Positions 1-64,000 of a stretch of DNA of 64,000 nucleotides are shown piece by piece. The DNA comes from Labrys wisconsinensis (GTDB taxonomy: Bacteria; Pseudomonadota; Alphaproteobacteria; Rhizobiales; Labraceae): positions 62,001-126,000 of the forward strand of contig NZ_JAUSVX010000009.1 of NCBI RefSeq assembly GCF_030814995.1. The letters are read 5' to 3'. Numbering within the stretch: the stretch's first letter is position 1; each line of letters opens with the position of its first letter. The position numbers were made by a program, and so were the translations under genes. Below the pieces are notes generated by a model. The model had not been told where the DNA came from. It ran no database searches and saw only the letters and a program-made list of their open reading frames with translations.

Positions 1-645
1 CTCGACGCGCCCCTGGTTCATCACCACGATGCGATCGGAGAGCGACAGGGCCTCGGACTGGGCGTGGGTCACGAACACGAAGGTGATGCCGAGCGTGCGC
101 TGCAGCAGCCTGAGCTCGTTCTGGATGGCCCTGCGGAGATTGGCATCGAGCGCGCCGAGCGGTTCGTCGAGAAGAAGAATATCGGGCTCGACCACCAGGC
201 CCCGCGCCAGGGCGATCCGCTGGCGCTGGCCGCCCGACAGTCGGTCGGGACGCCGCTCCGCTATGTCCTCCAGCCCGAGAGCGGCGAGGATCCGGTCGAC
301 CTTGGCCTCGCGGTCCGCCTTTGCGAGTCCCTTGACCTCGAGGCCATAGCCGATGTTTCGCCGCACCGTCATGTGCGGGAACAGCGCGTAGCTCTGGAAG
401 ATCGTCGAGGTCGGGCGTCGCTCCGGAGGAAGATCGTTGACGACCCGGCCGCGGATCCGGATCGTGCCGGACGAGATCGCCTCGAAGCCCGCGATCATCC
501 GCAATGTCGTCGTCTTGCCGCAGCCCGACGGCCCGAGGAAGGCGATGAATTCGCCCCTGCTCACCGCAAGGTCGAATCCGGCCACCGCGACGGTGCCGTC
601 ATCATAGGTCTTGCCGACCTGGATCAGCTCGAGATCGTGCGACAC
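1..645 (-). CDS. ABC transporter ATP-binding protein, polyamine/iron type (3' end outside window)
   Basis: The first 215 residues of a PotA-like ATPase run off the left edge. Visible motifs in order are Walker A GPSGCGKTT, Q-loop IFQSYALFPHM, signature LSGGQRQR, Walker B LLLDEPLGALD and an intact H-loop VTHAQSEAL. The start is GTG at 645: GGGAGG lies six bases upstream, and the next residues SHDLELIQVGKTY begin a normal ATPase fold. The gene follows the binding-protein gene after 97 bp and is the last visible gene of the nitrilase-cyclase-transporter cluster. It is the second ATPase of this cluster; the other (3868-4956) lacks the H-loop histidine. The substrate is unknown; family membership suggests a polyamine or similar cationic or opine-like solute. 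Confidence 0.93.
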   Translation of the reverse strand, partial: MSHDLELIQVGKTYDDGTVAVAGFDLAVSRGEFIAFLGPSGCGKTTTLRMIAGFEAISSGTIRIRGRVVNDLPPERRPTSTIFQSYALFPHMTVRRNIGYGLEVKGLAKADREAKVDRILAALGLEDIAERRPDRLSGGQRQRIALARGLVVEPDILLLDEPLGALDANLRRAIQNELRLLQRTLGITFVFVTHAQSEALSLSDRIVVMNQGRVE

Positions 646-690
646 GGGAGGCCTCCCGATGCCGTCCGGCTGGATCGGCATCGCGTTCGA

Positions 691-715
691 AAGAAGGGCG
701 CCGCCCGCAGGCGCC
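691..715 (-). terminator. intercistronic hairpin after binding-protein gene
   Basis: On the minus strand, GGCGCC pairs with a second GGCGCC across a 7-nt loop and is followed by the pyrimidine tract CTTCTT. It lies between the stop of the binding protein and the start of the second ATPase. It could attenuate transcription or protect the upstream mRNA 3' end, raising binding-protein yield relative to the ATPase. This is a structure prediction by eye only. Confidence 0.35.
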
Positions 716-742
716 GCCCGGATATCGCGTGGGTTCGAAACG

Positions 743-1981
743 TCAGGCGCTCAGGAACTCGTCCCACTTCTGGATGAGATGATCATATTCATCCGGCCAC
801 TGGTGCCAGTAGGCGACGTTCGCGGCCCGTTGCTCCAACGAGCCGCCATCGCGCAGGTCGCCCTCCTTGATGCCGCGCTCGGGGGCGCCGACCCAGGGCT
901 TGCCCTCGTACCAGAAGCCGTATTTTTCCGGCGCCATCAGGGTCTTCAGGTTGGTCGAGGGCGAATAATAGCCCTGCTCGGACACGGCGATGCCGGGCGG
1001 CCCGGAGAGCCAGTAGTCGGCATAGGCGTAGACGGCTTGCTTGTTCGGCGTGTTGGCCAGCATGGCGGGGCCGATGGCCCAGCCGCGATAGCCCTCCTTC
1101 GGCACGGCATATTTGCAGGCCTTGCCCTGCGCCTTGACGGCCATCACCGCCGGCTGCCAGGCGTCGCACACCACCATCTCGCCGGAGGCGAGCAGATTGA
1201 CGAGCTCGCCGAAATCGCCCCACAAGGCGCGGAACTGGCCGTCCTTCTTCTTGGAGATCAGGAATTTGATGGCCTCGTCGATCTCGGCCGGCGAGGGATT
1301 GGCGGGGCTCTTCACCTGGGAGAGGCCGAGCGAGTTCATCGCCATGAAGGCCTGGCCGAGCGCCGTCAGCGGGTCGGTGTTGAGGCCGGACTTGCCTTTC
1401 CATTTCGGATCGAACAGCGCGGTCCAGCTGTTCGCCTCCTCGTCGGAGACGATCTGCGGATTGTAGCCGACGGAGTCGTAGTTGTAGACGGCCGGGACGA
1501 GCCAGAGGCTGGTCCTGGCATCGTCCGCCCAGATCTGGCCGGTGATCTGCGCCTTCGGCTCCCATTTGGCATTGGGCGTGGTGAAGGTGTCGCGGATATT
1601 GGCCCAGTTCTTCAGGGCGCTGACCGGAACGGCTTCGACATTGTGCGTCATGACAACGGCCGGCAGCCGCTCGGCATTGGTCTCCCAGCAATCATAGTCG
1701 GAAGAGCCCGACAGGATCTTGGTCTGGGCGTCCGGATGGGTCGCGGCGGTGCCGGAGACCGATCCGACACCGGACGTCGCCTTGAAGTCCGCCAGGATCC
1801 GCTCCTGCACGGTCACGGAGAGGCCGATCGTGCGCAGGCTTTCCTTGGCGAGCGCCGGATCGGCCGCAAGGGCGTGCGAGGCGGACAGGAACGGCGCGGA
1901 GCCGCCCACCGCCATGGCCATGGCTGCACTGCTTCCTCTCAGCAGCGTACGCCGCGTCATCTCCATCTGCTTCATCATCAT
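743..1981 (-). CDS. extracellular solute-binding protein, PotD-like, Tat-exported
   Basis: A 412-residue periplasmic binding protein of the spermidine/putrescine (family 1) type. The N-terminus carries a twin-arginine motif TRRTLLRG, a hydrophobic stretch and a cleavage-like ASHALA, so export of the folded protein by Tat is likely. The body has the family's alternating pattern, including WTALFDPKWKGK and the C-terminal YWLSGPPGIAVSEQGYYSP. It sits between the two permeases (upstream) and the second ATPase (downstream). Several in-frame ATGs cluster at the start (MMMKQMEMTRR), so the exact start may shift by a few codons. The ligand cannot be read from the sequence. Confidence 0.9.
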   Translation of the reverse strand: MMMKQMEMTRRTLLRGSSAAMAMAVGGSAPFLSASHALAADPALAKESLRTIGLSVTVQERILADFKATSGVGSVSGTAATHPDAQTKILSGSSDYDCWETNAERLPAVVMTHNVEAVPVSALKNWANIRDTFTTPNAKWEPKAQITGQIWADDARTSLWLVPAVYNYDSVGYNPQIVSDEEANSWTALFDPKWKGKSGLNTDPLTALGQAFMAMNSLGLSQVKSPANPSPAEIDEAIKFLISKKKDGQFRALWGDFGELVNLLASGEMVVCDAWQPAVMAVKAQGKACKYAVPKEGYRGWAIGPAMLANTPNKQAVYAYADYWLSGPPGIAVSEQGYYSPSTNLKTLMAPEKYGFWYEGKPWVGAPERGIKEGDLRDGGSLEQRAANVAYWHQWPDEYDHLIQKWDEFLSA

Positions 1982-2078
1982 TCACCTCTGTCTGTCGTTG
2001 ATGCCTGCTGTCTGTCGTTCCGGCATCCCTCAGGCGGCGGCGCCGAATGGTGTTCGATCGAAACGAAAGGCCTTCCGG

Positions 2079-2927
2079 TCAGGAGACCTCCTCCTGAAGC
2101 GGGACTTGCCGGGCGCGGCGGACGGAGAGCGCCATCAGCACCGCGTAGACGGTGAGGAGCGCGAAGGAGAACAGCGTCGTCAGCACGCCGAAGGCGAAGA
2201 TGTTCGGGTGGATCTCGACCGCGAACGTCCCGTAAATCGCCAGCGGCAGGGTGAGGTCGCGCCCCGAGGCGAAGAGGGTGCGGGAGAATTCGTCGTAGCT
2301 CAGCGTGAAGGCGAACATCATCGCCGAAAGCACGCCGGGGAAGATCAGCGGAAACGTCACCTTCCGGAAGGTCCGCAGCGGCGAGACGCCGAGCGACCAG
2401 GCCGCCTCCTCGACGCTGGGATCGAAGCGGTTGAAGATCGCCAGCATCACCAGGAAGGCGAAGGGGAAGGTGTAGACCACGTGCAGCACGAAGGCCGTGC
2501 CCCACCAGTGCCGGTCGATGCCGACGGCATTGGACAGGAGCGAGATGCCGAGGCCGACGAGGACGCCCGGGACCATCATGCCGAGCACGATGAGGTAGAA
2601 GACGAAGCCCGATCCCCGGAACCGGGTCCGGAACGCCTGCGCCGAGGCGACGCCCAGCGTCGTCGACACCACCATGGTCATGAAGGCGAGGCAGAGCGAG
2701 CGCAGCAGGCTGTCGGCGATCGGTAGCGGCGCGATCCGGGACGGCGGCACCAGGCCGACGAGGTGCCGATACCAGTAGGTCGACCATTCGACGATCGGGA
2801 ATTGCGGCCCGCCTTCCGGTCCGGTCTGGAACGACAGCACCGCGAGGATGGCCATCGGCGCATAGAGGAACACCAGGAACAGGATCGTGTAGACCCCGAG
2901 CAGCGGCTTGATGATCATCGAGCGCAT
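2079..2927 (-). CDS. ABC transporter permease, PotC-like
   Basis: A 282-residue inner-membrane permease with about six hydrophobic segments. The cytoplasmic loop EEAAWSLGVSPLRTFRKVTFPLIFPG matches the EAA motif that couples permeases to the ATPase. The start is the ATG of MRSMIIKPLLG at 2927; a longer open frame upstream runs antisense to the neighbouring genes. It starts 8 bp after the first permease stops, so the two are surely co-transcribed and probably form a heterodimeric channel. Confidence 0.93.
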   Translation of the reverse strand: MRSMIIKPLLGVYTILFLVFLYAPMAILAVLSFQTGPEGGPQFPIVEWSTYWYRHLVGLVPPSRIAPLPIADSLLRSLCLAFMTMVVSTTLGVASAQAFRTRFRGSGFVFYLIVLGMMVPGVLVGLGISLLSNAVGIDRHWWGTAFVLHVVYTFPFAFLVMLAIFNRFDPSVEEAAWSLGVSPLRTFRKVTFPLIFPGVLSAMMFAFTLSYDEFSRTLFASGRDLTLPLAIYGTFAVEIHPNIFAFGVLTTLFSFALLTVYAVLMALSVRRARQVPLQEEVS

Positions 2928-2935
2928 GGCGGCCC

Positions 2936-3871
2936 TCAAAGCTCCTTGCGCAGGTCGACGATGCGCAGCAGCCCGGCGACGACCGCTCCGATGATGACCG
3001 TGAGCACGACCCCCGCCACCGAGGCGAAGGCCCATTTCAGCGAGCCGACCTGGGTGACGATGATGTTGCCGAGCAGGTTGACCTTGCGGCCCGACAGGGC
3101 GGCCGAGGTGGCGAACTCGCCGAGCACCATGACCGAGACGAAGATCGAGCCGACGACCACGCCGGGCAGCGACAAGGGCAGGATGATCGTGCGGAAGATG
3201 CGACCGAAGCCGGCGCCGAGGTCGCGGGCGGCCTCGATGATGTTCGGGTCGATGCGCCCGAGCATGAAGGCGATCGGACCGACCATGAACACGCAGTAGA
3301 TCTGCGTCATGCCGATCACCACGGAGAGGTCGGAGAACAGCAGCGCCTCGATCGGCGCATTGGTGAGGCCGAGCCATTGCAGCACGATGTTGATCGCGCC
3401 TTCCTTGCCGAGCATCGGGCGCCAGGCCAGCACCCGGATCAGGAACGAGGTCCAGAACGGGATGACGCACAGCGTCAGCAGCACGGTCTGCAGCGTCTTG
3501 TTCCTGACGAACAGGCCGACGAAGAGGCCTGTGGGATAACCGACGAGGAGGGTGGCGGCGAGCACGGTCAGCCAGATGCGGATCGTGGTCCAGAGCGCGT
3601 CGAGATAGGTGCCGCTGGTGAAGAAGGTCACCCAGCTCCTGGTGGTGAGGATCGGCTGGATGGCGAAGGTCGTCTGCGTCCAGAAGGAGACGTAGAGGAT
3701 CATCGCGATCGGCAGGACCAGGAACAGCGCCATCCAGGCGACGCCGGGGGCGACCAGCCAATAGGCGGAGCGCGAGCCGGCACGCCGGCCCGCGGCGGGC
3801 CGGACCGGCGCTGCCGATCCCCCCGTCGCGACGGCGACGTCCTCGCCCACCGTTCCAGCGAGAGTCTTCAT
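2936..3871 (-). CDS. ABC transporter permease, PotB-like
   Basis: A 311-residue permease with an N-terminal 40-residue Ala/Arg/Gly-rich cytoplasmic tail, a first membrane helix (YWLVAPGVAWMALFLVLPIA) and the EAA-like loop IIEAARDLGAGFGRIFRTIILP. Its start overlaps the end of the ATPase gene by 4 bp (ATGA), a sign of translational coupling. With the 2079-2927 permease it makes the membrane part of a polyamine-type importer. Confidence 0.93.
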   Translation of the reverse strand: MKTLAGTVGEDVAVATGGSAAPVRPAAGRRAGSRSAYWLVAPGVAWMALFLVLPIAMILYVSFWTQTTFAIQPILTTRSWVTFFTSGTYLDALWTTIRIWLTVLAATLLVGYPTGLFVGLFVRNKTLQTVLLTLCVIPFWTSFLIRVLAWRPMLGKEGAINIVLQWLGLTNAPIEALLFSDLSVVIGMTQIYCVFMVGPIAFMLGRIDPNIIEAARDLGAGFGRIFRTIILPLSLPGVVVGSIFVSVMVLGEFATSAALSGRKVNLLGNIIVTQVGSLKWAFASVAGVVLTVIIGAVVAGLLRIVDLRKEL

Positions 3872-4956
3872 GGGAACACCAGCGCGTCGCGGGACTTCCA
3901 GACCAGCCTGTAGCGCTGCTTCTCCGCGTAGACGGGAGGCGCCCGCAGGCTGAGATGATCCTCGACGTCGACGACCCGGCCGTCGTCGAGCCTGAAGAAC
4001 GAGAGCACGGAGGCGCCGGCATATTCGCTGGCGACGAAGACAGCGGCGATGCCCGCCTCGCCCGCCGCAAGCTCCGCATCGGCCGGGCGGACGATGATGC
4101 GGTCCTGCCGGATGGCATAGGCCGGCGCGGACTCGGCACGACGGCGCGGCACCGCCGACCGCGCGTCGCGCGCGGCGAAGCGTCCGAGCGCGCCGACGAA
4201 CTCCTCGCCCTCGAGCCTGCCGGCGAAAATGTTGTAGCAGTTGAGGAAACGCGCGACCGCAGGGCTGCAGGGACGGTTGTAGACCGCGTCGGCGTCACCG
4301 ACCTGCGCGATGGTCCCGGCATCGAGCACGACCACCGTATCGCCCATGGCGAGCGCCTCCGCCTCGCTGCCCGTCACGTGCAGGAAGGTCACCCCCAGCC
4401 GCTCGCGGATCAGCCGGAGCTCGTCGCGCATGCGCGTCCGCAGATTGGCGTCGAGCGCGCCGAGCGGCTCGTCGAGCAGCACCAGGCTCGGCTCCGTGAC
4501 CAGCGTGCGGGCCAGGGCCACGCGCTGGCGCTGGCCTCCCGAGATCTGCGCGATGTCGCGCCGCTCCAGGCCCGACAGGCCGACGAGCTCGATCATCGCC
4601 CGAACCCGGTCCCGCCGCTCGGCCGCGGGCATCGGGGTCGCCGCGCGGTGCTCGAGCCCGAAGCCGACATTGTCCTCGACGCTCAGGTGCGGGAACAGGG
4701 CGAAGTTCTGGAAGACGAAGCCGATATTGCGCCGATAGGCCGGAACGTCGTCGATGCGCCGGCCGTCGAGCACGAGATGACCGCCATCCGGCTGCTCGAA
4801 CCCGGCGATCACCCGCAGCAAGGTCGTCTTGCCGGATCCGCTCGGCCCCAGCACGCAGACGCAGGCATTCCTCGGCACCGACAGGTCGACAGCGTTCAGG
4901 ACGAGCTTGTCGCCGAAACGTTTGTCGACCGCGTGCAGATCGAGAAGGGATGGCAT
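3868..4956 (-). CDS. ABC transporter ATP-binding protein, PotA-like, H-loop degenerate
   Basis: A 362-residue ATPase. Walker A GPSGSGKTT is at about residues 38-46, Q-loop VFQNFALFPHL follows, the signature is ISGGQRQR and Walker B is LVLLDEPLGALD. Residues 240-362 form a TOBE-like regulatory domain. The switch (H-loop) region reads FLHVTGSEAEAL, with Gly where the family has His, so hydrolysis at its own site may be weak. A second, canonical ATPase lies in the same cluster (1-645), which suggests an asymmetric heterodimer. It overlaps the downstream permease by 4 bp and lies 148 bp after the cyclase gene, in which I see no clear promoter. Confidence 0.92.
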   Translation of the reverse strand: MPSLLDLHAVDKRFGDKLVLNAVDLSVPRNACVCVLGPSGSGKTTLLRVIAGFEQPDGGHLVLDGRRIDDVPAYRRNIGFVFQNFALFPHLSVEDNVGFGLEHRAATPMPAAERRDRVRAMIELVGLSGLERRDIAQISGGQRQRVALARTLVTEPSLVLLDEPLGALDANLRTRMRDELRLIRERLGVTFLHVTGSEAEALAMGDTVVVLDAGTIAQVGDADAVYNRPCSPAVARFLNCYNIFAGRLEGEEFVGALGRFAARDARSAVPRRRAESAPAYAIRQDRIIVRPADAELAAGEAGIAAVFVASEYAGASVLSFFRLDDGRVVDVEDHLSLRAPPVYAEKQRYRLVWKSRDALVFP

Positions 4957-5104
4957 CGGCCGGTTCCAGAGATTGAAGAAGGCAGGCGAAAGCCTCCCGC
5001 GCAGAGCACGCGGGCGTCCCTTCGCCTCGCCGACGTCTTTTCGTGATCGTCTCCCGACGCGCCGCGGTAGCGCGGATGCGACCCGCGACGGCCGGAACAG
5101 CCGC

Positions 5105-6076
5105 TCAAGGCGTCAAGGGCATGGCCACCGGGCGCATCGGAGCGCCGGTTGCGCCGCGCAACTTGATGCACGCGCCGAAGAACAGGAATTCGTCGACGCC
5201 CTCCCCGGCCAGCTCCTCCAGGTCGACCATCTCGATCAGGGGGATGCCGGCCTCCGCCAGCAGATAGGTGTGAACCGGGAAGAAATTCACCGGGTCGGGG
5301 GTCGGCGTCTGCTCGACGGTCAGGTTGTCGGCACCGATCATGATGGCGCCGTGCTTGGCCAGGAACTCCGCGCCGTTGCGGTTGAGGCCGGGCGTGTTGG
5401 CGACGAAGGCCATGTCCGGCCAGATCCGCATCTGGCCGGTGCGGATCAGCACCACGTCGCCCGGATGCAGCCTGACGTTCTGCCGCGACAGGCAGCCCTT
5501 GAGGTCGTCCTCGCCTATGGCATGGCTCGGCGGCAGCACGTCGACGCCGTGCAGGGCGGCGACATCGAGCATCACGCCGCGCGCGAAGACCGGCGGATGC
5601 TTCTCCGGCCCGGCGACGGTCCAGTGCCGGCTGCCGAGATGGTCCTTGGCGCTGAAGTTGTTGAAGATCTTGCCGTCATAGCCGAAGTGGTTGAACGTAT
5701 CGATATGGGTTCCGCAATGCGTGTACATCGAGATCCCGTCGCCGGAATAGGCGACGAGCGTGTTGGCCTCGATGCCCTTGCCCATGCTGTCGCCGACGAT
5801 CTCGCCTGCCGGCGTATGCGTCATCCAGATCTGGTAGGGCTGGTCGCCGGCGCCGAACCAGCCGGGCATGCCGATGAAATGATCCACGGACAGATCGAAG
5901 ACCCGGCTGGGGTCGGCTCGGGCGAGGATCGCCTTGCGCGAGTCTGCGTTGATCAGGTTGAGCATCCCGATCTCGTCGTCCTTGCCGAACGGGCTGGTGG
6001 TCACCTTATGGAATTCGGCATTGTAGGCGATGATCTTGTCCTTCATCGCCTCGTCGACGTAGCAGGCTACACACAT
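5105..6076 (-). CDS. cyclase family protein (kynurenine formamidase-like metal hydrolase)
   Basis: A 323-residue member of the cyclase/kynurenine formamidase superfamily. The signature HCGTHIDTFNHF at residues 120-131 is the HxGTHxDxxxH metal-binding motif. Family members are Mn/Zn-dependent amide or imide hydrolases (N-formylkynurenine, isatin, some cyclic imides). There is no signal peptide, so it should be cytosolic. The start is ATG 6076 with GGGAGGG seven bases upstream. It follows the nitrilase-family gene by 25 bp and precedes the importer genes, so the substrate is probably what the importer brings in. An acyclic or cyclic amide is likely, but the exact compound is unknown. Confidence 0.85.
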   Translation of the reverse strand: MCVACYVDEAMKDKIIAYNAEFHKVTTSPFGKDDEIGMLNLINADSRKAILARADPSRVFDLSVDHFIGMPGWFGAGDQPYQIWMTHTPAGEIVGDSMGKGIEANTLVAYSGDGISMYTHCGTHIDTFNHFGYDGKIFNNFSAKDHLGSRHWTVAGPEKHPPVFARGVMLDVAALHGVDVLPPSHAIGEDDLKGCLSRQNVRLHPGDVVLIRTGQMRIWPDMAFVANTPGLNRNGAEFLAKHGAIMIGADNLTVEQTPTPDPVNFFPVHTYLLAEAGIPLIEMVDLEELAGEGVDEFLFFGACIKLRGATGAPMRPVAMPLTP

Positions 6077-6101
6077 ATCGACACCCTCCCTTGTTCGCCG
6101 C

Positions 6102-6911
6102 CTACAGCCGGTAGGTCCCGGGCTTGCGATCCCTGAACGGCGAAATCTCGAACTCGCCCGATTCGAACACGATTCTCTTGTCGCGTGACCGGTTCAGGTC
6201 GACCTCCGCCGCGAACAGCCCCGTCTGCGTGCCGGCATGGACCAGGACATGGCCGGTCGGATCGACGATCTGGCTCGAGCCCATGAACTCGCTCCGATCC
6301 TCCGTGTCGTTGCGGTTGGCGGCGAGAAAATAGACGAAGTTCTCCGCCGCCCTGACCGGCGTGAACAGGTCGGCCAGGATATGGGACTGAGCCGGCCAGT
6401 TGGTCGGCAGCACAACGATCTCGGCACCGCTCAGGACGAGCGTGCGCACCACTTCCGGGAAGCGGATTTCGTAGCAGATGGCGATGCCGATCTTGCCGAC
6501 GGGCGTGTCGAACACCGAAGGCTCGATGCCTCCGGGCTCGTCAGCGAAGCGGTCGCCGCCCAGGAACGGCAGATGGCGCTTGCGATGGCTGCCGACCACG
6601 CCCTGGGGCCCGATGAGCAGGGCCGTGTTGTAGACACGCTCCCCGTCGCGCTCGAACAGCCCGACCACGGTGTGGATCGCCAGCCGCCTGCAGGTCTCGA
6701 CGATCAGGGCGACCTCCGGTCCCGAAGCCGGGATGGCGGCACCCGCCAGGCCCGCGCGGTCGTGGAAGACGTAGCCGGTCAAGCCACATTCCGGGAAGGC
6801 GACGAAGGCGCACCCGTCGGCCGCGGCACGCTCGAGCCAGCCGGCCACGGTCTCGGCGTTCTGCAAGGCAGCACCTCTGACCGACCCAATTTGCGCGACC
6901 GCGATTTTCAT
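6102..6911 (-). CDS. carbon-nitrogen hydrolase (nitrilase superfamily)
   Basis: A 269-residue amidase of the nitrilase superfamily. The catalytic triad is visible: Glu41 in FPECGL, Lys111 in HRKRHLPF and Cys146 in AICYEIRFPE. Such enzymes release ammonia or an amine from amides or carbamoyl compounds. The start MKIAVAQ at 6911 is chosen because the superfamily core begins there; an in-frame ATG at 7007 would add an unlikely tail overlapping the promoter region. It is the first gene of the leftward operon and is divergent from the GntR regulator at 7188. Confidence 0.88.
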   Translation of the reverse strand: MKIAVAQIGSVRGAALQNAETVAGWLERAAADGCAFVAFPECGLTGYVFHDRAGLAGAAIPASGPEVALIVETCRRLAIHTVVGLFERDGERVYNTALLIGPQGVVGSHRKRHLPFLGGDRFADEPGGIEPSVFDTPVGKIGIAICYEIRFPEVVRTLVLSGAEIVVLPTNWPAQSHILADLFTPVRAAENFVYFLAANRNDTEDRSEFMGSSQIVDPTGHVLVHAGTQTGLFAAEVDLNRSRDKRIVFESGEFEISPFRDRKPGTYRL

Positions 6912-7187
6912 GACGCCCATATGCGTGTAATGTGGCATGTAGTATGTCACGCTCCACAAGCGAGTCAATCGCGCCGGGCGCACGGAGTTTGGGCGATCGA
7001 TGATCAAAGACTATGCGTCGCCGGATGCCGCCCGTTCCGCATGCGGCGGGACGGCCTGCAACCGGGGCATGCAGGCGACCCTTCGATTGCCTTCGGCCGG
7101 AAGGCCGTGCATGGCTGAGGCGAGCACGTGCGACCGGGACCCGTCCGCCAGCGGCAGAATCAGCGCAGACCGAGAGACGAAACCGTG
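6912..7187. promoter_or_regulatory. divergent intergenic region, amidase operon / GntR regulator
   Basis: A 276-bp region between divergent starts. The part next to the amidase gene (about 6918-6960) is less GC-rich than its surroundings and contains the imperfect dyad GCATGTAGTATGTC. FCD-type GntR proteins bind short AT-containing dyads in such positions, so this is the natural operator candidate. The -35 and -10 hexamers are not clear. Confidence 0.35.
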
Positions 7188-7916
7188 ATGCAGAGCATGG
7201 ACCTTCGCCAAAAGAGCCTGGCGACCCGCGTGTTCGAGATCGTGCGCAACGCGATCGTCGTCGGAGAGTTCGCGCCGGGAAGCCTGCATTCGGTCCAGGA
7301 GATCGCGGAAAAGCTCAACGTCTCGCGGACGCCCGTGCGCGAGGCGCTGCTGAAGCTCGAAGAGCTCGGCATGGTCAGCTTCGAGCGCAACCGTGGCGCG
7401 CGCATCCTGGAGACCACTGTCCACGATCTTGAGGAGATCTTCAGCCTGCGCGTCCTCCTCGAGGTGCCGGCGGCCTACCGCGCCGCCTCCCGCGTCACGC
7501 CGAGCGAGCTACGCAAGCTCGGCCACACCCTGGAGGAGGTCAAGAGCGCCTACAGATCGACCTCGACCAATGTGCGCGCCCATCTGGAACCCGACGCCCG
7601 GTTCCATCATTGCATCGCGCTGATCTCGGGGAGCCGCCGCCTCGCCGGCATCCTCGACAACCTCTTCGACCAGCAGATGATCGCCGGCGGAACATCCGGC
7701 GGATACACGCGCGAGATGGACTCGATCTACCGCGACCATGAGCGCATCTACGAGACGATCGCCGCCCAGGATCCCGAAGGCGCGGCGGAGGCGATGCGCG
7801 ATCACCTCGTCACCAGCGCCCGTGCGCTGGTCGCCAAGGAAACCGGCGACGCCGAGGCGGGCAGCGCCTTCGGGCCGCTCTACATCGATGCGCTGTCCCT
7901 GCGCGGCAAGATCTGA
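7188..7916 (+). CDS. GntR-family transcriptional regulator, FCD domain
   Basis: A 242-residue regulator with an N-terminal winged helix (residues about 8-75, containing LNVSRTPVREALLKLEELG) and a C-terminal all-helical FCD effector domain with metal-ligand-type residues (DARFHH; Asp/His pattern). FCD regulators usually repress carboxylate or amino-acid catabolic genes and release DNA on ligand binding. It is transcribed away from the amidase-cyclase-importer operon and very likely controls it. The start MQSMDLRQ at 7188 is preferred over an upstream GTG at 7128 because the family fold begins there; the ribosome-binding site is weak. Confidence 0.88.
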   Translation: MQSMDLRQKSLATRVFEIVRNAIVVGEFAPGSLHSVQEIAEKLNVSRTPVREALLKLEELGMVSFERNRGARILETTVHDLEEIFSLRVLLEVPAAYRAASRVTPSELRKLGHTLEEVKSAYRSTSTNVRAHLEPDARFHHCIALISGSRRLAGILDNLFDQQMIAGGTSGGYTREMDSIYRDHERIYETIAAQDPEGAAEAMRDHLVTSARALVAKETGDAEAGSAFGPLYIDALSLRGKI

Positions 7917-8013
7917 GGAGGCGTCGGCGAATAACTGAATCGAGGTCGTGCACGGCTGGCTGCGGTGGGGCGAGACGCAGTGTCCGACGAGCAGAGCTCG
8001 ACGCTGCGGTCTT

Positions 8014-8152
8014 CCCTCCCCCTTGCGGGGAGGGATAAAGGGTGGGGGTCGTGCAGAACGAGACGGATCGGCTGACAAGGGGCCCCCTGTGACGTGCGTT
8101 GCACCCTATCCTGATAGACCCCCACCCTTGCCCCTCCCCGCAAGGGGGAGGG
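8014..8152. repeat. about 140-bp palindromic intergenic repeat, copy 1
   Basis: Near-perfect inverted arms of about 36 bp (8014-8050 and 8117-8152) share the core CCCCTTGCGGGGAGGG and its complement, with a central segment of about 65 bp. The same element recurs inverted at 39364-39506, where the centre next to one arm is also conserved (ATCCTGATR with CGTTGC nearby). It fills much of the 388-bp gap 7917-8304 between convergent genes. The rest of that gap holds nothing I recognise. Confidence 0.85.
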
Positions 8153-8304
8153 GAACGGCCAGCAGCGTCGCGTCTGAAGCACTTATTCCCCAACGACGCC
8201 TGAGCGGTCGCACCGGACGGCGCGGCAGCCGCGTTCGGCAAGCAGGGCCGGCACCGGCCCGCGGAGGGGGTCCCGCGCAACCGTGCCGTCGCCGACAGGC
8301 GGCC

Positions 8305-8916
8305 CTATTTCTTCTTGCGGAACGTGTCGAGGCTGACGATCTTCTCGCCGCTCTCGGCCTGCTCTTCCTCGCCGGCCTCCACCACCTTCAGCGGCTTGGC
8401 GGGCTTGGCCTCGGACGCCGGGACCTTGGCGCCCGGCTCGGCCTTGGCGGACGACGGCACGGCCTTGGCGCGCGGCCGGCCGGCGGGGGCCTCGTGCGGT
8501 TCGGACGCGGCGCCGCGCGGCGCCGGGCGCTGCTCGATGTCGCCCTGCACCGGCTCGTCCGTCACCACCTCGAACTTCAGGCCGAACTGCGCCGACGGAT
8601 CATAGAAGCCGCACACCGCCTCGAACGGCACGATCAGCTTCTCCGGCGCATTGCCGAAGGACAGGCCGACCTCGAAGCCGAAATCGCTCACGGCGAGATC
8701 CCAGAACTGGTGCTGCAGCACGATGGTGATCTCGTCCGGATATTTCTCGGCGAGGCGGTTCGAGATCTTCACGCCAGGGTACTGGGTCTTGAAGGAAATG
8801 TAGAAATGATGCTCTCCGGGCAGGCCCTCGCGGGCGGCATCGACGAGCACGCGCTTCACCACCCCGCGCAGAGCATCCTGGGTCAGAAGGTCGTAGCGGA
8901 TGTGATCCGTCGTCAT
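8305..8916 (-). CDS. sspB: SspB family ClpXP proteolysis adaptor
   Basis: A 203-residue SspB of the alphaproteobacterial kind. Residues 1-125 form the substrate-binding domain, with FYISFKTQYPGVKIS and LAEKYPDEITIVLQHQFWDL. An Ala/Pro/Glu-rich linker follows. The C-terminus KIVSLDTFRKKK matches the ClpX-binding tail typical of alpha SspB. The protein tethers SsrA-tagged, ribosome-rescued polypeptides to ClpXP. The gene for tmRNA, which adds those tags, ends about 40 bp upstream on the same strand. There is little room for a separate sspB promoter, so it may be inside, or read through from, the tmRNA gene. Confidence 0.95.
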   Translation of the reverse strand: MTTDHIRYDLLTQDALRGVVKRVLVDAAREGLPGEHHFYISFKTQYPGVKISNRLAEKYPDEITIVLQHQFWDLAVSDFGFEVGLSFGNAPEKLIVPFEAVCGFYDPSAQFGLKFEVVTDEPVQGDIEQRPAPRGAASEPHEAPAGRPRAKAVPSSAKAEPGAKVPASEAKPAKPLKVVEAGEEEQAESGEKIVSLDTFRKKK

Positions 8917-8954
8917 GGCCTGCCTGAACTATGGTGGGCCGCAGGCCCGAATGA

Positions 8955-9270
8955 AGTGGAGGCTTCTGTTGCCAGGTGCCTCCGAACCCCGCCTTACGGT
9001 GCTACCCGGAAGGACTTCTTTTCGGTCTAGTTACCGCTTACGCGGCAACCGCAACCGGAGCATAGTTGTCGTTGGCAACTATAATTTCGGCCCGATAACG
9101 GCGGAACCATGCCGGGCAAAAGCCCACCCTTTACACCCTCGTCGATCCTGTTTCGCCCCCGCCGCAGCCCGCCGGTGCGGCAGGGCTGGGGTGGAGGCGC
9201 CGGGTACTGCCCCCGGGTCCGATAGGCTTATTACGGTAGTCGTTTATCACCATAGCCGGCTGGGCCGGCG
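8955..9270 (-). ncRNA. ssrA: tmRNA, circularly permuted two-piece alphaproteobacterial type
   Basis: Read on the minus strand, the acceptor piece comes first. It ends near 9190 with a T-arm CCGGG-GGCAGTA-CCCGG and CGCCTCC followed by ACC. After an intervening segment (about 9189-9161) the coding piece begins at about 9160 with GGGGGCGAAACAGGATCGACG, the tmRNA 5' signature. GGGGGCG pairs with CGCCTCC to rebuild the 7-bp acceptor stem. The tag frame GCC AAC GAC ... GCG TAA at 9076-9038 encodes ANDNYAPVAVAA, a typical alpha tag ending in small hydrophobic residues for ClpX. The outer ends are approximate; a GGAGGC/GCCTCC hairpin at 8982-8958 may mark the 3' end. It rescues stalled ribosomes. Confidence 0.93.
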
Positions 9271-9275
9271 CACCG

Positions 9276-9281
9276 AATATA
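9276..9281 (-). promoter_or_regulatory. putative -10 box of ssrA
   Basis: TATATT on the minus strand lies just upstream of the inferred tmRNA acceptor piece. It stands out from the surrounding GC-rich DNA. A weak T-rich stretch (CTTTTT) lies about 17 bp further upstream as a possible -35. Confidence 0.45.
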
Positions 9282-9498
9282 GTCATGGACGGACGGAGAA
9301 AAAAGAGCGGATTTGCCTCTTTCCCGCTTCCGCGCCGCCCAGCATGCACTATCTGACGACAAGGCCCGGCCGCCACGCGCGGCACGGCCCCGGCGGGCGC
9401 CGGGCGCGGCCCTGGTCGGACCGCATCCTTGCGACGCCGCCCCTGGGTGCCGCTCCGATTCCGACCGCCGCCTCCCCCGATCGCCGGATGGATTCGCC

Positions 9499-10893
9499 AT
9501 GACCGAAACCCGCACCGAAACCGACAGCTTCGGCCCGATCGCCGTCCCGGCGGACCGCTACTGGGGCGCCCAGACCCAGCGCTCCCTGCAGAATTTCCGC
9601 ATCGGCGAGGAGAAGATGCCGCGCCCGATCGTCCACGCCCTCGGGCTGATCAAGCTGGCGGCGGCACGGGCCAACCGGGCGCTCGGCGCGCTCGACCCGT
9701 CGCTGGCCGACGCGATCGAGGCGGCGGCCCGCGAAGTCGCCGACGGCAAGCTGGACGCGGAGTTCCCCCTGGCGGTGTGGCAGACCGGCTCCGGCACGCA
9801 GAGCAACATGAACGCCAACGAGGTGATCGCCAACCGCGCCATCGAGCAGCTCGGCGGCACGCTCGGCTCCAAGACGCCGATCCACCCGAACGACCACGTC
9901 AATCGCGGCCAGTCGTCCAACGACACGTTCCCGACCGCCATGCACGTGGCGGCGGCGATGGAGATCCATGGGCGCCTCCTGCCGCAGCTCGAGGCGCTGC
10001 ATCGCACCCTGGACGCCAAGGCCGTCGCCTTCGCCGGGATCATCAAGATCGGCCGCACCCATCTCCAGGATGCGACTCCGCTGACGCTCGGCCAGGAATT
10101 CTCCGGCTATGCCGCCCAGGTCGAGAACGGCATCCGGCGCGCCCGGCAGGCGCTGGAGGAGCTGATGCCGCTCGCCCAGGGCGGCACCGCGGTCGGCACC
10201 GGCCTCAACACGAAGACCGGCTTTGCCGAGCGCATCGCCGCCGAGCTCGCCGGGCTGACCGGCCTGCCCTTCCGCACGGCGGCCAACAAGTTCGAGGCGC
10301 TGGCGACGCATGATGCGATCGTCGCCGCCCACGGTGCCCTCAACACCCTGGCGGTCGGCCTGTTCAAGATCGCCAACGACATCCGCCTGCTCGGCTCGGG
10401 GCCGCGGGCCGGCATCGGCGAGCTCGTGCTGCCGGAAAACGAGCCGGGATCCTCGATCATGCCGGGCAAGGTCAATCCGACGCAGTGCGAAGCCATGACC
10501 ATGGTCTGCACCCGGGTGTTCGGCAACCACGCCGCCGTGACCTTCGCCGGCAGCCAGGGGCACCTGGAGCTCAACGTCTACAAGCCGGTGATCGCCGACG
10601 CGGTGCTGCAGTCGGTTCGCCTGCTCGCCGACGCGGCCGACAGCTTCCGCGAGCATTGCCTCGAAGGGCTTGCCGCCGACGAGGCCCGCATCGGCGATCT
10701 GATGTCGCGCTCCCTGATGCTGGTGACGGCGCTCGCCCCGGTGGTCGGCTACGACAATGCCGCGCGCATCGCCAAGCAGGCGCATCACAACGGCACCACG
10801 CTGCGCGAAGAGGCGCTCGGCTCCGGCCTGGTCGACGCCGCCACCTTCGACGCGACGGTCGATGCCGCGCGCATGATCCAGCCCGATGCCTGA
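9499..10893 (+). CDS. fumC: fumarate hydratase, class II
   Basis: A 464-residue, full-length, oxygen-stable fumarase of the citric acid cycle (fumarate + water to L-malate), cytosolic homotetramer. Diagnostic segments are [21 protein letters not shown] near residue 95 and the fumarase/aspartase signature [11 protein letters not shown] at about 317-327. The start is ATG 9499 ([23 protein letters not shown]), which matches the family N-terminus; a longer in-frame extension to 9313 would intrude on the ssrA promoter region. No obvious ribosome-binding site is seen. The tmRNA gene is divergent upstream and two small conserved proteins follow. Confidence 0.97.
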
Positions 10894-11006
10894 GCGATGG
10901 CGCGGTTGCGCGCCGGCCGCGCCAGGGCCTATCAAGAGGGGCAATGCCGGAACCCGCCACGCGTCGGGCCGGTGCTTCCTCCACGCGGCCGTGAAGGAGT
11001 GAATGC

Positions 11007-11195
11007 ATGACCACCGTGGTCAATCTTCGCAGCGTGCGCAAGGCGAAGGCGCGCGAGGCGCGCGAAAGCCTGGCGGCCGAGAACCGGCTGAAGCACGGGC
11101 AGCCCCGCGCCGCGCGCGAGAAGGCGCAGGCAGAGCAGCGCCTGGCGGACGAGCACCTGGACGGGCACCGTCTGGGTGACCGCGCCGAACCGTGA
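11007..11195 (+). CDS. DUF4169 family small protein
   Basis: A 62-residue, highly charged, probably helical protein, recognisable as DUF4169 by VNLRSVRKAKAREARESLAAENRLKHG. AAGGAG sits seven bases before the ATG. It overlaps the next gene by GTGA, so the two are translationally coupled. This pair next to fumC is common in alphaproteobacteria. Function is unknown. Confidence 0.85.
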   Translation: MTTVVNLRSVRKAKAREARESLAAENRLKHGQPRAAREKAQAEQRLADEHLDGHRLGDRAEP

Positions 11196-11419
11196 CGGCC
11201 CCCATGAAGAGCAAGGTCGTCAAGCGATCGATCGTCATCACCGGACACAAGACCAGCGTCTCGCTGGAGGACGCGTTCTGGGAGGCCCTGAAGGCCATCG
11301 CCGAAGAGCAGGACAAGACGCTCTCCGATCTCGTCGCCGAGATCGACGCCACGCGGGCCCAGGGCAACCTGTCCTCCGCCATCCGCCTGTTCGTGCTGGA
11401 GAACGTGCGCCGCCGCTGA
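11192..11419 (+). CDS. ribbon-helix-helix domain protein (RHH_4)
   Basis: A 75-residue protein starting with GTG at 11192, overlapping the DUF4169 stop. The pattern KRSIVITGHKTSVSLEDAFWEALKAIAEEQDKTLSDLVAEID fits a ribbon-helix-helix fold: a short beta strand with basic residues, then two helices. RHH proteins dimerise to bind DNA, but whether this subfamily regulates genes is not established. Confidence 0.85.
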   Translation: MTAPMKSKVVKRSIVITGHKTSVSLEDAFWEALKAIAEEQDKTLSDLVAEIDATRAQGNLSSAIRLFVLENVRRR

Positions 11420-11424
11420 AGCGT

Positions 11425-11531
11425 TTTGCGATTTGGCGGAATCGCCAGGAATCGCAAAGGCTCATCGCAAAGACGCGTCGAAACAAAGAATTGGAGCACG
11501 GCAGCGTTTCCACCCAAACGCGCCTTGCTCT
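11425..11531 (-). repeat. dispersed intergenic repeat family, copy A
   Basis: Read on the minus strand it starts AGAGC, continues through GTGGAAACG and CTCCAATTCTTTGTTTCGACGC, and ends in a hairpin with outer arms TTTGCGATT/AATCGCAAA and inner TGGCG/CGCCA. The same order of blocks occurs at 19173-19262. It looks like a diverged member of the palindrome-ended intergenic repeats common in rhizobia. Confidence 0.6.
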
Positions 11532-11625
11532 AAGCAGGTTCTCCCGAACCTGCTTACACTTTAATAGCCTGAGCAGCATTGATTTTGCATGGAGAATGCA
11601 AAATCAATTCGTGGCTTCAGCCACG
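11531..11625. repeat. run of three perfect hairpins
   Basis: Three hairpins stand in a row: TAAGCAGGTTC/GAACCTGCTTA (11 bp, loop TCCC, 11531-11556); ATTGATTTTGCAT/ATGCAAAATCAAT (13 bp, 5-nt loop, 11578-11608); and CGTGGC/GCCACG (11610-11625). They lie between the convergent RHH and AsmA genes. They may act as a bidirectional terminator or be repeat debris; the AT-rich second hairpin is compositionally foreign. Confidence 0.6.
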
Positions 11626-11650
11626 GGAAGCTGCTTAGGCGCTCGGCCGC

Positions 11651-14600
11651 TCACCCCCCCGGCGAGGGGCTCGCCGGCGCCGGAGGCCTAGCCTCGATCG
11701 CCGGGAAGTGCGGCAGCGGCACGGGCTGGGTGGCGCCGACCGGCGGAATGGCGGTCGGCGGGACGGCCAGGGATGGCGTCTGCGGCGCGGCCGGAGCGGT
11801 CGGTGCGGCCGGTGGCTGCGCCAGGGTCGGCGTCGTCAGCGGCAAGGTCGGCGGCGCGGGCTGGCGCGGCTGCTCGGCCGCCCGGGCGTCGTCGAGCCGC
11901 TTCTGCGCCTCGGCGGCCTTGCGAGCCTCCTCCGCCTTGCGGGCCTCGTCGGCCGCGCGCTGGGCGTCGACGAGCTTCTGCATGCGTGCGGCCTCGGCCC
12001 GCCGCGCATCCTCCAGCGCCTTGTCGCGCGCCTGCTTCTCGGCTTCCAGCGCTTCCAGCTTCTTGGCCTCCTGCTCCGCCGCCCGGACGGTCAGCCATGC
12101 CGTCAGGGACGACACGTCGACCTGGCGGCGCAGGGCGTCCAGCGGCCCGCCGATCGAGACCTGGATCGCCGGCGGCGGCCCGCCGAAGCCGTCGGAGGGC
12201 GCGGCCGGAGCCAGGAGCAGGTCCGCCTTCGCCGTCATGGCCGAGAGGTCGAGCGCGCCCGACAGCGAGACGCCGGTGGTCGCCCCCCGCGCCGTGGTGG
12301 TGGCGAGCCGCAGCACGCCGCCCGCCAGGCTGAGGGAGCCGCCGATATCGCCGAGCGGCAGCGGCGCCTGGGCGAGGCTCTGCTCGAACAGCGGCCGCAC
12401 GCGCCCGAGCTCGGGGGCCAGCCCTCCGTCCACGGCCGCGACCGTGGTGCCGAAGGCGGTTTCGGACAGGCGCGGCAGGCGCGGCTGATGCAGCGCCACC
12501 GTGCCGCCGCCGGTCAGGGAGGTGACCAGCGCCGCCGGCGTCGGCCCCGTCCCCTGCACGTCGGCGCTGAGGTCGAGGCGGCCGCTGACCTCCCGCGTGT
12601 CGAGCGCCGCGCCGGCGAGGGCGACGCTGCCGGTCAGCGCCGCCTGCTGGGCGGCCCGCGAATAGCGCAGCGACGCGCTCAGCACGCCGCCGCCGAGCTT
12701 GGCCTTCAGGCCGTCGATGCTGACCGCGCCCGGCTCCAGCGTCAGGACCGCCCGCGCCTCGGTCGCCGCCGGCAGCCGCGGCGAGAGCACCAGGCTGTCG
12801 GCGGTCAGCGCCAGCTGTCCGGTCACCCCGTCGAGCGCGCCGGCCCCGAACGGCGTGCCGGACCAGACCGAGCCGGAGGACGGCGAGGCGAGAAGGTCGC
12901 TGCCGGTGGCCAGCGAGCCGAGCTGCAGCGCGTCGGCGGTCTGCAGGTTGAGCCGTCCCTCGACCCTGACCGGCGAGGCCGGCGTACCCGGCGAGCCCGG
13001 CGAGCTTAGCGAGCCTGGCGAGCCCGGTGTGATCGCGATCGCGCCGGCCAGCGGCACGCCGAACATCGCGCCGGTGAGGTCGTCGAGAACGAGGCGCCCC
13101 TTGGTGGCGCGGAAACCCGTGTCGATCTCGGCGACGTCGCCGGGCAGAACCCCGGGCAGCGCCACGCCGAAGAGCTGGGCCGGCGCGAGCACGTCGTTCG
13201 ACTGCGCCCTCACCCGGCCGTCGACGGCCGGCGTCGTGGTGAGGCCCGTGGCCTTGCCGCTGCCCTGCAGGCCGATCCCGGCACCGTCGAAGGAGGCGCT
13301 CCAGCGGGCCGGCCCCTCGAGCGGGCCGGCGAGCGCCGCCTGGAAGGTGGAGCGGCCCGGAATCGTCAGCGGCAGGGGCGAGAGGCCGATCTGGCGCAGC
13401 AGCTTGACCACGTCGAGGCTGTCGGCCCTCAGCCGCGCGTCCAGGTCGGGCCGGGCGGCGTCGCCGGTGAGGTCCAGCGAGAACTGCGTCACCGTGCCGC
13501 CGAGCTTGCCGTCGAGGGTGACGCGCCGGTCGGCACCGAAGGAGACGACGATGTCGGCCCGCGTCGGCGACAGCTCCGGCGCGCGCTCGGCGAAGGCGTC
13601 GAGCAGCCCGGCCGGCAGGGGACTGCGCCTGAGCGCCGTGGCCAGGCCCGTCAGGTCGCTACCATCCACCGCGACGCGGATCTCGCCCTGCGGCACCGCG
13701 CCGATATTGTCGATGCGGCCGTTGGCGTGCAGGCTGGTGCCGCCGAGATCGTCGACGACGACGTCCTCCAGCACCACCAGCTTGCCGCCGACCTTGACGC
13801 GGCCGCTGGCGGTCTTGGCTTCGACCCCGGCGAGGGCGAGGGATTCGGCCGAGAGCGTGACGTCGACCTCGGAGAAGGCGGAGGAGGCGCCCGGCAGCAG
13901 CGCTGCGGCCGACGGCAGGAGATCGAGATCCAGCCGCTTGGCCGTCAGGTCGGCCTCGACCCGCCCGGCATCGCTGTCGGGCGCCAGCCGCGCCCAGAGC
14001 AGCCGGCCCTGCACGGTGGCATCGTCGATGGCGAGTCTGAGCTTGGACAGCGACACCGAGTCGCCGTCGGCGGTGACGGCGGTATCAAGGTCGAGACGCC
14101 GCGCCGCGTTCGGCGCGGTGACGCGGTCGACGCCCTGCATCCAGGCCAGCAGGCTCGAAGCCTGGCGCGCGTGCAGCGACATGGTGCCGGCGAAGCGCTC
14201 CTTGCCGTCGACGGACTGCACATCGCCGGCAAGCGAGAGCCGCCCCTGCCCCGGCAGGCCGGCCTGGAGGCCAGTGATGCTCCAGGCCGTGCCGTCGGAG
14301 TGCAGCTCGGCCGTGACGTCCTGCAGGAGCTGGCCGCCGAGCATCACCCCCTGGGCCTTGAGGGCGATGACGGCGGGAACGGCCGTGACCGCGACCGCGG
14401 GAAGCGCCTCCTTCAGGCGCCGCAGCGCCGCCAGCGGCGCAATGCCGCGCTCCGGCGTCGCGCCCGCGAAGCGGTCGAGATCGACCTGCATTGCGGCGAG
14501 CCGGGCGTCGAGGCGCGTGTCCTTGCCGATCGCCATCTCGGCGGTGCCGGTCAGCTTCAGAGCGCGCTCGTCCGGCCCGATCTGGACCGCGACATTGTCG

Positions 14601-15415
14601 GCGGTCATGGCGGCCGCCGTCAGCGTCATATGGGCCGCCAGCGTCCAGGGCTCCTCGGGCGGCGCCTTGTCGCCGCGCATGTCGACGGGGATGCGGGCGA
14701 GCGTGCCGATGCCCTCGAAGGCCGGGCGCCCCTCCTGCATCCGGATCGCGCCGTCGAAATCCAGGGTGAGCGGACGGTCGGCCGGCACCAACGTCGCCTT
14801 GATCGTCAGCCCGCGCTCGCTCGCCGCGCCGGTGGCGATCTTCAGCGTGTGCGGCACGCCGGCGATCTGCAGGCCGCCCTCGGCCTTGAACGGCCCCGAC
14901 AGCGACCGAGCCTCGCCGACCAGGCGCAGGCCGTCCACCGTGAGCTCCTGCCCGGAGGCGGGATCGGCAAAGTGGATCGAGCCGTCCTGCACCTCGAAGC
15001 TGTCGATCGAGGCCGCGCCCGGCGCGGCCTGGTGCGACAGGGGCTGGATCCGGCCGTCCGGGCCTGCCGTCATGGTCAGCTTCGGGCTGGTCAGCACCAG
15101 GTTGGAGAGCTCGAAGTCGCCGCGCAGCAGCGCGGTGAGGCTGAGATCGCCATCCACGCCCTCGACGGTGAGCTGCGTGGTGCCGCCGGGCTCGCCGATC
15201 GATACGCGGTGCAGCGACAGCCAGGGCTGCGGCAGAACATGCGCCTCCACCGCCCCCTCGATCCGCACCGGAACGCCGAGATGGTCCGTCAATCGCTGCG
15301 CGATGGTCTCGCGCCAATTGTTCCAATCGACATAGAGCGGCGCGGCGAACAGAGCCGCAAACGCCACGATCAGCAAAAAACCGACAACGGTGAGCGCCTC
15401 GCGCACGCCGGACAT
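11651..15415 (-). CDS. AsmA family protein
   Basis: A giant 1254-residue envelope protein. Residues 1-30 form one membrane anchor (GVREALTVVGFLLIVAFAALFAAPLYVDWNNWR) followed by the AsmA N-terminal domain (ETIAQRLTDHLGVPVRIEGAVEAHVLPQPW). A long beta-rich repetitive periplasmic region follows, as expected of AsmA/TamB-type bridge proteins that affect outer-membrane lipid transport. The end is a charged coiled coil rich in Glu, Ala, Lys and Arg, then a Pro/Ala-rich tail of about 80 residues. A Ser-Pro-Gly low-complexity insert lies at 12990-13027. The start MSGVREAL is preferred because the membrane anchor follows directly; an upstream extension to 15550 is basic and unlike the family. Confidence 0.9.
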   Translation of the reverse strand: MSGVREALTVVGFLLIVAFAALFAAPLYVDWNNWRETIAQRLTDHLGVPVRIEGAVEAHVLPQPWLSLHRVSIGEPGGTTQLTVEGVDGDLSLTALLRGDFELSNLVLTSPKLTMTAGPDGRIQPLSHQAAPGAASIDSFEVQDGSIHFADPASGQELTVDGLRLVGEARSLSGPFKAEGGLQIAGVPHTLKIATGAASERGLTIKATLVPADRPLTLDFDGAIRMQEGRPAFEGIGTLARIPVDMRGDKAPPEEPWTLAAHMTLTAAAMTADNVAVQIGPDERALKLTGTAEMAIGKDTRLDARLAAMQVDLDRFAGATPERGIAPLAALRRLKEALPAVAVTAVPAVIALKAQGVMLGGQLLQDVTAELHSDGTAWSITGLQAGLPGQGRLSLAGDVQSVDGKERFAGTMSLHARQASSLLAWMQGVDRVTAPNAARRLDLDTAVTADGDSVSLSKLRLAIDDATVQGRLLWARLAPDSDAGRVEADLTAKRLDLDLLPSAAALLPGASSAFSEVDVTLSAESLALAGVEAKTASGRVKVGGKLVVLEDVVVDDLGGTSLHANGRIDNIGAVPQGEIRVAVDGSDLTGLATALRRSPLPAGLLDAFAERAPELSPTRADIVVSFGADRRVTLDGKLGGTVTQFSLDLTGDAARPDLDARLRADSLDVVKLLRQIGLSPLPLTIPGRSTFQAALAGPLEGPARWSASFDGAGIGLQGSGKATGLTTTPAVDGRVRAQSNDVLAPAQLFGVALPGVLPGDVAEIDTGFRATKGRLVLDDLTGAMFGVPLAGAIAITPGSPGSLSSPGSPGTPASPVRVEGRLNLQTADALQLGSLATGSDLLASPSSGSVWSGTPFGAGALDGVTGQLALTADSLVLSPRLPAATEARAVLTLEPGAVSIDGLKAKLGGGVLSASLRYSRAAQQAALTGSVALAGAALDTREVSGRLDLSADVQGTGPTPAALVTSLTGGGTVALHQPRLPRLSETAFGTTVAAVDGGLAPELGRVRPLFEQSLAQAPLPLGDIGGSLSLAGGVLRLATTTARGATTGVSLSGALDLSAMTAKADLLLAPAAPSDGFGGPPPAIQVSIGGPLDALRRQVDVSSLTAWLTVRAAEQEAKKLEALEAEKQARDKALEDARRAEAARMQKLVDAQRAADEARKAEEARKAAEAQKRLDDARAAEQPRQPAPPTLPLTTPTLAQPPAAPTAPAAPQTPSLAVPPTAIPPVGATQPVPLPHFPAIEARPPAPASPSPGG

Positions 15416-15601
15416 TCCTCTTGAGCCTGGAGACTTCCGACATGACCCCATCGGGGCCGCCGGGTCAAACACAGAAGCCGATTTTTGTTTGACGCAGAGG
15501 TGCTCCACGTCAAAAAAATTTTGCGCAGCTGCGCTACGGGGAGGGAACATCCCGAAACGAACGACGTTCCCCGTATGCCCACCTCTTCGGCCGGTGCAAT
15601 C

Positions 15602-15904
15602 ATGTCACGTCAACTCAGATCCAGATTCGCGCTTGCGACCATGGTCGTCGTTGGCGCGGGCGTCGCTTTGTTCGTCGGGGGAGCATTCCGTGCGCCGCAG
15701 ATCGCGCCGACGCGCGTCGCCGCCGCCGACGGCCTGATCCTGCATTCCATCGAGGGCGGCGTGCAGGCCAGCGGCTATATCGACGGCAGGCCTGTGCCCT
15801 CCGGGTTGAAAATGCCGATCGTGATCCGCTGGAAGCCGCGCGACCAGACGGTGCCGGTGGACAAGGGAACCGAGACCAGGGCCTCGCTCCTGCCTGCCCC
15901 GTAG
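15602..15904 (+). CDS. hypothetical small secreted or membrane-anchored protein
   Basis: A 100-residue protein not recognised as a family. Residues 1-30 have a basic N-terminus (MSRQLRSR) and a hydrophobic stretch (FALATMVVVGAGVALFVGG), so it is a signal peptide or single membrane anchor. The rest is a short beta-like region with VIRWKPRDQTVPVDKG. It is divergent from the AsmA gene, with no strong ribosome-binding site; a longer in-frame extension begins at 15485. Moderately credible as a gene. Confidence 0.5.
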   Translation: MSRQLRSRFALATMVVVGAGVALFVGGAFRAPQIAPTRVAAADGLILHSIEGGVQASGYIDGRPVPSGLKMPIVIRWKPRDQTVPVDKGTETRASLLPAP

Positions 15905-15964
15905 CGGCGGGCCGGCGTCCGCCGCGGCATGACGGCTCGTTCGAGACGGCCGGTTGCGCGATAA

Positions 15965-16030
15965 CCCGCTACGCGGGCCGCGCGACAATCGGCTACGCCG
16001 ATTGCGCGGGGATGATCCGCTCCGCGGATC
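15965..16030. repeat. three consecutive short hairpins with 3-nt loops
   Basis: CCCGC-TAC-GCGGG (15965-15977), AATCGGC-TAC-GCCGATT (15987-16003) and GATCCGC-TCC-GCGGATC (16014-16030) follow each other. They lie between the small protein gene and the convergent FAD-oxidase gene, whose stop codon overlaps the last hairpin. They can form in RNA of either strand, so a bidirectional terminator is possible although no T-run is present. Confidence 0.6.
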
Positions 16031-17441
16031 ACGCTGGGATGATCTTGCCCGGGTTCATGATGTCGTCGGGGTCGAGGGCCTGCTTGACCGCCCGCATCAT
16101 GTCGAGCGCGGGCCGGCCGTGCTCCTCCATGAGGTATTTCCTCTTGGCCTGGCCGACGCCGTGCTCGCCGGTGCAGGTGCCTTCCATGGCGATGGCCCGG
16201 TGCACCAGCCGCTCCAGGAAGGCCTTGCACACCGCCACCTCCTCGGCGTCCGCCATGTCGATCAGCGGCTGCACGTGGAAGTTGCCGTCGCCGACATGGC
16301 CGACGATCGGGGCAATGAGGCCGGTCGCCTCGATGTCGCGGCTCGTCGCCTCGACGCATTCGGCCAGGCGCGAGATCGGCACGCACACATCGGTCGGCAC
16401 GCTGCGCGCGCCGGGCCTCAGCGTGGTCACGGCCCAATAGGCGTTGTGGCGCGCCGTCCACAGCCGCGAGCGATCCTCGGCCTTGGTCGCCCATTCGAAC
16501 GGCCCGCCCTCGAACTCGGCGGTGATCTCGCCGAACCGCTCCGCCTGCTCGGCCACGCCCGCCGAGGTGCCGTGGAACTCGACGAACAGCATCGGCGTCT
16601 CCGGCAGGGAGAGCTGGGAATAGGCGTTGCTGGCGCGCACCATCAGGGGATCGAGGAGCTCGATCCGCGCCACCGGCAGGCCGGTCTGGATGGTCAGGAT
16701 CACCGCGTCGCAGGCCGCCTTCACCGACGGGAACGGGCAGATCCCGGCCGCGACCGCCTCGGGAATGCCGTGCAGCTTCAACGTCAACTCGGTGATGATG
16801 CCGAGCGTGCCTTCGGCGCCGACGAGGAGGCGCGTCAGGTCGTAGCCGGACGAGCTCTTGCGGGCCCGCCGGGCGGTATGGACCACCTCGCCGTTGGGCA
16901 GCACCGCGGTCAGCGACAGCACATTGTCCTTCATCGTGCCGTAGCGCACGGCGTTGGTGCCGGAGGCGCGGGTCGAGGCCATGCCGCCGAGCGAGGCGTC
17001 GGCGCCGGGATCGATTGGGAAGAACAGGCCACGGTCGCGCAGATGCTCGTTGAGCGCCTTGCGCGTCACGCCGGGCTGCACCACGACGTCGAGGTCCTCG
17101 GCATGCACGGCCACGACCGACGTCATCATCGACATATCGACCGACAGGCCGCCGTACGGAGCGTTGACGTGCCCCTCGAACGAGGTGCCGGTGCCGAAGG
17201 GGATCATCGGCACGCGATGGGCGGCGCAGGCCTTGACGATCTCCACCACCTCCTGCGTCGACAGCGGATAGGCGACCGCGTCCGGCGGCTCAGGGTCGAC
17301 CCAGGTCAGCGTGTTGGTGTGCTGCATCCGGACGGCTTCGGTCGTGACGAGGCGATTGCCGAGCAGCGGGGTCAGCGCCGCCAGCACCGGCTCGACCGCA
17401 TCGGCGGTAACACGTTGGCGGCGATGCGTTTTTGTTTCCAT
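16029..17441 (-). CDS. FAD-linked oxidase, GlcD / D-lactate dehydrogenase (cytochrome) type
   Basis: A 470-residue flavoprotein of the VAO/PCMH fold. The N-terminal FAD-binding half includes PFGTGTSFEGHVNAPYGGLSVDMS and DPGADASLGGMASTRASGTNAVRYG. The C-terminal FAD-oxidase domain includes VGHVGDGNFHVQPLID and ends TCTGEHGVGQAKRKYL...DPDDIMNPGKIIPA, all typical of D-2-hydroxyacid dehydrogenases that pass electrons to cytochrome c or quinones. The best guess is D-lactate or a related 2-hydroxyacid. It is monocistronic and divergent from a thioesterase gene. Confidence 0.9.
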   Translation of the reverse strand: METKTHRRQRVTADAVEPVLAALTPLLGNRLVTTEAVRMQHTNTLTWVDPEPPDAVAYPLSTQEVVEIVKACAAHRVPMIPFGTGTSFEGHVNAPYGGLSVDMSMMTSVVAVHAEDLDVVVQPGVTRKALNEHLRDRGLFFPIDPGADASLGGMASTRASGTNAVRYGTMKDNVLSLTAVLPNGEVVHTARRARKSSSGYDLTRLLVGAEGTLGIITELTLKLHGIPEAVAAGICPFPSVKAACDAVILTIQTGLPVARIELLDPLMVRASNAYSQLSLPETPMLFVEFHGTSAGVAEQAERFGEITAEFEGGPFEWATKAEDRSRLWTARHNAYWAVTTLRPGARSVPTDVCVPISRLAECVEATSRDIEATGLIAPIVGHVGDGNFHVQPLIDMADAEEVAVCKAFLERLVHRAIAMEGTCTGEHGVGQAKRKYLMEEHGRPALDMMRAVKQALDPDDIMNPGKIIPA

Positions 17442-17629
17442 GTGTTGCTGTTACCGCTTGAGGCTGGCGAATCTTCGCCTACACTGTCGGCAGTGGGCAG
17501 TTTCGGCAAGCCACGATCGTCGGCGACGGCCCGGAGACGGCCGCGGCGGCAGCGGATCGGGAGGAGTGGCCGGCCATTGTCCACCTCCGTGAAAGTCCGG
17601 CGCTCGCAAACGCCGTGGAGGATTGCCGA

Positions 17630-18148
17630 ATGCTCGACGCCAGCAACCCGCCGGCGCTGTTCTTCGCGCCGTTCGTATCGTCGCCGATGCGGATCGAGCC
17701 GCATTGGATCGATTATAACGGCCATCTCAACATGGCCTATTACCACGTCCTGTTCGACAATGCCCTGGGCGAGGCCCTGGCGCTGGTCGGCCTCGGCGAG
17801 GATTACGTGCGCGAGCGCGACCGGTCGTTCTTCACCGGCGAGGTCCATGTCGTCTACAAGCGCGAGCTGCGCCTGGAGGACCCGGTGCGCGTGCGCCTGC
17901 AGCTGGTCGACTATGACGAGAAGCGCCTGCATATCTTCGAGGAGCTTTGCCACGCCTCCGAAGGCTGGGTCTCCGCCACCTGCGAGCTGATCTCGCTGCA
18001 TGTCGACCTCGCCACCCGCAAGGTCACGCCCTTCCCGCAGGACATCATCCGCAACCTCGAGCAGATGCGGTCCTCGCACGGCTGGCTGCCCACGCCCGAG
18101 ATCGTCGGCCGCTCGATCCGCATGCCGGCGCGGCTCGCCGCGCAGTGA
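17630..18148 (+). CDS. acyl-CoA thioesterase, 4HBT hotdog family
   Basis: A 172-residue protein with one hotdog domain. WIDYNGHLNMAYYHVLFDNA carries the Asp of the 4HBT active-site motif (D-Y-x-G-H-x-N). The family hydrolyses acyl-CoA thioesters; this subgroup is often found beside carnitine or fatty-acid genes, but there are none here. The start is ATG 17630 because GGAGGA lies seven bases upstream; an in-frame GTG at 17615 would put that sequence inside the coding region. Confidence 0.85.
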   Translation: MLDASNPPALFFAPFVSSPMRIEPHWIDYNGHLNMAYYHVLFDNALGEALALVGLGEDYVRERDRSFFTGEVHVVYKRELRLEDPVRVRLQLVDYDEKRLHIFEELCHASEGWVSATCELISLHVDLATRKVTPFPQDIIRNLEQMRSSHGWLPTPEIVGRSIRMPARLAAQ

Positions 18149-18194
18149 GGCCGGCGGCGCCTGCCGCCTCACGCCCGCGGCGAGCTCGAAAGAA

Positions 18195-18223
18195 GGCTTG
18201 CGGGACTCGCCGCCCCGCAAGCC
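18195..18223. terminator. bidirectional stem-loop between convergent genes
   Basis: GGCTTGCGGG pairs perfectly with CCCGCAAGCC across a 9-nt loop, between the thioesterase and GlsB-like genes that point at each other. There is no T-run, so it is a terminator candidate by position and strength only. Confidence 0.5.
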
Positions 18224-18239
18224 GGAACCGGGCGCAGGC

Positions 18240-18497
18240 TCAAAGGGAACGCTTGCCCACCACCGCGTGATAGACGAACAGCACGACGACGGCGCCGATC
18301 ACCGAGACGATGATGCTGGCGAAGTTCACCCCCGTCACGCCCGGACCGCCGAGCGCCGAGGACAGGAAGCCGCCGACGACGGCGCCGACGACGCCGAGCA
18401 CGATGTCCATCAAGAGCCCCTGCCCGCTCTTGTTGACGATCTTGCTGCCGATGAAGCCTGCGATCAGGCCGAGAACGAGCCAGGAGACGATACCCAT
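18240..18497 (-). CDS. GlsB/YeaQ/YmgE family stress-response membrane protein
   Basis: An 85-residue integral membrane protein with three hydrophobic helices and the family's glycine-rich faces (LVLGLIAGFIGSKIVNKSGQGLLMDIVLGVVGAVVGGFLSS). The family is linked to general stress and acid response but its biochemical role is not known. ATG 18497 is chosen because the family begins MGIVSWLVLG and GGGAGG lies about nine bases upstream. It is divergent from the YidB-like gene. Confidence 0.9.
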   Translation of the reverse strand: MGIVSWLVLGLIAGFIGSKIVNKSGQGLLMDIVLGVVGAVVGGFLSSALGGPGVTGVNFASIIVSVIGAVVVLFVYHAVVGKRSL

Positions 18498-18700
18498 GAT
18501 GCGATAGTCCTCCCAAAAGCAAAGCGGTTCCGGTACTATCCCGTCATCTGCGGGAATGCCTATCGATAGGGTCAAGCATCCCGTAGAAGCAAGAAGAGAA
18601 ATCGGCTCGACCGGGCCGCGGGGGCACTTGCCCACCGCTGCGGTCCCGGCCATGCTGCCGGGGTCGGCAAAAGCCGTTCCGCTTCTCGATGGAGGACGAT

Positions 18701-19174
18701 ATGGGACTTTTCGACGACGCCCTGAAGAACGCCGTGCCCGACGGCAACCTCACCAAGCCTCTGATCATCGCCGCCGGCGCGCTGATCCTCGGCAAGATGC
18801 TGAGCGGCCGCAGTGCGCCCCAGGAGGCCCAGCCGGCGCCGCAGCCCGTGCCGCAGGCGCCGCCTCCCGGCGCCGCGCCGGCGGGCGACGACGGCGGCCT
18901 GCTCGGCGGCCTCGGCGGCCTGCTCGGCAAGCTGCAGCAGGGCGGCCTTGCCGACGCGGCCAACAGCTGGGTCGGCACCGGCCAGAACCAGCCGGTGCAA
19001 CCGGGCCAGCTCGGCCAGGCGCTCGGCCAGAGCACGATCAGCGACCTCGCCAAGCAGGCGGGCATCAGCGAGCAGGACCTGCTCAACGGCCTGTCGCAGG
19101 TCCTGCCCGGGCTGATCGACAAGCTGACGCCGAACGGGCGCGTCCCGACGCATTCGGAGCTCGGCAGCTTCTAG
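18701..19174 (+). CDS. YidB family protein
   Basis: A 157-residue protein. It opens MGLFDDALKNAVPDGNL, then a short hydrophobic segment (IIAAGALILGKML), a Pro/Gln/Ala linker and a Gly/Leu repeat (GGLLGGLGGLLGKLQQGG). The C-terminal YidB/DUF937-type helical domain contains SWVGTGQNQPVQPGQLGQAL and ISEQDLLNGLSQVLPGLIDKLTPNG. Function is unknown. GGAGG five bases before the ATG fixes the start. Confidence 0.85.
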   Translation: MGLFDDALKNAVPDGNLTKPLIIAAGALILGKMLSGRSAPQEAQPAPQPVPQAPPPGAAPAGDDGGLLGGLGGLLGKLQQGGLADAANSWVGTGQNQPVQPGQLGQALGQSTISDLAKQAGISEQDLLNGLSQVLPGLIDKLTPNGRVPTHSELGSF

Positions 19175-19262
19175 AGCGTGATCGCTTCAAGTTGAATCGA
19201 CCACACTCTCTATCTCTTTGTTTTTACGCATTGTCTTGACGCGAACCGAGTGCCGGTTCGCC
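19173..19262 (+). repeat. dispersed intergenic repeat family, copy B
   Basis: It begins AGAGC at the stop codon of the YidB-like gene, continues through GTTGAATCG and CTCTTTGTTTTTACGC, and ends in the hairpin CGAACCG-AGTGC-CGGTTCG. The block order matches the copy at 11425-11531 in the other orientation. It fills most of the 150-bp gap to the ThDP enzyme, whose transcript converges here. Confidence 0.65.
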
Positions 19263-19324
19263 GGAAGATGCTTTGGCACCGGCAGGGCGGAGAGGCGGCG
19301 CGTCTCTCCGCCCTGCCCCGGCGA

Positions 19325-20872
19325 TCACAGGACCGCTTCGATGAGGAAGGGGCCGGGCCGCTTCAGTGCCGCGCCCAGCACGTCGCGGAAGGCCTCGCAG
19401 GTCGAGGCTCGTGCCGCCTCCACGCCGAAGCCGCGGGCCAGGGCGACCCAGTCGAGCGCCGGCTCGTCCAGGGTGAGCATGCGCTCGGCATTGCGGCCGA
19501 AGCGGGTGACGCCGACGGCCCGCATCTCGCCCTGCAGGATGGCGTAGGCCCGGTTGGCGAACACGATCGTCACCACGTCGAGGGCTTCGCGCGCCTGGGT
19601 CCACAGCCCCTGCAGCGTGTAGAGGCCGCTGCCGTCGGCCTGCAAGGCGATGGTCTTGCGTCCCGGGCAGGCGACCGCCGCGCCGCAGGCGAGCGGAATG
19701 CCGATGCCGATCGCCCCGCCGGTGTTCATGAGATAGTCGTGCGGGGCAGCCCCTTGCGTCAGGGCGTAGAACCGCCGTGCCGACGTCAGGGCCTCGTCGC
19801 AGATCACCGCCTGCTCCGGCATGGCCTGCGCCAGGATGACGGCGACCGCATCCTCGCTGAGCGCGCCGCCGGGCGTGCCGGCCTCCGCCGGTGCGGGGCC
19901 GTCCCCCGCCGCCGGGCCGGTGCCGAGGATGTCGGCCAGGCCCTGCAGCGCCGAGGCCGCGTCCTCGCCCGGCCGCGCCAGCGTGAGCAGGGCGCAGGTC
20001 CCGGGGGTGAGGCGGCTCGGCTTGCCGGGATAGGCGAAGAAGGCGACCGGCGGCGGCGCGTCGACCAGCACCAGCACGTCGAGATCGGCGAGCGCCGCCA
20101 GCGCCAGGTCGATGGGATAGGGGATGCGCGTCACCGGCGGGTGGCCGCGCCCGCGCTCCATGCGGCCGATCAACACCTCGCCGAACAGCCGGATCCCGTG
20201 CCGGCGGGCGATGCGGCCGGCGGCAGCCAGCGCCTCGCCGTGCCCGGCGCGGCCGCCCAGCAGCATGCCGACCCGGCCGGGGGCCCGGCGCACCGCCTCG
20301 GCGACGGCGCGAATCGCGCCCGGGTCCGCGGCGACGGGGCCGAGCGGCGGGTGCGGTTCGACGGGGGGCGTCGATGCGGCGCTCCAGGCGGCATCGGCGG
20401 GGAGGATGACGGTGGCGACGCCCGGCAGGGCAACCGCCGCCTCGCAGGCCGCCCGGGCGGTGGGGCCGACATCGTCGGGACCCGAGGCCCGGCGCAGCCA
20501 GTGCGACACCGGCCGGGCGAAGCTCTCGATGTCGCTGGTCAGCGGCGCGTCGAAGTGCAGGTGATAGGCGGCGTGGTCGCCGACCACGTTGACGATCGGC
20601 GTGCGCGCCCGGCGGGCATTGTGCAGGTTGGCCAGCCCGTTGGCGAGGCCGGGGCCGGTGTGCAGCAGCGTGGCGGCCGGCTTGCCCGCCATCCGGCCGT
20701 AACCGTCCGCCGCGCCGGTGACCACCCCCTCGGACAGGCCGAGGATGCAGCGCATCTGCGGCCGCCGGTCGAGCGCCGCGACGAAATGCATTTCCGAGGT
20801 GCCGGGATTGGCGAAGCAGACATCGACCCCGTGGGCCAGCAGCACGTCGCAGAGATGGTCGGCACCGTTCAT
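19325..20872 (-). CDS. thiamine diphosphate-dependent enzyme, acetolactate synthase-like
   Basis: A 515-residue ThDP enzyme with the usual three domains. The N-terminal Pyr domain holds the cofactor-activating Glu48 in GLSEGVVTGAADGYGRMAGK. A central domain follows. The C-terminal PP domain has ADGSGLYTLQGLW and, after the usual spacing, FANRAYAIL, which replaces the family's NN with AN. It resembles the acetolactate synthase/benzoylformate decarboxylase branch, so a 2-keto acid is the probable substrate. No small subunit is nearby and no biosynthetic context is visible. The start at 20872 is set by a G-rich ribosome-binding site and the conserved N-terminus. Confidence 0.85.
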   Translation of the reverse strand: MNGADHLCDVLLAHGVDVCFANPGTSEMHFVAALDRRPQMRCILGLSEGVVTGAADGYGRMAGKPAATLLHTGPGLANGLANLHNARRARTPIVNVVGDHAAYHLHFDAPLTSDIESFARPVSHWLRRASGPDDVGPTARAACEAAVALPGVATVILPADAAWSAASTPPVEPHPPLGPVAADPGAIRAVAEAVRRAPGRVGMLLGGRAGHGEALAAAGRIARRHGIRLFGEVLIGRMERGRGHPPVTRIPYPIDLALAALADLDVLVLVDAPPPVAFFAYPGKPSRLTPGTCALLTLARPGEDAASALQGLADILGTGPAAGDGPAPAEAGTPGGALSEDAVAVILAQAMPEQAVICDEALTSARRFYALTQGAAPHDYLMNTGGAIGIGIPLACGAAVACPGRKTIALQADGSGLYTLQGLWTQAREALDVVTIVFANRAYAILQGEMRAVGVTRFGRNAERMLTLDEPALDWVALARGFGVEAARASTCEAFRDVLGAALKRPGPFLIEAVL

Positions 20873-21027
20873 GGCAGGCCCCCCGGGGATCTGGTGCCAA
20901 GCTAGCGCCGTTCGCCTCCGCCTGCATAGCGGTCGCGGCCGCCGCGGCGGTGCACGACTGCGCCGGCGGGGTCGTGCGGAGGCATGGCAATCTCGACGCC
21001 GCTCCCCATCTGTTCCATGGTCTCGTG

Positions 21028-23394
21028 ATGGAATCACCCGAACAGAGCCGCGTGCCCGACGCCTCCGCCCCGCCTCCCCGTCCCGCTCCCGGCGGCATCG
21101 CCGCGAGGGCGCGCGCCCTCGCCGCCCCGGCGGCCTATCTCGCCGGGCTCAACCCCGAGCAGCGCGCCGCGGTGGAGACGCTGGACGGGCCCGTGCTGGT
21201 GCTGGCCGGCGCCGGCACCGGCAAGACGCGGGTGCTGACCACGCGCATCGCCCATATCCTGGCCAGCGGCCGGGCTTCGCCGCACCAGATCCTCGCCGTC
21301 ACCTTCACCAACAAGGCGGCGCGCGAGATGCGCCAGCGCATCGGCACGCTGATCGGCGAGAGCGTCGAGGGCATGCCCTGGCTCGGCACCTTCCACGCCA
21401 TCGGCGTCAAGATCCTGCGCCGCCATGCCGAGCTCGTCGGCCTCAAGTCCAGCTTCACCATCCTCGACACCGACGACCAGGTCCGGCTGATGAAGCAGGT
21501 GATCGAGGCCGAGGGCATCGACGAGAAGCGCTGGCCGGCCCGCCAGCTGGCGCAATGGATCGACGGCTGGAAGAACCGCGGCCTGACGCCGGACCTCGTG
21601 CCCGCCGGCGAGGCGGCGGGCTTCGGCAACGGCCGCGGCGGCAAGCTCTACGGCGCCTATCAGGAGCGGCTGAAGACGCTCAACGCCGTGGATTTCGGCG
21701 ACCTGCTGCTCGAGACCATCCGGCTGTTCCGCCAGAATCCCGGCGTGCTGGCCGATTATCACCGGCGCTTCCGCTTCATGCTGGTCGACGAGTACCAGGA
21801 CACCAACACGGCGCAGTATCTGTGGCTGCGCCTGCTGGCCCAGACGCCGGCGGGCGAGAGGCCGAACCTGTGTTGCGTCGGCGACGACGACCAGTCGATC
21901 TATGGCTGGCGCGGCGCCGAGGTCGACAACATCCTGCGCTTCGAGAAGGATTTCCCCGGCGCCGTGGTGATCCGCCTGGAGCGCAACTACCGCTCCACGG
22001 GCCATATCCTGGCCACGGCCGCCCATCTGATCGCCCACAACGAGGGGCGGCTCGGCAAGACGCTGTTCACCGACGACGAGGAGGGCGAGAGGGTCACGGT
22101 TTCCGGCTCCTGGGATTCCGGCGAGGAGGCGCGCGCCATCGGCGACGAGATCGAGGCGCTGCAGCGCAAGGGCCAGTCCCTCGACGAGATCGCCATCCTG
22201 GTCCGCGCCTCGTTCCAGATGCGCGAGTTCGAGGACCGCTTCGTCACGCTCGGCCTGCCCTATCGCGTCATCGGCGGCCCGCGCTTCTACGAGCGGGCCG
22301 AGATCCGCGACGCCCTCGCCTATTTCCGCGCCACCGTGCAGACGGCCGACGACCTCGCCTTCGAGCGCATCGCCAACGTGCCCAAGCGCGGCCTGGGCGA
22401 GGCGACCATGCAGATCCTGCACGACTATGGCCGCCGCAACGGCGTGCCGCTGATGCAGGCGGCCCGGGTGCTGGTCGAGACCGAGGAGCTGAAGCCCAAG
22501 CCGCGCCAGACCCTGCGCGATCTGATGACGTCGTTCGCGCGCTGGGCGGCCCAGGTCGAGGCGCTGCCGCACCAGGAGCTGGCCGAGCTGATCCTGGAGG
22601 AGAGCGGCTACACCGAAATGTGGCAGAAGGACCGCTCGGCCGAGGCGGCGGGCCGGCTGGAGAACCTCAAGGAGCTGGTCCGCTCGATGGAGGGCTTCGA
22701 GAACATGGCCGGCTTCCTCGAGCACATTTCGCTGGTCATGGACACGGCCGAGGGTGACGGCGAGGAGAAGGTGTCGATCATGACCCTGCACGCCGCCAAG
22801 GGCCTGGAATTCGAGACCGTGTTCCTGCCGGGCTGGGAGGAGGCGCTGTTCCCGCATCCGCGCTCGCTCGACGAGAACGGCCGGGCCGGCCTCGAGGAGG
22901 AGCGGCGGCTCGCCTATGTCGGCCTGACGCGGGCGCGCCGGCGGGCCAAGGTGTGGTTCGCGTCCAATCGCCGCATCCACGGCCTGTGGCAATCGACCAT
23001 CCCCTCGCGCTTCGTCGACGAGCTGCCGGAGGCGCATGTCGAGGTGGTGCAGGCCGCGTCCTACGGATCGAGCGGCCTCGGCATGAGCCGCTTCGACCGG
23101 GCGCAACCCTTCGCCGGCTCGAGCTATGCGACGCCGGGATGGCAGCGTGCGCAGGCCAACATGGCGGCGGGCTTCAAGGCGACGGCCGGCCCGCGCCGCG
23201 AATCCATGACCATCGAAGGCGAGCTGGTGGCCAAGTCCACCGGCACCGTCTCGCCGTTCAAGGTCGGGGACCGGGTGTTCCATCTCAAGTTCGGCAATGG
23301 CGACGTGGCCGAGGTCGACGGCAACAAGCTCTCGGTGGACTTCGACAAGGCCGGCCGCAAGCGTGTCGTCGACAGCTTCGTCGAGCGGGCCTGA
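21028..23394 (+). CDS. uvrD: ATP-dependent DNA helicase UvrD/PcrA
   Basis: A 788-residue SF1A helicase acting in nucleotide excision and mismatch repair, moving 3' to 5'. Motif I AGAGTGKT is at about residues 60-67, motif Ia AVTFTNKAAREM, motif II LVDEYQDTN at about 252, motif III GDDDQSIYGWRGA, motif IV RNYRST and motif VI EERRLAYVGLTRARRR at about 625. Residues 743-788 form the Tudor-like tail (FKVGDRVFHLKFGNGDV) that contacts RNA polymerase in UvrD/PcrA. The start MESPEQ (21028) is uncertain; an earlier ATG at 20950 is in frame. I see no perfect LexA box upstream. Confidence 0.96.
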   Translation: MESPEQSRVPDASAPPPRPAPGGIAARARALAAPAAYLAGLNPEQRAAVETLDGPVLVLAGAGTGKTRVLTTRIAHILASGRASPHQILAVTFTNKAAREMRQRIGTLIGESVEGMPWLGTFHAIGVKILRRHAELVGLKSSFTILDTDDQVRLMKQVIEAEGIDEKRWPARQLAQWIDGWKNRGLTPDLVPAGEAAGFGNGRGGKLYGAYQERLKTLNAVDFGDLLLETIRLFRQNPGVLADYHRRFRFMLVDEYQDTNTAQYLWLRLLAQTPAGERPNLCCVGDDDQSIYGWRGAEVDNILRFEKDFPGAVVIRLERNYRSTGHILATAAHLIAHNEGRLGKTLFTDDEEGERVTVSGSWDSGEEARAIGDEIEALQRKGQSLDEIAILVRASFQMREFEDRFVTLGLPYRVIGGPRFYERAEIRDALAYFRATVQTADDLAFERIANVPKRGLGEATMQILHDYGRRNGVPLMQAARVLVETEELKPKPRQTLRDLMTSFARWAAQVEALPHQELAELILEESGYTEMWQKDRSAEAAGRLENLKELVRSMEGFENMAGFLEHISLVMDTAEGDGEEKVSIMTLHAAKGLEFETVFLPGWEEALFPHPRSLDENGRAGLEEERRLAYVGLTRARRRAKVWFASNRRIHGLWQSTIPSRFVDELPEAHVEVVQAASYGSSGLGMSRFDRAQPFAGSSYATPGWQRAQANMAAGFKATAGPRRESMTIEGELVAKSTGTVSPFKVGDRVFHLKFGNGDVAEVDGNKLSVDFDKAGRKRVVDSFVERA

Positions 23395-23507
23395 CCGCGG
23401 ATGAACCGTATATGAACGGCCGGTGCATCGGCCATTCAGTGCCGGTATCATACAAATGCCCGCATCATCAGGCAGGCTCATCTAGAACGAGCCAGATGGA
23501 GGCTTTG

Positions 23508-23936
23508 ATGTTCCGCAAACTTGCGACGGCTTTGGTCGCCACTCTTGTGATTGGCGGCTCGGTTCTTTCCACGACCAGCTCTGCAGAGGCTGGCGGGAGT
23601 GTCTTCATCCCGCGTCACGGCGGCGGTGGCTGGGGCCATGGCGGCGGTGGCTGGGGTCATGGTGGCGGTGGCTGGGGTCATGGTGGCGGCGGCTGGGGCC
23701 GTGGCGGCGGCTGGGGTCACCGCGGCGGCTGGGGCTGGGGCGGCGCTGCCGCGGCCGGCTTCGTCGGCGGCGCGTTGCTGGGCTCGGCCCTGGCGGCTCC
23801 GGGCTACGGCTACTATGACGGCCCCGACTACTACGCCCCCGGCCCGGCCTATTACGGCCCTGCCTGCTACTGGCGTCGGCAGCGCTTCTTCGACGGCTAC
23901 TACTGGCGCGTGCGCCGCGTCGAGGTCTGCGACTGA
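23508..23936 (+). CDS. secreted Gly/Trp/His-rich repeat protein
   Basis: A 142-residue exported protein. A signal peptide (MFRKLATALVATLVIGGSVLSTTSSAEA) precedes four near-identical GGGGWGH heptads, further Gly/Trp/His sequence, a hydrophobic Ala/Gly helix (AAAAGFVGGALLGSALA), a Tyr/Pro-rich stretch and a basic C-terminus WRRQRFFDGYYWRVRRVEVCD. Proteins of this design are frequent in rhizobia and uncharacterised. The His/Trp repeats suggest metal or surface binding, but this is a guess. ATG 23508 has GGAGG six bases upstream. A strong terminator follows. Confidence 0.8.
   Translation: MFRKLATALVATLVIGGSVLSTTSSAEAGGSVFIPRHGGGGWGHGGGGWGHGGGGWGHGGGGWGRGGGWGHRGGWGWGGAAAAGFVGGALLGSALAAPGYGYYDGPDYYAPGPAYYGPACYWRRQRFFDGYYWRVRRVEVCD
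23621..23704 (+). repeat. four 21-bp tandem repeats in coding sequence
   Basis: Four head-to-tail copies of a 21-bp unit (YGGCGGTGGCTGGGGYCATG plus G), each encoding the heptad GGGGWGH or a close variant. Copies differ at one to a few bases, so copy number could vary between strains by slippage. Confidence 0.9.
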
Positions 23937-23964
23937 CGCAGCCTGACCCTGCCGATCCCAAAGA

Positions 23965-23988
23965 GCCGGCCCGAAAGGCCGGCTTTTT
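23965..23988 (+). terminator. Rho-independent terminator
   Basis: GCCGGCC pairs with GGCCGGC across the loop CGAAA and is followed directly by TTTTT. It lies 28 bp after the stop of the Gly/Trp-rich protein gene. The best canonical terminator in the window. Confidence 0.9.
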
Positions 23989-24113
23989 GCTGCGTCCGCG
24001 CAGAGCCTGGCCAGAAACGTGAAAAGCCCGCCTCGGCGGACCGGGACGGGCTCGGGCAACCGGATGCCGACGACGCGGCCCCGGGCGGGGCCGGCGCGTC
24101 GGCGCACGGCGGC

Positions 24114-24329
24114 TCAGAGTTGCTTGCCGGTGGCCTTCGCCGCCTTGTTGGCGCCGGCTTTGACGGCGGCCTTGGCATCGCCGACGGCCTTCTGGACGCG
24201 GCCCTTGGCTTCCTGCGCCGCGCCTTGGGCTTCCATCTGCCTGGAGCCCGTGGCCTTGCCGGCGGCCTGCTTCACCTTGCCCGCCGCCTGGTTGGCGATG
24301 CCGGACACCTTGTCAGCCGTGCTACCCAT
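24114..24329 (-). CDS. CsbD-like stress protein
   Basis: A 71-residue, Ala/Lys/Gly-rich hydrophilic protein with the CsbD pattern ([48 protein letters not shown]). CsbD-like proteins are induced by general stress; their function is unknown. ATG 24329 (MGSTADK) is used because the family begins there and GGGAGGG lies about ten bases upstream; the frame continues open to 24371. Confidence 0.85.
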
Positions 24330-24440
24330 GACGTTCGACCCTCCCGCGACGCGTCCCCCATGGGGCGCCATCGCGGCCCCACAACGCCGTTGCGGCCCGT
24401 TTGTTCCATGAAGCCGGCAAAAAGGATCGCTTCGGCCGAC

Positions 24441-24671
24441 TCAGTGCAGCGCCGTGGCGAACTCGAGGAAGAACAGCACGTCGCCCTGCTCGTCGGTGCA
24501 TTCGAAGGCGCTGGCGGAGACGTCGATGCCGGCCAGGAGAGCGTCGACCAGCACCGCCCGGACCGCCTCCATGCCCTCTTCCAGGGCCTGCGCGACATCG
24601 CGCGCCTCATAGCCCTCGTCGTCGATCGTCAGGCCGTCCTGCTGGCGCAGGTGAAAGTAGAACCGAGACAT
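24441..24671 (-). CDS. DUF6894-like small protein
   Basis: A 76-residue protein, MSRFYFHLRQQDGLTIDDEGYEARDVAQALEEGMEAVRAVLVDALL, matching the rhizobial DUF6894 pattern: a FHLR/FHVR strand, a DDEG turn, then a helix of acidic/Ala residues. Function is unknown; these genes are numerous in Hyphomicrobiales. It lies between the CsbD-like gene and the terminator of the next operon. Confidence 0.75.
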   Translation of the reverse strand: MSRFYFHLRQQDGLTIDDEGYEARDVAQALEEGMEAVRAVLVDALLAGIDVSASAFECTDEQGDVLFFLEFATALH

Positions 24672-24792
24672 GACCGATCCCGCAAATGGAGAGGTTCTGC
24701 AGGCTCAATATCGAACGATCCCGATCCGTTCCTTTTCTTGATGGCCCGCGTTTCCCATTCTGATCATAGACGCGGCCACGTGAGCCAATCAA

Positions 24793-24821
24793 GAAGAAGG
24801 CGTGCAGCGCACGCCTTCTTC
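24793..24821 (-). terminator. terminator of the dimethylformamidase-like/ABC operon
   Basis: A perfect 13-bp stem GAAGAAGGCGTGC/GCACGCCTTCTTC with a 3-nt loop lies 30 bp after the stop of the solute-binding protein gene. In the minus orientation it is followed by TTGATT. Stem strength and position make it the likely operon end. Confidence 0.75.
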
Positions 24822-24850
24822 AACCCCTTGTTGACGACGCCGGCGGGGAC

Positions 24851-25807
24851 TCAGTCGCCGGGGTGGTCCTTCAGGAATTGCGCGGCATTGTCCCTGGTGA
24901 TGATGCCCTGGATCGGTACAGCGACGTCGCCGGGCTTCTCGCCGGCAAGAACGCGAGCCGCCGTATCGACCGCCGTTTCGCCAAAGGCCCAGTACGGATA
25001 GATCACCGTCGCATCGATGATGTCACCGGCGGCGATCATTTTCACGGCAGCGGCCTGGCCGTCATGACCGATGACGAGCATATCCTTGTTGGCCCGTTTC
25101 AGGGCTTCGACCGCGCCGATCAGCGCGATGTCCGTATCGGAATAGAGCCCCTTCAGGTCCGGGAACGCGGTGAGCCAGTTTTCCATCAGGGCCCGCGCCT
25201 TGAGGGGATCGCAGAAGGCGTCACCGGTCACCGCGACCTTGATACCGGAGCCCTGGAGTCCATCGAGGAATCCATCCTGCCTGTTGTCCATCTGGGTGTT
25301 GCCGGCGTAGCAACGAAGGACGGCAATCCTGTCACCCGGCTTCAGTTTGCTGGCCATGTATTCGCCGGCGGGCCTTGGGGCGGCGCGGTCGTCGAACTGA
25401 ATTCTCGCGGCGGCATTTTTCAAGGTCGGGATCGGGACCGAGTTGGTGATGACCTTTACGCCCTGCGCCTGCGCCTTTTCCAGAGCGGGCGTCAGTTGTT
25501 CGCCGGCCTCACCGGGGTCGATGACAATGACGTCGAGTCCTCTCGTAACCGCAGACTCGATTTTTGCGATCAGCTCGGGAGCGGTGTTTCTGCTTGCGCC
25601 GGCCGTGAACTGGAACTTGATTCCCGGATACTTGCCGGCTTCCTTCCTGGCGGCATCGAGTTGGCTGATATAGGCTTGGTCGTCCAGGGTCGGCACGATA
25701 TAGAGGACTTGTCCGGTTGGACGCTGGGCGAGGGCATCGAGCGGGAAGCATGCCAGGGAGCCCATTGCCGCCAGGCCGAAAAGCAGATTCATCGTCCGAT
25801 TGGTCAC
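24851..25807 (-). CDS. substrate-binding protein, CUT2/ribose-type ABC importer
   Basis: A 318-residue periplasmic binding protein of the Peripla_BP_4 fold. A signal peptide MTNRTMNLLFGLAAMGSLACFPLDALAQ is followed by the two-lobe pattern of ribose/autoinducer-2-type binders: TLDDQAYISQLDAARKEA, a DVIVIDPGEAGEQ hinge region, YSDTDIALIGAVEALK and GHDGQAAAVKMIAAG. It is the last gene of the leftward operon with the permease, ATPase and dimethylformamidase-like enzyme. The ligand is probably the amide-containing compound that enzyme attacks; a sugar is possible from family alone. Confidence 0.88.
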   Translation of the reverse strand: MTNRTMNLLFGLAAMGSLACFPLDALAQRPTGQVLYIVPTLDDQAYISQLDAARKEAGKYPGIKFQFTAGASRNTAPELIAKIESAVTRGLDVIVIDPGEAGEQLTPALEKAQAQGVKVITNSVPIPTLKNAAARIQFDDRAAPRPAGEYMASKLKPGDRIAVLRCYAGNTQMDNRQDGFLDGLQGSGIKVAVTGDAFCDPLKARALMENWLTAFPDLKGLYSDTDIALIGAVEALKRANKDMLVIGHDGQAAAVKMIAAGDIIDATVIYPYWAFGETAVDTAARVLAGEKPGDVAVPIQGIITRDNAAQFLKDHPGD

Positions 25808-25846
25808 GTCGTTCTCCCTCTGCTGGTTGAGATCCTATCCAACGGC

Positions 25847-26650
25847 TTATTGCGCCGGGCCCCGGTGATCCATGTGCCGGGCCGCGGCGGACGCCCCGAC
25901 GATCATCGAGACGATGTGCTCCTGAAGCTCGGGGATGGCCTCGCACTCCCCGACATTGCGGCCTTGCCGGAGCACGGTGGCACGATCGCAAACCTCCAGG
26001 ACTTCCTGGATGTTGTGGCTGATCAGAATGACCGAGATGTCCTGTTCGGCGAGCCGCCGGATCATCCGGCGGACATTGCGTTTCTCGCGCAGGCCCAGCG
26101 CCGCGGTCGGCTCGTCGAGGATGACGATGCGTCCGGCAAAAGCGAAGCTCCGTGCGATTGCGACCGCTTGGCGCTGCCCGCCTGACATGAGCCCGATCGG
26201 CTGATAGGGGTCCTTGATGCGAACCTCGAGCACCTCGGTGTACCGCTTCCATTGCTCGACCATCTTGCGGCGGTTGAGGAAGGACAGCGGACCGAGGAAG
26301 CGTCCGTAGGACTCTTCGCGGCCGATGAAGATGTTCTCGATGACATTGAGGTTGTCGAAGACCGCGAGATCCTGGAACACCGTCTCGATGCCATGACTGC
26401 GTGCATCGGCCGAGGACTGGAAATTCACAACCTTGCCGTCGAGTCGGATCTCGCCGCTGTCGACGGAGTGGACGCCGGAGAGTGCCTTGATCAGCGTCGA
26501 TTTGCCGGCCCCGTTGTCGCCGAGGAGCCCAAGGATCTCGCCCTTGTGCAACGTGAGGCTGACGCGCTCCAGCGCGACGACCGAGCCGAAGGATTTCGAA
26601 ACGTCCCTGACTTCGAGGACGGCGGGGCGATCGGTGTTCGTCGTGATCAT
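25847..26650 (-). CDS. ABC transporter ATP-binding protein, single-domain CUT2 type
   Basis: A 267-residue ATPase with Walker A GDNGAGKST, Q-loop VFQDLAVFDNL, signature MSGGQRQAVAIAR, Walker B IVILDEPTAALG and H-loop LISHNIQEV. Unlike RbsA it has one ATPase domain, so two copies must dimerise. Its ATG overlaps the permease stop by 4 bp. The gene at 57278-58057 is of the same short type. Confidence 0.93.
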   Translation of the reverse strand: MITTNTDRPAVLEVRDVSKSFGSVVALERVSLTLHKGEILGLLGDNGAGKSTLIKALSGVHSVDSGEIRLDGKVVNFQSSADARSHGIETVFQDLAVFDNLNVIENIFIGREESYGRFLGPLSFLNRRKMVEQWKRYTEVLEVRIKDPYQPIGLMSGGQRQAVAIARSFAFAGRIVILDEPTAALGLREKRNVRRMIRRLAEQDISVILISHNIQEVLEVCDRATVLRQGRNVGECEAIPELQEHIVSMIVGASAAARHMDHRGPAQ

Positions 26651-27693
26651 TGTGCGTGCTCCCGGGCCTGCATGGCGCGGAGCTTCGTTTCCAGCCGGCC
26701 GCGGACCATGTCGATCTGCAGCGCGACGAGGATGAGGAGGCCGATCGCGACCGTCTGGTAGAAGGGCTCGACGCCGAGCAGATCGAGGCCATTCTTGATG
26801 ACGCCGATGATCAGCGCGCCGACGAGGACGTTCCAGATATTGCCGCGGCCGCCGAAGAGGCTGGCGCCGCCGATGACGACGGCGGTAATGGCATAGAGTT
26901 CCAGGCCGGCGCCCGCCATCGGCGTCGCGGCATCCGTTCGCCCCGCGGTGATGATGCCCGCGAGTCCCGCGGTCAGGCCGCAGACCGTATAGCAGAATAG
27001 AACGATGGCCTTGGTCGGCACGCCGAGCTTCTCGGCGGCCTCCGGATTGCCGCCGACGGCATAGATCCAGCGGCCGAGCTTGGTCGATGTGACCAGCACG
27101 CCGAGGAGCGCCGCAAGGCCGAACAGGATCACGACCGGCGTCGGCAGGAGGCCGACGAAGCTGTCGCCGAGAAGGGCGAGCTCCGGCGGCAGACCGGCCA
27201 CGACCTTTCCGCCGGTGGTGATTTGCGCGGCACCGCGCGCGATGCTCATCGTCGCGACTGTCACGATCAGCGGCTGCGGTACTTTTCCGGACGTGATGAG
27301 GCTGCCGTTCACGGCTCCAGCGGCGGCGCCGACCGCAAGGCAGGTGATGATCTGCGCAAGGCCATGGCCGGGGAAGGCGACGACGCTGACCATCGTCGCA
27401 AGGGCAAGGACGGAGCCCACGGAAATGTCGATGCCGCGGGCGAGGATGACGAAGAGCTGGCCGAGCGCGAGCACGCCGACGACTGCGCTCTGGACGCCGA
27501 TGTTCTGAATATTCCCGACGGTGAGGAAGTACGGCGATAGCAGCGCGAAGGCGAGGCACAATACGAGAAGGATCAGGGGCGGACCGAGGCGGATCGCGGC
27601 GCCGAGGACGGAGATGAGCCTCGCACGCCCCGAGATCGCACGGGGGTCGGTCTCGCCTCGATCAAAGTCCGGTGTTGCAGCCGATTCTGTCAT
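26647..27693 (-). CDS. ABC transporter permease, RbsC-like
   Basis: A 348-residue inner-membrane permease with about eight to ten hydrophobic segments. Family marks are ILARGIDISVGSVLALATMVS, GAVNGSLITSGKVPQPLIVTVATM and the C-terminal GGASLFGGRGNIWNVLVGALIIGVIKNGLDLLG. The start is ATG 27693, eight bases after the stop of the preceding enzyme gene. The open frame upstream of this is antisense-like noise. Confidence 0.92.
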   Translation of the reverse strand: MTESAATPDFDRGETDPRAISGRARLISVLGAAIRLGPPLILLVLCLAFALLSPYFLTVGNIQNIGVQSAVVGVLALGQLFVILARGIDISVGSVLALATMVSVVAFPGHGLAQIITCLAVGAAAGAVNGSLITSGKVPQPLIVTVATMSIARGAAQITTGGKVVAGLPPELALLGDSFVGLLPTPVVILFGLAALLGVLVTSTKLGRWIYAVGGNPEAAEKLGVPTKAIVLFCYTVCGLTAGLAGIITAGRTDAATPMAGAGLELYAITAVVIGGASLFGGRGNIWNVLVGALIIGVIKNGLDLLGVEPFYQTVAIGLLILVALQIDMVRGRLETKLRAMQAREHAQ

Positions 27694-27700
27694 CTGTGCG

Positions 27701-29926
27701 CTATCCCCTTTCGGTGGTGCTCGCGTCGGGCCGCCGATCGCCCGGCGGCAGACCGCCGAGCTTGCGGAGGACATTGCCGGTGATGCGCGAGACGTTGTTG
27801 TCGTAATTGTTGTGCGAGAGGCTTCCGCACCACGAGATCGAGCCGACGGAGAACACCGCGCCGCCGTGGCCGGTCTCGAAGTAGACCATGTCCGCCCTGA
27901 TCTTCTGCCATTGTTCGCGGCGCGACAGTCCGGAGACGTCCCCATGCTCCTCGATCGGCGGGGAGTAGGTGTCGCCATGGCCTGTGGCGGTTGCGAGGTG
28001 GATGACATCGCGCGGCGTCGGCAAGTCGTCGCTGAGGCTGTCGACCTCGTCGCCGGCCGCACCGCCGAGGACGAGCCCGAAATCGCCTATGGTTTCCGTG
28101 TCCGACACACCTTCGAAAATGAAGGCCGCCCGCGGATCGAAACTGCCGGGCAGGCGCCGATAGCCGGGCGAGACGGAATCATAACCCATCGCGCGGAAGC
28201 CGATGCCGACCAGCTGATTGGGCGGCAGGCCGCGATGGCGCCAGAGGCCGCCGAGCTCCCCGGTGGTGCTGTGGTGGAGCTCGCCCGGAGCCGAGGTCCA
28301 GGCGCGGCCGCCGGCATTGCCTCGGCGCACTTCGATCAGGTGGGGCCGCTCGGAACTGACCGAGGTCACCCAGTAGTAGCCGTTGCCGCCGAGATACATG
28401 TGGCTGCCGCCGCACTGCAGATAGGCCTCGAGCCCGGTGCGCATCGCTCCCGTCCAATATTCGGGATGGGTGCCGCTGAGCACGACGTCGTAGGGATCGA
28501 GCAGGCTCATGCCTTCGTGGTGGAGGTCGTGGTCGGTGATGACGTGGTAATCGATGCCCTGCGCCTCGAGCCAGTCGATGAGATAGAGGTCGGCCGCCAG
28601 GTGCCTCGGCGTGCCGAACTGCCACTGCCGATAGTCGGGCCGCATGTTGGGAATGGGACGGAGAAAGCTCGAGTGGCAGACACCCGATCCATCCGAATGC
28701 TTGTCATAGATCGACAGGCCGAACTCGGGATGCGCGGCGAGATAGAGGTCGAGGTCGTTGGCCTCCATAGGCCGCTTCTGAAAGAACGCGCGGTATTCGG
28801 GGAGCCCGCGCAAGGATTCATCGGCATAGGCGAGATAGGTCATCGTCGGCAGGAGGAGGAGGACGCTGGCCTTCTCGCTTCCCGGCCGGACGACGAACGG
28901 GATTCGGTCGCTTGCGTCCGCCGCCGTAAGCCGCAAGGCATAGACGCCGCTGCGCTGCGCCGCCGGAAGCTGCCATGTGACGGAGGTTTTCCAAGCGGCG
29001 TCCTCCAGATCGTCGTCGTGGAAATGGATCGCGCCATATTCGGCCGGCGCATGCCGGAAGTGGTGCTCGCTGCCGGCCCAGCCATGGCCGGTGACAGCCC
29101 GCGTCGGGGCATTGACGAGAGTGCCGTGCAGCGCGTGCGGACCGCTGTCGCACAGGATCATCGTCCCGATCCCGACGGAGAAATCCCAGGCGGCGACAAG
29201 GTCGAGCCGGGCCGAGCCCGGGTCGGGCGCCGCGAAGAGCTGCCCGATTTCGGCGTCGGTCAACGCACGCCCGACGAGCGTCGGACGCTCGATCTTGCCA
29301 TTGAAATGGCCGTCCGGCTCGCCCGACGCTCCGGTCGCCGCAATCAGGAGCGGCACATCGTTCTCCAGGACGGACAGGTCGACCGGACGAACCAACGCGG
29401 GGCCCGGGGCGCGATCGACCGCCGCCTGCAGGAGCCGGACCTCTTGGCGAGCGGCGTCGAACACGGCCGCCACGCGAGTCCAGCGGCGGCACTCCAGCGG
29501 TAGGCCGGTGCCCACGGAAACGTCGCGCACGCCGTCGCCGAGCCAGAAGGTGAGGTCGCCGTCCGGCCCCACCCCGAGGGCATAGCCCGATGCGCCCCGG
29601 CGCTTCGAGACCAGCCCCTGGCCACTCCCTTTCGGCGCGGCCGTGGGGAAGACCCAGGCGCAGAGCGTAAAGCTGCCCGCCGGGCAGAGGACGTCGTGGT
29701 GGGGAACGCAGCCATAGGATCCAGCCCGAGCAATCTGCTTCTCTCCTGGAAACTCGCCCAGTTCGGCGACGCGTTCCTCCTTGAAGCCGGGACCGTTCTC
29801 GTCGCCGTGGATGAGGCGAACGATGTCGGCGCCATAGCGCTCGAAGTCCGTGCTGACCTTGAATGCGATCGCGCCCCCGGGCGCGACGCTCAATCTGTCG
29901 GCGTAGCCCGTCAACTCGTGGATCAT
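27701..29926 (-). CDS. N,N-dimethylformamidase large-subunit-like protein
   Basis: A 741-residue protein matching the beta (large) subunit of N,N-dimethylformamidase along its length. An N-terminal immunoglobulin/LamG-like region of about 230 residues includes FTLCAWVFPTAAPKG and HFNGKIERPTLVGRALTDAEIGQLF. The catalytic C-terminal half includes IYDKHSDGSGVCHSS, DYHVITDHDLHHEG and LSGTHPEYWTGAM. In the characterised Paracoccus enzyme a mononuclear iron is held by two Tyr and one Glu; the HPEYW Glu and nearby Tyr residues are the obvious counterparts here. No gene for the roughly 130-residue small subunit is present. The start is uncertain among GTG 29953, ATG 29932 and ATG 29926. The likely reaction is hydrolysis of a substituted amide. 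Confidence 0.83.
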   Translation of the reverse strand: MIHELTGYADRLSVAPGGAIAFKVSTDFERYGADIVRLIHGDENGPGFKEERVAELGEFPGEKQIARAGSYGCVPHHDVLCPAGSFTLCAWVFPTAAPKGSGQGLVSKRRGASGYALGVGPDGDLTFWLGDGVRDVSVGTGLPLECRRWTRVAAVFDAARQEVRLLQAAVDRAPGPALVRPVDLSVLENDVPLLIAATGASGEPDGHFNGKIERPTLVGRALTDAEIGQLFAAPDPGSARLDLVAAWDFSVGIGTMILCDSGPHALHGTLVNAPTRAVTGHGWAGSEHHFRHAPAEYGAIHFHDDDLEDAAWKTSVTWQLPAAQRSGVYALRLTAADASDRIPFVVRPGSEKASVLLLLPTMTYLAYADESLRGLPEYRAFFQKRPMEANDLDLYLAAHPEFGLSIYDKHSDGSGVCHSSFLRPIPNMRPDYRQWQFGTPRHLAADLYLIDWLEAQGIDYHVITDHDLHHEGMSLLDPYDVVLSGTHPEYWTGAMRTGLEAYLQCGGSHMYLGGNGYYWVTSVSSERPHLIEVRRGNAGGRAWTSAPGELHHSTTGELGGLWRHRGLPPNQLVGIGFRAMGYDSVSPGYRRLPGSFDPRAAFIFEGVSDTETIGDFGLVLGGAAGDEVDSLSDDLPTPRDVIHLATATGHGDTYSPPIEEHGDVSGLSRREQWQKIRADMVYFETGHGGAVFSVGSISWCGSLSHNNYDNNVSRITGNVLRKLGGLPPGDRRPDASTTERG

Positions 29927-29999
29927 CTCCATCCCCTCGCAGCCGAACGTCACCAGACGAACGAGGAGCGCCGCTGCGGTTCAGCGGCGCCCGCGGCTG

Positions 30000-31250
30000 T
30001 CATGCGTCCTCTTTGAGGTCGAACCGCCGCGCCTCGATCGGCTCGACATTCCCGAGCTCGGCCTCGCACGCCGACAGGTCGCCCATGGCGACGCGCCCGG
30101 CGATATCGATGTTGCGGCAGATGTTGGCGATGTCCGCCTCCGTATGCCGAGGGTGGGTCGGCACCAGCACCGTCCGCGCCAGGATCGCGAGCGAATCCGC
30201 GCACATTTCGCGCGTGTAGGTCTTCCGGCAGTCCTTGTTCGCGGCCATGCGGAACGGGTTCATCTCCGGATGCGCCGCCCCGTCGCCGGTGAGCACCTGG
30301 TCCCATTCCGTATAGGTGTGCCGGCCGGTCCGGCCCGCGACGACGCTTGGGAACACCTTCGAGAACGCCGCCGCCGCGCCTGCGGTCGGGAACGTCAGGA
30401 TGGCGTGCGTGGCGCAATCATCGGCAGGGCTGTGGAGCGGCGCGGCACGCACGCCGAGCCGCGCGAGGCTCTTCACCACGGCGAGGATGGCATCGCGCTC
30501 CTCGCGCATCACGGCGACCATGCCGTCGATACGGTCGAGCTGCACGTTGAGCATCGCGCCCATCAGCTCGCTGGCGCGGGCGCCGTTGCCGGCGAACGGT
30601 TTCACCGACTCGTTGCGCCCCTGCCAATAGAAATTGCAGGGATCGATGGCGCAGCGCATGCGCTCGGCAAAATAGTCGCTGTTCGTGGAGACGCCGCCGC
30701 CCTCGCCGGCCGTCATGTTCTTGTAGTAGTTGAAGCTGTAGCAGCCGACATCGCCGATGCTGCCGAGCTTCCTGCCCTCGTAGCTGCCGCCGACGCCCTG
30801 GCAGGCATCCTCGATGACGATGAGGCCGTGCTTGCCGGCGATGGCCATGATCGGGCGCATGTCGCAGGCCGTGCCCCACATGTGCACCGGGATGACGGCC
30901 CTGGTCTTCGGGCCGATGGCGCGCTCGAAGGCCTCGGGATCCATGGTGAGGCTCTCGTCGATGTTGACGAAGACCGGAATGGCGCCCGCGGCCAGGACCG
31001 ACGTCGCGGTCGCCATGTAAGTGTGGGCCGGGATCAGGACCTCGTCACCCGGCCCGAGGCCGACGCCGACGACGGCCGCCACGAGGGCATTGGTGCCGCT
31101 GGCGGCGAGCGCCGCATGCTTGACGCCGAGATAGGCCGCATAGCGCGCCTCGAAGCGGGAGCACTCCTGCCCGACTCCGTACCTGAACAGGGCATCGGAC
31201 CTGACAACGCGGGCGAGCGCGTCGATCTCCTCCTCGCCGACGATATACAT
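30000..31250 (-). CDS. DegT/DnrJ/EryC1/StrS family PLP aminotransferase
   Basis: A 416-residue fold-type I aminotransferase of the class used on sugar nucleotides and some amino-cyclitols. The cofactor Lys is K177 in SFNYYKNMTAGEGG, preceded by VIEDACQGVGGSYEGRKLGSIGDV. The start MYIVGEEEID is set by GAGGAG seven bases upstream. It lies between the MocR regulator and the dimethylformamidase-like gene, all in one direction, so a catabolic rather than antibiotic or cell-wall role is suggested. The substrate is unknown. Confidence 0.9.
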   Translation of the reverse strand: MYIVGEEEIDALARVVRSDALFRYGVGQECSRFEARYAAYLGVKHAALAASGTNALVAAVVGVGLGPGDEVLIPAHTYMATATSVLAAGAIPVFVNIDESLTMDPEAFERAIGPKTRAVIPVHMWGTACDMRPIMAIAGKHGLIVIEDACQGVGGSYEGRKLGSIGDVGCYSFNYYKNMTAGEGGGVSTNSDYFAERMRCAIDPCNFYWQGRNESVKPFAGNGARASELMGAMLNVQLDRIDGMVAVMREERDAILAVVKSLARLGVRAAPLHSPADDCATHAILTFPTAGAAAAFSKVFPSVVAGRTGRHTYTEWDQVLTGDGAAHPEMNPFRMAANKDCRKTYTREMCADSLAILARTVLVPTHPRHTEADIANICRNIDIAGRVAMGDLSACEAELGNVEPIEARRFDLKEDA

Positions 31251-31302
31251 GGCGTTCTCCTCGAATTCAGCGTCTGTGGTCGAGGAGAAGGTAGCGAAAG
31301 GC

Positions 31303-31347
31303 CATTGGTCCCCAGAAGGGCCAATGATTGTCAATGTTGAGGAACCA
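31303..31347 (-). promoter_or_regulatory. candidate regulator sites before the DegT gene
   Basis: An inverted repeat CATTGG (31303-31308) / CCAATG (31321-31326) lies 53-76 bp upstream of the DegT start. GAGGAACCA (31339-31347), inside the 3' end of mocR, repeats nine bases of the arm of the palindrome at 32843-32886. Both could be MocR sites, but a 9-base match can occur by chance. Confidence 0.35.
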
Positions 31348-32839
31348 CTTCCTTCTCGCCTGCCGAGGATGCGGCGTGGCGCGTGTCGAAGGTCTGGAAC
31401 AGATTGCGCAGCCCAGCCACGGCGGCGTGGCTTTCGCGCTCGGCAAGCCGGGCATAGCCGAGGAGCAGGCCTCTCTGGGGCTCATCGCAATGGAAGTTGG
31501 CGGAAAGCGGCTGTGCGTCAATGCCGTGCAGCGCCGCCTCCTGCGCCACCTGGCGGTCGTCGAAGGGCTTCCTGAAGCGGCCGAGCAGCTGAATGCCGCT
31601 GTCGCTCGCCGATACCTCCATCCATTCGCCGAGCTGGCTGGCGCAAAGCCCGAGCAGGTAGGCCTGCCGCTTGGCATAGAGCGATCGCATGCGCTTGAGG
31701 TGGGCTGCGAAATGCCCCTCGCGGATGAAGTCCGCCAGCGCCGCCTGCAGGATCAGCGGCGCGAACTGTCCGGTGATTGCAAGCGCGCGGTCGATCGGCT
31801 CGACCAGCCCCATCGGCACGATGAGATAGCCGATGCGAAGTGACGAGAAGAGCGTCTTGCCGAAGGTGCCGACATAGACCACGCGCTCGGACGTATCGAG
31901 GCCCTGCAGCGCCGAAATCGGTTTGCCGCGGAAACGATATTCGCCGTCATAGTCGTCCTCGACGATCCAGGCGTTATGGCGAGATGCGAGTTCGAGCAGT
32001 TCCAGCCGTTCATCGAGCCGCATGATCTCGCCGGTCGGCCATTGGCACGAGGGGGTGATGTAGATCAGCCGCGGCGGAGGCAGTTGCGGATCGGAGAGCC
32101 GCCATCCCGTCTCCGACACGCGGAGCGGAGCGACCGTCGCTCCGCCGGCAAGCAGGGCCGTCCTGGCGCCGATATAGCCCGGCTCCTCGAGCCAGGCGGT
32201 GTCGCCGCTGTCCAGCAATGTCCGGGCGAGGAGGTCCAGCCCGGCCTGCGCTCCCGTGACGACCACCACCTGCTGCGGCGTGCACACCACCCCGCGCGCG
32301 ACGGCCGCGTAGTGCGCTATGGCCTCGCGCAGGTCCGGATGCCCGCAGAAGCTGAAATAGGTGAGGATATCCTCCGAGCGGCTGTGCGCCCGCCGCGCCA
32401 GCAGCCTCGACCAGATCGAGAACGGGAAGCTCTCGGTCTCCGGATAGCCCGGGTGAAAGTTCAATTTCCTCGGGCTACGGCCAAACCGCGGCTGGCCCGC
32501 GATCATCCTGCCGCGGCGCGACAGTTCGGGAGCGGCCACGCGCTTTTCGGCGGGCAGGCCGGACTTCGGGCGGTCCATGATGCTGGAGACGACCGTGCCG
32601 GAGCCGATCCTGGACTCGACATATCCTTCGACGATGAGCTGCTCATAGGCGGCGATCACGCTGTTGCGCGCGACCTGAAGCGTCGCGGCAAGATCGCGCG
32701 TGGACGGCAGCCGGCTGCCGGGCGGCAGAGTCCCCTTCAGGATCTGCGCCCGCAGGCTGTCATAGATCTGCCGGTGGCCCGGCGAACCGGACTGTCGATC
32801 GATGACGATGCTGTCGAAAGGCAGAGCTCTCCGGTTCAC
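31331..32839 (-). CDS. MocR/PdxR-type GntR regulator with aminotransferase domain
   Basis: A 502-residue regulator. An N-terminal GntR winged helix (residues about 18-85, LPSTRDLAATLQVARNSVIAAYEQLIVEGYV) joins a fold-type I aminotransferase-like effector domain. The PLP-binding Lys is in VGTFGKTLFSSLRIGYLIVP, and SCQWPTGEIM and VEDDYDGEYRF are family marks. MocR proteins sense PLP or an amino compound. The start codon is GTG at 32839. It is transcribed toward the DegT-amidase-ABC genes and probably controls them as well as itself. Confidence 0.9.
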   Translation of the reverse strand: MNRRALPFDSIVIDRQSGSPGHRQIYDSLRAQILKGTLPPGSRLPSTRDLAATLQVARNSVIAAYEQLIVEGYVESRIGSGTVVSSIMDRPKSGLPAEKRVAAPELSRRGRMIAGQPRFGRSPRKLNFHPGYPETESFPFSIWSRLLARRAHSRSEDILTYFSFCGHPDLREAIAHYAAVARGVVCTPQQVVVVTGAQAGLDLLARTLLDSGDTAWLEEPGYIGARTALLAGGATVAPLRVSETGWRLSDPQLPPPRLIYITPSCQWPTGEIMRLDERLELLELASRHNAWIVEDDYDGEYRFRGKPISALQGLDTSERVVYVGTFGKTLFSSLRIGYLIVPMGLVEPIDRALAITGQFAPLILQAALADFIREGHFAAHLKRMRSLYAKRQAYLLGLCASQLGEWMEVSASDSGIQLLGRFRKPFDDRQVAQEAALHGIDAQPLSANFHCDEPQRGLLLGYARLAERESHAAVAGLRNLFQTFDTRHAASSAGEKEVVPQH

Positions 32840-32842
32840 GCA

Positions 32843-32886
32843 ATGGTTCCTCGCTTACCGGAAAACCGGTCCTACTGAGGAACCAT
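32843..32886 (-). promoter_or_regulatory. 44-bp palindrome at the mocR translation start
   Basis: Arms ATGGTTCCTC and GAGGAACCAT (10 bp, perfect) enclose a second dyad ACCGG-AAAA-CCGGT (32857-32870). It begins 4 bp before the mocR GTG and covers its ribosome-binding region, so it looks like an autoregulatory operator. Confidence 0.6.
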
Positions 32887-33021
32887 AATGGCGGTCGTCC
32901 TGCACTCCAAGGCCGATCAGCACCGCCCTTGGCGCACTATCGGACACGAAGCCGGGACCGTTTCAAGCACGATCTCGCCCGACCCATCCCGGTGCATCCG
33001 CCCCGGCGCTGCCGCGTTTCG

Positions 33022-34161
33022 TCATGCACCGGCCTTCTTCGGGATCGGCTGCACCGGCATGCCCGGCCCGATCTTCTGCAGGTTGCCGTCGATGACCTGG
33101 TCGCCGGCGGCGACGCCGCTCTCGATCACCACGAGATCGCCGTCCGTCGGTCCGAGCGAGACCAGGCGCTGCTCCACCGTGTTGCCGGCGCCGACGACAT
33201 AGAGATATTTGCCGAGCTGGCTCGACCCCAGCGCCGTCTGCGGCACCATCAGCGCGTCGGGCTGCTCGCCGACATGCAGGCGGATGCGGACATACTGGCC
33301 GGGCAGCAGGCTGAAATCGCCATTGCCGATGGTCGCCCGCGCGGTGATCGTGCCGGTGCTGCGGTCGACCGCATTGTCGAGGAAGGTGAGCTTGCCCCGA
33401 TGCGGCGTCGCCGGTCCGCCGGGCACGGTGATGTCGGCCTCCACCGCTCCCTCGGCCCGCGCCTTCTGGATCTCGGCGAGATCGCCCTCGCTCGGGTTGA
33501 AGGTCACGTAGATCGGGTCGAGCTGCACCAGCGTGTTGAGCGTCGTGCCGCCCACGCTCACCAGCGTGCCGACCGGCGCCTGGTTGCGCCCGAGCCGGCC
33601 GGCGAAGGGCGCCCGGATCTCGGTGTAGGCGAGGTTGATCTCGGCCGTGCGGATCGCCGCCCGGTCCATGGCGAGAGTCGCCTGTGCCTGCCGCACGGCG
33701 CTGGTGCGCTGGTCGAAGGTGTCCTTGGCCAGAAAGCCGCTCTTGGCCAGCTCGCTGCCGCGGTCGAGGTTGGAGCGCTGATAGTCGAGCGAGGCCACGT
33801 CGCGCTCGAGCTGTGCCTTGGCCTGGTCGAGCGTCGCCTCGTAGTCGCGCGAGTCGATGCGATAGAGCAGGTCGCCCGCCTTGACGTCGGCGCCGTCGGC
33901 GGCAGGCTGCTCCTGGAGATAGCCGGAGACCTTGGCCAGCAGCACGACGTTGCTGACCGATTCGGTGCGGGCGGGATAGTCGAGATAGAGCGGCAGCGAC
34001 CGCTTGACCACGGCGGTGACGGGCACCGGCATGGCCGGCGGCGCCGCTGCCGGCGTTGCCGCCCCGGCGCGCTCGGTGCCGATCTCGTCCTGCACCAGCG
34101 GCACGAGCGAGGCAGCCGCCAGGACGACGGCCGTTCCCAGGAGGAGTTTCCAGATGCGCAT
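33022..34161 (-). CDS. RND efflux pump periplasmic adaptor (membrane fusion protein)
   Basis: A 379-residue adaptor of the AcrA/MexA type. An N-terminal membrane anchor or signal (MRIWKLLLGTAVVLAAASLVPLV) is followed by barrel-sandwich halves with SGYLQEQPAADGADVKAGDLLYRID and YTEIRAPFAGRLGRNQAPVGTLV flanking a coiled-coil hairpin rich in Ala, Gln and Arg. The C-terminal beta-barrel/membrane-proximal domain includes LLPGQYVRIRL. It lacks an obvious lipobox. It follows the pump gene by 18 bp. ATG 34161 is fixed by GGAGAG seven bases upstream. An outer-membrane channel is not encoded nearby. Confidence 0.93.
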   Translation of the reverse strand: MRIWKLLLGTAVVLAAASLVPLVQDEIGTERAGAATPAAAPPAMPVPVTAVVKRSLPLYLDYPARTESVSNVVLLAKVSGYLQEQPAADGADVKAGDLLYRIDSRDYEATLDQAKAQLERDVASLDYQRSNLDRGSELAKSGFLAKDTFDQRTSAVRQAQATLAMDRAAIRTAEINLAYTEIRAPFAGRLGRNQAPVGTLVSVGGTTLNTLVQLDPIYVTFNPSEGDLAEIQKARAEGAVEADITVPGGPATPHRGKLTFLDNAVDRSTGTITARATIGNGDFSLLPGQYVRIRLHVGEQPDALMVPQTALGSSQLGKYLYVVGAGNTVEQRLVSLGPTDGDLVVIESGVAAGDQVIDGNLQKIGPGMPVQPIPKKAGA

Positions 34162-34179
34162 GACGCAGCTCTCCAAAAT

Positions 34180-37100
34180 CTATTCGGCGGCCTCGGCCAG
34201 CGGGCCTTGGCCATGTTCATCCGACGCCGGCTCCGGGCGATGCTCGGCGCCGCGCTCGCGCCAGCGCTCGATCATCGCGTAGAACACCGGCACGAAGACC
34301 AGGGTCAGCACCGTGGCGGCGACCATGCCGCCGAACACGGTGGTGCCGATCGACTGTCGGCTCGCCGCGCCCGCGCCCTTGGCGAACATCAGCGGCACCA
34401 CGCCGAGGATGAAGGCGAAGGCGGTCATCAGGATCGGCCGCAGGCGCAGGCGTGCCGCCTCCATCGCCGCCTCGATGATCTCCAGGCCCTCCTCGCGGCG
34501 GCGCTTGGCGAACTCGACGATCAGGATGGCGTTCTTCGCCGCCAGGCCGATCAGCATGACGAAGCCGATCTGCGAGTAGACGTCGATCTGCATCTGCCGC
34601 AGCCAGAGCGCCAGGAGCGCTCCGAACAGGGCCAGCGGCACGGCGAGCAGGACCATGAAGGGCATGGACCAGCTCTCGTACTGCGCCGCCAGGATCAGGA
34701 AGACGAAGACGATGGCGAGGGCGAAGACCACCGAGGCGATCGAGCCGGCCTTCAGCTCCTGGAAGGTGATGCCCGTCCATTCATAGCCGAAATCCTCGGG
34801 CAGCGCCGCGGCTGCGGCCCGCTGCATGGCGACGACGGCCTGGCCGGAGCTGTAGCCGGGCGCGGCGCCGCCGTTGATCAGCGCCGAGCCGTAATTGTTG
34901 TAGTGCGGCACCGTCTCCGGCCCGACGATCGGGCGCAGCGTCCCCAGGGTGGAGAGTGGCACCATGCCGCCGGAGGCGTTGCGGACATAGAGGCGGGAAA
35001 TGTCCGCCGCCGTGCTGCGCGCATCCTTGTCGGCCTGCAAAGTCACACGAAAGGTCCGACCGAACAGGTTGAAATCGTTGACATAGAGCGAGCCGAGATA
35101 GATCTGCAGCGTGTTGAAGACATCAGGCAGGCTGAGGCCCAGCAGCTTGGCCTTGTTGCGATCGAGGTCGTAGTTGAACTGCGGCGTCGAGGTGCTGAAG
35201 GTGGTGAAGAGCTGGTGCGGGTTGATCTCGGGCTGCTTGCGCGCCTCGGCGATCAGCGCCTGCGTCGCCTCGTTGAGCGCGACGGCGCCGCGCCCGGTGA
35301 GGTCCTCGACCTGGAACTCGAAGCCGCCGGTCGAGCCGAGGCCCGGGATGGACGGCGGATCGAAGCTGAGCGCGAAAGCGTCCGGGATCTGCAGGAGCTT
35401 CGGGCGCACCGAGGCGACGATGTTGGAGGCGCTCTCCGCCGGGCCGCGCTCGTCCCAGGGCTTGAGGATGGCGAACTCGACCGCCGAGTTCGACTGGGCC
35501 GCGCTGGTCAGGAAGTTGAGGCCGCTGATCGAGCCGACGATGTCGACGCCGGGCGTCGTGCGCAGGATCTCGCGCACCTGCCGGGCCACCGCGTCGGTGC
35601 GCTCGAGCGAGGCCCCGTCCGGCAGCTGCACCACGACGAAGAAATAGCCCTGATCCTCCACCGGCAGGAAGGTGGACGGGATCTGCTGCCACACCCAATA
35701 GGTGGCGCCGAGCCCGGCGACGAACAGCACGAGCAGGGCCCAGCGCAGGTGCACCAGGGTGCGCACGCCACGGGCATAGGCATGGGACAGCCAGTCGAAG
35801 ACGGCGTTGAACCAGCGGAACAGCACGAACTGGGTCTGCGGCCGGTGGCGCAGGAAGGCGGCGCTCAGCGCCGGGCTCAGGGTGAGCGAGTTGAAGGCGG
35901 AGATGCCGACCGAGATCGCCACGGTGAGGGCGAACTGGTTGTAGAGCCGCCCGGCCACGCCGGGGATGAAGGCGACGGGCACGAACACTGCCATCAGCAC
36001 GGCGGTGGTGGCGATGATCGGCCCGGTGACTTCCTTCATGGCGGCGCGCGTCGCCGCCAGCGGCGACAGGCCCGCCTCGAGCTGGCGCTCGACATTCTCC
36101 ACCACGACGATGGCATCGTCGACGACGAGGCCGATCGCCAGCACCATGCCGAGCAGGCTCAGCATGTTGAGGGAGAAGCCCAGCATCTCCATGACGGCCA
36201 GGGTGGCGATCAGCGACACCGGAATGGCAATGGTCGGGATGATGGTCGTGCGCCAGCTCTGCAGGAACACGAACACCACGGCGACGACCAGGACCAGCGC
36301 CTCGCCGAGCGTGATCAGCACGTCGTGCATCGAGGCGGCGACGAAGCGCGTCGTGTCGTAGTGCATCGCGTAGGCGATGCCCTTCGGGAAGCGCGCCGAC
36401 AGCTCCTCCATCTTGTCCTTGACCCGCTGCTGCAGGTCGAGGGCGTTGGAGCCGGGCATCTGGTAGACCGCCAGCACCACGGTCGGGTCCTCGCCGAAGA
36501 AGGCGGTCGAGGCATATTGCAGCGCGCCGAGCTCGATGCGGGCGACGTCGCGCAGGCGCACCACTGCGCCGCTCGCCGCCTCCGCCCGCACCACTATGTC
36601 GCCGAACTGCGCCGGATCGCTCAGGCGGCCGACGGCATTGACCTGCATCTCGAACGGCGTGCCGGCCGGCGCCGGCGACTGGCCGATCTTGCCGGCGGCG
36701 ACCTGGACGTTCTGCTCGGCGATGGCGTTCTGCACGTCGACGGCGGTGATGCCGAGATTGGCGAGCTTGTCCGGGTCGAGCCAGACGCGCATGGAATAGC
36801 GCCGCTCGCCGAAGATCTGCACGTCGCCGACGCCCTGCAGGCGCTTCAGGGGATCGACGATCTGGAGATAGGCATAGTTGCTGAGCGCCACCGGATCGAC
36901 CGAGCGGTCGGGCGAGGTCAGGTTGACGATCAGCACGAAGTTCGGGTTCTGCTTCTTGATCGTCACCCCGGCCTGGTTGACGATCGCCGGCAGCGAGGAG
37001 GCGGCCTGGGAGACGCGGTTCTGCACGTCGACCGCCGCCGTCGCCAGGGGATAGCCGACGTCGAAGGTGATGGTGATGGTCGAGGAGCCGTCGTTCGAGC

Positions 37101-37344
37101 TGGTCGAGGACATGTAGGTCATGCCCTCGACGCCGTTGATCTGCTGCTCCAGCGGCGTGGTGACGGTGTCGGCCACGACCTGTGCGCTGGCGCCGGGATA
37201 TTGAGCGCTGACCACCACCTGGGGCGGCGTGATGTTCGGGAATTGCGAGACCGGCAGCAGGAAATAGCAAATGCCTCCGGCGAGCACCATGATCACGGCG
37301 ATCGCGGAGGCGAAGATCGGCCGGTGGATGAAGAAGTTCACCAT
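34180..37344 (-). CDS. RND multidrug efflux transporter, AcrB/HAE1 family
   Basis: A 1054-residue proton-driven pump of usual length with twelve expected membrane helices: MVNFFIHRPIFASAIAVIMVLAGG at the start, and helix 4 carrying GLVVDDAIVVVENVERQ with the paired Asp of the proton relay. The porter domain includes PPQVVVSAQYPGASAQVV. The C-terminus has GLAAKNAILIVEFAKRRREEG and QSIGTTVFGGMVAATVLTLVFVPVFYAMI. It likely exports amphipathic drugs or dyes. It is in an operon with a small protein (overlap) and the adaptor, and probably repressed by the divergent TetR at 37802. Confidence 0.95.
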   Translation of the reverse strand: MVNFFIHRPIFASAIAVIMVLAGGICYFLLPVSQFPNITPPQVVVSAQYPGASAQVVADTVTTPLEQQINGVEGMTYMSSTSSNDGSSTITITFDVGYPLATAAVDVQNRVSQAASSLPAIVNQAGVTIKKQNPNFVLIVNLTSPDRSVDPVALSNYAYLQIVDPLKRLQGVGDVQIFGERRYSMRVWLDPDKLANLGITAVDVQNAIAEQNVQVAAGKIGQSPAPAGTPFEMQVNAVGRLSDPAQFGDIVVRAEAASGAVVRLRDVARIELGALQYASTAFFGEDPTVVLAVYQMPGSNALDLQQRVKDKMEELSARFPKGIAYAMHYDTTRFVAASMHDVLITLGEALVLVVAVVFVFLQSWRTTIIPTIAIPVSLIATLAVMEMLGFSLNMLSLLGMVLAIGLVVDDAIVVVENVERQLEAGLSPLAATRAAMKEVTGPIIATTAVLMAVFVPVAFIPGVAGRLYNQFALTVAISVGISAFNSLTLSPALSAAFLRHRPQTQFVLFRWFNAVFDWLSHAYARGVRTLVHLRWALLVLFVAGLGATYWVWQQIPSTFLPVEDQGYFFVVVQLPDGASLERTDAVARQVREILRTTPGVDIVGSISGLNFLTSAAQSNSAVEFAILKPWDERGPAESASNIVASVRPKLLQIPDAFALSFDPPSIPGLGSTGGFEFQVEDLTGRGAVALNEATQALIAEARKQPEINPHQLFTTFSTSTPQFNYDLDRNKAKLLGLSLPDVFNTLQIYLGSLYVNDFNLFGRTFRVTLQADKDARSTAADISRLYVRNASGGMVPLSTLGTLRPIVGPETVPHYNNYGSALINGGAAPGYSSGQAVVAMQRAAAAALPEDFGYEWTGITFQELKAGSIASVVFALAIVFVFLILAAQYESWSMPFMVLLAVPLALFGALLALWLRQMQIDVYSQIGFVMLIGLAAKNAILIVEFAKRRREEGLEIIEAAMEAARLRLRPILMTAFAFILGVVPLMFAKGAGAASRQSIGTTVFGGMVAATVLTLVFVPVFYAMIERWRERGAEHRPEPASDEHGQGPLAEAAE

Positions 37345-37595
37345 GGGCGATGCGTCCCCGCCATGCGGCGGGCCTCGGCGAAATGGATGCAGTCGCGCAG
37401 CACGTCGGCGCCGCCCTTCCAGGCGGCCGGCGCCCCCGGGCTGCGGGCCGGGCCGCCCTCGGACGCGAGGCGCCGCCCGATCCGTTCGAGCATGCCGCGC
37501 AGCGCCACGGGATCGATCTTGTCAGCCCGCATCAGCGCCAGCGTGACGGGATCGGTGAGCAGGTCGTCAAGCGTCAACTCCGCGTGCCGTGTCAT
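37338..37595 (-). CDS. conserved-looking small protein preceding the RND pump
   Basis: An 85-residue protein, MTRHAELTLDDLLTDPVTLALMRADKIDPVALRGMLERIGRRLA, with no recognised domain; helical and soluble. GGAG about ten bases upstream supports ATG 37595. Its end overlaps the RND pump start by 7 bp, so it would be translated with the pump and may serve as a leader gene or a small modulator. The frame is open further upstream to 37682. Confidence 0.6.
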   Translation of the reverse strand: MTRHAELTLDDLLTDPVTLALMRADKIDPVALRGMLERIGRRLASEGGPARSPGAPAAWKGGADVLRDCIHFAEARRMAGTHRPW

Positions 37596-37711
37596 GTGTC
37601 TGTCTCCGTCCGGATCGCGCATCGCTGCCCGACCGCTCATCGCCTCAAGCCGAGGGCGCCGGTTGCCGGAGTGGCTGACCACCGCGACGCTTGACGCTCC
37701 AGGGATGGGGT

Positions 37712-37741
37712 GTTACCAGTAAGTAACGTCAGGATTGTTAC
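37712..37741. promoter_or_regulatory. candidate TetR operator
   Basis: GTTAC-CAGTAA-GTAAC (37712-37727) followed by another GTTAC at 37737-37741 lies in the 206-bp region between the divergent pump operon and tetR gene, 61 bp before tetR. Spaced inverted half-sites are typical of TetR repressors of efflux genes. Confidence 0.5.
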
Positions 37742-37801
37742 AGACCGGTCACACCCGCGTCAAGCCAGTCGAAGAAAGTTTTCTGCGCCGAGGAAAGACC
37801 G

Positions 37802-38410
37802 ATGGAGGATGTCTGCGCCGCCAAGGCTCGCCCGCGTGACCGCATCGTCGACACGGCCTGCGAGCTGTTCCGCAAGCATGGATTGAGGGGCATCGGCGTC
37901 GATGCCATCGCCGAGGCTGCGGGCACCAACAAGATGACGCTCTACCGTCATTTCGGCTCCAAGGACGTGCTCATCGTCGAGTGCCTGCGCGGCGTGGCGG
38001 CCCGCGCCGAGGCGATGTGGGTCGAGCTGGAGGCCGAGCATCCCGGCAATCCCCTGGCCCAGCTCCATGCCTGGGTGCAGCGCGGCGCCGAATGCGCCCT
38101 CACCGACGGGCGCGGCTGCGATCTCGCCAACGCCGCCATCGAGCTGCCCGAGGGCGATCATCCCGCCCGCCGGGTGATCGAGGGCTTCAAGACGGCGCAA
38201 CGCGACCGCCTCGCGGGCCTTTGCCGCAAAGCCGGCATCCGGCAGGCCGATCTCCTCGCCGATGCCCTCTCGCTCCTGCTCGAGGGCGCCCGGGTCAGCC
38301 GCCAGAGCGTCGGGCCGGAAGGACCGAGCGCCCGTTTCGTGCGCGTCGGCGAGGCCGTGATCACCTCCTTCGCCAGGACGCCGGAGAGAGCGCCGGAGCC
38401 CGTGGCCTGA
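37802..38410 (+). CDS. TetR/AcrR family transcriptional regulator
   Basis: A 202-residue repressor. The N-terminal helix-turn-helix (residues about 12-58, RIVDTACELFRKHGLRGIGVDAIAEAAGTNKMTLYRHFGSKDVLI) precedes a ligand-binding helical domain with GRGCDLANAAIELPEGDHPARR, a motif of the TetR_C_33-like group. It is divergent from the RND operon, so it most likely represses the pump until a ligand binds. Confidence 0.9.
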   Translation: MEDVCAAKARPRDRIVDTACELFRKHGLRGIGVDAIAEAAGTNKMTLYRHFGSKDVLIVECLRGVAARAEAMWVELEAEHPGNPLAQLHAWVQRGAECALTDGRGCDLANAAIELPEGDHPARRVIEGFKTAQRDRLAGLCRKAGIRQADLLADALSLLLEGARVSRQSVGPEGPSARFVRVGEAVITSFARTPERAPEPVA

Positions 38411-38420
38411 GCCCTGCCCG

Positions 38421-38443
38421 CCGCCCTCGTCGCGACCGGGCGG
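38421..38443. terminator. weak stem-loop between convergent genes
   Basis: CCGCCC pairs with GGGCGG across an 11-nt loop, between the tetR stop and the SRPBCC stop. There is no T-run; a possible bidirectional terminator. Confidence 0.3.
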
Positions 38444-38453
38444 CATCGGATCC

Positions 38454-38912
38454 TCATGCCTTGGTCCTCATTCCTTCGGCGATCTCGCCGGTCTCGAGCA
38501 GCGACTTGAGATTGGAGAGGATGCGCGGCCAGCCGCCGGAGACAGCCTCGATGAACTTCGAGCCGGGCCGGTCGATGCCGTGGCTGACGGTGAGCTTGAC
38601 CGCATCGCCCATCGGCTCCAGCGCCATGGCGCAGAGCGAAAAGCCCTCGGCCTTCAGCTCCGGCCGGAACTCGTTGCGCCATTTCAGCACCAGCCGCCGC
38701 GGCGGGTCGAATTCGACCACCTCGCCGGTGTCGGTGACACGACCGTCGGGATAGACCAGCCGCCAGGGCGAGCCGGGCTGCCAGTCGCTCTCCGGATAGG
38801 TGCCGAACCAGTATTGCCGGGCGAAGTCCGGTGTGGTCAGCGCCTCCCAGAGCCGCTCGGGCGTCGTGCGGATATAGGTGACATAGATGAAAGTGCTCGC
38901 CGCATCAGTCAT
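38454..38912 (-). CDS. SRPBCC/AHSA1 family protein
   Basis: A 152-residue START-like domain protein with the Aha1 C-terminal pattern: FIYVTYIRTTPERLWEALTTPDFARQYWFGTYPESDWQPGSPW at the start and GWPRILSNLKSLLETG at the end. These proteins form a hydrophobic pocket; most are uncharacterised. It overlaps the ArsR gene by 8 bp, a pairing very common in proteobacteria and actinobacteria. Confidence 0.9.
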   Translation of the reverse strand: MTDAASTFIYVTYIRTTPERLWEALTTPDFARQYWFGTYPESDWQPGSPWRLVYPDGRVTDTGEVVEFDPPRRLVLKWRNEFRPELKAEGFSLCAMALEPMGDAVKLTVSHGIDRPGSKFIEAVSGGWPRILSNLKSLLETGEIAEGMRTKA

Positions 38913-39228
38913 GATCGTCTCCCTCCAGGGTTCTCTTCAGGTCCGCGAGCGCCCCCAGGCGCGGGCGCTCGAACTTGCCGATCCAGCGCTCGGCGATCTC
39001 GCTGATCGGCACCGGATTGATGAAGTGCAGCTTTTCCCGGCCCTGCCACAGGACCGCGACCAGATTGGCCTCCTCCAGGATGCCGAGATGCTTGGCCACG
39101 GCCTGGCGCGTCATCTCCAGCCCCTGGCAGAGCTCGCCCAAGGTCTGGCCGTTCCTGGCGTGCAACCGGTCCAGCAATTGCCGGCGGCTGGCATCCGCCA
39201 GGGCGCGAAACACGGCGTCCTCGTTCAT
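38905..39228 (-). CDS. ArsR-family winged-helix regulator
   Basis: A 107-residue regulator with DASRRQLLDRLHARNGQTLGELCQGLEMTRQAVAKHLGILEEANLV. It has no Cys pair for metal sensing, so it belongs to the non-metal ArsR group that accompanies SRPBCC proteins. It is the first gene of the two-gene operon, with the palindrome AACCATTTGGTT just upstream as probable operator. Confidence 0.9.
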   Translation of the reverse strand: MNEDAVFRALADASRRQLLDRLHARNGQTLGELCQGLEMTRQAVAKHLGILEEANLVAVLWQGREKLHFINPVPISEIAERWIGKFERPRLGALADLKRTLEGDDHD

Positions 39229-39242
39229 GGCCCTTAATATGG

Positions 39243-39254
39243 AACCATTTGGTT
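39243..39254 (-). promoter_or_regulatory. candidate ArsR operator
   Basis: The perfect 12-bp palindrome AACCATTTGGTT lies 15 bp upstream of the arsR start in otherwise GC-rich DNA. It fits autoregulation of the ArsR-SRPBCC pair. Confidence 0.5.
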
Positions 39255-39363
39255 ACATGTCAAGAGGCTGTATACGATCCGGCCGGTGCCGGTCACCGGC
39301 GAGTCAGGCTATGATCGAAGCTGCGGTCCGGGAATAGCCGCGTTCGACGCGACGCCAGCCGAT

Positions 39364-39506
39364 CCCCTCCCCCTTGCGGGGAGGGGTACGGGGTGGGGGT
39401 CCATCAGGATGGAGCGCAACGTCGGCCGAAGGGCTTTGCGCTCGATTTTCTATCTGCCGTGGCGGGCGTCACGACCCCCACCCCTTACCCCTCCCCGCAA
39501 GGGGGG
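39364..39506. repeat. about 140-bp palindromic intergenic repeat, copy 2
   Basis: Inverted relative to the copy at 8014-8152. The arms CCCCTCCCCCTTGCGGGGAG and its complement enclose about 70 bp, and the segment next to the left arm (ATCAGGATGGAGCGCAACG) matches the complement of copy 1. It occupies most of the 376-bp gap 39229-39604; the rest of the gap holds the arsR promoter and nothing else I recognise. Confidence 0.85.
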
Positions 39507-39604
39507 ATTGGCGAGCGTCGCGTGCCCATCGACTATGGTCGCGTCTCGCCTGACCGTATCGGGCCGACGACTGCTGAGGGTGTCTCCGGACGACCACTGA
39601 GGGT

Positions 39605-40870
39605 TCAGCCCACTCCCCCCTCACCCCTGCCCGGCCGGGAGAGGCGCTTCTGCGCACGGGACGCCTGGACGAAAGCGCGCAGCAGCGGATGCGGCGCGCC
39701 GGACCGCGACGACAATTCCGGGTGCCCCTGCATGCCGACATAGAACGGGTGGCCCGCCAGCTCGACCGCGTCGGCGATCGTGCCGCTGCCATCATGCGCC
39801 GTGATCCGCATGCCGGCCGCCTCGATCGTGGGGACCAGATCGGGGTTGAGGCGGTAGCGATGGTTGCAGCGGACCTTCGGGCTCCTGCCGAGCAGCGCTT
39901 CGAGCCGCGAGCCCGCCGCGACCGTGATCGTCCGCTCGCCGAGCCTGTGGACCGGCAAGGTCTCGTCGTCCGACATCGGCACGAAGGTCTTGATCGGAGC
40001 CGACGGAGCCGCTTCCGCCAGGCTGGCCCGGTCCGAGCCGAGCGCCTCCTGGATCACCGCGGTGGCCATCGTCTGCATGCCCAGGCACAGACCGACCGTC
40101 GGCGTGCGCGAGCGCAGGGATCCCAGGGCCATCAGGATCTGACCGGGGACATTGACCATGTCCGCCCCCCCGGGCAGCAGGATGCCGTCGATGCCCTCGA
40201 AGGCCGCGGCGACGTCCTGCCGGCGCAGGTCTCGCGGGTCGATGAACACGACGTCGAGGCCCACGCCTTCGGCATCGGCGGCGTCGCCCAGGGCGGCGAG
40301 GACGGCGGGATAGACGTCGCGGTGGTCGCTCTGCGATCCGACAAGGCCGACACGGACGGTGGTCTCGTCGCGGCGGGGCGTGGACGGTTCGGCTCGGGAG
40401 CCGAGCCGACCAAACCGGTCGCGGCTCCAGACCCCCATCGCCTCGAGCGGCGCTCCTGAGGCCGGATCGAGAAACCGCAGGCTTTCTCCCTCATGGCCGA
40501 TGCGGATGTGCCGAACCGCCATGCCGGTGGCGACGGCCTGCGCCACGAGATCGGCCACATCCTCTCCTCCGGCCGTGGTCGCCGGATGATGCGGCACGAC
40601 GATCTCCCGCCCCCGGGCCTGCTCAAGGATCTGCGCGACCGTCGCATCCGGATCGACGCTCACGCCGGCAAGCCGCTCGCGCCAGACCAGGCCACTCGCG
40701 ACCAGCGCCCCTGCCGCGGCGACGTGCTGGACGGCATCGGCATGACGCCGCGTGTCGAACGTCGCAGGCAGATGGAGCAGCGCAGCGCCGCGCGCTTGCG
40801 CTGCAATCGCCGCCATGGCGCCGTAGAGCGCCGGTTCCGACGCGTCATGCTCCACGACGGTCAAGGTCAT
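39605..40870 (-). CDS. CTP synthase C-terminal-region-like amidotransferase protein
   Basis: A 421-residue protein. Residues about 1-190 (TLTVVEHDASEPALYGAMAAIAAQ...) belong to no fold I recognise. The C-terminal half is a class I glutamine amidotransferase domain of the CTP-synthase type: GLVGSQSDHRDVYPAVLAAL, DGILLPGGADMVN, nucleophile Cys in VGLCLGMQTMATAV, VRCNHRYRLNPDLV, and His/Glu in MQGHPELSSRSGAPHPLL. The ATP-binding synthase domain is absent, so it cannot make CTP. It may hydrolyse a gamma-glutamyl or other amide, or ligate with an unknown partner. The start MTLTVVEHD has GGAGG seven bases upstream. It is divergent from the aminotransferase. Confidence 0.8.
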   Translation of the reverse strand: MTLTVVEHDASEPALYGAMAAIAAQARGAALLHLPATFDTRRHADAVQHVAAAGALVASGLVWRERLAGVSVDPDATVAQILEQARGREIVVPHHPATTAGGEDVADLVAQAVATGMAVRHIRIGHEGESLRFLDPASGAPLEAMGVWSRDRFGRLGSRAEPSTPRRDETTVRVGLVGSQSDHRDVYPAVLAALGDAADAEGVGLDVVFIDPRDLRRQDVAAAFEGIDGILLPGGADMVNVPGQILMALGSLRSRTPTVGLCLGMQTMATAVIQEALGSDRASLAEAAPSAPIKTFVPMSDDETLPVHRLGERTITVAAGSRLEALLGRSPKVRCNHRYRLNPDLVPTIEAAGMRITAHDGSGTIADAVELAGHPFYVGMQGHPELSSRSGAPHPLLRAFVQASRAQKRLSRPGRGEGGVG

Positions 40871-41031
40871 GGCATCGCCTCCACAGTTTGCGGACATACG
40901 AAAAGGATCATATCGGCACAATAATACAAAACTCGTGCCCAGATCGATGCGCCTTCGTGCCCTCGCGAGCTCGCCGATTGCCACCGATTCCGGAGAGCGG
41001 GAAACGCATCGAGCGGCTTCTCGCGCCGCTT

Positions 41032-41067
41032 ATTTGATTGCATAATAATTATCAAATTGTACAATCC
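41032..41067. promoter_or_regulatory. divergent operator/promoter region with two dyads
   Basis: This AT-rich patch lies upstream of the aminotransferase and divergent from the amidotransferase-like gene. ATTTGAT (41032-41038) and ATCAAAT (41051-41057) form an inverted repeat, and ATTGTACAAT (41056-41065) is a perfect palindrome. The 15-mer around TGTACA matches the site at 49121-49135 at 11 of 15 positions. Confidence 0.55.
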
Positions 41068-41093
41068 ATTTTTCGCAGCCGACAGGATCTGGA

Positions 41094-42314
41094 ATGCCGA
41101 CCGATATGCTCGCGCCGCGGATGCGCGGCGTCCGCCCCTCCCCGACCGCCGAGATTTCCGACAAGGCCCGAGCCCTCGCGGCTGCCGGGCACGCCGTCAT
41201 CAATCTGGGCGAGGGCGAACTGGATTTCGACACGCCCGTTCACGTCAAGGAGGCAGGCATCGAGGCGATCCGGCGCGGCGAGACCAAATACACCGCCGTT
41301 GCCGGCACCGCGGCCTTGAAGGCGGCGATCCGTGCCAAGCTCCACACCGAGAACGGCCTCCTCTACGAGGATGCGGAGATCATCGCCGGCGCCGGGGCCA
41401 AGCAGCTGATCTTCAACGCCCTGCTGGCAACCGTGGCGGCGGGCGACGAGGTGATCGTCGCCGCGCCCTATTGGGTCTCCTATCCCGACATGGTCGCGCT
41501 GGCCGAAGGCACGGTTCGCGTCGTGCCCTGCCGGGAGGCGGACGGGTGGACATTGCGGCCCGACGCCCTGGAGGCGGCGATCACGCCACGCACGCGCTGG
41601 GTCGTCCTGAACTCGCCGAACAACCCGACCGGCGCCGTCATGTCGCGCTCGGACCTCCAGGCGCTCGCGGATGTGCTGCTGCGCCATCCGAGGGTCCTCG
41701 TCCTGGCCGACGACATCTACGAGCACACCCGTCACGGACCGGCCTTCGTCACGATCGCCGAGGTCGAGCCGCGGCTCAAGTCGCGAACCTTGACCGTCAA
41801 CGGCGTCTCCAAGACCTATTCGATGACGGGCTGGCGCATCGGCTACGCCGCCGGTCCAGCCTGGCTGATCGCCGCGATGCAGACGTTGCAGTCGCAGAGC
41901 ACGTCGAATCCGAGCTCCATCTCCCAGGCCGCCGCCATTGCGGCGCTCGAAGGCGGCACGGCCTTCATGTCCGAATGGCTGGCGCTGCTCGCCGAGCGAC
42001 GCGACCTGCTGCTGGCCGCGATCGACCGGACGCCCGGCCTCGCCTGCTCCGTCCCGGACGGCGCCTTCTACGCCTTCGTCAATTGCCAGGGCGTGATCGG
42101 CCGCCGCACGCCCGCGGGCGAGACGATCCGCAGCGACCTCGATTTTGCCGCCTATCTCCTCGAGGAGGCGCATGTCGCCGTCATCCATGGCGCGGCCTTC
42201 GGCGCCTCGCCCTATGTCCGGATCGCCTACGCGGTCGATCTCGCCATCCTGCGGGAGGCCTGCGCCCGGATCGAGCGTGCCTGCGCCAAGCTCATGGCCG
42301 CCGGCACGGCATGA
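41094..42314 (+). CDS. class I/II pyridoxal-phosphate aminotransferase (aspartate aminotransferase-like)
   Basis: A 406-residue fold-type I aminotransferase. NSPNNPTGAVMSRSDLQAL contacts the cofactor, the cofactor Lys is in TVNGVSKTYSMTGWRIGYAAGP, and the C-terminal Arg of YVRIAYAVDLAIL binds the substrate carboxylate. It resembles aspartate/aromatic aminotransferases but the amino donor is unknown. It is convergent with the seven-gene catabolic operon and shares the TGTACA-type site, so it probably acts in the same pathway. Confidence 0.9.
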   Translation: MPTDMLAPRMRGVRPSPTAEISDKARALAAAGHAVINLGEGELDFDTPVHVKEAGIEAIRRGETKYTAVAGTAALKAAIRAKLHTENGLLYEDAEIIAGAGAKQLIFNALLATVAAGDEVIVAAPYWVSYPDMVALAEGTVRVVPCREADGWTLRPDALEAAITPRTRWVVLNSPNNPTGAVMSRSDLQALADVLLRHPRVLVLADDIYEHTRHGPAFVTIAEVEPRLKSRTLTVNGVSKTYSMTGWRIGYAAGPAWLIAAMQTLQSQSTSNPSSISQAAAIAALEGGTAFMSEWLALLAERRDLLLAAIDRTPGLACSVPDGAFYAFVNCQGVIGRRTPAGETIRSDLDFAAYLLEEAHVAVIHGAAFGASPYVRIAYAVDLAILREACARIERACAKLMAAGTA

Positions 42315-42322
42315 CCCGTGCG

Positions 42323-42353
42323 GACGGGCGGCGGAGAGCGACCGCTGCCCGTC
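42323..42353. terminator. bidirectional stem-loop between convergent genes
   Basis: GACGGGC pairs with GCCCGTC, with inner GCGG/CCGC, forming an 11-bp stem with a single-base bulge on each side. It lies between the aminotransferase stop and the stop of the DapA-like gene, which ends the leftward operon. Confidence 0.6.
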
Positions 42354-42360
42354 TCGACGC

Positions 42361-43284
42361 TCAGGCAGCCAGCCGGATGCCGGACCTGCCGTCACCCGAC
42401 AGGGCACGCACCACTTCCGCGACCTCGGCCGTCTCGTCCCTGCCGAGATCGAGCAGCGGCGGCCGCACGAAGCCGCCGTCGAAGCCGCGCAGGTTCATCG
42501 CCGCCTTGGCCGTCTGCGGCTGCCCGTGCCTGCGGGCCAGGGCGCGGAAGGGATACCAGAGGCGGTGGAGATCGCGTGCCGTGGCGGCATCGCCACGTTC
42601 GATCGCGCGATAGGCCGCCAGGATCAACTCCGGCAGGGCACAGCTGTTGGTCGAGCTGATGCCGTCGAAGCCGGCCATCATCGGTCCGAGAAAGGCGAGG
42701 TCCGAGGCGCAGAACAGCCGCAGGCGCCCGTGCAGCCGGTTGGCGATCTGGTCGATGGCCGTCGGCGTCAGATCGCCCTGCTTGAGGCCGGCGACGCCGG
42801 GGATCTCCGCCAGGCGCTCCAGCAGCGGCGGCGACAGCGTGATGCCGATGCCGGGCGCGTTGTAGACCAGGATGCCGGTCCGCGAGAGAGGCGCCATCTC
42901 GCGGAAGAACGCGACGATCTGCTCGTCCGTCACTTCGGACACGAAGGGCGGCGTCACCATCGGCAGGCCGCCGAGGTCGCCCGCCAGCCGGGTCAGGTCG
43001 CGCACGACGCGGGCGTCCGAGCCGGCGCTGCACAGCATCACCGGGACGCGGTCGGCGACGACGCCCATGACGAAGCGGAACAGGTCCGCCCGCTCCTCGC
43101 TCGACATGGCGGGGAATTCGCCATAGGTGCCGCCGATCAGGATGCCGTCGAAGCCGAGCCCGATCACCCGCTCGACGCTGCGGGCGAGACCATCGAGATC
43201 GAACGCCCCCTCCGCCGTGAACGGCGTCACGGTGATGTTGAAAATGCCGTGCAGCCGTTCACGGCATTCCGTGATGTCCTTCAT
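42361..43284 (-). CDS. DapA family (dihydrodipicolinate synthase/aldolase-like) protein
   Basis: A 307-residue TIM-barrel class I aldolase. ILIGGTYGEFPAMSSEER resembles the substrate-binding GTTGE loop, Tyr in GILVYNAPG is the proton relay and Lys in VAGLKQGD is the Schiff-base residue. Such proteins cleave or condense 2-keto acids (pyruvate, 2-ketoglutarate derivatives), and many besides DapA are catabolic. It is the last gene of the operon beginning at 49079, 25 bp after the M24-like gene. A catabolic aldolase is more likely than lysine synthesis. Confidence 0.88.
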   Translation of the reverse strand: MKDITECRERLHGIFNITVTPFTAEGAFDLDGLARSVERVIGLGFDGILIGGTYGEFPAMSSEERADLFRFVMGVVADRVPVMLCSAGSDARVVRDLTRLAGDLGGLPMVTPPFVSEVTDEQIVAFFREMAPLSRTGILVYNAPGIGITLSPPLLERLAEIPGVAGLKQGDLTPTAIDQIANRLHGRLRLFCASDLAFLGPMMAGFDGISSTNSCALPELILAAYRAIERGDAATARDLHRLWYPFRALARRHGQPQTAKAAMNLRGFDGGFVRPPLLDLGRDETAEVAEVVRALSGDGRSGIRLAA

Positions 43285-43309
43285 CGTCCCGTCCTTCCGA
43301 ATTGGGGCC

Positions 43310-44485
43310 TCAGGCGGCGATCCGCTGCAGCGGGCGCGGGATCGTTCCGAGCACCCGGCAGCCGGTCTCGGTGACCACCACGGTCTCGCTGACCCCGACC
43401 GTGAACCGGCCGTAGATCCGCAGCGCCGGCGGGATGTGGAAGGTCATGCCGGGCTGCAATTGCGTGGTGACGCCGGTGTAGAGGCTGAGGATGGCGCCCT
43501 CGCCCCAGTCGGGCGCGAAGGAGATGCCGATGGAATAGCCGGTGCGCTTCCGGAAATTGTCGGTGTAGCCGGCCCGGTCGATCACCTTCTGGCAGGCGAG
43601 ATGCGGGGCTTCGCAGGTCGCGCCGGGGCGGATCGCGTCGAGCGCGGCCTGCAGGGCCTCCTGGCAGGCCTTCTCCATCTCCACCGCTTCGGCCGGGACG
43701 GCGCCGACCCAGGCCGAGCGCATCAGCGCGGCGTGGTAGCGGTCATGGCAGGCGGCCATTTCCAGGAACACCGGCTCGTCGGCTTCGATCCGCCGCCGCC
43801 GCCAGGTGCCGTGCGGCACGCCGGTGCGCGGACCGGCGGAGACCAGCGGCTCCATGCCCATATATTCGGAACCGGCCGCGATGGCGCTCCCCATCATGGC
43901 GGCGACGAGGTCGTTCTCGCTCGCTCCCACTCGCACCGCGGCCTGGCCCGCGCGCATGCCGAGATCGACATAGCTGGCGGCCCTGGCGATCTTCTCGACC
44001 TCGGCCGGCGACTTGACGGCGCGCAGCTGCTCGATCAGCCGGGCGCCGTCGTGGATGGTGCCGAGCTTTTCGCGCAGGGTCTCGTAGACCGCCACCGGCA
44101 GGAACCAGCCGCGCTTGTCGATCGCCACGCGCCTGGCGGCGTAGCCGCGCTTCTGGATCAGGTCGACCAGGAAGCCGACCGGATCATCGCCGTCCTGGTA
44201 GATTTCGGCGTCGCTGATGAAGGTGTTGGCGATGAAGTTGAAATATTCGAGCTGGCGGATGACGAACACCGGATCGCCCTCGACCGGCAGCACCAGCGCC
44301 TGGAAGGTGTAGTAGCCGGGCGTCTGCTGGCCGGTGAGATAGAAGATGTTTTCCGGCGACGTCACGATCATGACGTCGATGCCGGCCTTCGACAACAGCT
44401 CGCGGGCTCGCCCGATGCGCCCGTCATATTCGCTCGAGGCAAAAGCGGATTCCCCGCCCTGCGTCACGCCGCCCTTGGTCTGCAT
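43310..44485 (-). CDS. M24/creatinase-fold hydrolase lacking metal ligands
   Basis: A 391-residue pita-bread-fold protein. The N-terminal creatinase domain includes MIVTSPENIFYLTGQQTPGYYTFQALV. In the C-terminal domain, positions that hold the five metal ligands of Xaa-Pro peptidases are changed: FLEMAACHDRYHAALMRSAWVG replaces the DxG...D pattern and RTGYSIGISFAP lacks the usual His. This is how creatinase and ectoine hydrolase differ from the peptidases, so a metal-free C-N bond hydrolase is likely. The start MQTKGGVTQ has GGGAG eight bases upstream and begins one base after the previous gene ends. Confidence 0.85.
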   Translation of the reverse strand: MQTKGGVTQGGESAFASSEYDGRIGRARELLSKAGIDVMIVTSPENIFYLTGQQTPGYYTFQALVLPVEGDPVFVIRQLEYFNFIANTFISDAEIYQDGDDPVGFLVDLIQKRGYAARRVAIDKRGWFLPVAVYETLREKLGTIHDGARLIEQLRAVKSPAEVEKIARAASYVDLGMRAGQAAVRVGASENDLVAAMMGSAIAAGSEYMGMEPLVSAGPRTGVPHGTWRRRRIEADEPVFLEMAACHDRYHAALMRSAWVGAVPAEAVEMEKACQEALQAALDAIRPGATCEAPHLACQKVIDRAGYTDNFRKRTGYSIGISFAPDWGEGAILSLYTGVTTQLQPGMTFHIPPALRIYGRFTVGVSETVVVTETGCRVLGTIPRPLQRIAA

Positions 44486-44486
44486 G

Positions 44487-45581
44487 TCAGAACTCCCGAA
44501 TAAGCTGAGTTTTTGCGGCGTCGAAACCGACGCCGAGGCCGGGTTGGCGGCCGGCGCGAACCTGCCCGTCGGCGTAGACGATGCCCGGGGCCGGATCATC
44601 GTCGAGGCCGTCGGCGCCATAGAGCTCGGCGAAGGCCGGCTGCGAGGCGCAGGCAACGTGAAGAGCGGCGGCGGTGGCGGCGCCGCCCTCGTTCATCTGG
44701 CCGATCATGAAGGGGACGCCGGCCTGCGCCAGGCGGCCGGCTGCGCCGATCGTCGCAGCGATGCCGCCGAGCTTCACCAGCTTGAGATGGGCCCAGACCC
44801 GGCCCTTGAGGCCGCAGATCCGCTCGACATCCCCGATCGAGGCGACGCTCTCGTCGAGCATGACCGGAATGGGGCTGGCCTGGGCCAAGGCCAGGATCGC
44901 ATCCCAGTCCCCTGCCCCGATCGGCTGCTCGATATAGGCGAGGTCATGGGGCGCCAGCGCCCGGAGGTGTTCCAGGGCGTCGTCCGCGGTCCATTGGCCG
45001 TTGGCGTCGGCGGCGATCTGGATTCCGTCGCCGAAACGCTGCCGGAGCGCCGCGATCCGGCGCAGGTCTTCCGAAAACGCGCCGGCGGCGACCCTGACCT
45101 TGAGATCGCGGAAGCCGCGATCGACATAGGCCTGCGCCTGGGCCAGGAAGGTGTCGAAGGGCGACCAGAACAGCGTCTGGTTGGAGGCATGATCGGCCGA
45201 CACGATGCCGCGGCCGCTCAGCCACGCGCATAGCGGCAGGCCGGCGCGTTTGGCGACGAGATCGTGTAGCGCGCCGTCGATCAGCGTCCGCACCGGGGCG
45301 GAGTGCGATGCGGCCCAGCGCTCCATCGTGCCCAGAAGCTCGACGGGGTCCGATGTCCAGTCGACCGCAGCGACGGCCGCCACCGCTTCCGCCGTCACCT
45401 CGTCCGGCGACAGGCGGTTGAGATAGCCGATATTGGCACGCATCTCGCCGACGCCGACGACATCGCCGGCGTCGAGACGGAGATAGAGCTCGTGCAGGTG
45501 CGGCACGCTGCCCGACGACGCCGTGTGCAGCACGACGCCGTTGGCGTAGTGAAGCTCGGCCTGATGCAGCGAGACGCGCAC
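44487..45581 (-). CDS. enolase-superfamily enzyme (muconate cycloisomerase/dipeptide-epimerase-like)
   Basis: A 364-residue mandelate racemase/muconate lactonizing enzyme-like protein. The visible barrel motifs are DLKVRV (first Lys), IAADANGQW, AYIEQP and MLDES (three metal ligands) and HLKLVKLGG (second Lys), the two-Lys arrangement of muconate cycloisomerase, dipeptide epimerase and N-succinylamino acid racemase. The reaction abstracts the proton next to a carboxylate. It neighbours an M20 deacylase, so racemisation of an N-acylated amino acid is plausible but unproven. Confidence 0.85.
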   Translation of the reverse strand: MRVSLHQAELHYANGVVLHTASSGSVPHLHELYLRLDAGDVVGVGEMRANIGYLNRLSPDEVTAEAVAAVAAVDWTSDPVELLGTMERWAASHSAPVRTLIDGALHDLVAKRAGLPLCAWLSGRGIVSADHASNQTLFWSPFDTFLAQAQAYVDRGFRDLKVRVAAGAFSEDLRRIAALRQRFGDGIQIAADANGQWTADDALEHLRALAPHDLAYIEQPIGAGDWDAILALAQASPIPVMLDESVASIGDVERICGLKGRVWAHLKLVKLGGIAATIGAAGRLAQAGVPFMIGQMNEGGAATAAALHVACASQPAFAELYGADGLDDDPAPGIVYADGQVRAGRQPGLGVGFDAAKTQLIREF

Positions 45582-45585
45582 GGTC

Positions 45586-46749
45586 CTACCGCTCCGGCCG
45601 CAACATCGACTGGGCCACGTCGCGATAGATCAGGCTCGCCGCCAGGAACTCGTCGACCGGTACGAACTCGTCCGCCTTGTGCGCCATGGCAAGTGCGCCG
45701 GGGCCGATCACCGTGCCCTGCGCCCCGAGCTCGCGGAAATGCACGAGGTCGCAGGCGCCCTGGAACCCGAACGGACCGGGATCGCCCTTGCCATGGGCGC
45801 GGCAGGCGGCAAGGCTCGCCTGCACGATCGGTTCATCGAGCGCGGTCTCGGTCGCCCCGCCGGTGGTCGCGCGATAGTCGATGATCTCGGCGCGAAGACC
45901 GAAGCGCTCATGCGCGAGCAGCAGCAGGTCGGCGATCTCGCGCTTGGCCGCAGCCTCGTCCTCGCCCGGGACCATGCGGCGGTCGAGCAGCAAGTCGCAG
46001 GCGCCGGGCAGCACGTTGTCGGCATGTCCGCCATGGATGCGCGTTACCGTCAGGCTGGCGGCGCCGACCAGGGGGTGGGTGCGGTGCCGGACGACGGTCT
46101 GGTGATGCTCCCGGATCAGGCCCAGCAGCTCGGCCGCGCGATAGATCGCATTCTCGCCGAGATCGGGCGTGCCGGAATGGGCCGGGACGCCGAGCACGCG
46201 CACGACCGGCCTGAGGCTGCCCTTGTGGGCGGTGAAGGTCGCATTGGAGGTCGGCTCGCCGATGACGGCATTGTCGATGCGCGGACGGGAGGCCGCATAG
46301 AACCGGGCGCCTTCGCTGGCGATCTCCTCGTCGGCGACGAACACGCCGAGCAGCGTGCCGGACCAGGCGGACCGGTCGGCGGCGAGCATGCGCAGCGCTT
46401 CGACCATGGCGATCAGCGGGCCCTTGCAGTCGCAGGTGCCGCGGCCGTAGAGCCGGCCATCCGCCTCGCGCAGCGCGAAGGGGTCCGACGACCAGCCCTC
46501 CCCCGCGGGCACGACGTCCATATGGGTGTTGAAGGCGAAGCTGGATCCCGGTCCGTTGGCGAGCCTGGCGACGAGGTTGACGCGGCCGGGCTTGTACTCG
46601 CTCATCGTCAGGTCGAAGCCGGCTTCGGCCAGCAGGCCGTGCAGGAAGGTCGCGGCTTCGATTTCGCGGCCCGGCGGGTTCTCGGTGTTGATGCCGACGA
46701 GGGCGGCGAGATCGCGCTTCATGCGGGCGGCGTCGGGGGATCGGGTCAT
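45586..46749 (-). CDS. M20 family metallohydrolase (ArgE/DapE-like)
   Basis: A 387-residue di-zinc amidohydrolase. Metal and catalytic motifs are THMDVVPAGEGW, GRGTCDCKGPL and ADEEIAS; the dimerisation domain has AHKGSLRPVVRVLGVPAHSG. The family removes acyl groups from amino acids. It lies 4 bp after the enolase-superfamily gene start side and 11 bp from the ATPase gene, clearly co-transcribed. A role downstream of uptake, deacylating the imported compound or its racemised form, is likely. Confidence 0.9.
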   Translation of the reverse strand: MTRSPDAARMKRDLAALVGINTENPPGREIEAATFLHGLLAEAGFDLTMSEYKPGRVNLVARLANGPGSSFAFNTHMDVVPAGEGWSSDPFALREADGRLYGRGTCDCKGPLIAMVEALRMLAADRSAWSGTLLGVFVADEEIASEGARFYAASRPRIDNAVIGEPTSNATFTAHKGSLRPVVRVLGVPAHSGTPDLGENAIYRAAELLGLIREHHQTVVRHRTHPLVGAASLTVTRIHGGHADNVLPGACDLLLDRRMVPGEDEAAAKREIADLLLLAHERFGLRAEIIDYRATTGGATETALDEPIVQASLAACRAHGKGDPGPFGFQGACDLVHFRELGAQGTVIGPGALAMAHKADEFVPVDEFLAASLIYRDVAQSMLRPER

Positions 46750-46760
46750 GGCAGGCGATC

Positions 46761-47518
<758 letters not shown>

Positions 47519-47522
<4 letters not shown>

Positions 47523-48241
47523 CGGATCGCCGGCGATGTGCCGCTGCCGAGCAGACGCTCCGTCAGGGTCATGCGCCGCCTCTGTCGCTTCTTGGGGTCA
47601 AGGGCTCGCTCCAGGAGGTTGAGCAGGCCCATGAACACCGTGGTCATCATGAGATAGTAGATGCCGGCGGCGGTCAGGGCCTCGAAATAGCGAAAATCGG
47701 CGCTCGCGGTCTGGTTGGCGACCAGCAGCAGCTCCTGCACCGCGATCGCCGAGACCAGCGCCGTCAGCTTCAGCATGCCGATCATCTGGTTGCCGATCGG
47801 CGGCAGCACGACGCGCGCCGCCTGCGGAATGACGACGAAGCGCATCACCTGCGCTCCGGTCATGCCGAGCGCCAGGCCGGCGGTGCGCTGGCCCTTCTTC
47901 ACCGCCTGCAGGCCGGAGCGCAGGATCTCCGCCATATAGGCGCCCTCGTTGAGCGAGAGCGCCAGGACGGCGCTGACGAAAGCCGACAGCCTGATGCCGA
48001 ACGAGGGCAGGACGTTGTAGACGAAGATGATCTGGAACAGCACCGGCGTGCCGCGGAACAGCCAGAGATAGGCGAGGGTCACGCCGTGCAGGGCCTTCGT
48101 CTTCGAGTCCTGCAGCAGCGCGATGACGAGGCCGACGAGGACGCCGAAAAACAGGGAGCAGACGGTCAGCAGCAGCGTCATCACAGCGCCGCGGACGAAA
48201 GTGGGCGACACGACATAGTCGAAGACGAGTTCGAGTGACAT
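47519..48241 (-). CDS. amino-acid ABC transporter permease (HisM/GlnP-like)
   Basis: A 240-residue permease of the His/Glu/Gln/Arg family with about five hydrophobic segments and the coupling loop KGQRTAGLALGMTGAQVMRFVVIPQAARV. Only one permease is encoded, so the channel would be a homodimer. Confidence 0.93.
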
Positions 48242-48272
48242 GGCGGCCCGCTTTCGTCGGATATCAGGCGTC

Positions 48273-49079
48273 TCAGTCGAACAGGGCGACGGAGGCCGGG
48301 AGCTTCCACTTGGCGATCAGGGCCTTGTAGGACCCGTCGGCCACGATCTCCTTGAGCGCGGCCGTCAGCGCATCCGCCATGGCCTTGTCGCCCTTGCGGG
48401 TCGCCATGCCGATCTGGGTGTTGGACTCGAATTCCGGCCCGACGACCGCATAGACGCCGGGGCTGTTCTGAAGCAGCTCGACGGCGCCGGGCGTGGAGTC
48501 GAAGGCCGCGTCGGCCCGGCCCTGGCGCAGGCTCAGATAGGAATCCTGCCCTGTCGGCAGCGTCAGGACGGTGACCCCGGCCGCGCCGGCGTCCTTGCAG
48601 CGCTTGTCGTCCTGCCGCGCATAGATTTCCTCGATGGCGCCGAGGGTGACGGCGACGGTCTTGCCGCACAGCGAGGCGTCGCGCCCGGTGATCCCGGCCG
48701 GGTTCGCGGCCTGCACGAGCACCTGGTTGCCGATCTTCAGATAGGGAACGAAATCGACCTGCTCCGCCCGCTTCGGGTTGATGTACATGGCCGAATTGAT
48801 GATGTCGATGCGGGCGGCCTGCAGGGCGGGAATCAGTCCCTGGAAGTCCATGTTCATCGGCTTGGCCTCGACGCCGAGCTTCTTGGACAGGGCCTCGATC
48901 ATGTCGATGTCGAAGCCGACCGGCTTGCCGTCCTTCTGGAATTCGAACGGCGCGAAGCTCGCCGCGACGCCATAGGTCAGGCTCCCCTTTTCGACCAGCG
49001 TCGCCGATGAGAGATCGGCAGCCATGGCGGCACCCGCACACGGCAAGGCAATCAAGGCGGCAAGGATTCCACGCAGCAT
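48273..49079 (-). CDS. amino-acid ABC transporter substrate-binding protein (family 3)
   Basis: A 268-residue periplasmic binding protein. A signal peptide MLRGILAALIALPCAGAAMA is followed by LTYGVAASFAPFEFQKDGKPVGFDIDMIEAL, the standard entry of family 3 binders, and later the DSTPGAVELL ligand-loop region. The gene opens the seven-gene operon and faces the GntR regulator. Family 3 binders carry amino acids, opines, ectoine and similar zwitterions; which one cannot be told here. Confidence 0.92.
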   Translation of the reverse strand: MLRGILAALIALPCAGAAMAADLSSATLVEKGSLTYGVAASFAPFEFQKDGKPVGFDIDMIEALSKKLGVEAKPMNMDFQGLIPALQAARIDIINSAMYINPKRAEQVDFVPYLKIGNQVLVQAANPAGITGRDASLCGKTVAVTLGAIEEIYARQDDKRCKDAGAAGVTVLTLPTGQDSYLSLRQGRADAAFDSTPGAVELLQNSPGVYAVVGPEFESNTQIGMATRKGDKAMADALTAALKEIVADGSYKALIAKWKLPASVALFD

Positions 49080-49120
49080 GACGATCCCCTGTTGAACGAG
49101 CTATATTGCTCTTTTTGCCA

Positions 49121-49135
49121 CATTATGTACAAACC
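49121..49135. promoter_or_regulatory. candidate GntR operator
   Basis: A TGTACA-centred site in the 200-bp region between the binding-protein gene and the divergent GntR gene. It matches the site at 41053-41067 in 11 of 15 positions, with both sharing the pattern CA-N3-TGTACAA-N-CC. Short TGTACA dyads are typical GntR-family targets. Confidence 0.5.
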
Positions 49136-49279
49136 TGCAGCGCCATGCTGTCAAGCTGCAACGGTGGGCATCGATGCACAATTTTGGGGCAGGCAAGGCC
49201 TCTGCCGCGGTTTGAAATGCGAAGGCGGCATTGTATCGATAGGGTCTGACAATACGCCCTGCACACCGAAGCGGACGAA

Positions 49280-50263
49280 ATGGCGAATTCGCCCAGCCAA
49301 AGTCGCTATCGCATCGCGAACCAGATCCTCGATCTCATCCGCGATGCCAGGTTCGAACCTGGCCATCATTTGCGCGAGCAGCAGCTCGGCGATCTCCTGA
49401 AGGTCTCGCGGACGCCGGTCCGGGCGGCTTTGACGCTGCTGGCGGAGCGCGGCATCGTCGAGACGCGGAAAAACCAGGGCTTCTTCCTGGCCAAGCCCTT
49501 CGATGCCCTGCAGCGCATCGAGATCGAAGTGCCGGCGACCGTCGACCAGGAGCTCTATCAGCGCCTCGTGCGCGATCGCCTGGCCGGCGTCATTCCCAAC
49601 TCCCTGACCCAGAGCGCCATCGCGCGCCGCTACGACGTCGACCGGGTGGCGCTGCTGCGGACGCTGTCGCGCCTGGCGGAAGACGGCCTCGTCGCCCGCA
49701 ACAAGGGCCATGGCTGGACCTTCCTGCCGACCCTCGACACCATGATCGCGCTGCGCAGCAGCTACGACTTTCGCCTGACCCTGGAACCGACCGGGCTCCT
49801 GCTGCACACGTTCAAGCCCGATGCCGCGATGCTCGAGCGCTCGCGGCTGCAGCATCTCTATCTCGTGTCGCACCCCGACATCGCTGCCGTCGACGCCATG
49901 CAGCTGTTCGACACCGACGCGACCTTCCACGAGATGCTCGCCGAATTTACCGGCAACATCTTCTTCCTCCAGGCGATCCAGCAGCAGAACCGGCTGCGGC
50001 GCCTCCTGGAATTCAGCGGGTACGGCAACCGCCGGCGCGTGCGGGACTGGTGCCAGGAGCATATCGCCATCATCGACGCCGTGGTCGCGGGCAACCTGGA
50101 GCGGGCCGCGACCATCATGCGGGACCACCTGTCCCACGCCTACAACGCGGCGCCGCCGATCACGGACGCCAAGCCGCGCCCGCAGAAGCCACCGCGCCCG
50201 GCGGTCGAGGACCCCGGAGACGCCGGGACCTCCATCCAGCGGCCGAGGCGCAAGGCCGGATGA
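49280..50263 (+). CDS. GntR-family regulator with two winged-helix domains
   Basis: A 327-residue regulator. Residues about 10-72 form a GntR winged helix (HLREQQLGDLLKVSRTPVRAALTLLAERGIV). Residues about 89-149 (ELYQRLVRDRLAGV...LTQSAIARRYDVDRVALLRTLSRLAEDGLVAR) look like a second winged helix of the same kind. The remainder is a helical FCD-like ligand domain (TLEPTGLLLHTF, TFHEMLAEFTGN) and a Pro/Arg-rich tail. It is divergent from the amino-acid-type importer operon and is its likely repressor. A double DNA-binding region is unusual for the family. Confidence 0.85.
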   Translation: MANSPSQSRYRIANQILDLIRDARFEPGHHLREQQLGDLLKVSRTPVRAALTLLAERGIVETRKNQGFFLAKPFDALQRIEIEVPATVDQELYQRLVRDRLAGVIPNSLTQSAIARRYDVDRVALLRTLSRLAEDGLVARNKGHGWTFLPTLDTMIALRSSYDFRLTLEPTGLLLHTFKPDAAMLERSRLQHLYLVSHPDIAAVDAMQLFDTDATFHEMLAEFTGNIFFLQAIQQQNRLRRLLEFSGYGNRRRVRDWCQEHIAIIDAVVAGNLERAATIMRDHLSHAYNAAPPITDAKPRPQKPPRPAVEDPGDAGTSIQRPRRKAG

Positions 50264-50290
50264 GCCGCGACGCATTGACAGGGCTTGTCG

Positions 50291-50333
50291 CCGACCCTAT
50301 TAGTTCGTCATCGGAACGAACCAATAGGGTCGG
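50291..50333. promoter_or_regulatory. 43-bp palindromic operator before the ROK gene
   Basis: CCGACCCTATT and AATAGGGTCGG are perfect 11-bp arms; inside them GTTCG and CGAAC pair again, with one mismatch between the blocks and a 9-nt centre. The palindrome ends two bases before the proposed TTG start and contains the AGGG ribosome-binding sequence, so ROK binding would block its own operon. Confidence 0.7.
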
Positions 50334-50335
50334 CC

Positions 50336-51544
50336 TTGCAAGACACCTCGTCCCTGGCTCGACAATTCTCGCGCCGCCTGGTGGCGGAGGCGCTGCTGGC
50401 GCAGGCCCCGATCTCACGCGCCGACCTCGCCCGGACGACAGGCCTGTCCAAGCAGACGATGTCGCAGGTCATCGCCGACCTCGAAGCCGGAGGCTGGGTC
50501 GGCTCCGTCGGGGTCACCCGTGGCGGCGTCGGCCGCACCGCCGTCACGTATGAGATCGCCAAGGATGCGGCCTATTCGCTCGGCGTCGATCTCGGCGGCA
50601 CCAAGGTCACGGCCGCCTTCGCCGACCTCCTCGGCACCGTCATCGCCGAGGATACCGAGCCCACCGATCCGCGCGGCGGCCACCATGTCCTCCAGCAGAT
50701 CCATGCCCTGGCCCTGCGGCTCGCGGAGCGGCAGGGCATCGACATCGCCCGGCTTCGCAGCGTCGTCGTCGGGACCCCGGGCGTCATCGACCCGGCCCGC
50801 GGCGCGATCTCGCTGGTCCCCAACATCCAGGGGCTTTCCGATTTCGACGTCAGGCATGCCCTCGGCGAGCGCTTCGGCCAGCCGGTGACCATGGAGAACG
50901 ACGTCAATCTCGCCATGCTGGGCGAAGCGTGGAAGGGCTGCGCCCGCGGCTGCGCCAATGCCGGCTTCATCGCGCTCGGCACCGGCGTCGGCCTCGGCCT
51001 GATCGTCGGCGGCAAGCTCGTGCGCGGGGCCACCGGCGCGGCCGGCGAGATCGCCTATCTGCCCATCGGCTCGGACCTCGCCTCGCCGCAGGCCCGCGCC
51101 GTCGGCACCTTCGAGCTGGAGGTCGGCGCCGCCGGCATCCTGCAGCGCTACGATGCGCTGTCGCCGACGCCGGCGGCCAGCGTGCGCGACGTCTTCGCCC
51201 GCCTCGCCGACGGCGACCCGGCTGCCGCCGGCGCGCTCGACGGGACGGCGTGGCACGTGGCGCTCGCCGTCACGGCGCTCTACGCCATCGCCGATCCCGA
51301 GGTGGTGGTGCTCGGCGGCAGCATCGGCATGCGTCCCGAGCTGATCGAGCGCGTGCGCGGCGCCGCGGCGAGCCTGTTCGCCCGCCCCGTGCGCGTCCAT
51401 GCCAGCGACCTCGGCAGCCGGGCCGGCCTGATCGGCGCGGTATCCCTGGCCGTCAACCGGCTGCACAATCAGCTCTTCGGCATCCCGGACCTGCCGGGCG
51501 ACCTGGCCTTGCCCGGAACTCCTTTCGCGAGGGCGGCGGAATGA
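50336..51544 (+). CDS. ROK family transcriptional regulator
   Basis: A 402-residue ROK protein. The N-terminal helix-turn-helix (ISRADLARTTGLSKQTMSQVIADLEAGGWV) precedes a sugar-kinase-like domain starting SLGVDLGGTKVTAAFADLLG, with VVGTPGVIDPARG and NDVNLAMLGEAWKG. I do not see the zinc-binding Cys cluster typical of ROK kinases and many repressors. The start is uncertain: TTG 50336 comes directly after the palindrome, while TTG 50285 would read through it. It begins the operon that includes an importer and a YhfX-like enzyme. Confidence 0.88.
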   Translation: MQDTSSLARQFSRRLVAEALLAQAPISRADLARTTGLSKQTMSQVIADLEAGGWVGSVGVTRGGVGRTAVTYEIAKDAAYSLGVDLGGTKVTAAFADLLGTVIAEDTEPTDPRGGHHVLQQIHALALRLAERQGIDIARLRSVVVGTPGVIDPARGAISLVPNIQGLSDFDVRHALGERFGQPVTMENDVNLAMLGEAWKGCARGCANAGFIALGTGVGLGLIVGGKLVRGATGAAGEIAYLPIGSDLASPQARAVGTFELEVGAAGILQRYDALSPTPAASVRDVFARLADGDPAAAGALDGTAWHVALAVTALYAIADPEVVVLGGSIGMRPELIERVRGAAASLFARPVRVHASDLGSRAGLIGAVSLAVNRLHNQLFGIPDLPGDLALPGTPFARAAE

Positions 51545-52800
51545 CCATCGATGCTGCGCTGATCGCCCGCCTGCGGGGCGCCCTGGATGAGGAGGCCGCC
51601 GTCGGCCTGCTGCGGCGGGCCATCGGCACGCCGAGCGTGACCGGCGAGGAAGCGGCCTTCGCGGCGCTGCTCGCCGGGGAGCTGCGCGGCCTCGGCGCCG
51701 AGGCGGTGACCGTGACGGAGTTCGCGCCGGGCCGGCCGAACGTCACCGGGCTCCTGCCCGGCGCCCCGGGCGTCCGGCGCCTGCTCCTCGTCGGCCACAC
51801 CGACACCGTGCACGTGCGCGGCTGGGCCGAGCGCTGGGCCGGCAGCGAGCGCGAGGACCCGTTCGGCGGCGCCATCGTCGACGGGGCCATCTGGGGCCGC
51901 GGCAGCGGCGACCTCAAGGCCGGCATCTCAACCACGCTCTCGGCTGCGCGCCTGCTGGCCCGGGCCGGGCTCAGGCCGCCGGCGGATCTCCTCTTCGCCT
52001 TCATTGGCGACGAGGAGGGCGGCGAGCCCGGCACCGGCGTCAGCGCCGGCATCAAGGCGCTCGCCGCCGGCATCGAAGCCGGCGCCGGGCCGCGCCCCGA
52101 CTTTGCGGTCTATGTCGAGCCGACCCGCCTCGACCTGTTCACCGCCCAGATGGGCTTCCTGATCTGCGACATCGCCGTCACCGGGCGCTCGGCCTATTTC
52201 GGCGTGCCGGAGACCGGCGTCGACGCGCTGAAGGCGGCGCACGTCATCCTCGCCGCCCTCTTCGCCCATTCCGCCGCGCTCGAGGCGCGGGCGCCGCACG
52301 CCCTGGTCGGCCGGCCCTTCCTCCTGGTGACGGCGATCCAGGGCGGCGGCTACATCGCCGTGCCCGGCGAGTGCCGCATCAGCCTCATCCTCAAGCTGCT
52401 GCCCGGCGAGAGCCTCGACGACGCCGTGGCGGGCCTGGAGGCGGCGGTGCGCGCCGCGCCGGTCGATCCTGCCATCCAGGTGACCCTGGCCTATCCCTCC
52501 GGCCGCGACCATCCGGTCGGCGGCACTCCGACCGAGGTGTCGCCGGAGCTGCCGGAGGTCCGCCTCCTGGCGCAGGCGGTGCAGGCGGTGCGGCCCGACC
52601 GCGGCGCCATCCGGGGCGCGCCCTACTGGTCGGAGGCGCCCTTCCTCGCCAACCGGCTGGGCGTGCCCACGGTCTATTGCGCGCCCGGCGACATCGCCAA
52701 TTGCCACACGCTCGAGGAGCACGTGATCGTCGACGAGTATCTCGACGGCATCGTCGCCTTCGCCGCCTTCCTCGCCGCCTTCGGCGAACCATCCGCGTGA
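51541..52800 (+). CDS. M20 family metallopeptidase/amidohydrolase
   Basis: A 419-residue di-zinc hydrolase with VGHTDTVHVRGW, GRGSGDLKAGIS, IGDEEGGEPGTG and the C-terminal NCHTLEEHV, the expected M20 ligands. It overlaps the ROK gene by 4 bp (ATGA). It is distinct in sequence from the M20 enzyme at 45586-46749. A deacylase or peptidase acting on the compound imported by the following ABC system is the natural reading. Confidence 0.9.
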   Translation: MTIDAALIARLRGALDEEAAVGLLRRAIGTPSVTGEEAAFAALLAGELRGLGAEAVTVTEFAPGRPNVTGLLPGAPGVRRLLLVGHTDTVHVRGWAERWAGSEREDPFGGAIVDGAIWGRGSGDLKAGISTTLSAARLLARAGLRPPADLLFAFIGDEEGGEPGTGVSAGIKALAAGIEAGAGPRPDFAVYVEPTRLDLFTAQMGFLICDIAVTGRSAYFGVPETGVDALKAAHVILAALFAHSAALEARAPHALVGRPFLLVTAIQGGGYIAVPGECRISLILKLLPGESLDDAVAGLEAAVRAAPVDPAIQVTLAYPSGRDHPVGGTPTEVSPELPEVRLLAQAVQAVRPDRGAIRGAPYWSEAPFLANRLGVPTVYCAPGDIANCHTLEEHVIVDEYLDGIVAFAAFLAAFGEPSA

Positions 52801-52837
52801 CGAACGGCCGCCAAGGCCGCAACAGAGGGAGCTTGCC

Positions 52838-53902
52838 ATGTTCAGGACATCCATCATCGCGGCGTTCGCCGCAGCCGGCCTGCTGGCCGCGGCCGGCCCG
52901 GCGCTGGCCGACGGCACCGTCGGCCCCGGCGGCGAGGCGGCGACGCCGTCGAGCGCCGTGACGCTGTCGGACGCCGAGGCCGCCAAGCTGAAAGAGGGCA
53001 AGTACACCGCCGCCCTGCTCTGGCACACGTCGTCGGATTTCGTGAACGCGGTCACCGCCGGCGCCAAGGACGAGTTCGCCCGCCTCGGCATTTCGGTTGT
53101 GGCCGAGACCGATGCCGGCTTCGACGCCGCCAAGCAGAAGAGCGACGTCGAGACCATCCTGGCCAAGAAGCCGAGCGCCATCCTGGCCCTGCCGCTCGAT
53201 CCCGTCACCGCGGCCGAGGCGTTCAAGCCGGCCGTCGCCTCGGGCGTCAAGATCGTGCTCCTGTCCAACAAGCCCAAGGACTTCGTCCAGGGCAAGGACT
53301 ACGTCGCCATCGTCACCGACGACCTCTACGAGATGGGCAAGCACGCGGCCGACGGATTGGCCGAGGCCATCGGCCGGAAGGGCAAGATCGCCTGGATCTA
53401 TCACGACGCCCAGTACTACGTGACCAACCAGCGCGACAACGCCTTCAAGGCGACGATCGAGAAGGACTACCCCGACATCAAGATCGTGGCGTCGCAGGGC
53501 ATTTCGGACCCGGCCCGGGCCGAGGACATCGCCAACGCCATCCTCCTCAAGAACCCCGACCTCGACGGCATCTACGTCACCTGGGCCGAGCCGGCCGAAG
53601 GCGTGCTTGCGGCCCTGCGCGCCGCCGGCAACAGCCGGACCAAGGTCGTCACGCTCGACCTCTCCGAGCCCGTCGGCCTCGACATGGTCAAGGGCGGCAA
53701 CGTCGCCGCCATCGCCGCCGACAAGGCCTATGAGCTCGGCCGCGCCATGGCGGCGGCCGCCGGCTACGGCCTCCTCGGCAAGCCGGCGCCCGCCTTCATC
53801 GTCGCGCCGGTGCTGACCGTCACCAAGGCGAACGTCGTCCAGGGCTGGCAGGACTCGCTGCATCGCCCGGCGCCGCAGTCGATCCTCGACGCGGCCAAGT
53901 AA
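52838..53902 (+). CDS. substrate-binding protein, CUT2-type, paralogue 1
   Basis: A 354-residue periplasmic binding protein with signal peptide MFRTSIIAAFAAAGLLAAAGPALA and a ribose-type two-lobe fold (KYTAALLWHTSSDFVNAV, AAKQKSDVETILAKKPSAIL, DGIYVTWAEPAEGVLAALRAAG). The next gene encodes a close paralogue. It is not the usual length for ribose binders (about 300) because of an N-terminal extension of about 35 residues (GTVGPGGEAATPSSAVTLSDAEAAKLKEG) shared with the paralogue. Confidence 0.9.
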   Translation: MFRTSIIAAFAAAGLLAAAGPALADGTVGPGGEAATPSSAVTLSDAEAAKLKEGKYTAALLWHTSSDFVNAVTAGAKDEFARLGISVVAETDAGFDAAKQKSDVETILAKKPSAILALPLDPVTAAEAFKPAVASGVKIVLLSNKPKDFVQGKDYVAIVTDDLYEMGKHAADGLAEAIGRKGKIAWIYHDAQYYVTNQRDNAFKATIEKDYPDIKIVASQGISDPARAEDIANAILLKNPDLDGIYVTWAEPAEGVLAALRAAGNSRTKVVTLDLSEPVGLDMVKGGNVAAIAADKAYELGRAMAAAAGYGLLGKPAPAFIVAPVLTVTKANVVQGWQDSLHRPAPQSILDAAK

Positions 53903-53920
53903 CGTCGCAACGCCGGCAAA

Positions 53921-53948
53921 CCCGGCCGGCGCACGCCATCCGGCCGGG
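53921..53948 (+). promoter_or_regulatory. stem-loop between the two binding-protein genes
   Basis: CCCGGCCGG pairs perfectly with CCGGCCGGG across a 10-nt loop, 18 bp after the stop of the first binding-protein gene. No T-run follows, so it is more likely an mRNA-stabilising or partial attenuation element than a full terminator. Confidence 0.55.
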
Positions 53949-53989
53949 ACCGAAGTCCAAGGCGATCCTCATCCACAGGGACGACAATC

Positions 53990-55057
53990 ATGAACCACTC
54001 CCGCGCCTTCCTGGCCTCGGCCGGCCTCGCCGCCCTCCTCGCCCTCGCCTCGCCGCTGCGAGCCGAGGTCGCGGCCACCAGGGGGCCGCACGGCGAGAGC
54101 GCCACGCCCGCCAAGAGCCTCACCCTGACGCCCGAGCAGGAGGCCAAGGTCAAGGCCGGCGGCTTCACCGCCGCCCTGGTCTGGCACACCTCCTCCGACT
54201 ACACCACGGCGGTCAACCAGGGGGCGAAGGACGAGTTCGCCCGCCTCGGCATCGCCGTCGTCGCCCAGACCGACGCCGGCTTCGACGCCGCCAAGCAGAA
54301 GAGCGACGTCGAGACGGTGATGGCCAAGAAGCCGAGCGCCATCCTCTCCCTGCCCGTCGACCCCGAGACCGCGCCCGAGGCCTACAAGCCGGCCCGGGAC
54401 GCCGGCGTGACGCTGGTCTTCGTCGACAACTCGCCCAAGGGCTACGAGCAGGGCAAGGACTATGTCGCCGTGGTCTCCGACGACCTGTCCCAGATGGGCA
54501 AGCGGGCGGGCGACGCCATGGGCGCCGCGCTGAACGGCAAGGGCAAGATCGGCTACGTCTTCCACGACGCCGATTTCTACGTCACCAACCAGCGTGACCG
54601 CGGCTTCAAGCAGACGATCCTCGACAGCTACAAGGGCATCGAGATCGTCGCCGAGCAGGGCCTGGCCGACCCGACCCGGGCCGAGGACATCGCCAATGCC
54701 CTCGTCGCCAAGCACCCCGACCTCGACGGCATCTACGTCACCTGGGCCGAGCCGGCCGAGAGCGTGCTGGCGGCGCTGCGCAACGCCGGCAACACCCACA
54801 CGAGGATCGTCACGCTCGACCTCTCCGAGCCGCTGGCGCTCGACATGGTCAAGGGCGGCAACGTCGCCGCCATCGTGGCGGACGAGGCCTACCAGATCGG
54901 CGTCACGGCGGCGCGCGCCGCGGCGGCCGGCCTGATCGGCGAGAAGACCGCGCCGTTCTACGCCGTCGACGCCATCGCCGTGACCAAGGCGAATCTCAAG
55001 GACGGCTGGAACCGCTCGCTGCACCGCGATCCGCCGCCGACCCTCGCCGCCCCCTGA
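53990..55057 (+). CDS. substrate-binding protein, CUT2-type, paralogue 2
   Basis: A 355-residue periplasmic binding protein with signal peptide MNHSRAFLASAGLAALLALASPLRA. It is nearly co-linear with the preceding gene product: identical runs include DAGFDAAKQKSDVET, DLDGIYVTWAEPAE and DMVKGGNVAAI. This is a tandem duplication that has since diverged, perhaps giving two ligands to one permease or simply more binding protein. Confidence 0.9.
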   Translation: MNHSRAFLASAGLAALLALASPLRAEVAATRGPHGESATPAKSLTLTPEQEAKVKAGGFTAALVWHTSSDYTTAVNQGAKDEFARLGIAVVAQTDAGFDAAKQKSDVETVMAKKPSAILSLPVDPETAPEAYKPARDAGVTLVFVDNSPKGYEQGKDYVAVVSDDLSQMGKRAGDAMGAALNGKGKIGYVFHDADFYVTNQRDRGFKQTILDSYKGIEIVAEQGLADPTRAEDIANALVAKHPDLDGIYVTWAEPAESVLAALRNAGNTHTRIVTLDLSEPLALDMVKGGNVAAIVADEAYQIGVTAARAAAAGLIGEKTAPFYAVDAIAVTKANLKDGWNRSLHRDPPPTLAAP

Positions 55058-55063
55058 CGGAGC

Positions 55064-55085
55064 GGGGCGGGCACCGGCCCGCCCC
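55064..55085 (+). promoter_or_regulatory. stem-loop between binding protein and permease genes
   Basis: GGGGCGGGC pairs perfectly with GCCCGCCCC across a 4-nt loop, 7 bp after the second binding-protein stop. With the similar element at 53921 it would favour binding-protein mRNA over the downstream membrane and enzyme genes. Confidence 0.55.
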
Positions 55086-55120
55086 TGCCCTGCCGCCTCC
55101 GCAGCCGCCCTGGAGCGCCC

Positions 55121-56065
55121 ATGCTGGCTTCCCTCAAACGCGTCGACCCCGGCCGTTACGTCATCTATCTCGGCTTCCTCGCCATCTTCGCGGTGTTCCT
55201 CGTCGTGCTGCGCGACGACGGGTTCGCCTCCCCCGGCAACCTCTTCAACATCGTGCAGCAGACCGCGCCGGTGACGGTGATGGCCGTCGGCATGGTGTTC
55301 GTGCTGACCGCCGGCGAGATCGACCTGTCGATCGGCTCGGTGGTGGCGATCTCCGCCCTCCTCGCCGCTGTGGTGCTGCGCGACTGGCCATGGCCGGCCG
55401 GCGTTGCCGTCGGCCTCGGCGCCGGCGCCGCCATCGGCGCCCTCAACGGCGCCCTGGTCGCCTATGCGCGCCTGCCCTCCTTCCTGGTGACGCTGGCGAC
55501 CATGGGCATCCTCGCCGGCGTCGCCCGGCGGCTCACCAACCTGCAATCCGTGCCGATCACCAACGACGTCTACAACGGCCTGTTCGGGTCGGGCACGCTG
55601 TTCGGCATCCCGTCCCTGATCCTGTGGACCGTCGCGGCCGTCGCCGTCGGCGCCTTCGTCTTCCGCGAGACCCGCTTCGGCGCCCATGTCCACGCGGTCG
55701 GCGACAGCGCCCGCGCCGCGCGGGCCACCGGCATCAAGGTGCTGCGCCTGCGCTTTTCCGTGCTGGTGCTGAGCGGCATGCTCGCCGCCCTCGCCGGGCT
55801 GCTCTATGCCGGACGGCTGCACGGAGCCCGCTACACCCTCGGCGAAGCCGACCTCCTCACCGTCATCGCCGCGGTGATCGTCGGCGGCACCCGCCTCAAC
55901 GGCGGCGCCGGCTCGATCCTCGGCGCCCTCATCGGCTCGCTGCTGATGGGCGTGCTCAACAACGGGCTGATCCTCATGGGCTACCAGCCCTCCGACCAGA
56001 TGATCGCGCGCGGCCTGATCATCCTCGTGGCGGTGGCGCTGACCCTGCGCGAACCCGACCGCTGA
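55121..56065 (+). CDS. ABC transporter permease, RbsC-like
   Basis: A 314-residue permease with MAVGMVFVLTAGEIDLSIGSVVAISALLA, GALNGALVAYARLPSFLVTLATMGI and the C-terminal GGTRLNGGAGSILGALIGSLLMGVLNNGLILMG, all typical of CUT2 permeases. It is part of the ROK operon; its ATPase partner is two genes downstream. Confidence 0.92.
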   Translation: MLASLKRVDPGRYVIYLGFLAIFAVFLVVLRDDGFASPGNLFNIVQQTAPVTVMAVGMVFVLTAGEIDLSIGSVVAISALLAAVVLRDWPWPAGVAVGLGAGAAIGALNGALVAYARLPSFLVTLATMGILAGVARRLTNLQSVPITNDVYNGLFGSGTLFGIPSLILWTVAAVAVGAFVFRETRFGAHVHAVGDSARAARATGIKVLRLRFSVLVLSGMLAALAGLLYAGRLHGARYTLGEADLLTVIAAVIVGGTRLNGGAGSILGALIGSLLMGVLNNGLILMGYQPSDQMIARGLIILVAVALTLREPDR

Positions 56066-56079
56066 TTCGGAGACAAGCC

Positions 56080-57270
56080 ATGTTCCTCGACCTCATCCGC
56101 CGCCGCAACCCGGCGCTCATCGAGCAGGCCATCGCCCTCCACCAGGCCGGCCGCCTGCCCGCCAACAGCTATGTCATCGACCTCGACGCGGTCGAGGCCA
56201 ATGCCCGCCACATCGCCGGCATCGCCGCCAGGCACGGCCTCAAGGCCTATGCCATGACCAAGCAGATGGGCCGCAACGGCTCCTTCTGCCGGGCGGTGGC
56301 GCGCGGCGGCATCGCCAAGGCGGTGGCCGTCGACGTCGAATGCGCGCGGGCGACGCACCGGGCGGGCATGGGCCTCGGCCATGTCGGCCATCTCGTCCAG
56401 GTGCCGCGCTTCGAGGCCGACGCGGTCGCCGCCCTGGCGCCGGACCACTGGACGGTGTTCAACCGCGAGAAGGCGGCCGAGGCCGGCGCCGCCGCGGCGC
56501 GGCGCGGCCGCACCCAGGCCCTGCTCGCCCGCATCGTCGCCCCGGGCGACACCTTCTATCGCGGTCACGAGGGCGGATTCGCCGCCGCCGACATCCCGGC
56601 CGTCGCCGATGCGCTCGACGCGACGCCGGGCGCACGCTTTGCCGGCCTCACCACCTTCCCCGCGCAGCTCTTCGATCATGCCCTCGGGCAGGTGAAGCCG
56701 ACGCCCAACCTCGCCACCCTGTTCGACGCGGCCGAGGCCCTGGCGAGGACGGGCCGCAGCGGCATCGAGATCAACACGCCCGGCACCACCTCCGCCGAGA
56801 TCCTGCCGGCGCTGGCCGAGGCCGGCGCCACCCAGATCGAGCCGGGCCACGGCCTCACCGGCACGACGCCGCTGCATGCGGTGCGCGACCTGCCGGAGCT
56901 GCCGGCCGTGGTCTATCTCAGCGAGGTCTCGCACCTCACCGGCGGCGAGGCCTTCTGCTTCGGCGGCGGCCTCTATGTCGATCCCGTCTTCCCCGACTAC
57001 CAGATCCGGGCGGTGGTGGCGCGCGAGCCGACCGTCGCCAGCCTGGCGCCGGTCGAGATTCCGGGGCCGGCCTCGATCGACTATTACGGCATGATCGACG
57101 CGACCGGCCCGGTGAAGCCGCGCGTCGGCGACAGCGTCGTGTTCGGCTTCCGCCCGCAGGCCTTCGTCACCCGCGCCTATGTCGTCGGCGTGGCCGGCCT
57201 GTCGAAGGGCGAGCCGGCGGTCGAGACCATCCATGACGCGTTCGGCCGCCCGGCCGACTGGCCGCAGTGA
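56080..57270 (+). CDS. YhfX-like PLP-dependent alanine-racemase-fold enzyme
   Basis: A 396-residue fold-type III PLP protein. YVIDLDAVEANARHIAGIAARHGLKAYAMTKQMGRN carries the candidate cofactor lysines (K55 and K61), and later regions (EINTPGTTSAEILPALAEAGATQIEPGHGLTGTTPLHA) fit the barrel of the YhfX/amino-acid racemase group. GGAG eight bases before ATG 56080 fixes the start. Being enclosed between permease and ATPase genes, it should act on the imported compound; racemisation or retro-aldol cleavage of an amino compound is expected, with no proven substrate. Confidence 0.8.
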   Translation: MFLDLIRRRNPALIEQAIALHQAGRLPANSYVIDLDAVEANARHIAGIAARHGLKAYAMTKQMGRNGSFCRAVARGGIAKAVAVDVECARATHRAGMGLGHVGHLVQVPRFEADAVAALAPDHWTVFNREKAAEAGAAAARRGRTQALLARIVAPGDTFYRGHEGGFAAADIPAVADALDATPGARFAGLTTFPAQLFDHALGQVKPTPNLATLFDAAEALARTGRSGIEINTPGTTSAEILPALAEAGATQIEPGHGLTGTTPLHAVRDLPELPAVVYLSEVSHLTGGEAFCFGGGLYVDPVFPDYQIRAVVAREPTVASLAPVEIPGPASIDYYGMIDATGPVKPRVGDSVVFGFRPQAFVTRAYVVGVAGLSKGEPAVETIHDAFGRPADWPQ

Positions 57271-57277
57271 GGGCGCC

Positions 57278-58057
57278 ATGACCGGAACGACAGCGCAGGG
57301 ACCGGCCGTCCTGTCCCTGCAGGGCATCCAGAAGCATTTCGGCGGCGTGGTGGCGATCGAGAATTTCAGCCTCGACATCCGCGCCGGCGAGGTGGTGGCG
57401 CTGGTCGGCGACAACGGCGCCGGCAAGTCGACGCTGGTCAAGATCATCGCCGGCGTCGAACGCCCCTCGGCCGGCCGCATCGCGGTGGACGGGGTCGAGG
57501 TGGCGATGAGCGATCCCAGCACCTCCCAGGCGCTCGGCATCCAGGTCGTCTACCAGGACCTGGCGCTCGCCGACCGCCAGCCGGTCTACATGAACATGTT
57601 CCTCGGCCGGGAGCTGACCCGCGGCCCGCTCCGCCGGCTCGACCGCAGGCGCATGATGGCCGAGACAGAAGCGCTGGTGAAGGAGCTCGACGTGCGCATT
57701 CCCTCGGCCCGGGCGGCGATCCGCGAGCTATCCGGCGGCCAGCGCCAGGGCGTCGCCATCGCCCGGGCGACGCACTGGGCCTCCAAGCTGGTGCTGATGG
57801 ACGAGCCGACGGCGGCGCTCGGCGTGGCGGAGACCGCCAAGGTCGAGCAGATCATCCAGGGCCTCAAGGCGCGCAACCTGCCGATCCTGATCATCAGCCA
57901 CAGCCTCGACCAGGTGTTCCGCCTCGCCGACCGGATCTGCGTGCTGCGGCGCGGCCGCCAGATCGGCGTGCGCGACACCGGCAGCACCGACAAGAACGAG
58001 ATCGTGTCGATGATCACCGGACTCAGCGAACAGGCTCCGGCAGCCCGCGCTTCCTGA
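57278..58057 (+). CDS. ABC transporter ATP-binding protein, single-domain CUT2 type
   Basis: A 259-residue ATPase: Walker A GDNGAGKST, Q-loop VYQDLALADRQ, signature LSGGQRQGVAIARA, Walker B LVLMDEPTAALG and H-loop IISHSLDQVF. It begins 7 bp after the YhfX-like gene and completes the importer of this operon. Its last 35 bp overlap the end of the M3 peptidase gene on the other strand. Confidence 0.93.
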   Translation: MTGTTAQGPAVLSLQGIQKHFGGVVAIENFSLDIRAGEVVALVGDNGAGKSTLVKIIAGVERPSAGRIAVDGVEVAMSDPSTSQALGIQVVYQDLALADRQPVYMNMFLGRELTRGPLRRLDRRRMMAETEALVKELDVRIPSARAAIRELSGGQRQGVAIARATHWASKLVLMDEPTAALGVAETAKVEQIIQGLKARNLPILIISHSLDQVFRLADRICVLRRGRQIGVRDTGSTDKNEIVSMITGLSEQAPAARAS

Positions 58058-60077
58058 GCAGGGCCCCCGGGTCCGGGTCGCGGCCGCGGAAGGCGCGGTA
58101 GGCCGCCTCGGGCTCGCGCCGGTTGCCGGCGGCATAGACCTCCTCGCGCAGGCGCGCTGATGTGGCGGCGTCGAAGATGCCGCCCGCCTCCTCGAAGGCG
58201 CCGAAGCCGTCGGCGTCGAGCACCTCCGACCAGAGATAGCTGTAATAGGCCGAGGAATAGCCGTCGCCGGCGAAGACGTGCTGGAAATGCGGCAGGCGGT
58301 GGCGCATCACCATGCCGGCGGGCATGGCGATCTCGCCGAGCACCCTGGCCTCGAAGGCGCCGGCGTCCAGCGCCTCGGAGCCGTCGAGCAGGTGCATTTC
58401 GAGGTCGACCAGGGCCGAGGCGACATATTCGACCGTGGCGAAACCCTGGTTGAACGTGCGCGTCGCCAGGAGCCGCTCCTGCAGCGCCGCGGGCATGGGC
58501 GCGCCGGTCCGGTGGTGCACGGCGAATTCCCGCAGGACCTCCGGCTGCTCCAGCCAATGCTCGTAGAGCTGGGAGGGGAACTCGACGAAGTCGCGCGCCA
58601 CGTTCGTCCCGGCGATCAGGGGATAGGTGACGTCCGAGAGCAGGCCGTGCAGGGCATGGCCGAACTCGTGGAACAGGGTGCGGGCATCGTCGAAGGAAAG
58701 CAGCGTCGGCCGCCCCTCGCCCGCCCTGGCGAAGTTCATGACGTTGACGATGATCGGGCGGATGTCGCCGCCGAGCTTCTCCTGGGTGCGGAAGGCGCTC
58801 ATCCAGGCGCCGCTGCGCTTGGAGGACCGGGCGTAGTAGTCGCCGAGGAAGAGGCCGACGAGGCGGCCCTGCGCGTCCGTCACCTCGAACACCCGCACGT
58901 CGGGATGGTAGGTCGGCACGTCGAAGCGCTCGGTGAAATGAAGGTCGAACAGGCGGCTCGCCGTGGCGAAGGCGGCCGCGATGATGCGGTCGAGCTGCAG
59001 GTAAGGCTTGATCTCCGCCTCGTCGAGGTCGAACTCGGCCTTGCGCCGGCGCTCGGCGTAGAAGCGCCAGTCCCACGGCTCGATGTCGAAATTGCCACCC
59101 TCGGCCGCGGCCAGCGCCTGCAGGGCCGCCCGCTCCTCCAGGGCGCGGGCCCGCGCCGGCGTCCAGACCGAGCGCAGCAAGCCCATGGCCGCCTCCGGTG
59201 TCCGCGCCATGGAATCGGCCAGGCGGAACTGCGCGAAGCTGTCATAGCCGAGCAGCGCGGCGCGCTCGGCCCTGAGCGCCACCATCTCGGCGATGATGCC
59301 GCGATTGTCCGTGGCGCCGCCGCCCTCGCCGCGGGCGAGCCAGGCCTTGAATGCCCGCTCGCGCAGGTCGCGCCGCGTCGAGAACTGCAGGAAGGGCTCG
59401 ATCGAGGAGCGCGACAGCGTGATGACGTGCCGGCCTTCGAGCCCGCGGTCGGCGGCGGCCTGCGCCGCGGCCTCGCGCAGCGCGTCGGGCAGGCCGGCGA
59501 GGTCCTGCTCGCCCTCCAGCACCAGCGTCCAGTCCTTCTCGTCGGCGAGGACGTTCTGGCCGAACCGGGTGCCGAGCGAGGCCAGGCGCTCGCCGATGGC
59601 GGCGAGCCGCGTCTTGACCTCGGCCGGCCGGCCGGCGCCGGCCCGCAGGAAGGCGGTGTGGTAGCGTTCCAGAACCCGGTCCTGCTCGGGGTCGAGGCCG
59701 AGCGTGCCGCGCCGCCCGTAGAGGTCGTCGACGCGCCGGAACAGCGCCTCGTCGAGGTAGATCGCGTCGCGATGGCGCGACAGCACCGGAGCGATCGCGC
59801 GCTCCACCGCCTGCAGGGCGTCGTTGGTGTGCGCGCCGGTCAGGTTGTAGAACACGCCGCTGACCTGGCGCAGCGGCCGGCCGCTGGCCTCCAGCGCCAC
59901 GATGGTGTTGGCGAAGCTCGGCGCCTGCGGATCCGCGGCGATCGCATCGATCTCCTGCCGGTGCGCCGCCAGGCTCGCTTCGAAGGCCGGCTGGAAATGC
60001 TCCGGTGCGATCGCCTGGAACGGCGGGGCGCCGAACGGCGTCGACCAGGTCGCGAGGAGAGGATTGTCGGCTGGCAT
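58023..60077 (-). CDS. M3 family metallopeptidase, peptidyl-dipeptidase (Dcp)-like
   Basis: A 684-residue zinc peptidase of usual length. The active site HEFGHALHGLLSDVTYP holds the two His and the Glu, with the third ligand in a downstream EFPSQLYEHW segment. The N-terminal domain begins NPLLATWSTPFGAPPFQAIAPEHFQPAF, characteristic of Dcp/oligopeptidase A. There is no signal peptide; it cleaves C-terminal dipeptides from peptides in the cytosol. It is tail-to-tail with the ABC ATPase gene. Confidence 0.94.
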   Translation of the reverse strand: MPADNPLLATWSTPFGAPPFQAIAPEHFQPAFEASLAAHRQEIDAIAADPQAPSFANTIVALEASGRPLRQVSGVFYNLTGAHTNDALQAVERAIAPVLSRHRDAIYLDEALFRRVDDLYGRRGTLGLDPEQDRVLERYHTAFLRAGAGRPAEVKTRLAAIGERLASLGTRFGQNVLADEKDWTLVLEGEQDLAGLPDALREAAAQAAADRGLEGRHVITLSRSSIEPFLQFSTRRDLRERAFKAWLARGEGGGATDNRGIIAEMVALRAERAALLGYDSFAQFRLADSMARTPEAAMGLLRSVWTPARARALEERAALQALAAAEGGNFDIEPWDWRFYAERRRKAEFDLDEAEIKPYLQLDRIIAAAFATASRLFDLHFTERFDVPTYHPDVRVFEVTDAQGRLVGLFLGDYYARSSKRSGAWMSAFRTQEKLGGDIRPIIVNVMNFARAGEGRPTLLSFDDARTLFHEFGHALHGLLSDVTYPLIAGTNVARDFVEFPSQLYEHWLEQPEVLREFAVHHRTGAPMPAALQERLLATRTFNQGFATVEYVASALVDLEMHLLDGSEALDAGAFEARVLGEIAMPAGMVMRHRLPHFQHVFAGDGYSSAYYSYLWSEVLDADGFGAFEEAGGIFDAATSARLREEVYAAGNRREPEAAYRAFRGRDPDPGALLRKRGLPEPVR

Positions 60078-60159
60078 CGGGCTCGCTCGGGTTCAGGGGA
60101 ATGGGCGCTGCTCTGACATAGGCGCTGCGGCGGCCCTGCGCAAAGGCCGCCCGCCTGCG

Positions 60160-60972
60160 CTATTCGCAGAATTTCGACTGGCCCTTCGCCCCGCGCGGCT
60201 GCAGGTCGAAATGCCAGTGGGTGGCATGGAAGCTGTCGGAGCCCGGGCCGAGCTCGGTGTGGAAATAGCCGCAGCCGGCCGCCCGCGCGGCCCGGTCGAA
60301 GGGCTGGTCCTGCGGTCCGGCCGGACGGCCGACCAGGACGATGCGCCCGTCCGCCAGCGTCAGGCGCTCGATGTCGAGCGCCAGGCCGTTGCCGTGGGCG
60401 CTCAGCCTGGCGCCGTCGACATGGTTGCGCGGCCGGCATTCCAGGCCCGGTCCCGTCGCCACCGCGGTGAGCTCGCTGCCATAGGTGCCGCGGGCGAGCG
60501 GCGCCAGGGCCTCGCGCACGAAATCGCCGAAGGTCTCGGCCATGGCGCAGGCGATCACCGGAGCATCGGGCAGCGCCACTTGCCGGCCGTCGCCGACGGC
60601 GAGCGCCGTCAGCCGGACGGGATCGGCGACGGTGCAGGCGGGGTCGGGCTGCGGGGCCGGAACCGCGGCGGATGCGCTCGCGCCGCCATCGACCAGACGC
60701 TGCAGGCAGGTCTGCGCCGGGGGCTGGGATGCCGACGGCACAGGGGTTGCCGGCGCGACCGTCTGCGGCAGGCTCGGCTTCGCCGGCGGCGTGCCCGGCG
60801 CCGGCTCCTCCGGCAGGGCCGGCCGCGGAACGGGCAGCGGCGGCCAGGGAGCCGCCTTCGCGGTGTCCGGCCGCGGCCTCGCCGGCGCGGGATCGCCGCC
60901 GAGGGTGGCGGCCAACGCCGCCACCAGGGCCAGCGCCAAGCCGGCTCCGGGGCCACCCACGCGTCTCGTCAC
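60160..60972 (-). CDS. extensin-like family protein, exported
   Basis: A protein of about 270 residues. An N-terminal hydrophobic segment (GLALALVAALAATLGG) serves as signal or anchor, followed by a Pro/Ala-rich spacer. The C-terminal extensin-like domain of about 170 residues has CLQRLVDGG, CRPRNHVDGARLSAHGNGLALDIERL and HWHFDLQPRG, where the His and Asp pattern resembles LAS/D-Ala-D-Ala peptidase metal sites. A cell-wall hydrolase role is therefore possible. The start is uncertain: GTG 60972 is preferred because the signal segment follows, but the frame is open up to 61095. Confidence 0.8.
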   Translation of the reverse strand: MTRRVGGPGAGLALALVAALAATLGGDPAPARPRPDTAKAAPWPPLPVPRPALPEEPAPGTPPAKPSLPQTVAPATPVPSASQPPAQTCLQRLVDGGASASAAVPAPQPDPACTVADPVRLTALAVGDGRQVALPDAPVIACAMAETFGDFVREALAPLARGTYGSELTAVATGPGLECRPRNHVDGARLSAHGNGLALDIERLTLADGRIVLVGRPAGPQDQPFDRAARAAGCGYFHTELGPGSDSFHATHWHFDLQPRGAKGQSKFCE

Positions 60973-61097
60973 GCCTCCTCCGTCACCCGGCTGCGGTGCG
61001 GCAGGAACGGCGGGAGGGGCGGATCGGTTCCCTCGGCGGTGCTTCGCCGTGCCGCAACCGTGCGGCCGCCCCTTGAGCCGGTCGCTGCTTCGCACTA

Positions 61098-61112
61098 GAA
61101 CATATCATGAAC
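61098..61112. promoter_or_regulatory. putative LexA (SOS) box
   Basis: GAAC-ATATCAT-GAAC is the complement of the alphaproteobacterial LexA direct repeat GTTC-N7-GTTC. It ends 16 nt before the start of the radical SAM/UdgX repair operon. About two such matches would be expected by chance in a window this size, so position and the AT-rich spacer are the main support. Confidence 0.65.
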
Positions 61113-61128
61113 AAATCATGGAGCGGCC

Positions 61129-62340
61129 ATGGACCAGACCTTCGTCGCCAGGCTGCGCATCCTGGCGGATGCCGCGAAATACGACGCCTCCTGCGCCTCC
61201 TCCGGTGCGCCGAAGCGGGTGGCCGGCGCAAACGGCCTGGGCTCGACCACCGGCGGCGCGATCTGCCACGCCTACACGCCGGACGGGCGCTGCATCTCGC
61301 TCCTGAAGATCCTGATGACCAATTACTGCCTCTACGACTGCGCCTATTGCATCAATCGACGCTCGTCCAACGTCCGGCGCGCCCGTTTCACCGTCGAGGA
61401 GGTGGTGAAGCTCACCGTCGCCTTCTACAAGCGCAACTGCATCGAAGGCCTGTTCCTCTCCTCGGGCATCGTCCGCTCGGCCGACCATACGATGGAGCAG
61501 ATGATGCTGGTCGCTCGCCGGTTGCGCCACGAGGAGAATTTTGCCGGCTACATTCATTTGAAGGCCATTCCGGAGGCCAGCCCCTGGCTGATCGAGCAGG
61601 CGGGCCTGTGGGCCGACCGGCTGTCGATCAACCTGGAGCTGGCGGCCGAGCGCAGCCTGGAACGGCTGGCGCCGGAGAAGAACGGCGGCTCGATCCGGGC
61701 GGCGATGGGCCAGATGCACGAACGCATCGCGCAGGCACAGGAGGAGAAGCGCCATTTCGCGCCGGCCGGCCAGAGCACCCAGATGATCGTCGGCGCCGAC
61801 GACGCCACCGACGCGGCCGTGCTGGGCGCGAGCGCGACGCTGTACCGGGCCTATGCCCTGAAGCGGGTCTATTATTCCGCCTTCAGCCCGATCCCCGAGG
61901 CGAGCCGGGCGCTGCCGGTGAAGCCGCCGCCGCTGCAGCGCGAGAACCGGCTCTACCAGGCCGACTGGCTGTTGCGCTGCTACGGCTTCACCGTCGAGGA
62001 GATCGCCGCCGGCGGTGAAGGCGGCATGCTCGACCTCGAGATCGATCCCAAGCTCGCCTGGGCCCTCAAACACCGCGACCGTTTCCCCGTCGACGTCAAC
62101 CGCGCGGACAAGGAGATGCTGCTGCGGGTGCCGGGCCTCGGCACCCGGGCGGTGGAGAGCATCCTGCGCACCCGCCGCCACCGCACGCTGCGGCTCGACG
62201 ACATCGGCCGGCTGACCAGCGGCCTGAAGCGCCTGCTGCCCTTCCTGATCGCCGCCGACCATCGGCCGGTGCGGCTGACCGATCGCCTCGACCTGCGCCG
62301 GCGGCTGCTGCAGCCGGCCCGCCAGCTGAGCCTGTTCTGA
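61129..62340 (+). CDS. putative DNA modification/repair radical SAM protein
   Basis: A 403-residue radical SAM protein of the family that pairs with a uracil-DNA-glycosylase-related protein. The iron-sulfur motif is CLYDCAYC (Cys67, Cys71, Cys74), after MTNY. It is followed by RRARFTVEEVVKLTVAFYKRNCIEGLFLSSGI. The C-terminus (DVNRADKEMLLRVPGLGTRAVESIL) is a helix-hairpin-helix DNA-binding segment. The substrate is unknown; reversal or processing of a damaged base is inferred from context. The stop and the next start share one base (TGATG). Confidence 0.9.
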   Translation: MDQTFVARLRILADAAKYDASCASSGAPKRVAGANGLGSTTGGAICHAYTPDGRCISLLKILMTNYCLYDCAYCINRRSSNVRRARFTVEEVVKLTVAFYKRNCIEGLFLSSGIVRSADHTMEQMMLVARRLRHEENFAGYIHLKAIPEASPWLIEQAGLWADRLSINLELAAERSLERLAPEKNGGSIRAAMGQMHERIAQAQEEKRHFAPAGQSTQMIVGADDATDAAVLGASATLYRAYALKRVYYSAFSPIPEASRALPVKPPPLQRENRLYQADWLLRCYGFTVEEIAAGGEGGMLDLEIDPKLAWALKHRDRFPVDVNRADKEMLLRVPGLGTRAVESILRTRRHRTLRLDDIGRLTSGLKRLLPFLIAADHRPVRLTDRLDLRRRLLQPARQLSLF

Positions 62341-63800
62341 TGGCCCTCGTGCATCTGGCCGACGGCGCGGACCTCGCGGGCTTCCGCCGGGCGATACGCC
62401 GGCTCGTCGCCGCCGGCGCCGCGCCCGAGGACGTGATCTGGCGCAGCGGGGAGGACGGCGATCTCTTCGGCGCCGGGAGCGCCGACTTCGTCGGCACCGA
62501 CGCCGCCGACTTCGTCGACGGCGGGGAAGCCGGCCCGGCGCCTCCCCTCGCCCTGCCCCGCGTCGTGGGCGCCGCGGTCGAAGCCGTGGTCTGCCACCGC
62601 GATCCCGAGCGCTACGCCCTGCTCCATCGCCTGATCTGGCGCGTGCTCCACGGCGAACGGACAGTGCTGGAGGCACGGAGCGATCCGCTCGTCCACCGCC
62701 TCGCCGGGATGCAGCAGGCCATCCGGCGCGACATCCACAAGATGCATGCCTTCCTGCGCTTCCGCCGGGTTACGGCCGAAAGCGGCGAGCGCTTCGTCGC
62801 CTGGTTCGAGCCGGAGCATTTCATCCTCGAGGCCGTGGCCGATTTCTTCGCGGACCGGTTCCCGGGCTTCGCCTGGTCGATCCTGACGCCCGTCGGCTCC
62901 CTGCACTGGGACGGCGCGGCGCTGGACTTCGGCCCGCCCGGCACGCGCGGCGCCGCCATGCCGGACGACAGCGTCGAGACGGCCTGGCGCGCCTATTACG
63001 AGGCCACCTTCAACCCGGCCCGCCTCAATCCGACGATGATGCGCTCGGAGATGCCGAAGAAATACTGGCGCAACCTGCCGGAGACGCAGGCGATCCCGCA
63101 CCTGATCCGAACCGCGCCCTCGCGCGTTACGGCGATGTTGGAGAAGGAGGCTGCCATGCCGCTCAAGCGCAATCCCGACAAGGCCGTCGCGGCGCTGCCG
63201 GACCAGGCGCCGAAATCTCTGGCCGAGCTCAACCGTATCATCGCCGCCTCGGAGCCGCTGGTGCCGGGGGCGACTCGGGCGGTGCTGGGCGAGGGCCCGG
63301 TCGGCGCGGCGCTCGCCTTCGTCGGCGAGCAGCCCGGCGACCAGGAAGACCTGCAGGGCCGGCCCTTCGTCGGCCCGGCCGGCCAGCTGCTCGACCGCGC
63401 CATGGCCGAGGCCGGCATCGACCGCACCGAGGCCTATGTCACCAATGCGGTGAAGCATTTCAAGTTCGAGCAGCGCGGCAAGCGCCGCATCCACCAGAAG
63501 CCGACGGCCGGCGAGGTGCGGCACTATCGCTGGTGGCTGATGCGCGAGCTCGATTTCGTGCACCCTCGCCTGGTGGTGGCGCTCGGCGCGACGGCGGTGC
63601 TCGCCCTCGCCGGCAAGGCCCTGCCGATCGCCCGCTGCCGCGGCGAAGCCCGCTTGGAGGGCCGGCCCGGCTTCATAACCGTGCATCCCTCCTATCTCCT
63701 GCGCCTGCCGGACGAGGATGCCAGGCACGCAGCCTATGCCGCCTTCCTCGACGATCTCCGGCATGTCCGCGCCATCCTCGAGCGCCGCCCGGCGAGCTGA
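62340..63800 (+). CDS. fusion: DUF4130-type domain plus UdgX uracil-DNA glycosylase
   Basis: A 486-residue protein. Residues about 1-255 match the radical-SAM-linked DUF4130 group (MHAFLRFRRV, WFEPEHFILEAVADFFADRF, TAWRAYYEATFNPARLNPTMM, MPKKYWRNLPE). Residues about 280-486 are a family 4-like uracil-DNA glycosylase: GEQPGDQEDLQGRPFVGPAGQ, KRRIHQKP and TVHPSYLLR. KRRIHQKP (K381 to P388) is the UdgX hallmark; in the mycobacterial protein the His of this loop becomes covalently bonded to the abasic site after uracil removal, and H385 is its counterpart. It is co-transcribed with the radical SAM gene. Confidence 0.92.
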   Translation: MALVHLADGADLAGFRRAIRRLVAAGAAPEDVIWRSGEDGDLFGAGSADFVGTDAADFVDGGEAGPAPPLALPRVVGAAVEAVVCHRDPERYALLHRLIWRVLHGERTVLEARSDPLVHRLAGMQQAIRRDIHKMHAFLRFRRVTAESGERFVAWFEPEHFILEAVADFFADRFPGFAWSILTPVGSLHWDGAALDFGPPGTRGAAMPDDSVETAWRAYYEATFNPARLNPTMMRSEMPKKYWRNLPETQAIPHLIRTAPSRVTAMLEKEAAMPLKRNPDKAVAALPDQAPKSLAELNRIIAASEPLVPGATRAVLGEGPVGAALAFVGEQPGDQEDLQGRPFVGPAGQLLDRAMAEAGIDRTEAYVTNAVKHFKFEQRGKRRIHQKPTAGEVRHYRWWLMRELDFVHPRLVVALGATAVLALAGKALPIARCRGEARLEGRPGFITVHPSYLLRLPDEDARHAAYAAFLDDLRHVRAILERRPAS

Positions 63801-63890
63801 GGCGCCGGCTTCCGGCCGCCATCGCCTGCCGCTATGGTCCGGGCCAAGCAGGGCTTGGCGGCTCGCGGGGCCGAACGGGAGGAGACGGCG

Positions 63891-64000
63891 ATGGCCGAGG
63901 ACGTGGTGCTGGTGACGGGGGCCGGCGGCTGCATCGCCGCCTGGGTGATGAAGGACCTGCTGGCGGCGGGCGCCGGGGTGGTCGGCTTCGATCTCAGCGA
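63891..64000 (+). CDS. NAD(P)-dependent epimerase/dehydratase (5' end only)
   Basis: Only the first 36 codons are in the window: MAEDVVLVTGAGGCIAAWVM, the Rossmann TGxxGxx nucleotide-binding loop of extended short-chain dehydrogenases. The third glycine of the usual TGxxGxxG is Ala here. GGAGGAG lies about eight bases upstream. Its role cannot be judged from this fragment. Confidence 0.75.
   Translation, partial: MAEDVVLVTGAGGCIAAWVMKDLLAAGAGVVGFDLS

Follow-up and report, generated by a model that had tools for sequence, protein, structure and literature searches.

Rhizopine catabolism, encoded by mocCABRDEF in Sinorhizobium and relatives, is among the described systems closest to the locus reported here. 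The window (the whole 64,000-nucleotide stretch of Labrys wisconsinensis DNA that was analyzed) shares with it a MocR regulator of the same group, an operator with a 24-bp half-site period, and CUT2-type uptake. Both also feature an amide-hydrolase gene, a YdjC in the plasmid rhizopine loci versus a member of the dimethylformamidase family in the window. Unlike the rhizopine loci, the window contains no match to IolE/MocC, MocA, MocDEF, or YdjC and no MocB orthologue, and instead has a DegT aminotransferase and a dimethylformamidase-family hydrolase.

Other characterized proteins resemble individual parts of the locus. N,N-dimethylformamidase from Paracoccus (6lvb) has the same three-domain fold, Tyr/Tyr/Glu iron ligands, and catalytic His, Asn, and Glu, but the window enzyme has no adjoining small subunit and is found in the company of importer genes, under MocR control. 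N-acetyl-(R)-beta-phenylalanine acylase (8huy), whose name marks it as hydrolyzing an N-acyl amide, shares the family and fold, but its substrate is an N-acetyl beta-amino acid. MosB is the aminotransferase that forms scyllo-inosamine from scyllo-inosose and glutamate (PMC6668481). Judged by the MosB-position gene of rhizopine locus L113, MosB and the window enzyme share the DegT family and the PLP lysine, but MosB is biosynthetic and the two genes have 34% identity over 250 aa; orthology, and with it the equation of DegT with MosB, was rejected. EnuR of ectoine catabolism (MocR/GabR type; PMC8739950) likewise regulates a nutrient-catabolic cluster, but with another substrate and other enzymes.

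The locus comprises six minus-strand genes (Table 1). All reading frames were verified and each matches its stated family, which upholds this part of the first-pass annotation, as do the short intergenic gaps (80, 67, 7, -4, and 39 bp in transcription order). From binding protein to mocR, the predicted domains are Peripla_BP_4; ABC_tran (one domain); BPD_transp_2; Laminin_G_3 and DMFA2_C; DegT_DnrJ_EryC1; and GntR with Aminotran_1_2. The genes had been proposed to form one operon. A single six-gene unit is doubtful: because a predicted MocR operator lies within the mocR-degT gap, there are probably two transcription units, mocR alone and degT-dmfA-permease-ATPase-binding protein. The 13-bp stem (GAAGAAGGCGTGC / GCACGCCTTCTTC) said to end the operon is present (z = -2.5 for a 71-nt stretch), but it is at most a candidate intrinsic terminator of the classic kind, because it is directly trailed by just two T and was not among the sites from a terminator scan of the window. 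An empty-site comparison within the genus found the flanking helicase and efflux genes far apart or on separate contigs in the four relatives, which precluded identifying such a site.

Table 1. Features of the locus and the evidence for each.
Feature	Coordinates	Strand	Evidence
mocR: regulator of MocR/GntR type, 502 aa, including an aminotransferase-like domain	31331..32839	-	NF052281 match; tree of 26 MocRs
degT: DegT/DnrJ/EryC1/StrS PLP aminotransferase, 416 aa	30000..31250	-	PF01041, 246.4 bits
dmfA: dimethylformamidase-family amide hydrolase, LamG/pentraxin-type domain and DMFA2_C	27701..29932	-	PF20254, 340.1 bits
CUT2 permease, 348 aa	26647..27693	-	PF02653, 124.7 bits
ATPase of CUT2 type with one ABC domain, 267 aa	25847..26650	-	PF00005, 109.4 bits
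CUT2-type periplasmic binding protein, 318 aa	24851..25807	-	PF13407, 148.9 bits
Predicted operator for MocR, with a pair of half-sites at a distance of 24 bp; overlaps the stop codon of mocR and lies 61 bp upstream of the degT ATG	31312..31351	-	matrix scan
Inverted repeat ATGGTTCCTC...GAGGAACCAT just 5' of mocR, candidate autoregulatory site	32843..32886	.	sequence reading; putative function
Hairpin 3' of last gene, 13-bp stem, short T tract	24793..24821	-	RNA fold

Relatives of dimethylformamidase are common (at least 585 confirmed stretches in one scan), yet to our knowledge few have an assigned natural substrate. The structure model of the window hydrolase (pLDDT 89.0, pTM 0.91) matches 6lvb with a Foldseek TM of 0.94 and 36% identity and 8huy with 0.87 and 38%, and the enzyme is about equidistant from the two. 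The loop at dimethylformamidase F693 has low confidence in the model, which ruled out a pocket comparison there. The features of the DMFA2 (dimethylformamidase large-subunit) family are present, namely a DMFA2_C domain with two Tyr and one Glu as iron ligands, plus His, Asn, and Glu. Across 44 sequences (43 of 80 loci were aligned; L008, L012, and L025 were removed as their stretches contain a stop), Y367, Y407, H487, E489, and E627 are invariant and N515 nearly so. These are the six positions that PMC7686228 assigns to iron binding or catalysis in dimethylformamidase, and all are kept. We predict that the protein is a mononuclear iron amide hydrolase, with the iron itself putative. No small-subunit gene lies beside it, and none can fit because the flanking gaps are only 67 and 7 bp, in line with the description of the homologue as large-subunit-only.

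The mocR product scores 729.7 bits against the rhizopine_MocR model NF052281 (cut-off 650), but so high a match does not prove rhizopine, as four control MocRs with other neighbors also pass (689-696 bits). For this reason we relied on a tree of 26 MocRs, which included the four controls and three MocRs from plasmid rhizopine (scyllo-inosamine) loci identified by gene order. The window MocR clusters with the DegT-linked MocRs of L110 and L121 (support 99/100). These three join the DegT-linked MocRs of L105 and L108 and the three rhizopine-locus MocRs with moderate support (84/87, below the tree program's star), and the controls are placed apart (100/100). DegT-linked MocRs do not form one clade, as that of L103 groups with IolE-linked MocRs.

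The predicted operator has the moc-type layout of two half-sites with a 13-bp spacer before the regulated gene. It scores 20.6 bits with a 13-site matrix drawn from promoters of other loci (window and DegT loci excluded), versus 10.3 for the next best site in the 64 kb. Matrix sites came from 17 of the 25 promoter regions examined; those unused were two in the window, the regions upstream of mocR in L105, L110, and L121, L108 degT, L110 YdjC-degT, and L142. Using the five rhizopine-locus sites alone, the window site is still top, barely (11.6 versus 10.8). An operator occurs in the same sense 50-61 bp before degT in seven loci, one of them weak. Three of the four control MocR loci also carry it (18.4-28.5 bits); given that and the four controls that pass NF052281, neither the model nor the operator proves the ligand. 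Searching the operator pattern across the organism's own genome gave 58 matches, of which one is the window site and another falls between MocR and IolE on C15, versus 127 for the reversed control; this search was uninformative and was dropped as evidence. The window contains three copies of the motif TGGTTCCTC (31339(-), 32844(+), and 32877(-)), against an expected mean of 0.28 and with three copies reached in 1 of 100 shuffles. By its sequence, the inverted repeat before mocR is a possible autoregulatory site of that gene. The locus had been called undescribed. Within the searches carried out, this label stands for the gene combination, but both the type of regulator and its operator have been described (PMC10107442).

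Gene neighborhoods in related genomes indicate which compound may be degraded. Among 13 close MocRs in 297 genomes of the order (window included), 9 have the inosose dehydratase IolE nearby, 3 have a window-type DegT, and 1 is at a contig edge; IolE and this DegT never occur together in the fetched stretches of the 13 loci. Of the 11 DegT-bearing genomes, 10 encode a relative of IolE (40-100% identity). The 11 include the organism's own genome, where IolE adjoins a second MocR at C15. An amino-inositol of the rhizopine class is pointed to because most regulator relatives lie near IolE, several near Gfo/Idh dehydrogenases (found beside DegT in several loci), and one near an inositol monophosphatase (beside DegT in L121). 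A YdjC-type deacetylase gene occurs in 3/3 rhizopine loci, 3/10 DegT loci, and 4/13 MocR loci (L108 is counted twice), and is absent from many related loci.

In the loci examined, the combination of enzymes is as rare as the first-pass annotation suggested. The 80 dimethylformamidase-family loci, some of which are short contigs, yielded no match to DegT or MocR that exceeded 80 bits, and the 10 DegT-orthologue loci, one of which is a 3.2-kb contig, no dimethylformamidase homologue. The hydrolase and window-type DegT are together in one genome only among the loci examined. Scattered homologues, which had been named as grounds for abandoning the proposal, were found for the amidase, whereas DegT-MocR-CUT2 recurs in 4 of the 10 other DegT loci, without a dimethylformamidase homologue. 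Five DegT loci have no MocR in the fetched stretch. The binding protein provides no clue to the substrate, because it has no relative at E<=1e-50 in the 296 other genomes of the order or at 1e-30 in plasmids at the cut-offs used. With the protein in the MocB position of L112 it shares 25% identity over 240 aa, and the two are not orthologues.

Overall, we propose a regulon for catabolism of an amino-inositol of the scyllo-inosamine or rhizopine class that bears an N-acyl group, a reading to which we give an even chance. Its basis in sequence comprises the gene families, the catalytic residues, the regulator grouping, and the operator with its conserved position. The binding protein and CUT2 transporter would carry the presumed substrate into the cell, where the hydrolase may strip an acyl group, perhaps formyl or acetyl, freeing the amine. 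DegT, with Lys177 at the PLP position (invariant across 17 aligned rows), could then pass the amino group to an oxo-acid; in this predicted direction, and with the inositol ring that we infer, the product would be an inosose, which IolE and the rest of the inositol pathway, with genes at a different locus, would degrade. MocR may sense the amine or its PLP adduct as inducer and turn on degT-dmfA-CUT2 from the mocR-degT operator. Import and breakdown of an N-substituted compound under a PLP-type regulator, as originally suggested, agrees with the operator before degT, the CUT2 genes, the amidase residues, and the deacetylases of related loci; the term amino-sugar-like was too broad and is narrowed here to amino-inositols.

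An N-acyl amino sugar, such as an amino-deoxy hexose from which DegT would remove the amine to give a keto-sugar, is a less probable substrate, although the best solved relatives of DegT are sugar aminotransferases. The closest is 8-amino-3,8-dideoxy-octulosonate transaminase (KdnA-type, 5k8b), ahead of known inosose aminotransferases, and perosamine synthetases are also among them. The best named matches of the importer (ribose, allose, and galactofuranose systems) are consistent with a sugar, though all are below the cut-off, and YdjC family members are chito-oligosaccharide deacetylases, which also counts in its favor. Against a sugar are the location of most regulator relatives near IolE and the rhizopine-locus MocRs in the nearest tree group. 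Many DegT-family enzymes are biosynthetic, as comparison with the solved relatives suggests, and MosB itself makes rhizopine (PMC6668481). Even so, genes that make an aminocyclitol-containing product, with the importer recovering a precursor, seem very unlikely: hydrolase, importer, and MocR form a catabolic layout, and Sinorhizobium meliloti MocR, on binding rhizopine, activates rhizopine-catabolic genes (PMC10107442).

The grouping could also be loose or due to chance, with the hydrolase acting on formamide-like compounds or N-acyl amines unrelated to sugars or cyclitols while DegT and the importer serve another compound. The retained dimethylformamidase active site, the roughly equal closeness to dimethylformamidase and N-acetyl-beta-phenylalanine acylase, and the dimethylformamidase homologues that occur without DegT would fit, as would control MocRs L147 and L149, which adjoin acetamidase/formamidase genes and carry the MocR operator. 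We nevertheless regard this as improbable, because just 7 bp separate the hydrolase gene from that of the permease, it lies downstream of the operator of degT, DegT-MocR-CUT2 recurs without the hydrolase, and the Paracoccus large subunit, according to PMC7686228, is inactive without the small subunit, for which no gene adjoins the hydrolase here.

Returning to the amino-inositol regulon, we tentatively suggest, at somewhat short of even chances, a so far unreported role for the dimethylformamidase fold: deacylation of N-acyl amino-inositols, replacing YdjC, within a wider MocR amino-inositol regulon in which DegT carries out deamination. A regulator whose relatives indicate one ligand class, beside a dimethylformamidase-family enzyme, provides a testable substrate class for that enzyme. 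If the proposal is correct, the YdjC gene of rhizopine loci would gain a likely role, a transaminase route for amine removal would be at hand, and N-acylated inosamines would count as a class of nutrients that extends beyond the rhizopines of nodules.

The six minus-strand genes, mocR, degT, dmfA (a dimethylformamidase-family hydrolase), and those for a CUT2 permease, an ATPase, and a binding protein, belong to the families named in the first-pass annotation, as reading frames and family assignments confirmed. In transcription order they are separated by 80, 67, 7, -4, and 39 bp. The 13-bp stem of the hairpin reported past the last gene is present, but its T tract is poor and the terminator scan did not include it among its predictions. 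The genes probably form two transcription units, split by an operator between mocR and degT.

Features of the window and of the compared loci
Feature	Location	Strand	Remark
Six genes, mocR to binding protein	window 24851-32839	minus	reading frames and family assignments
Predicted MocR operator	window 31312-31351	minus	top match of 17-site matrix
Small secreted-looking frame	window about 23510-23936	plus	GGGGWGH repeats, Tyr-rich tail
Weak binding-protein matches	window 53111-54811	plus	24-27% to MocB-position protein
YdjC-family gene	L112:10693-11622	minus	adjoins MocA-position gene
YdjC-family gene	L113:10672-11556	minus	adjoins MocA-position gene
YdjC-family gene	L114 about 10858	minus	by similarity only; adjoins MocA-position gene
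Inositol monophosphatase-family gene	L121:2666-3589	minus	directly after degT orthologue, beside mocR
LamG-domain protein	L109:6335-7417	plus	divergent to degT
DegT relative	L115:10001-11185		about 41%
DegT relative	L116:10001-11191		about 41%
Second MocR locus, own genome	L140 (contig C15, 179001-199000)		mocR divergent to iolE

PMC10107442 describes the MocR site as a pair of directly repeated 11-bp elements separated by 13 bp. From 17 of 25 promoter regions of plasmid rhizopine loci and MocR-linked loci we built a 40-bp-wide matrix; because its sites were picked as the best matches to the motif in that paper, the matrix is not a blind one, although the window site was at no point part of it. 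The top match in the window scored 24.95 bits, versus 10.37 for the next across 64 kb on both strands and a maximum of 18.0 over 20 random sequences. With a 13-site matrix lacking window and DegT-locus sites the values were 20.6 versus 10.3 bits, and with the five rhizopine-locus sites only, 11.6 versus 10.8. The predicted operator overlaps the stop codon of mocR, and 61 bp separate its end from the ATG of degT. Ahead of mocR lies an inverted repeat of TGGTTCCTC, which shares its half-site with this operator. Among the 10 other DegT loci, predicted operators lie in sense 50-60 bp before degT in L103, L105, L109, L110, and L121, and weakly (5.8 bits) in L108. They are absent there in L104, L106, L107, and L120 (with only 155 bp upstream covered in L120), and MocR was not found in the fetched stretches of these four loci; L109 has the predicted operator and no MocR within its 16 kb. 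Nor is degT the only gene with such a site: the strongest match in L121 (35.8) precedes a solute-binding-protein gene. In the promoters of L112-L114, 18-21 of the 22 positions of the published motif are matched. Matches of 18.4-28.5 bits at three of the four control loci count against a rhizopine-type reading.

A MocR search across 297 genomes of the order (E<=1e-140) gave 13 matches in 11 genomes, counting the window. The order is presumably Hyphomicrobiales, to judge from the named relatives among the plasmids. Nine of these loci have IolE in the stretch fetched and three have DegT (the window, L105, and L108), never together; L144, where MocR sits at the contig start, has neither. CUT2 permeases occur at 9 of the 13. 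None of the four control loci (shorter stretches, 13-15 kb) has DegT, IolE, YdjC, or a CUT2 permease. Of 397 genomes searched in the order, 8 besides the window's own encode DegT orthologues with 58-68% identity, and a ninth has one at 43%; 2 further genomes of the class (385 searched) also encode DegT orthologues. A phylum search (398 genomes) returned only the window's and one already found. The 10 other DegT loci include MocR in five, a CUT2 permease in four, YdjC in three, IolE in one, and a dimethylformamidase homologue in none. At L121, the inositol monophosphatase-family gene and a Gfo/Idh dehydrogenase follow degT. The DegT relatives of L115 and L116, near GMC oxidoreductase, phosphopantetheinyl transferase, and NRPS/PKS genes and with no predicted MocR operator, are a separate branch, perhaps biosynthetic.

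The window MocR passes NF052281 (729.7 bits), which by itself is weak evidence because four MocRs with unrelated neighbours also pass (689-696 bits). In a tree of 26 MocR rows it groups with those of L110 and L121 (99/100); these join L105, L108, and three plasmid-locus MocRs (84/87, not starred), and the four control MocRs form a separate branch (100/100). The DegT-linked L103 MocR clusters with MocRs linked to IolE, and that of L142, which is IolE-linked, lies outside. The plasmid search with MocR gave matches in 52 records, and 10 loci were examined among the matches listed (30 of 52): L112-L114, controls L147-L150, the unannotated outgroup L151 and L152, and L153, an IolE/YdjC/CUT2 locus. 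We call L112-L114 rhizopine loci on the strength of their gene order and, in two records, a MocE label; none of these records uses the word rhizopine, and the MocA, MocB, MocD, MocF, and MosB labels were assigned by position.

At the cut-offs used, searches of 296 other genomes of the order and of the plasmid set found no close relative of the binding protein, which counts against a rhizopine-type reading; further weak matches to the MocB-position protein lie elsewhere in the window. The own genome encodes IolE (IolE/MocC family) beside a second same-family MocR, with an operator-like site between the two and a Gfo/Idh gene beyond. In some DegT genomes IolE matches reach only 40-42% identity at best, and one of the 11 genomes has no match, a further point against a rhizopine-type reading. 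Searches of the four other genomes in the genus did not find this DegT (E<=1e-70), this MocR (E<=1e-140), or the binding protein (E<=1e-50). Third-position GC is 0.76-0.90 across the six genes and 0.91-0.94 in three flanking genes; the set is possibly an island gained by transfer. The small secreted-looking frame lies nearby.

PMC7686228 gives Y399, Y440, H519, E521, N547, and E657 as iron-ligand or catalytic positions in the Paracoccus dimethylformamidase; the equivalents in the 741-aa window hydrolase are Y367, Y407, H487, E489, N515, and E627. Across 44 sequences five of these are invariant, and N515 is almost so. The predicted structure (pLDDT 89.0, pTM 0.91) resembles dimethylformamidase 6lvb (TM 0.94) and N-acetyl-(R)-beta-phenylalanine acylase 8huy (TM 0.87). 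The same paper reports that the Paracoccus large subunit is inactive alone, and the intergenic gaps leave no room for a small subunit, so the window hydrolase must do without one or borrow one. Further homologues occur in the own genome at L122 (contig C17, 45%) and L123 (contig C1, 41%), neither accompanied within 20 kb by a match to DegT or MocR.

The gene annotated as a polysaccharide deacetylase in L112 and L113 encodes a YdjC-family protein; the word deacetylase is absent from the main text of PMC10107442. YdjC also occurs in DegT loci L108-L110, in IolE loci L137, L138, and L141, and in L153, and was not found in L103, L105, L121, L139, L140, or L142-L146. L109, which has YdjC and a predicted operator, also encodes a LamG-domain protein with no tblastn match to the window hydrolase. 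The window has no YdjC match, and the dimethylformamidase-family hydrolase stands among its genes.

Among the open-access papers found on dimethylformamidase, rhizopine/MocR, MosB, and inosamine, no title or opening of an abstract reported this gene combination, and the Pfam name of dimethylformamidase returned no paper. Unlike the moc system, the window has no match to MocA, MocDEF, or IolE, and its DegT is only distantly related to the MosB-position protein, with an amino-octulosonate transaminase as best solved relative, which also counts against a rhizopine-type reading. The earlier proposal, import and breakdown of an N-substituted compound sensed by a PLP-binding regulator, is partly supported. 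Because several defining features of the moc system, when tested, were not found, we file the gene set not as a member but as a variant form of amino-inositol catabolism under MocR control, in which, from position and chemistry, one amide hydrolase appears to have been replaced by another, YdjC by the dimethylformamidase family.
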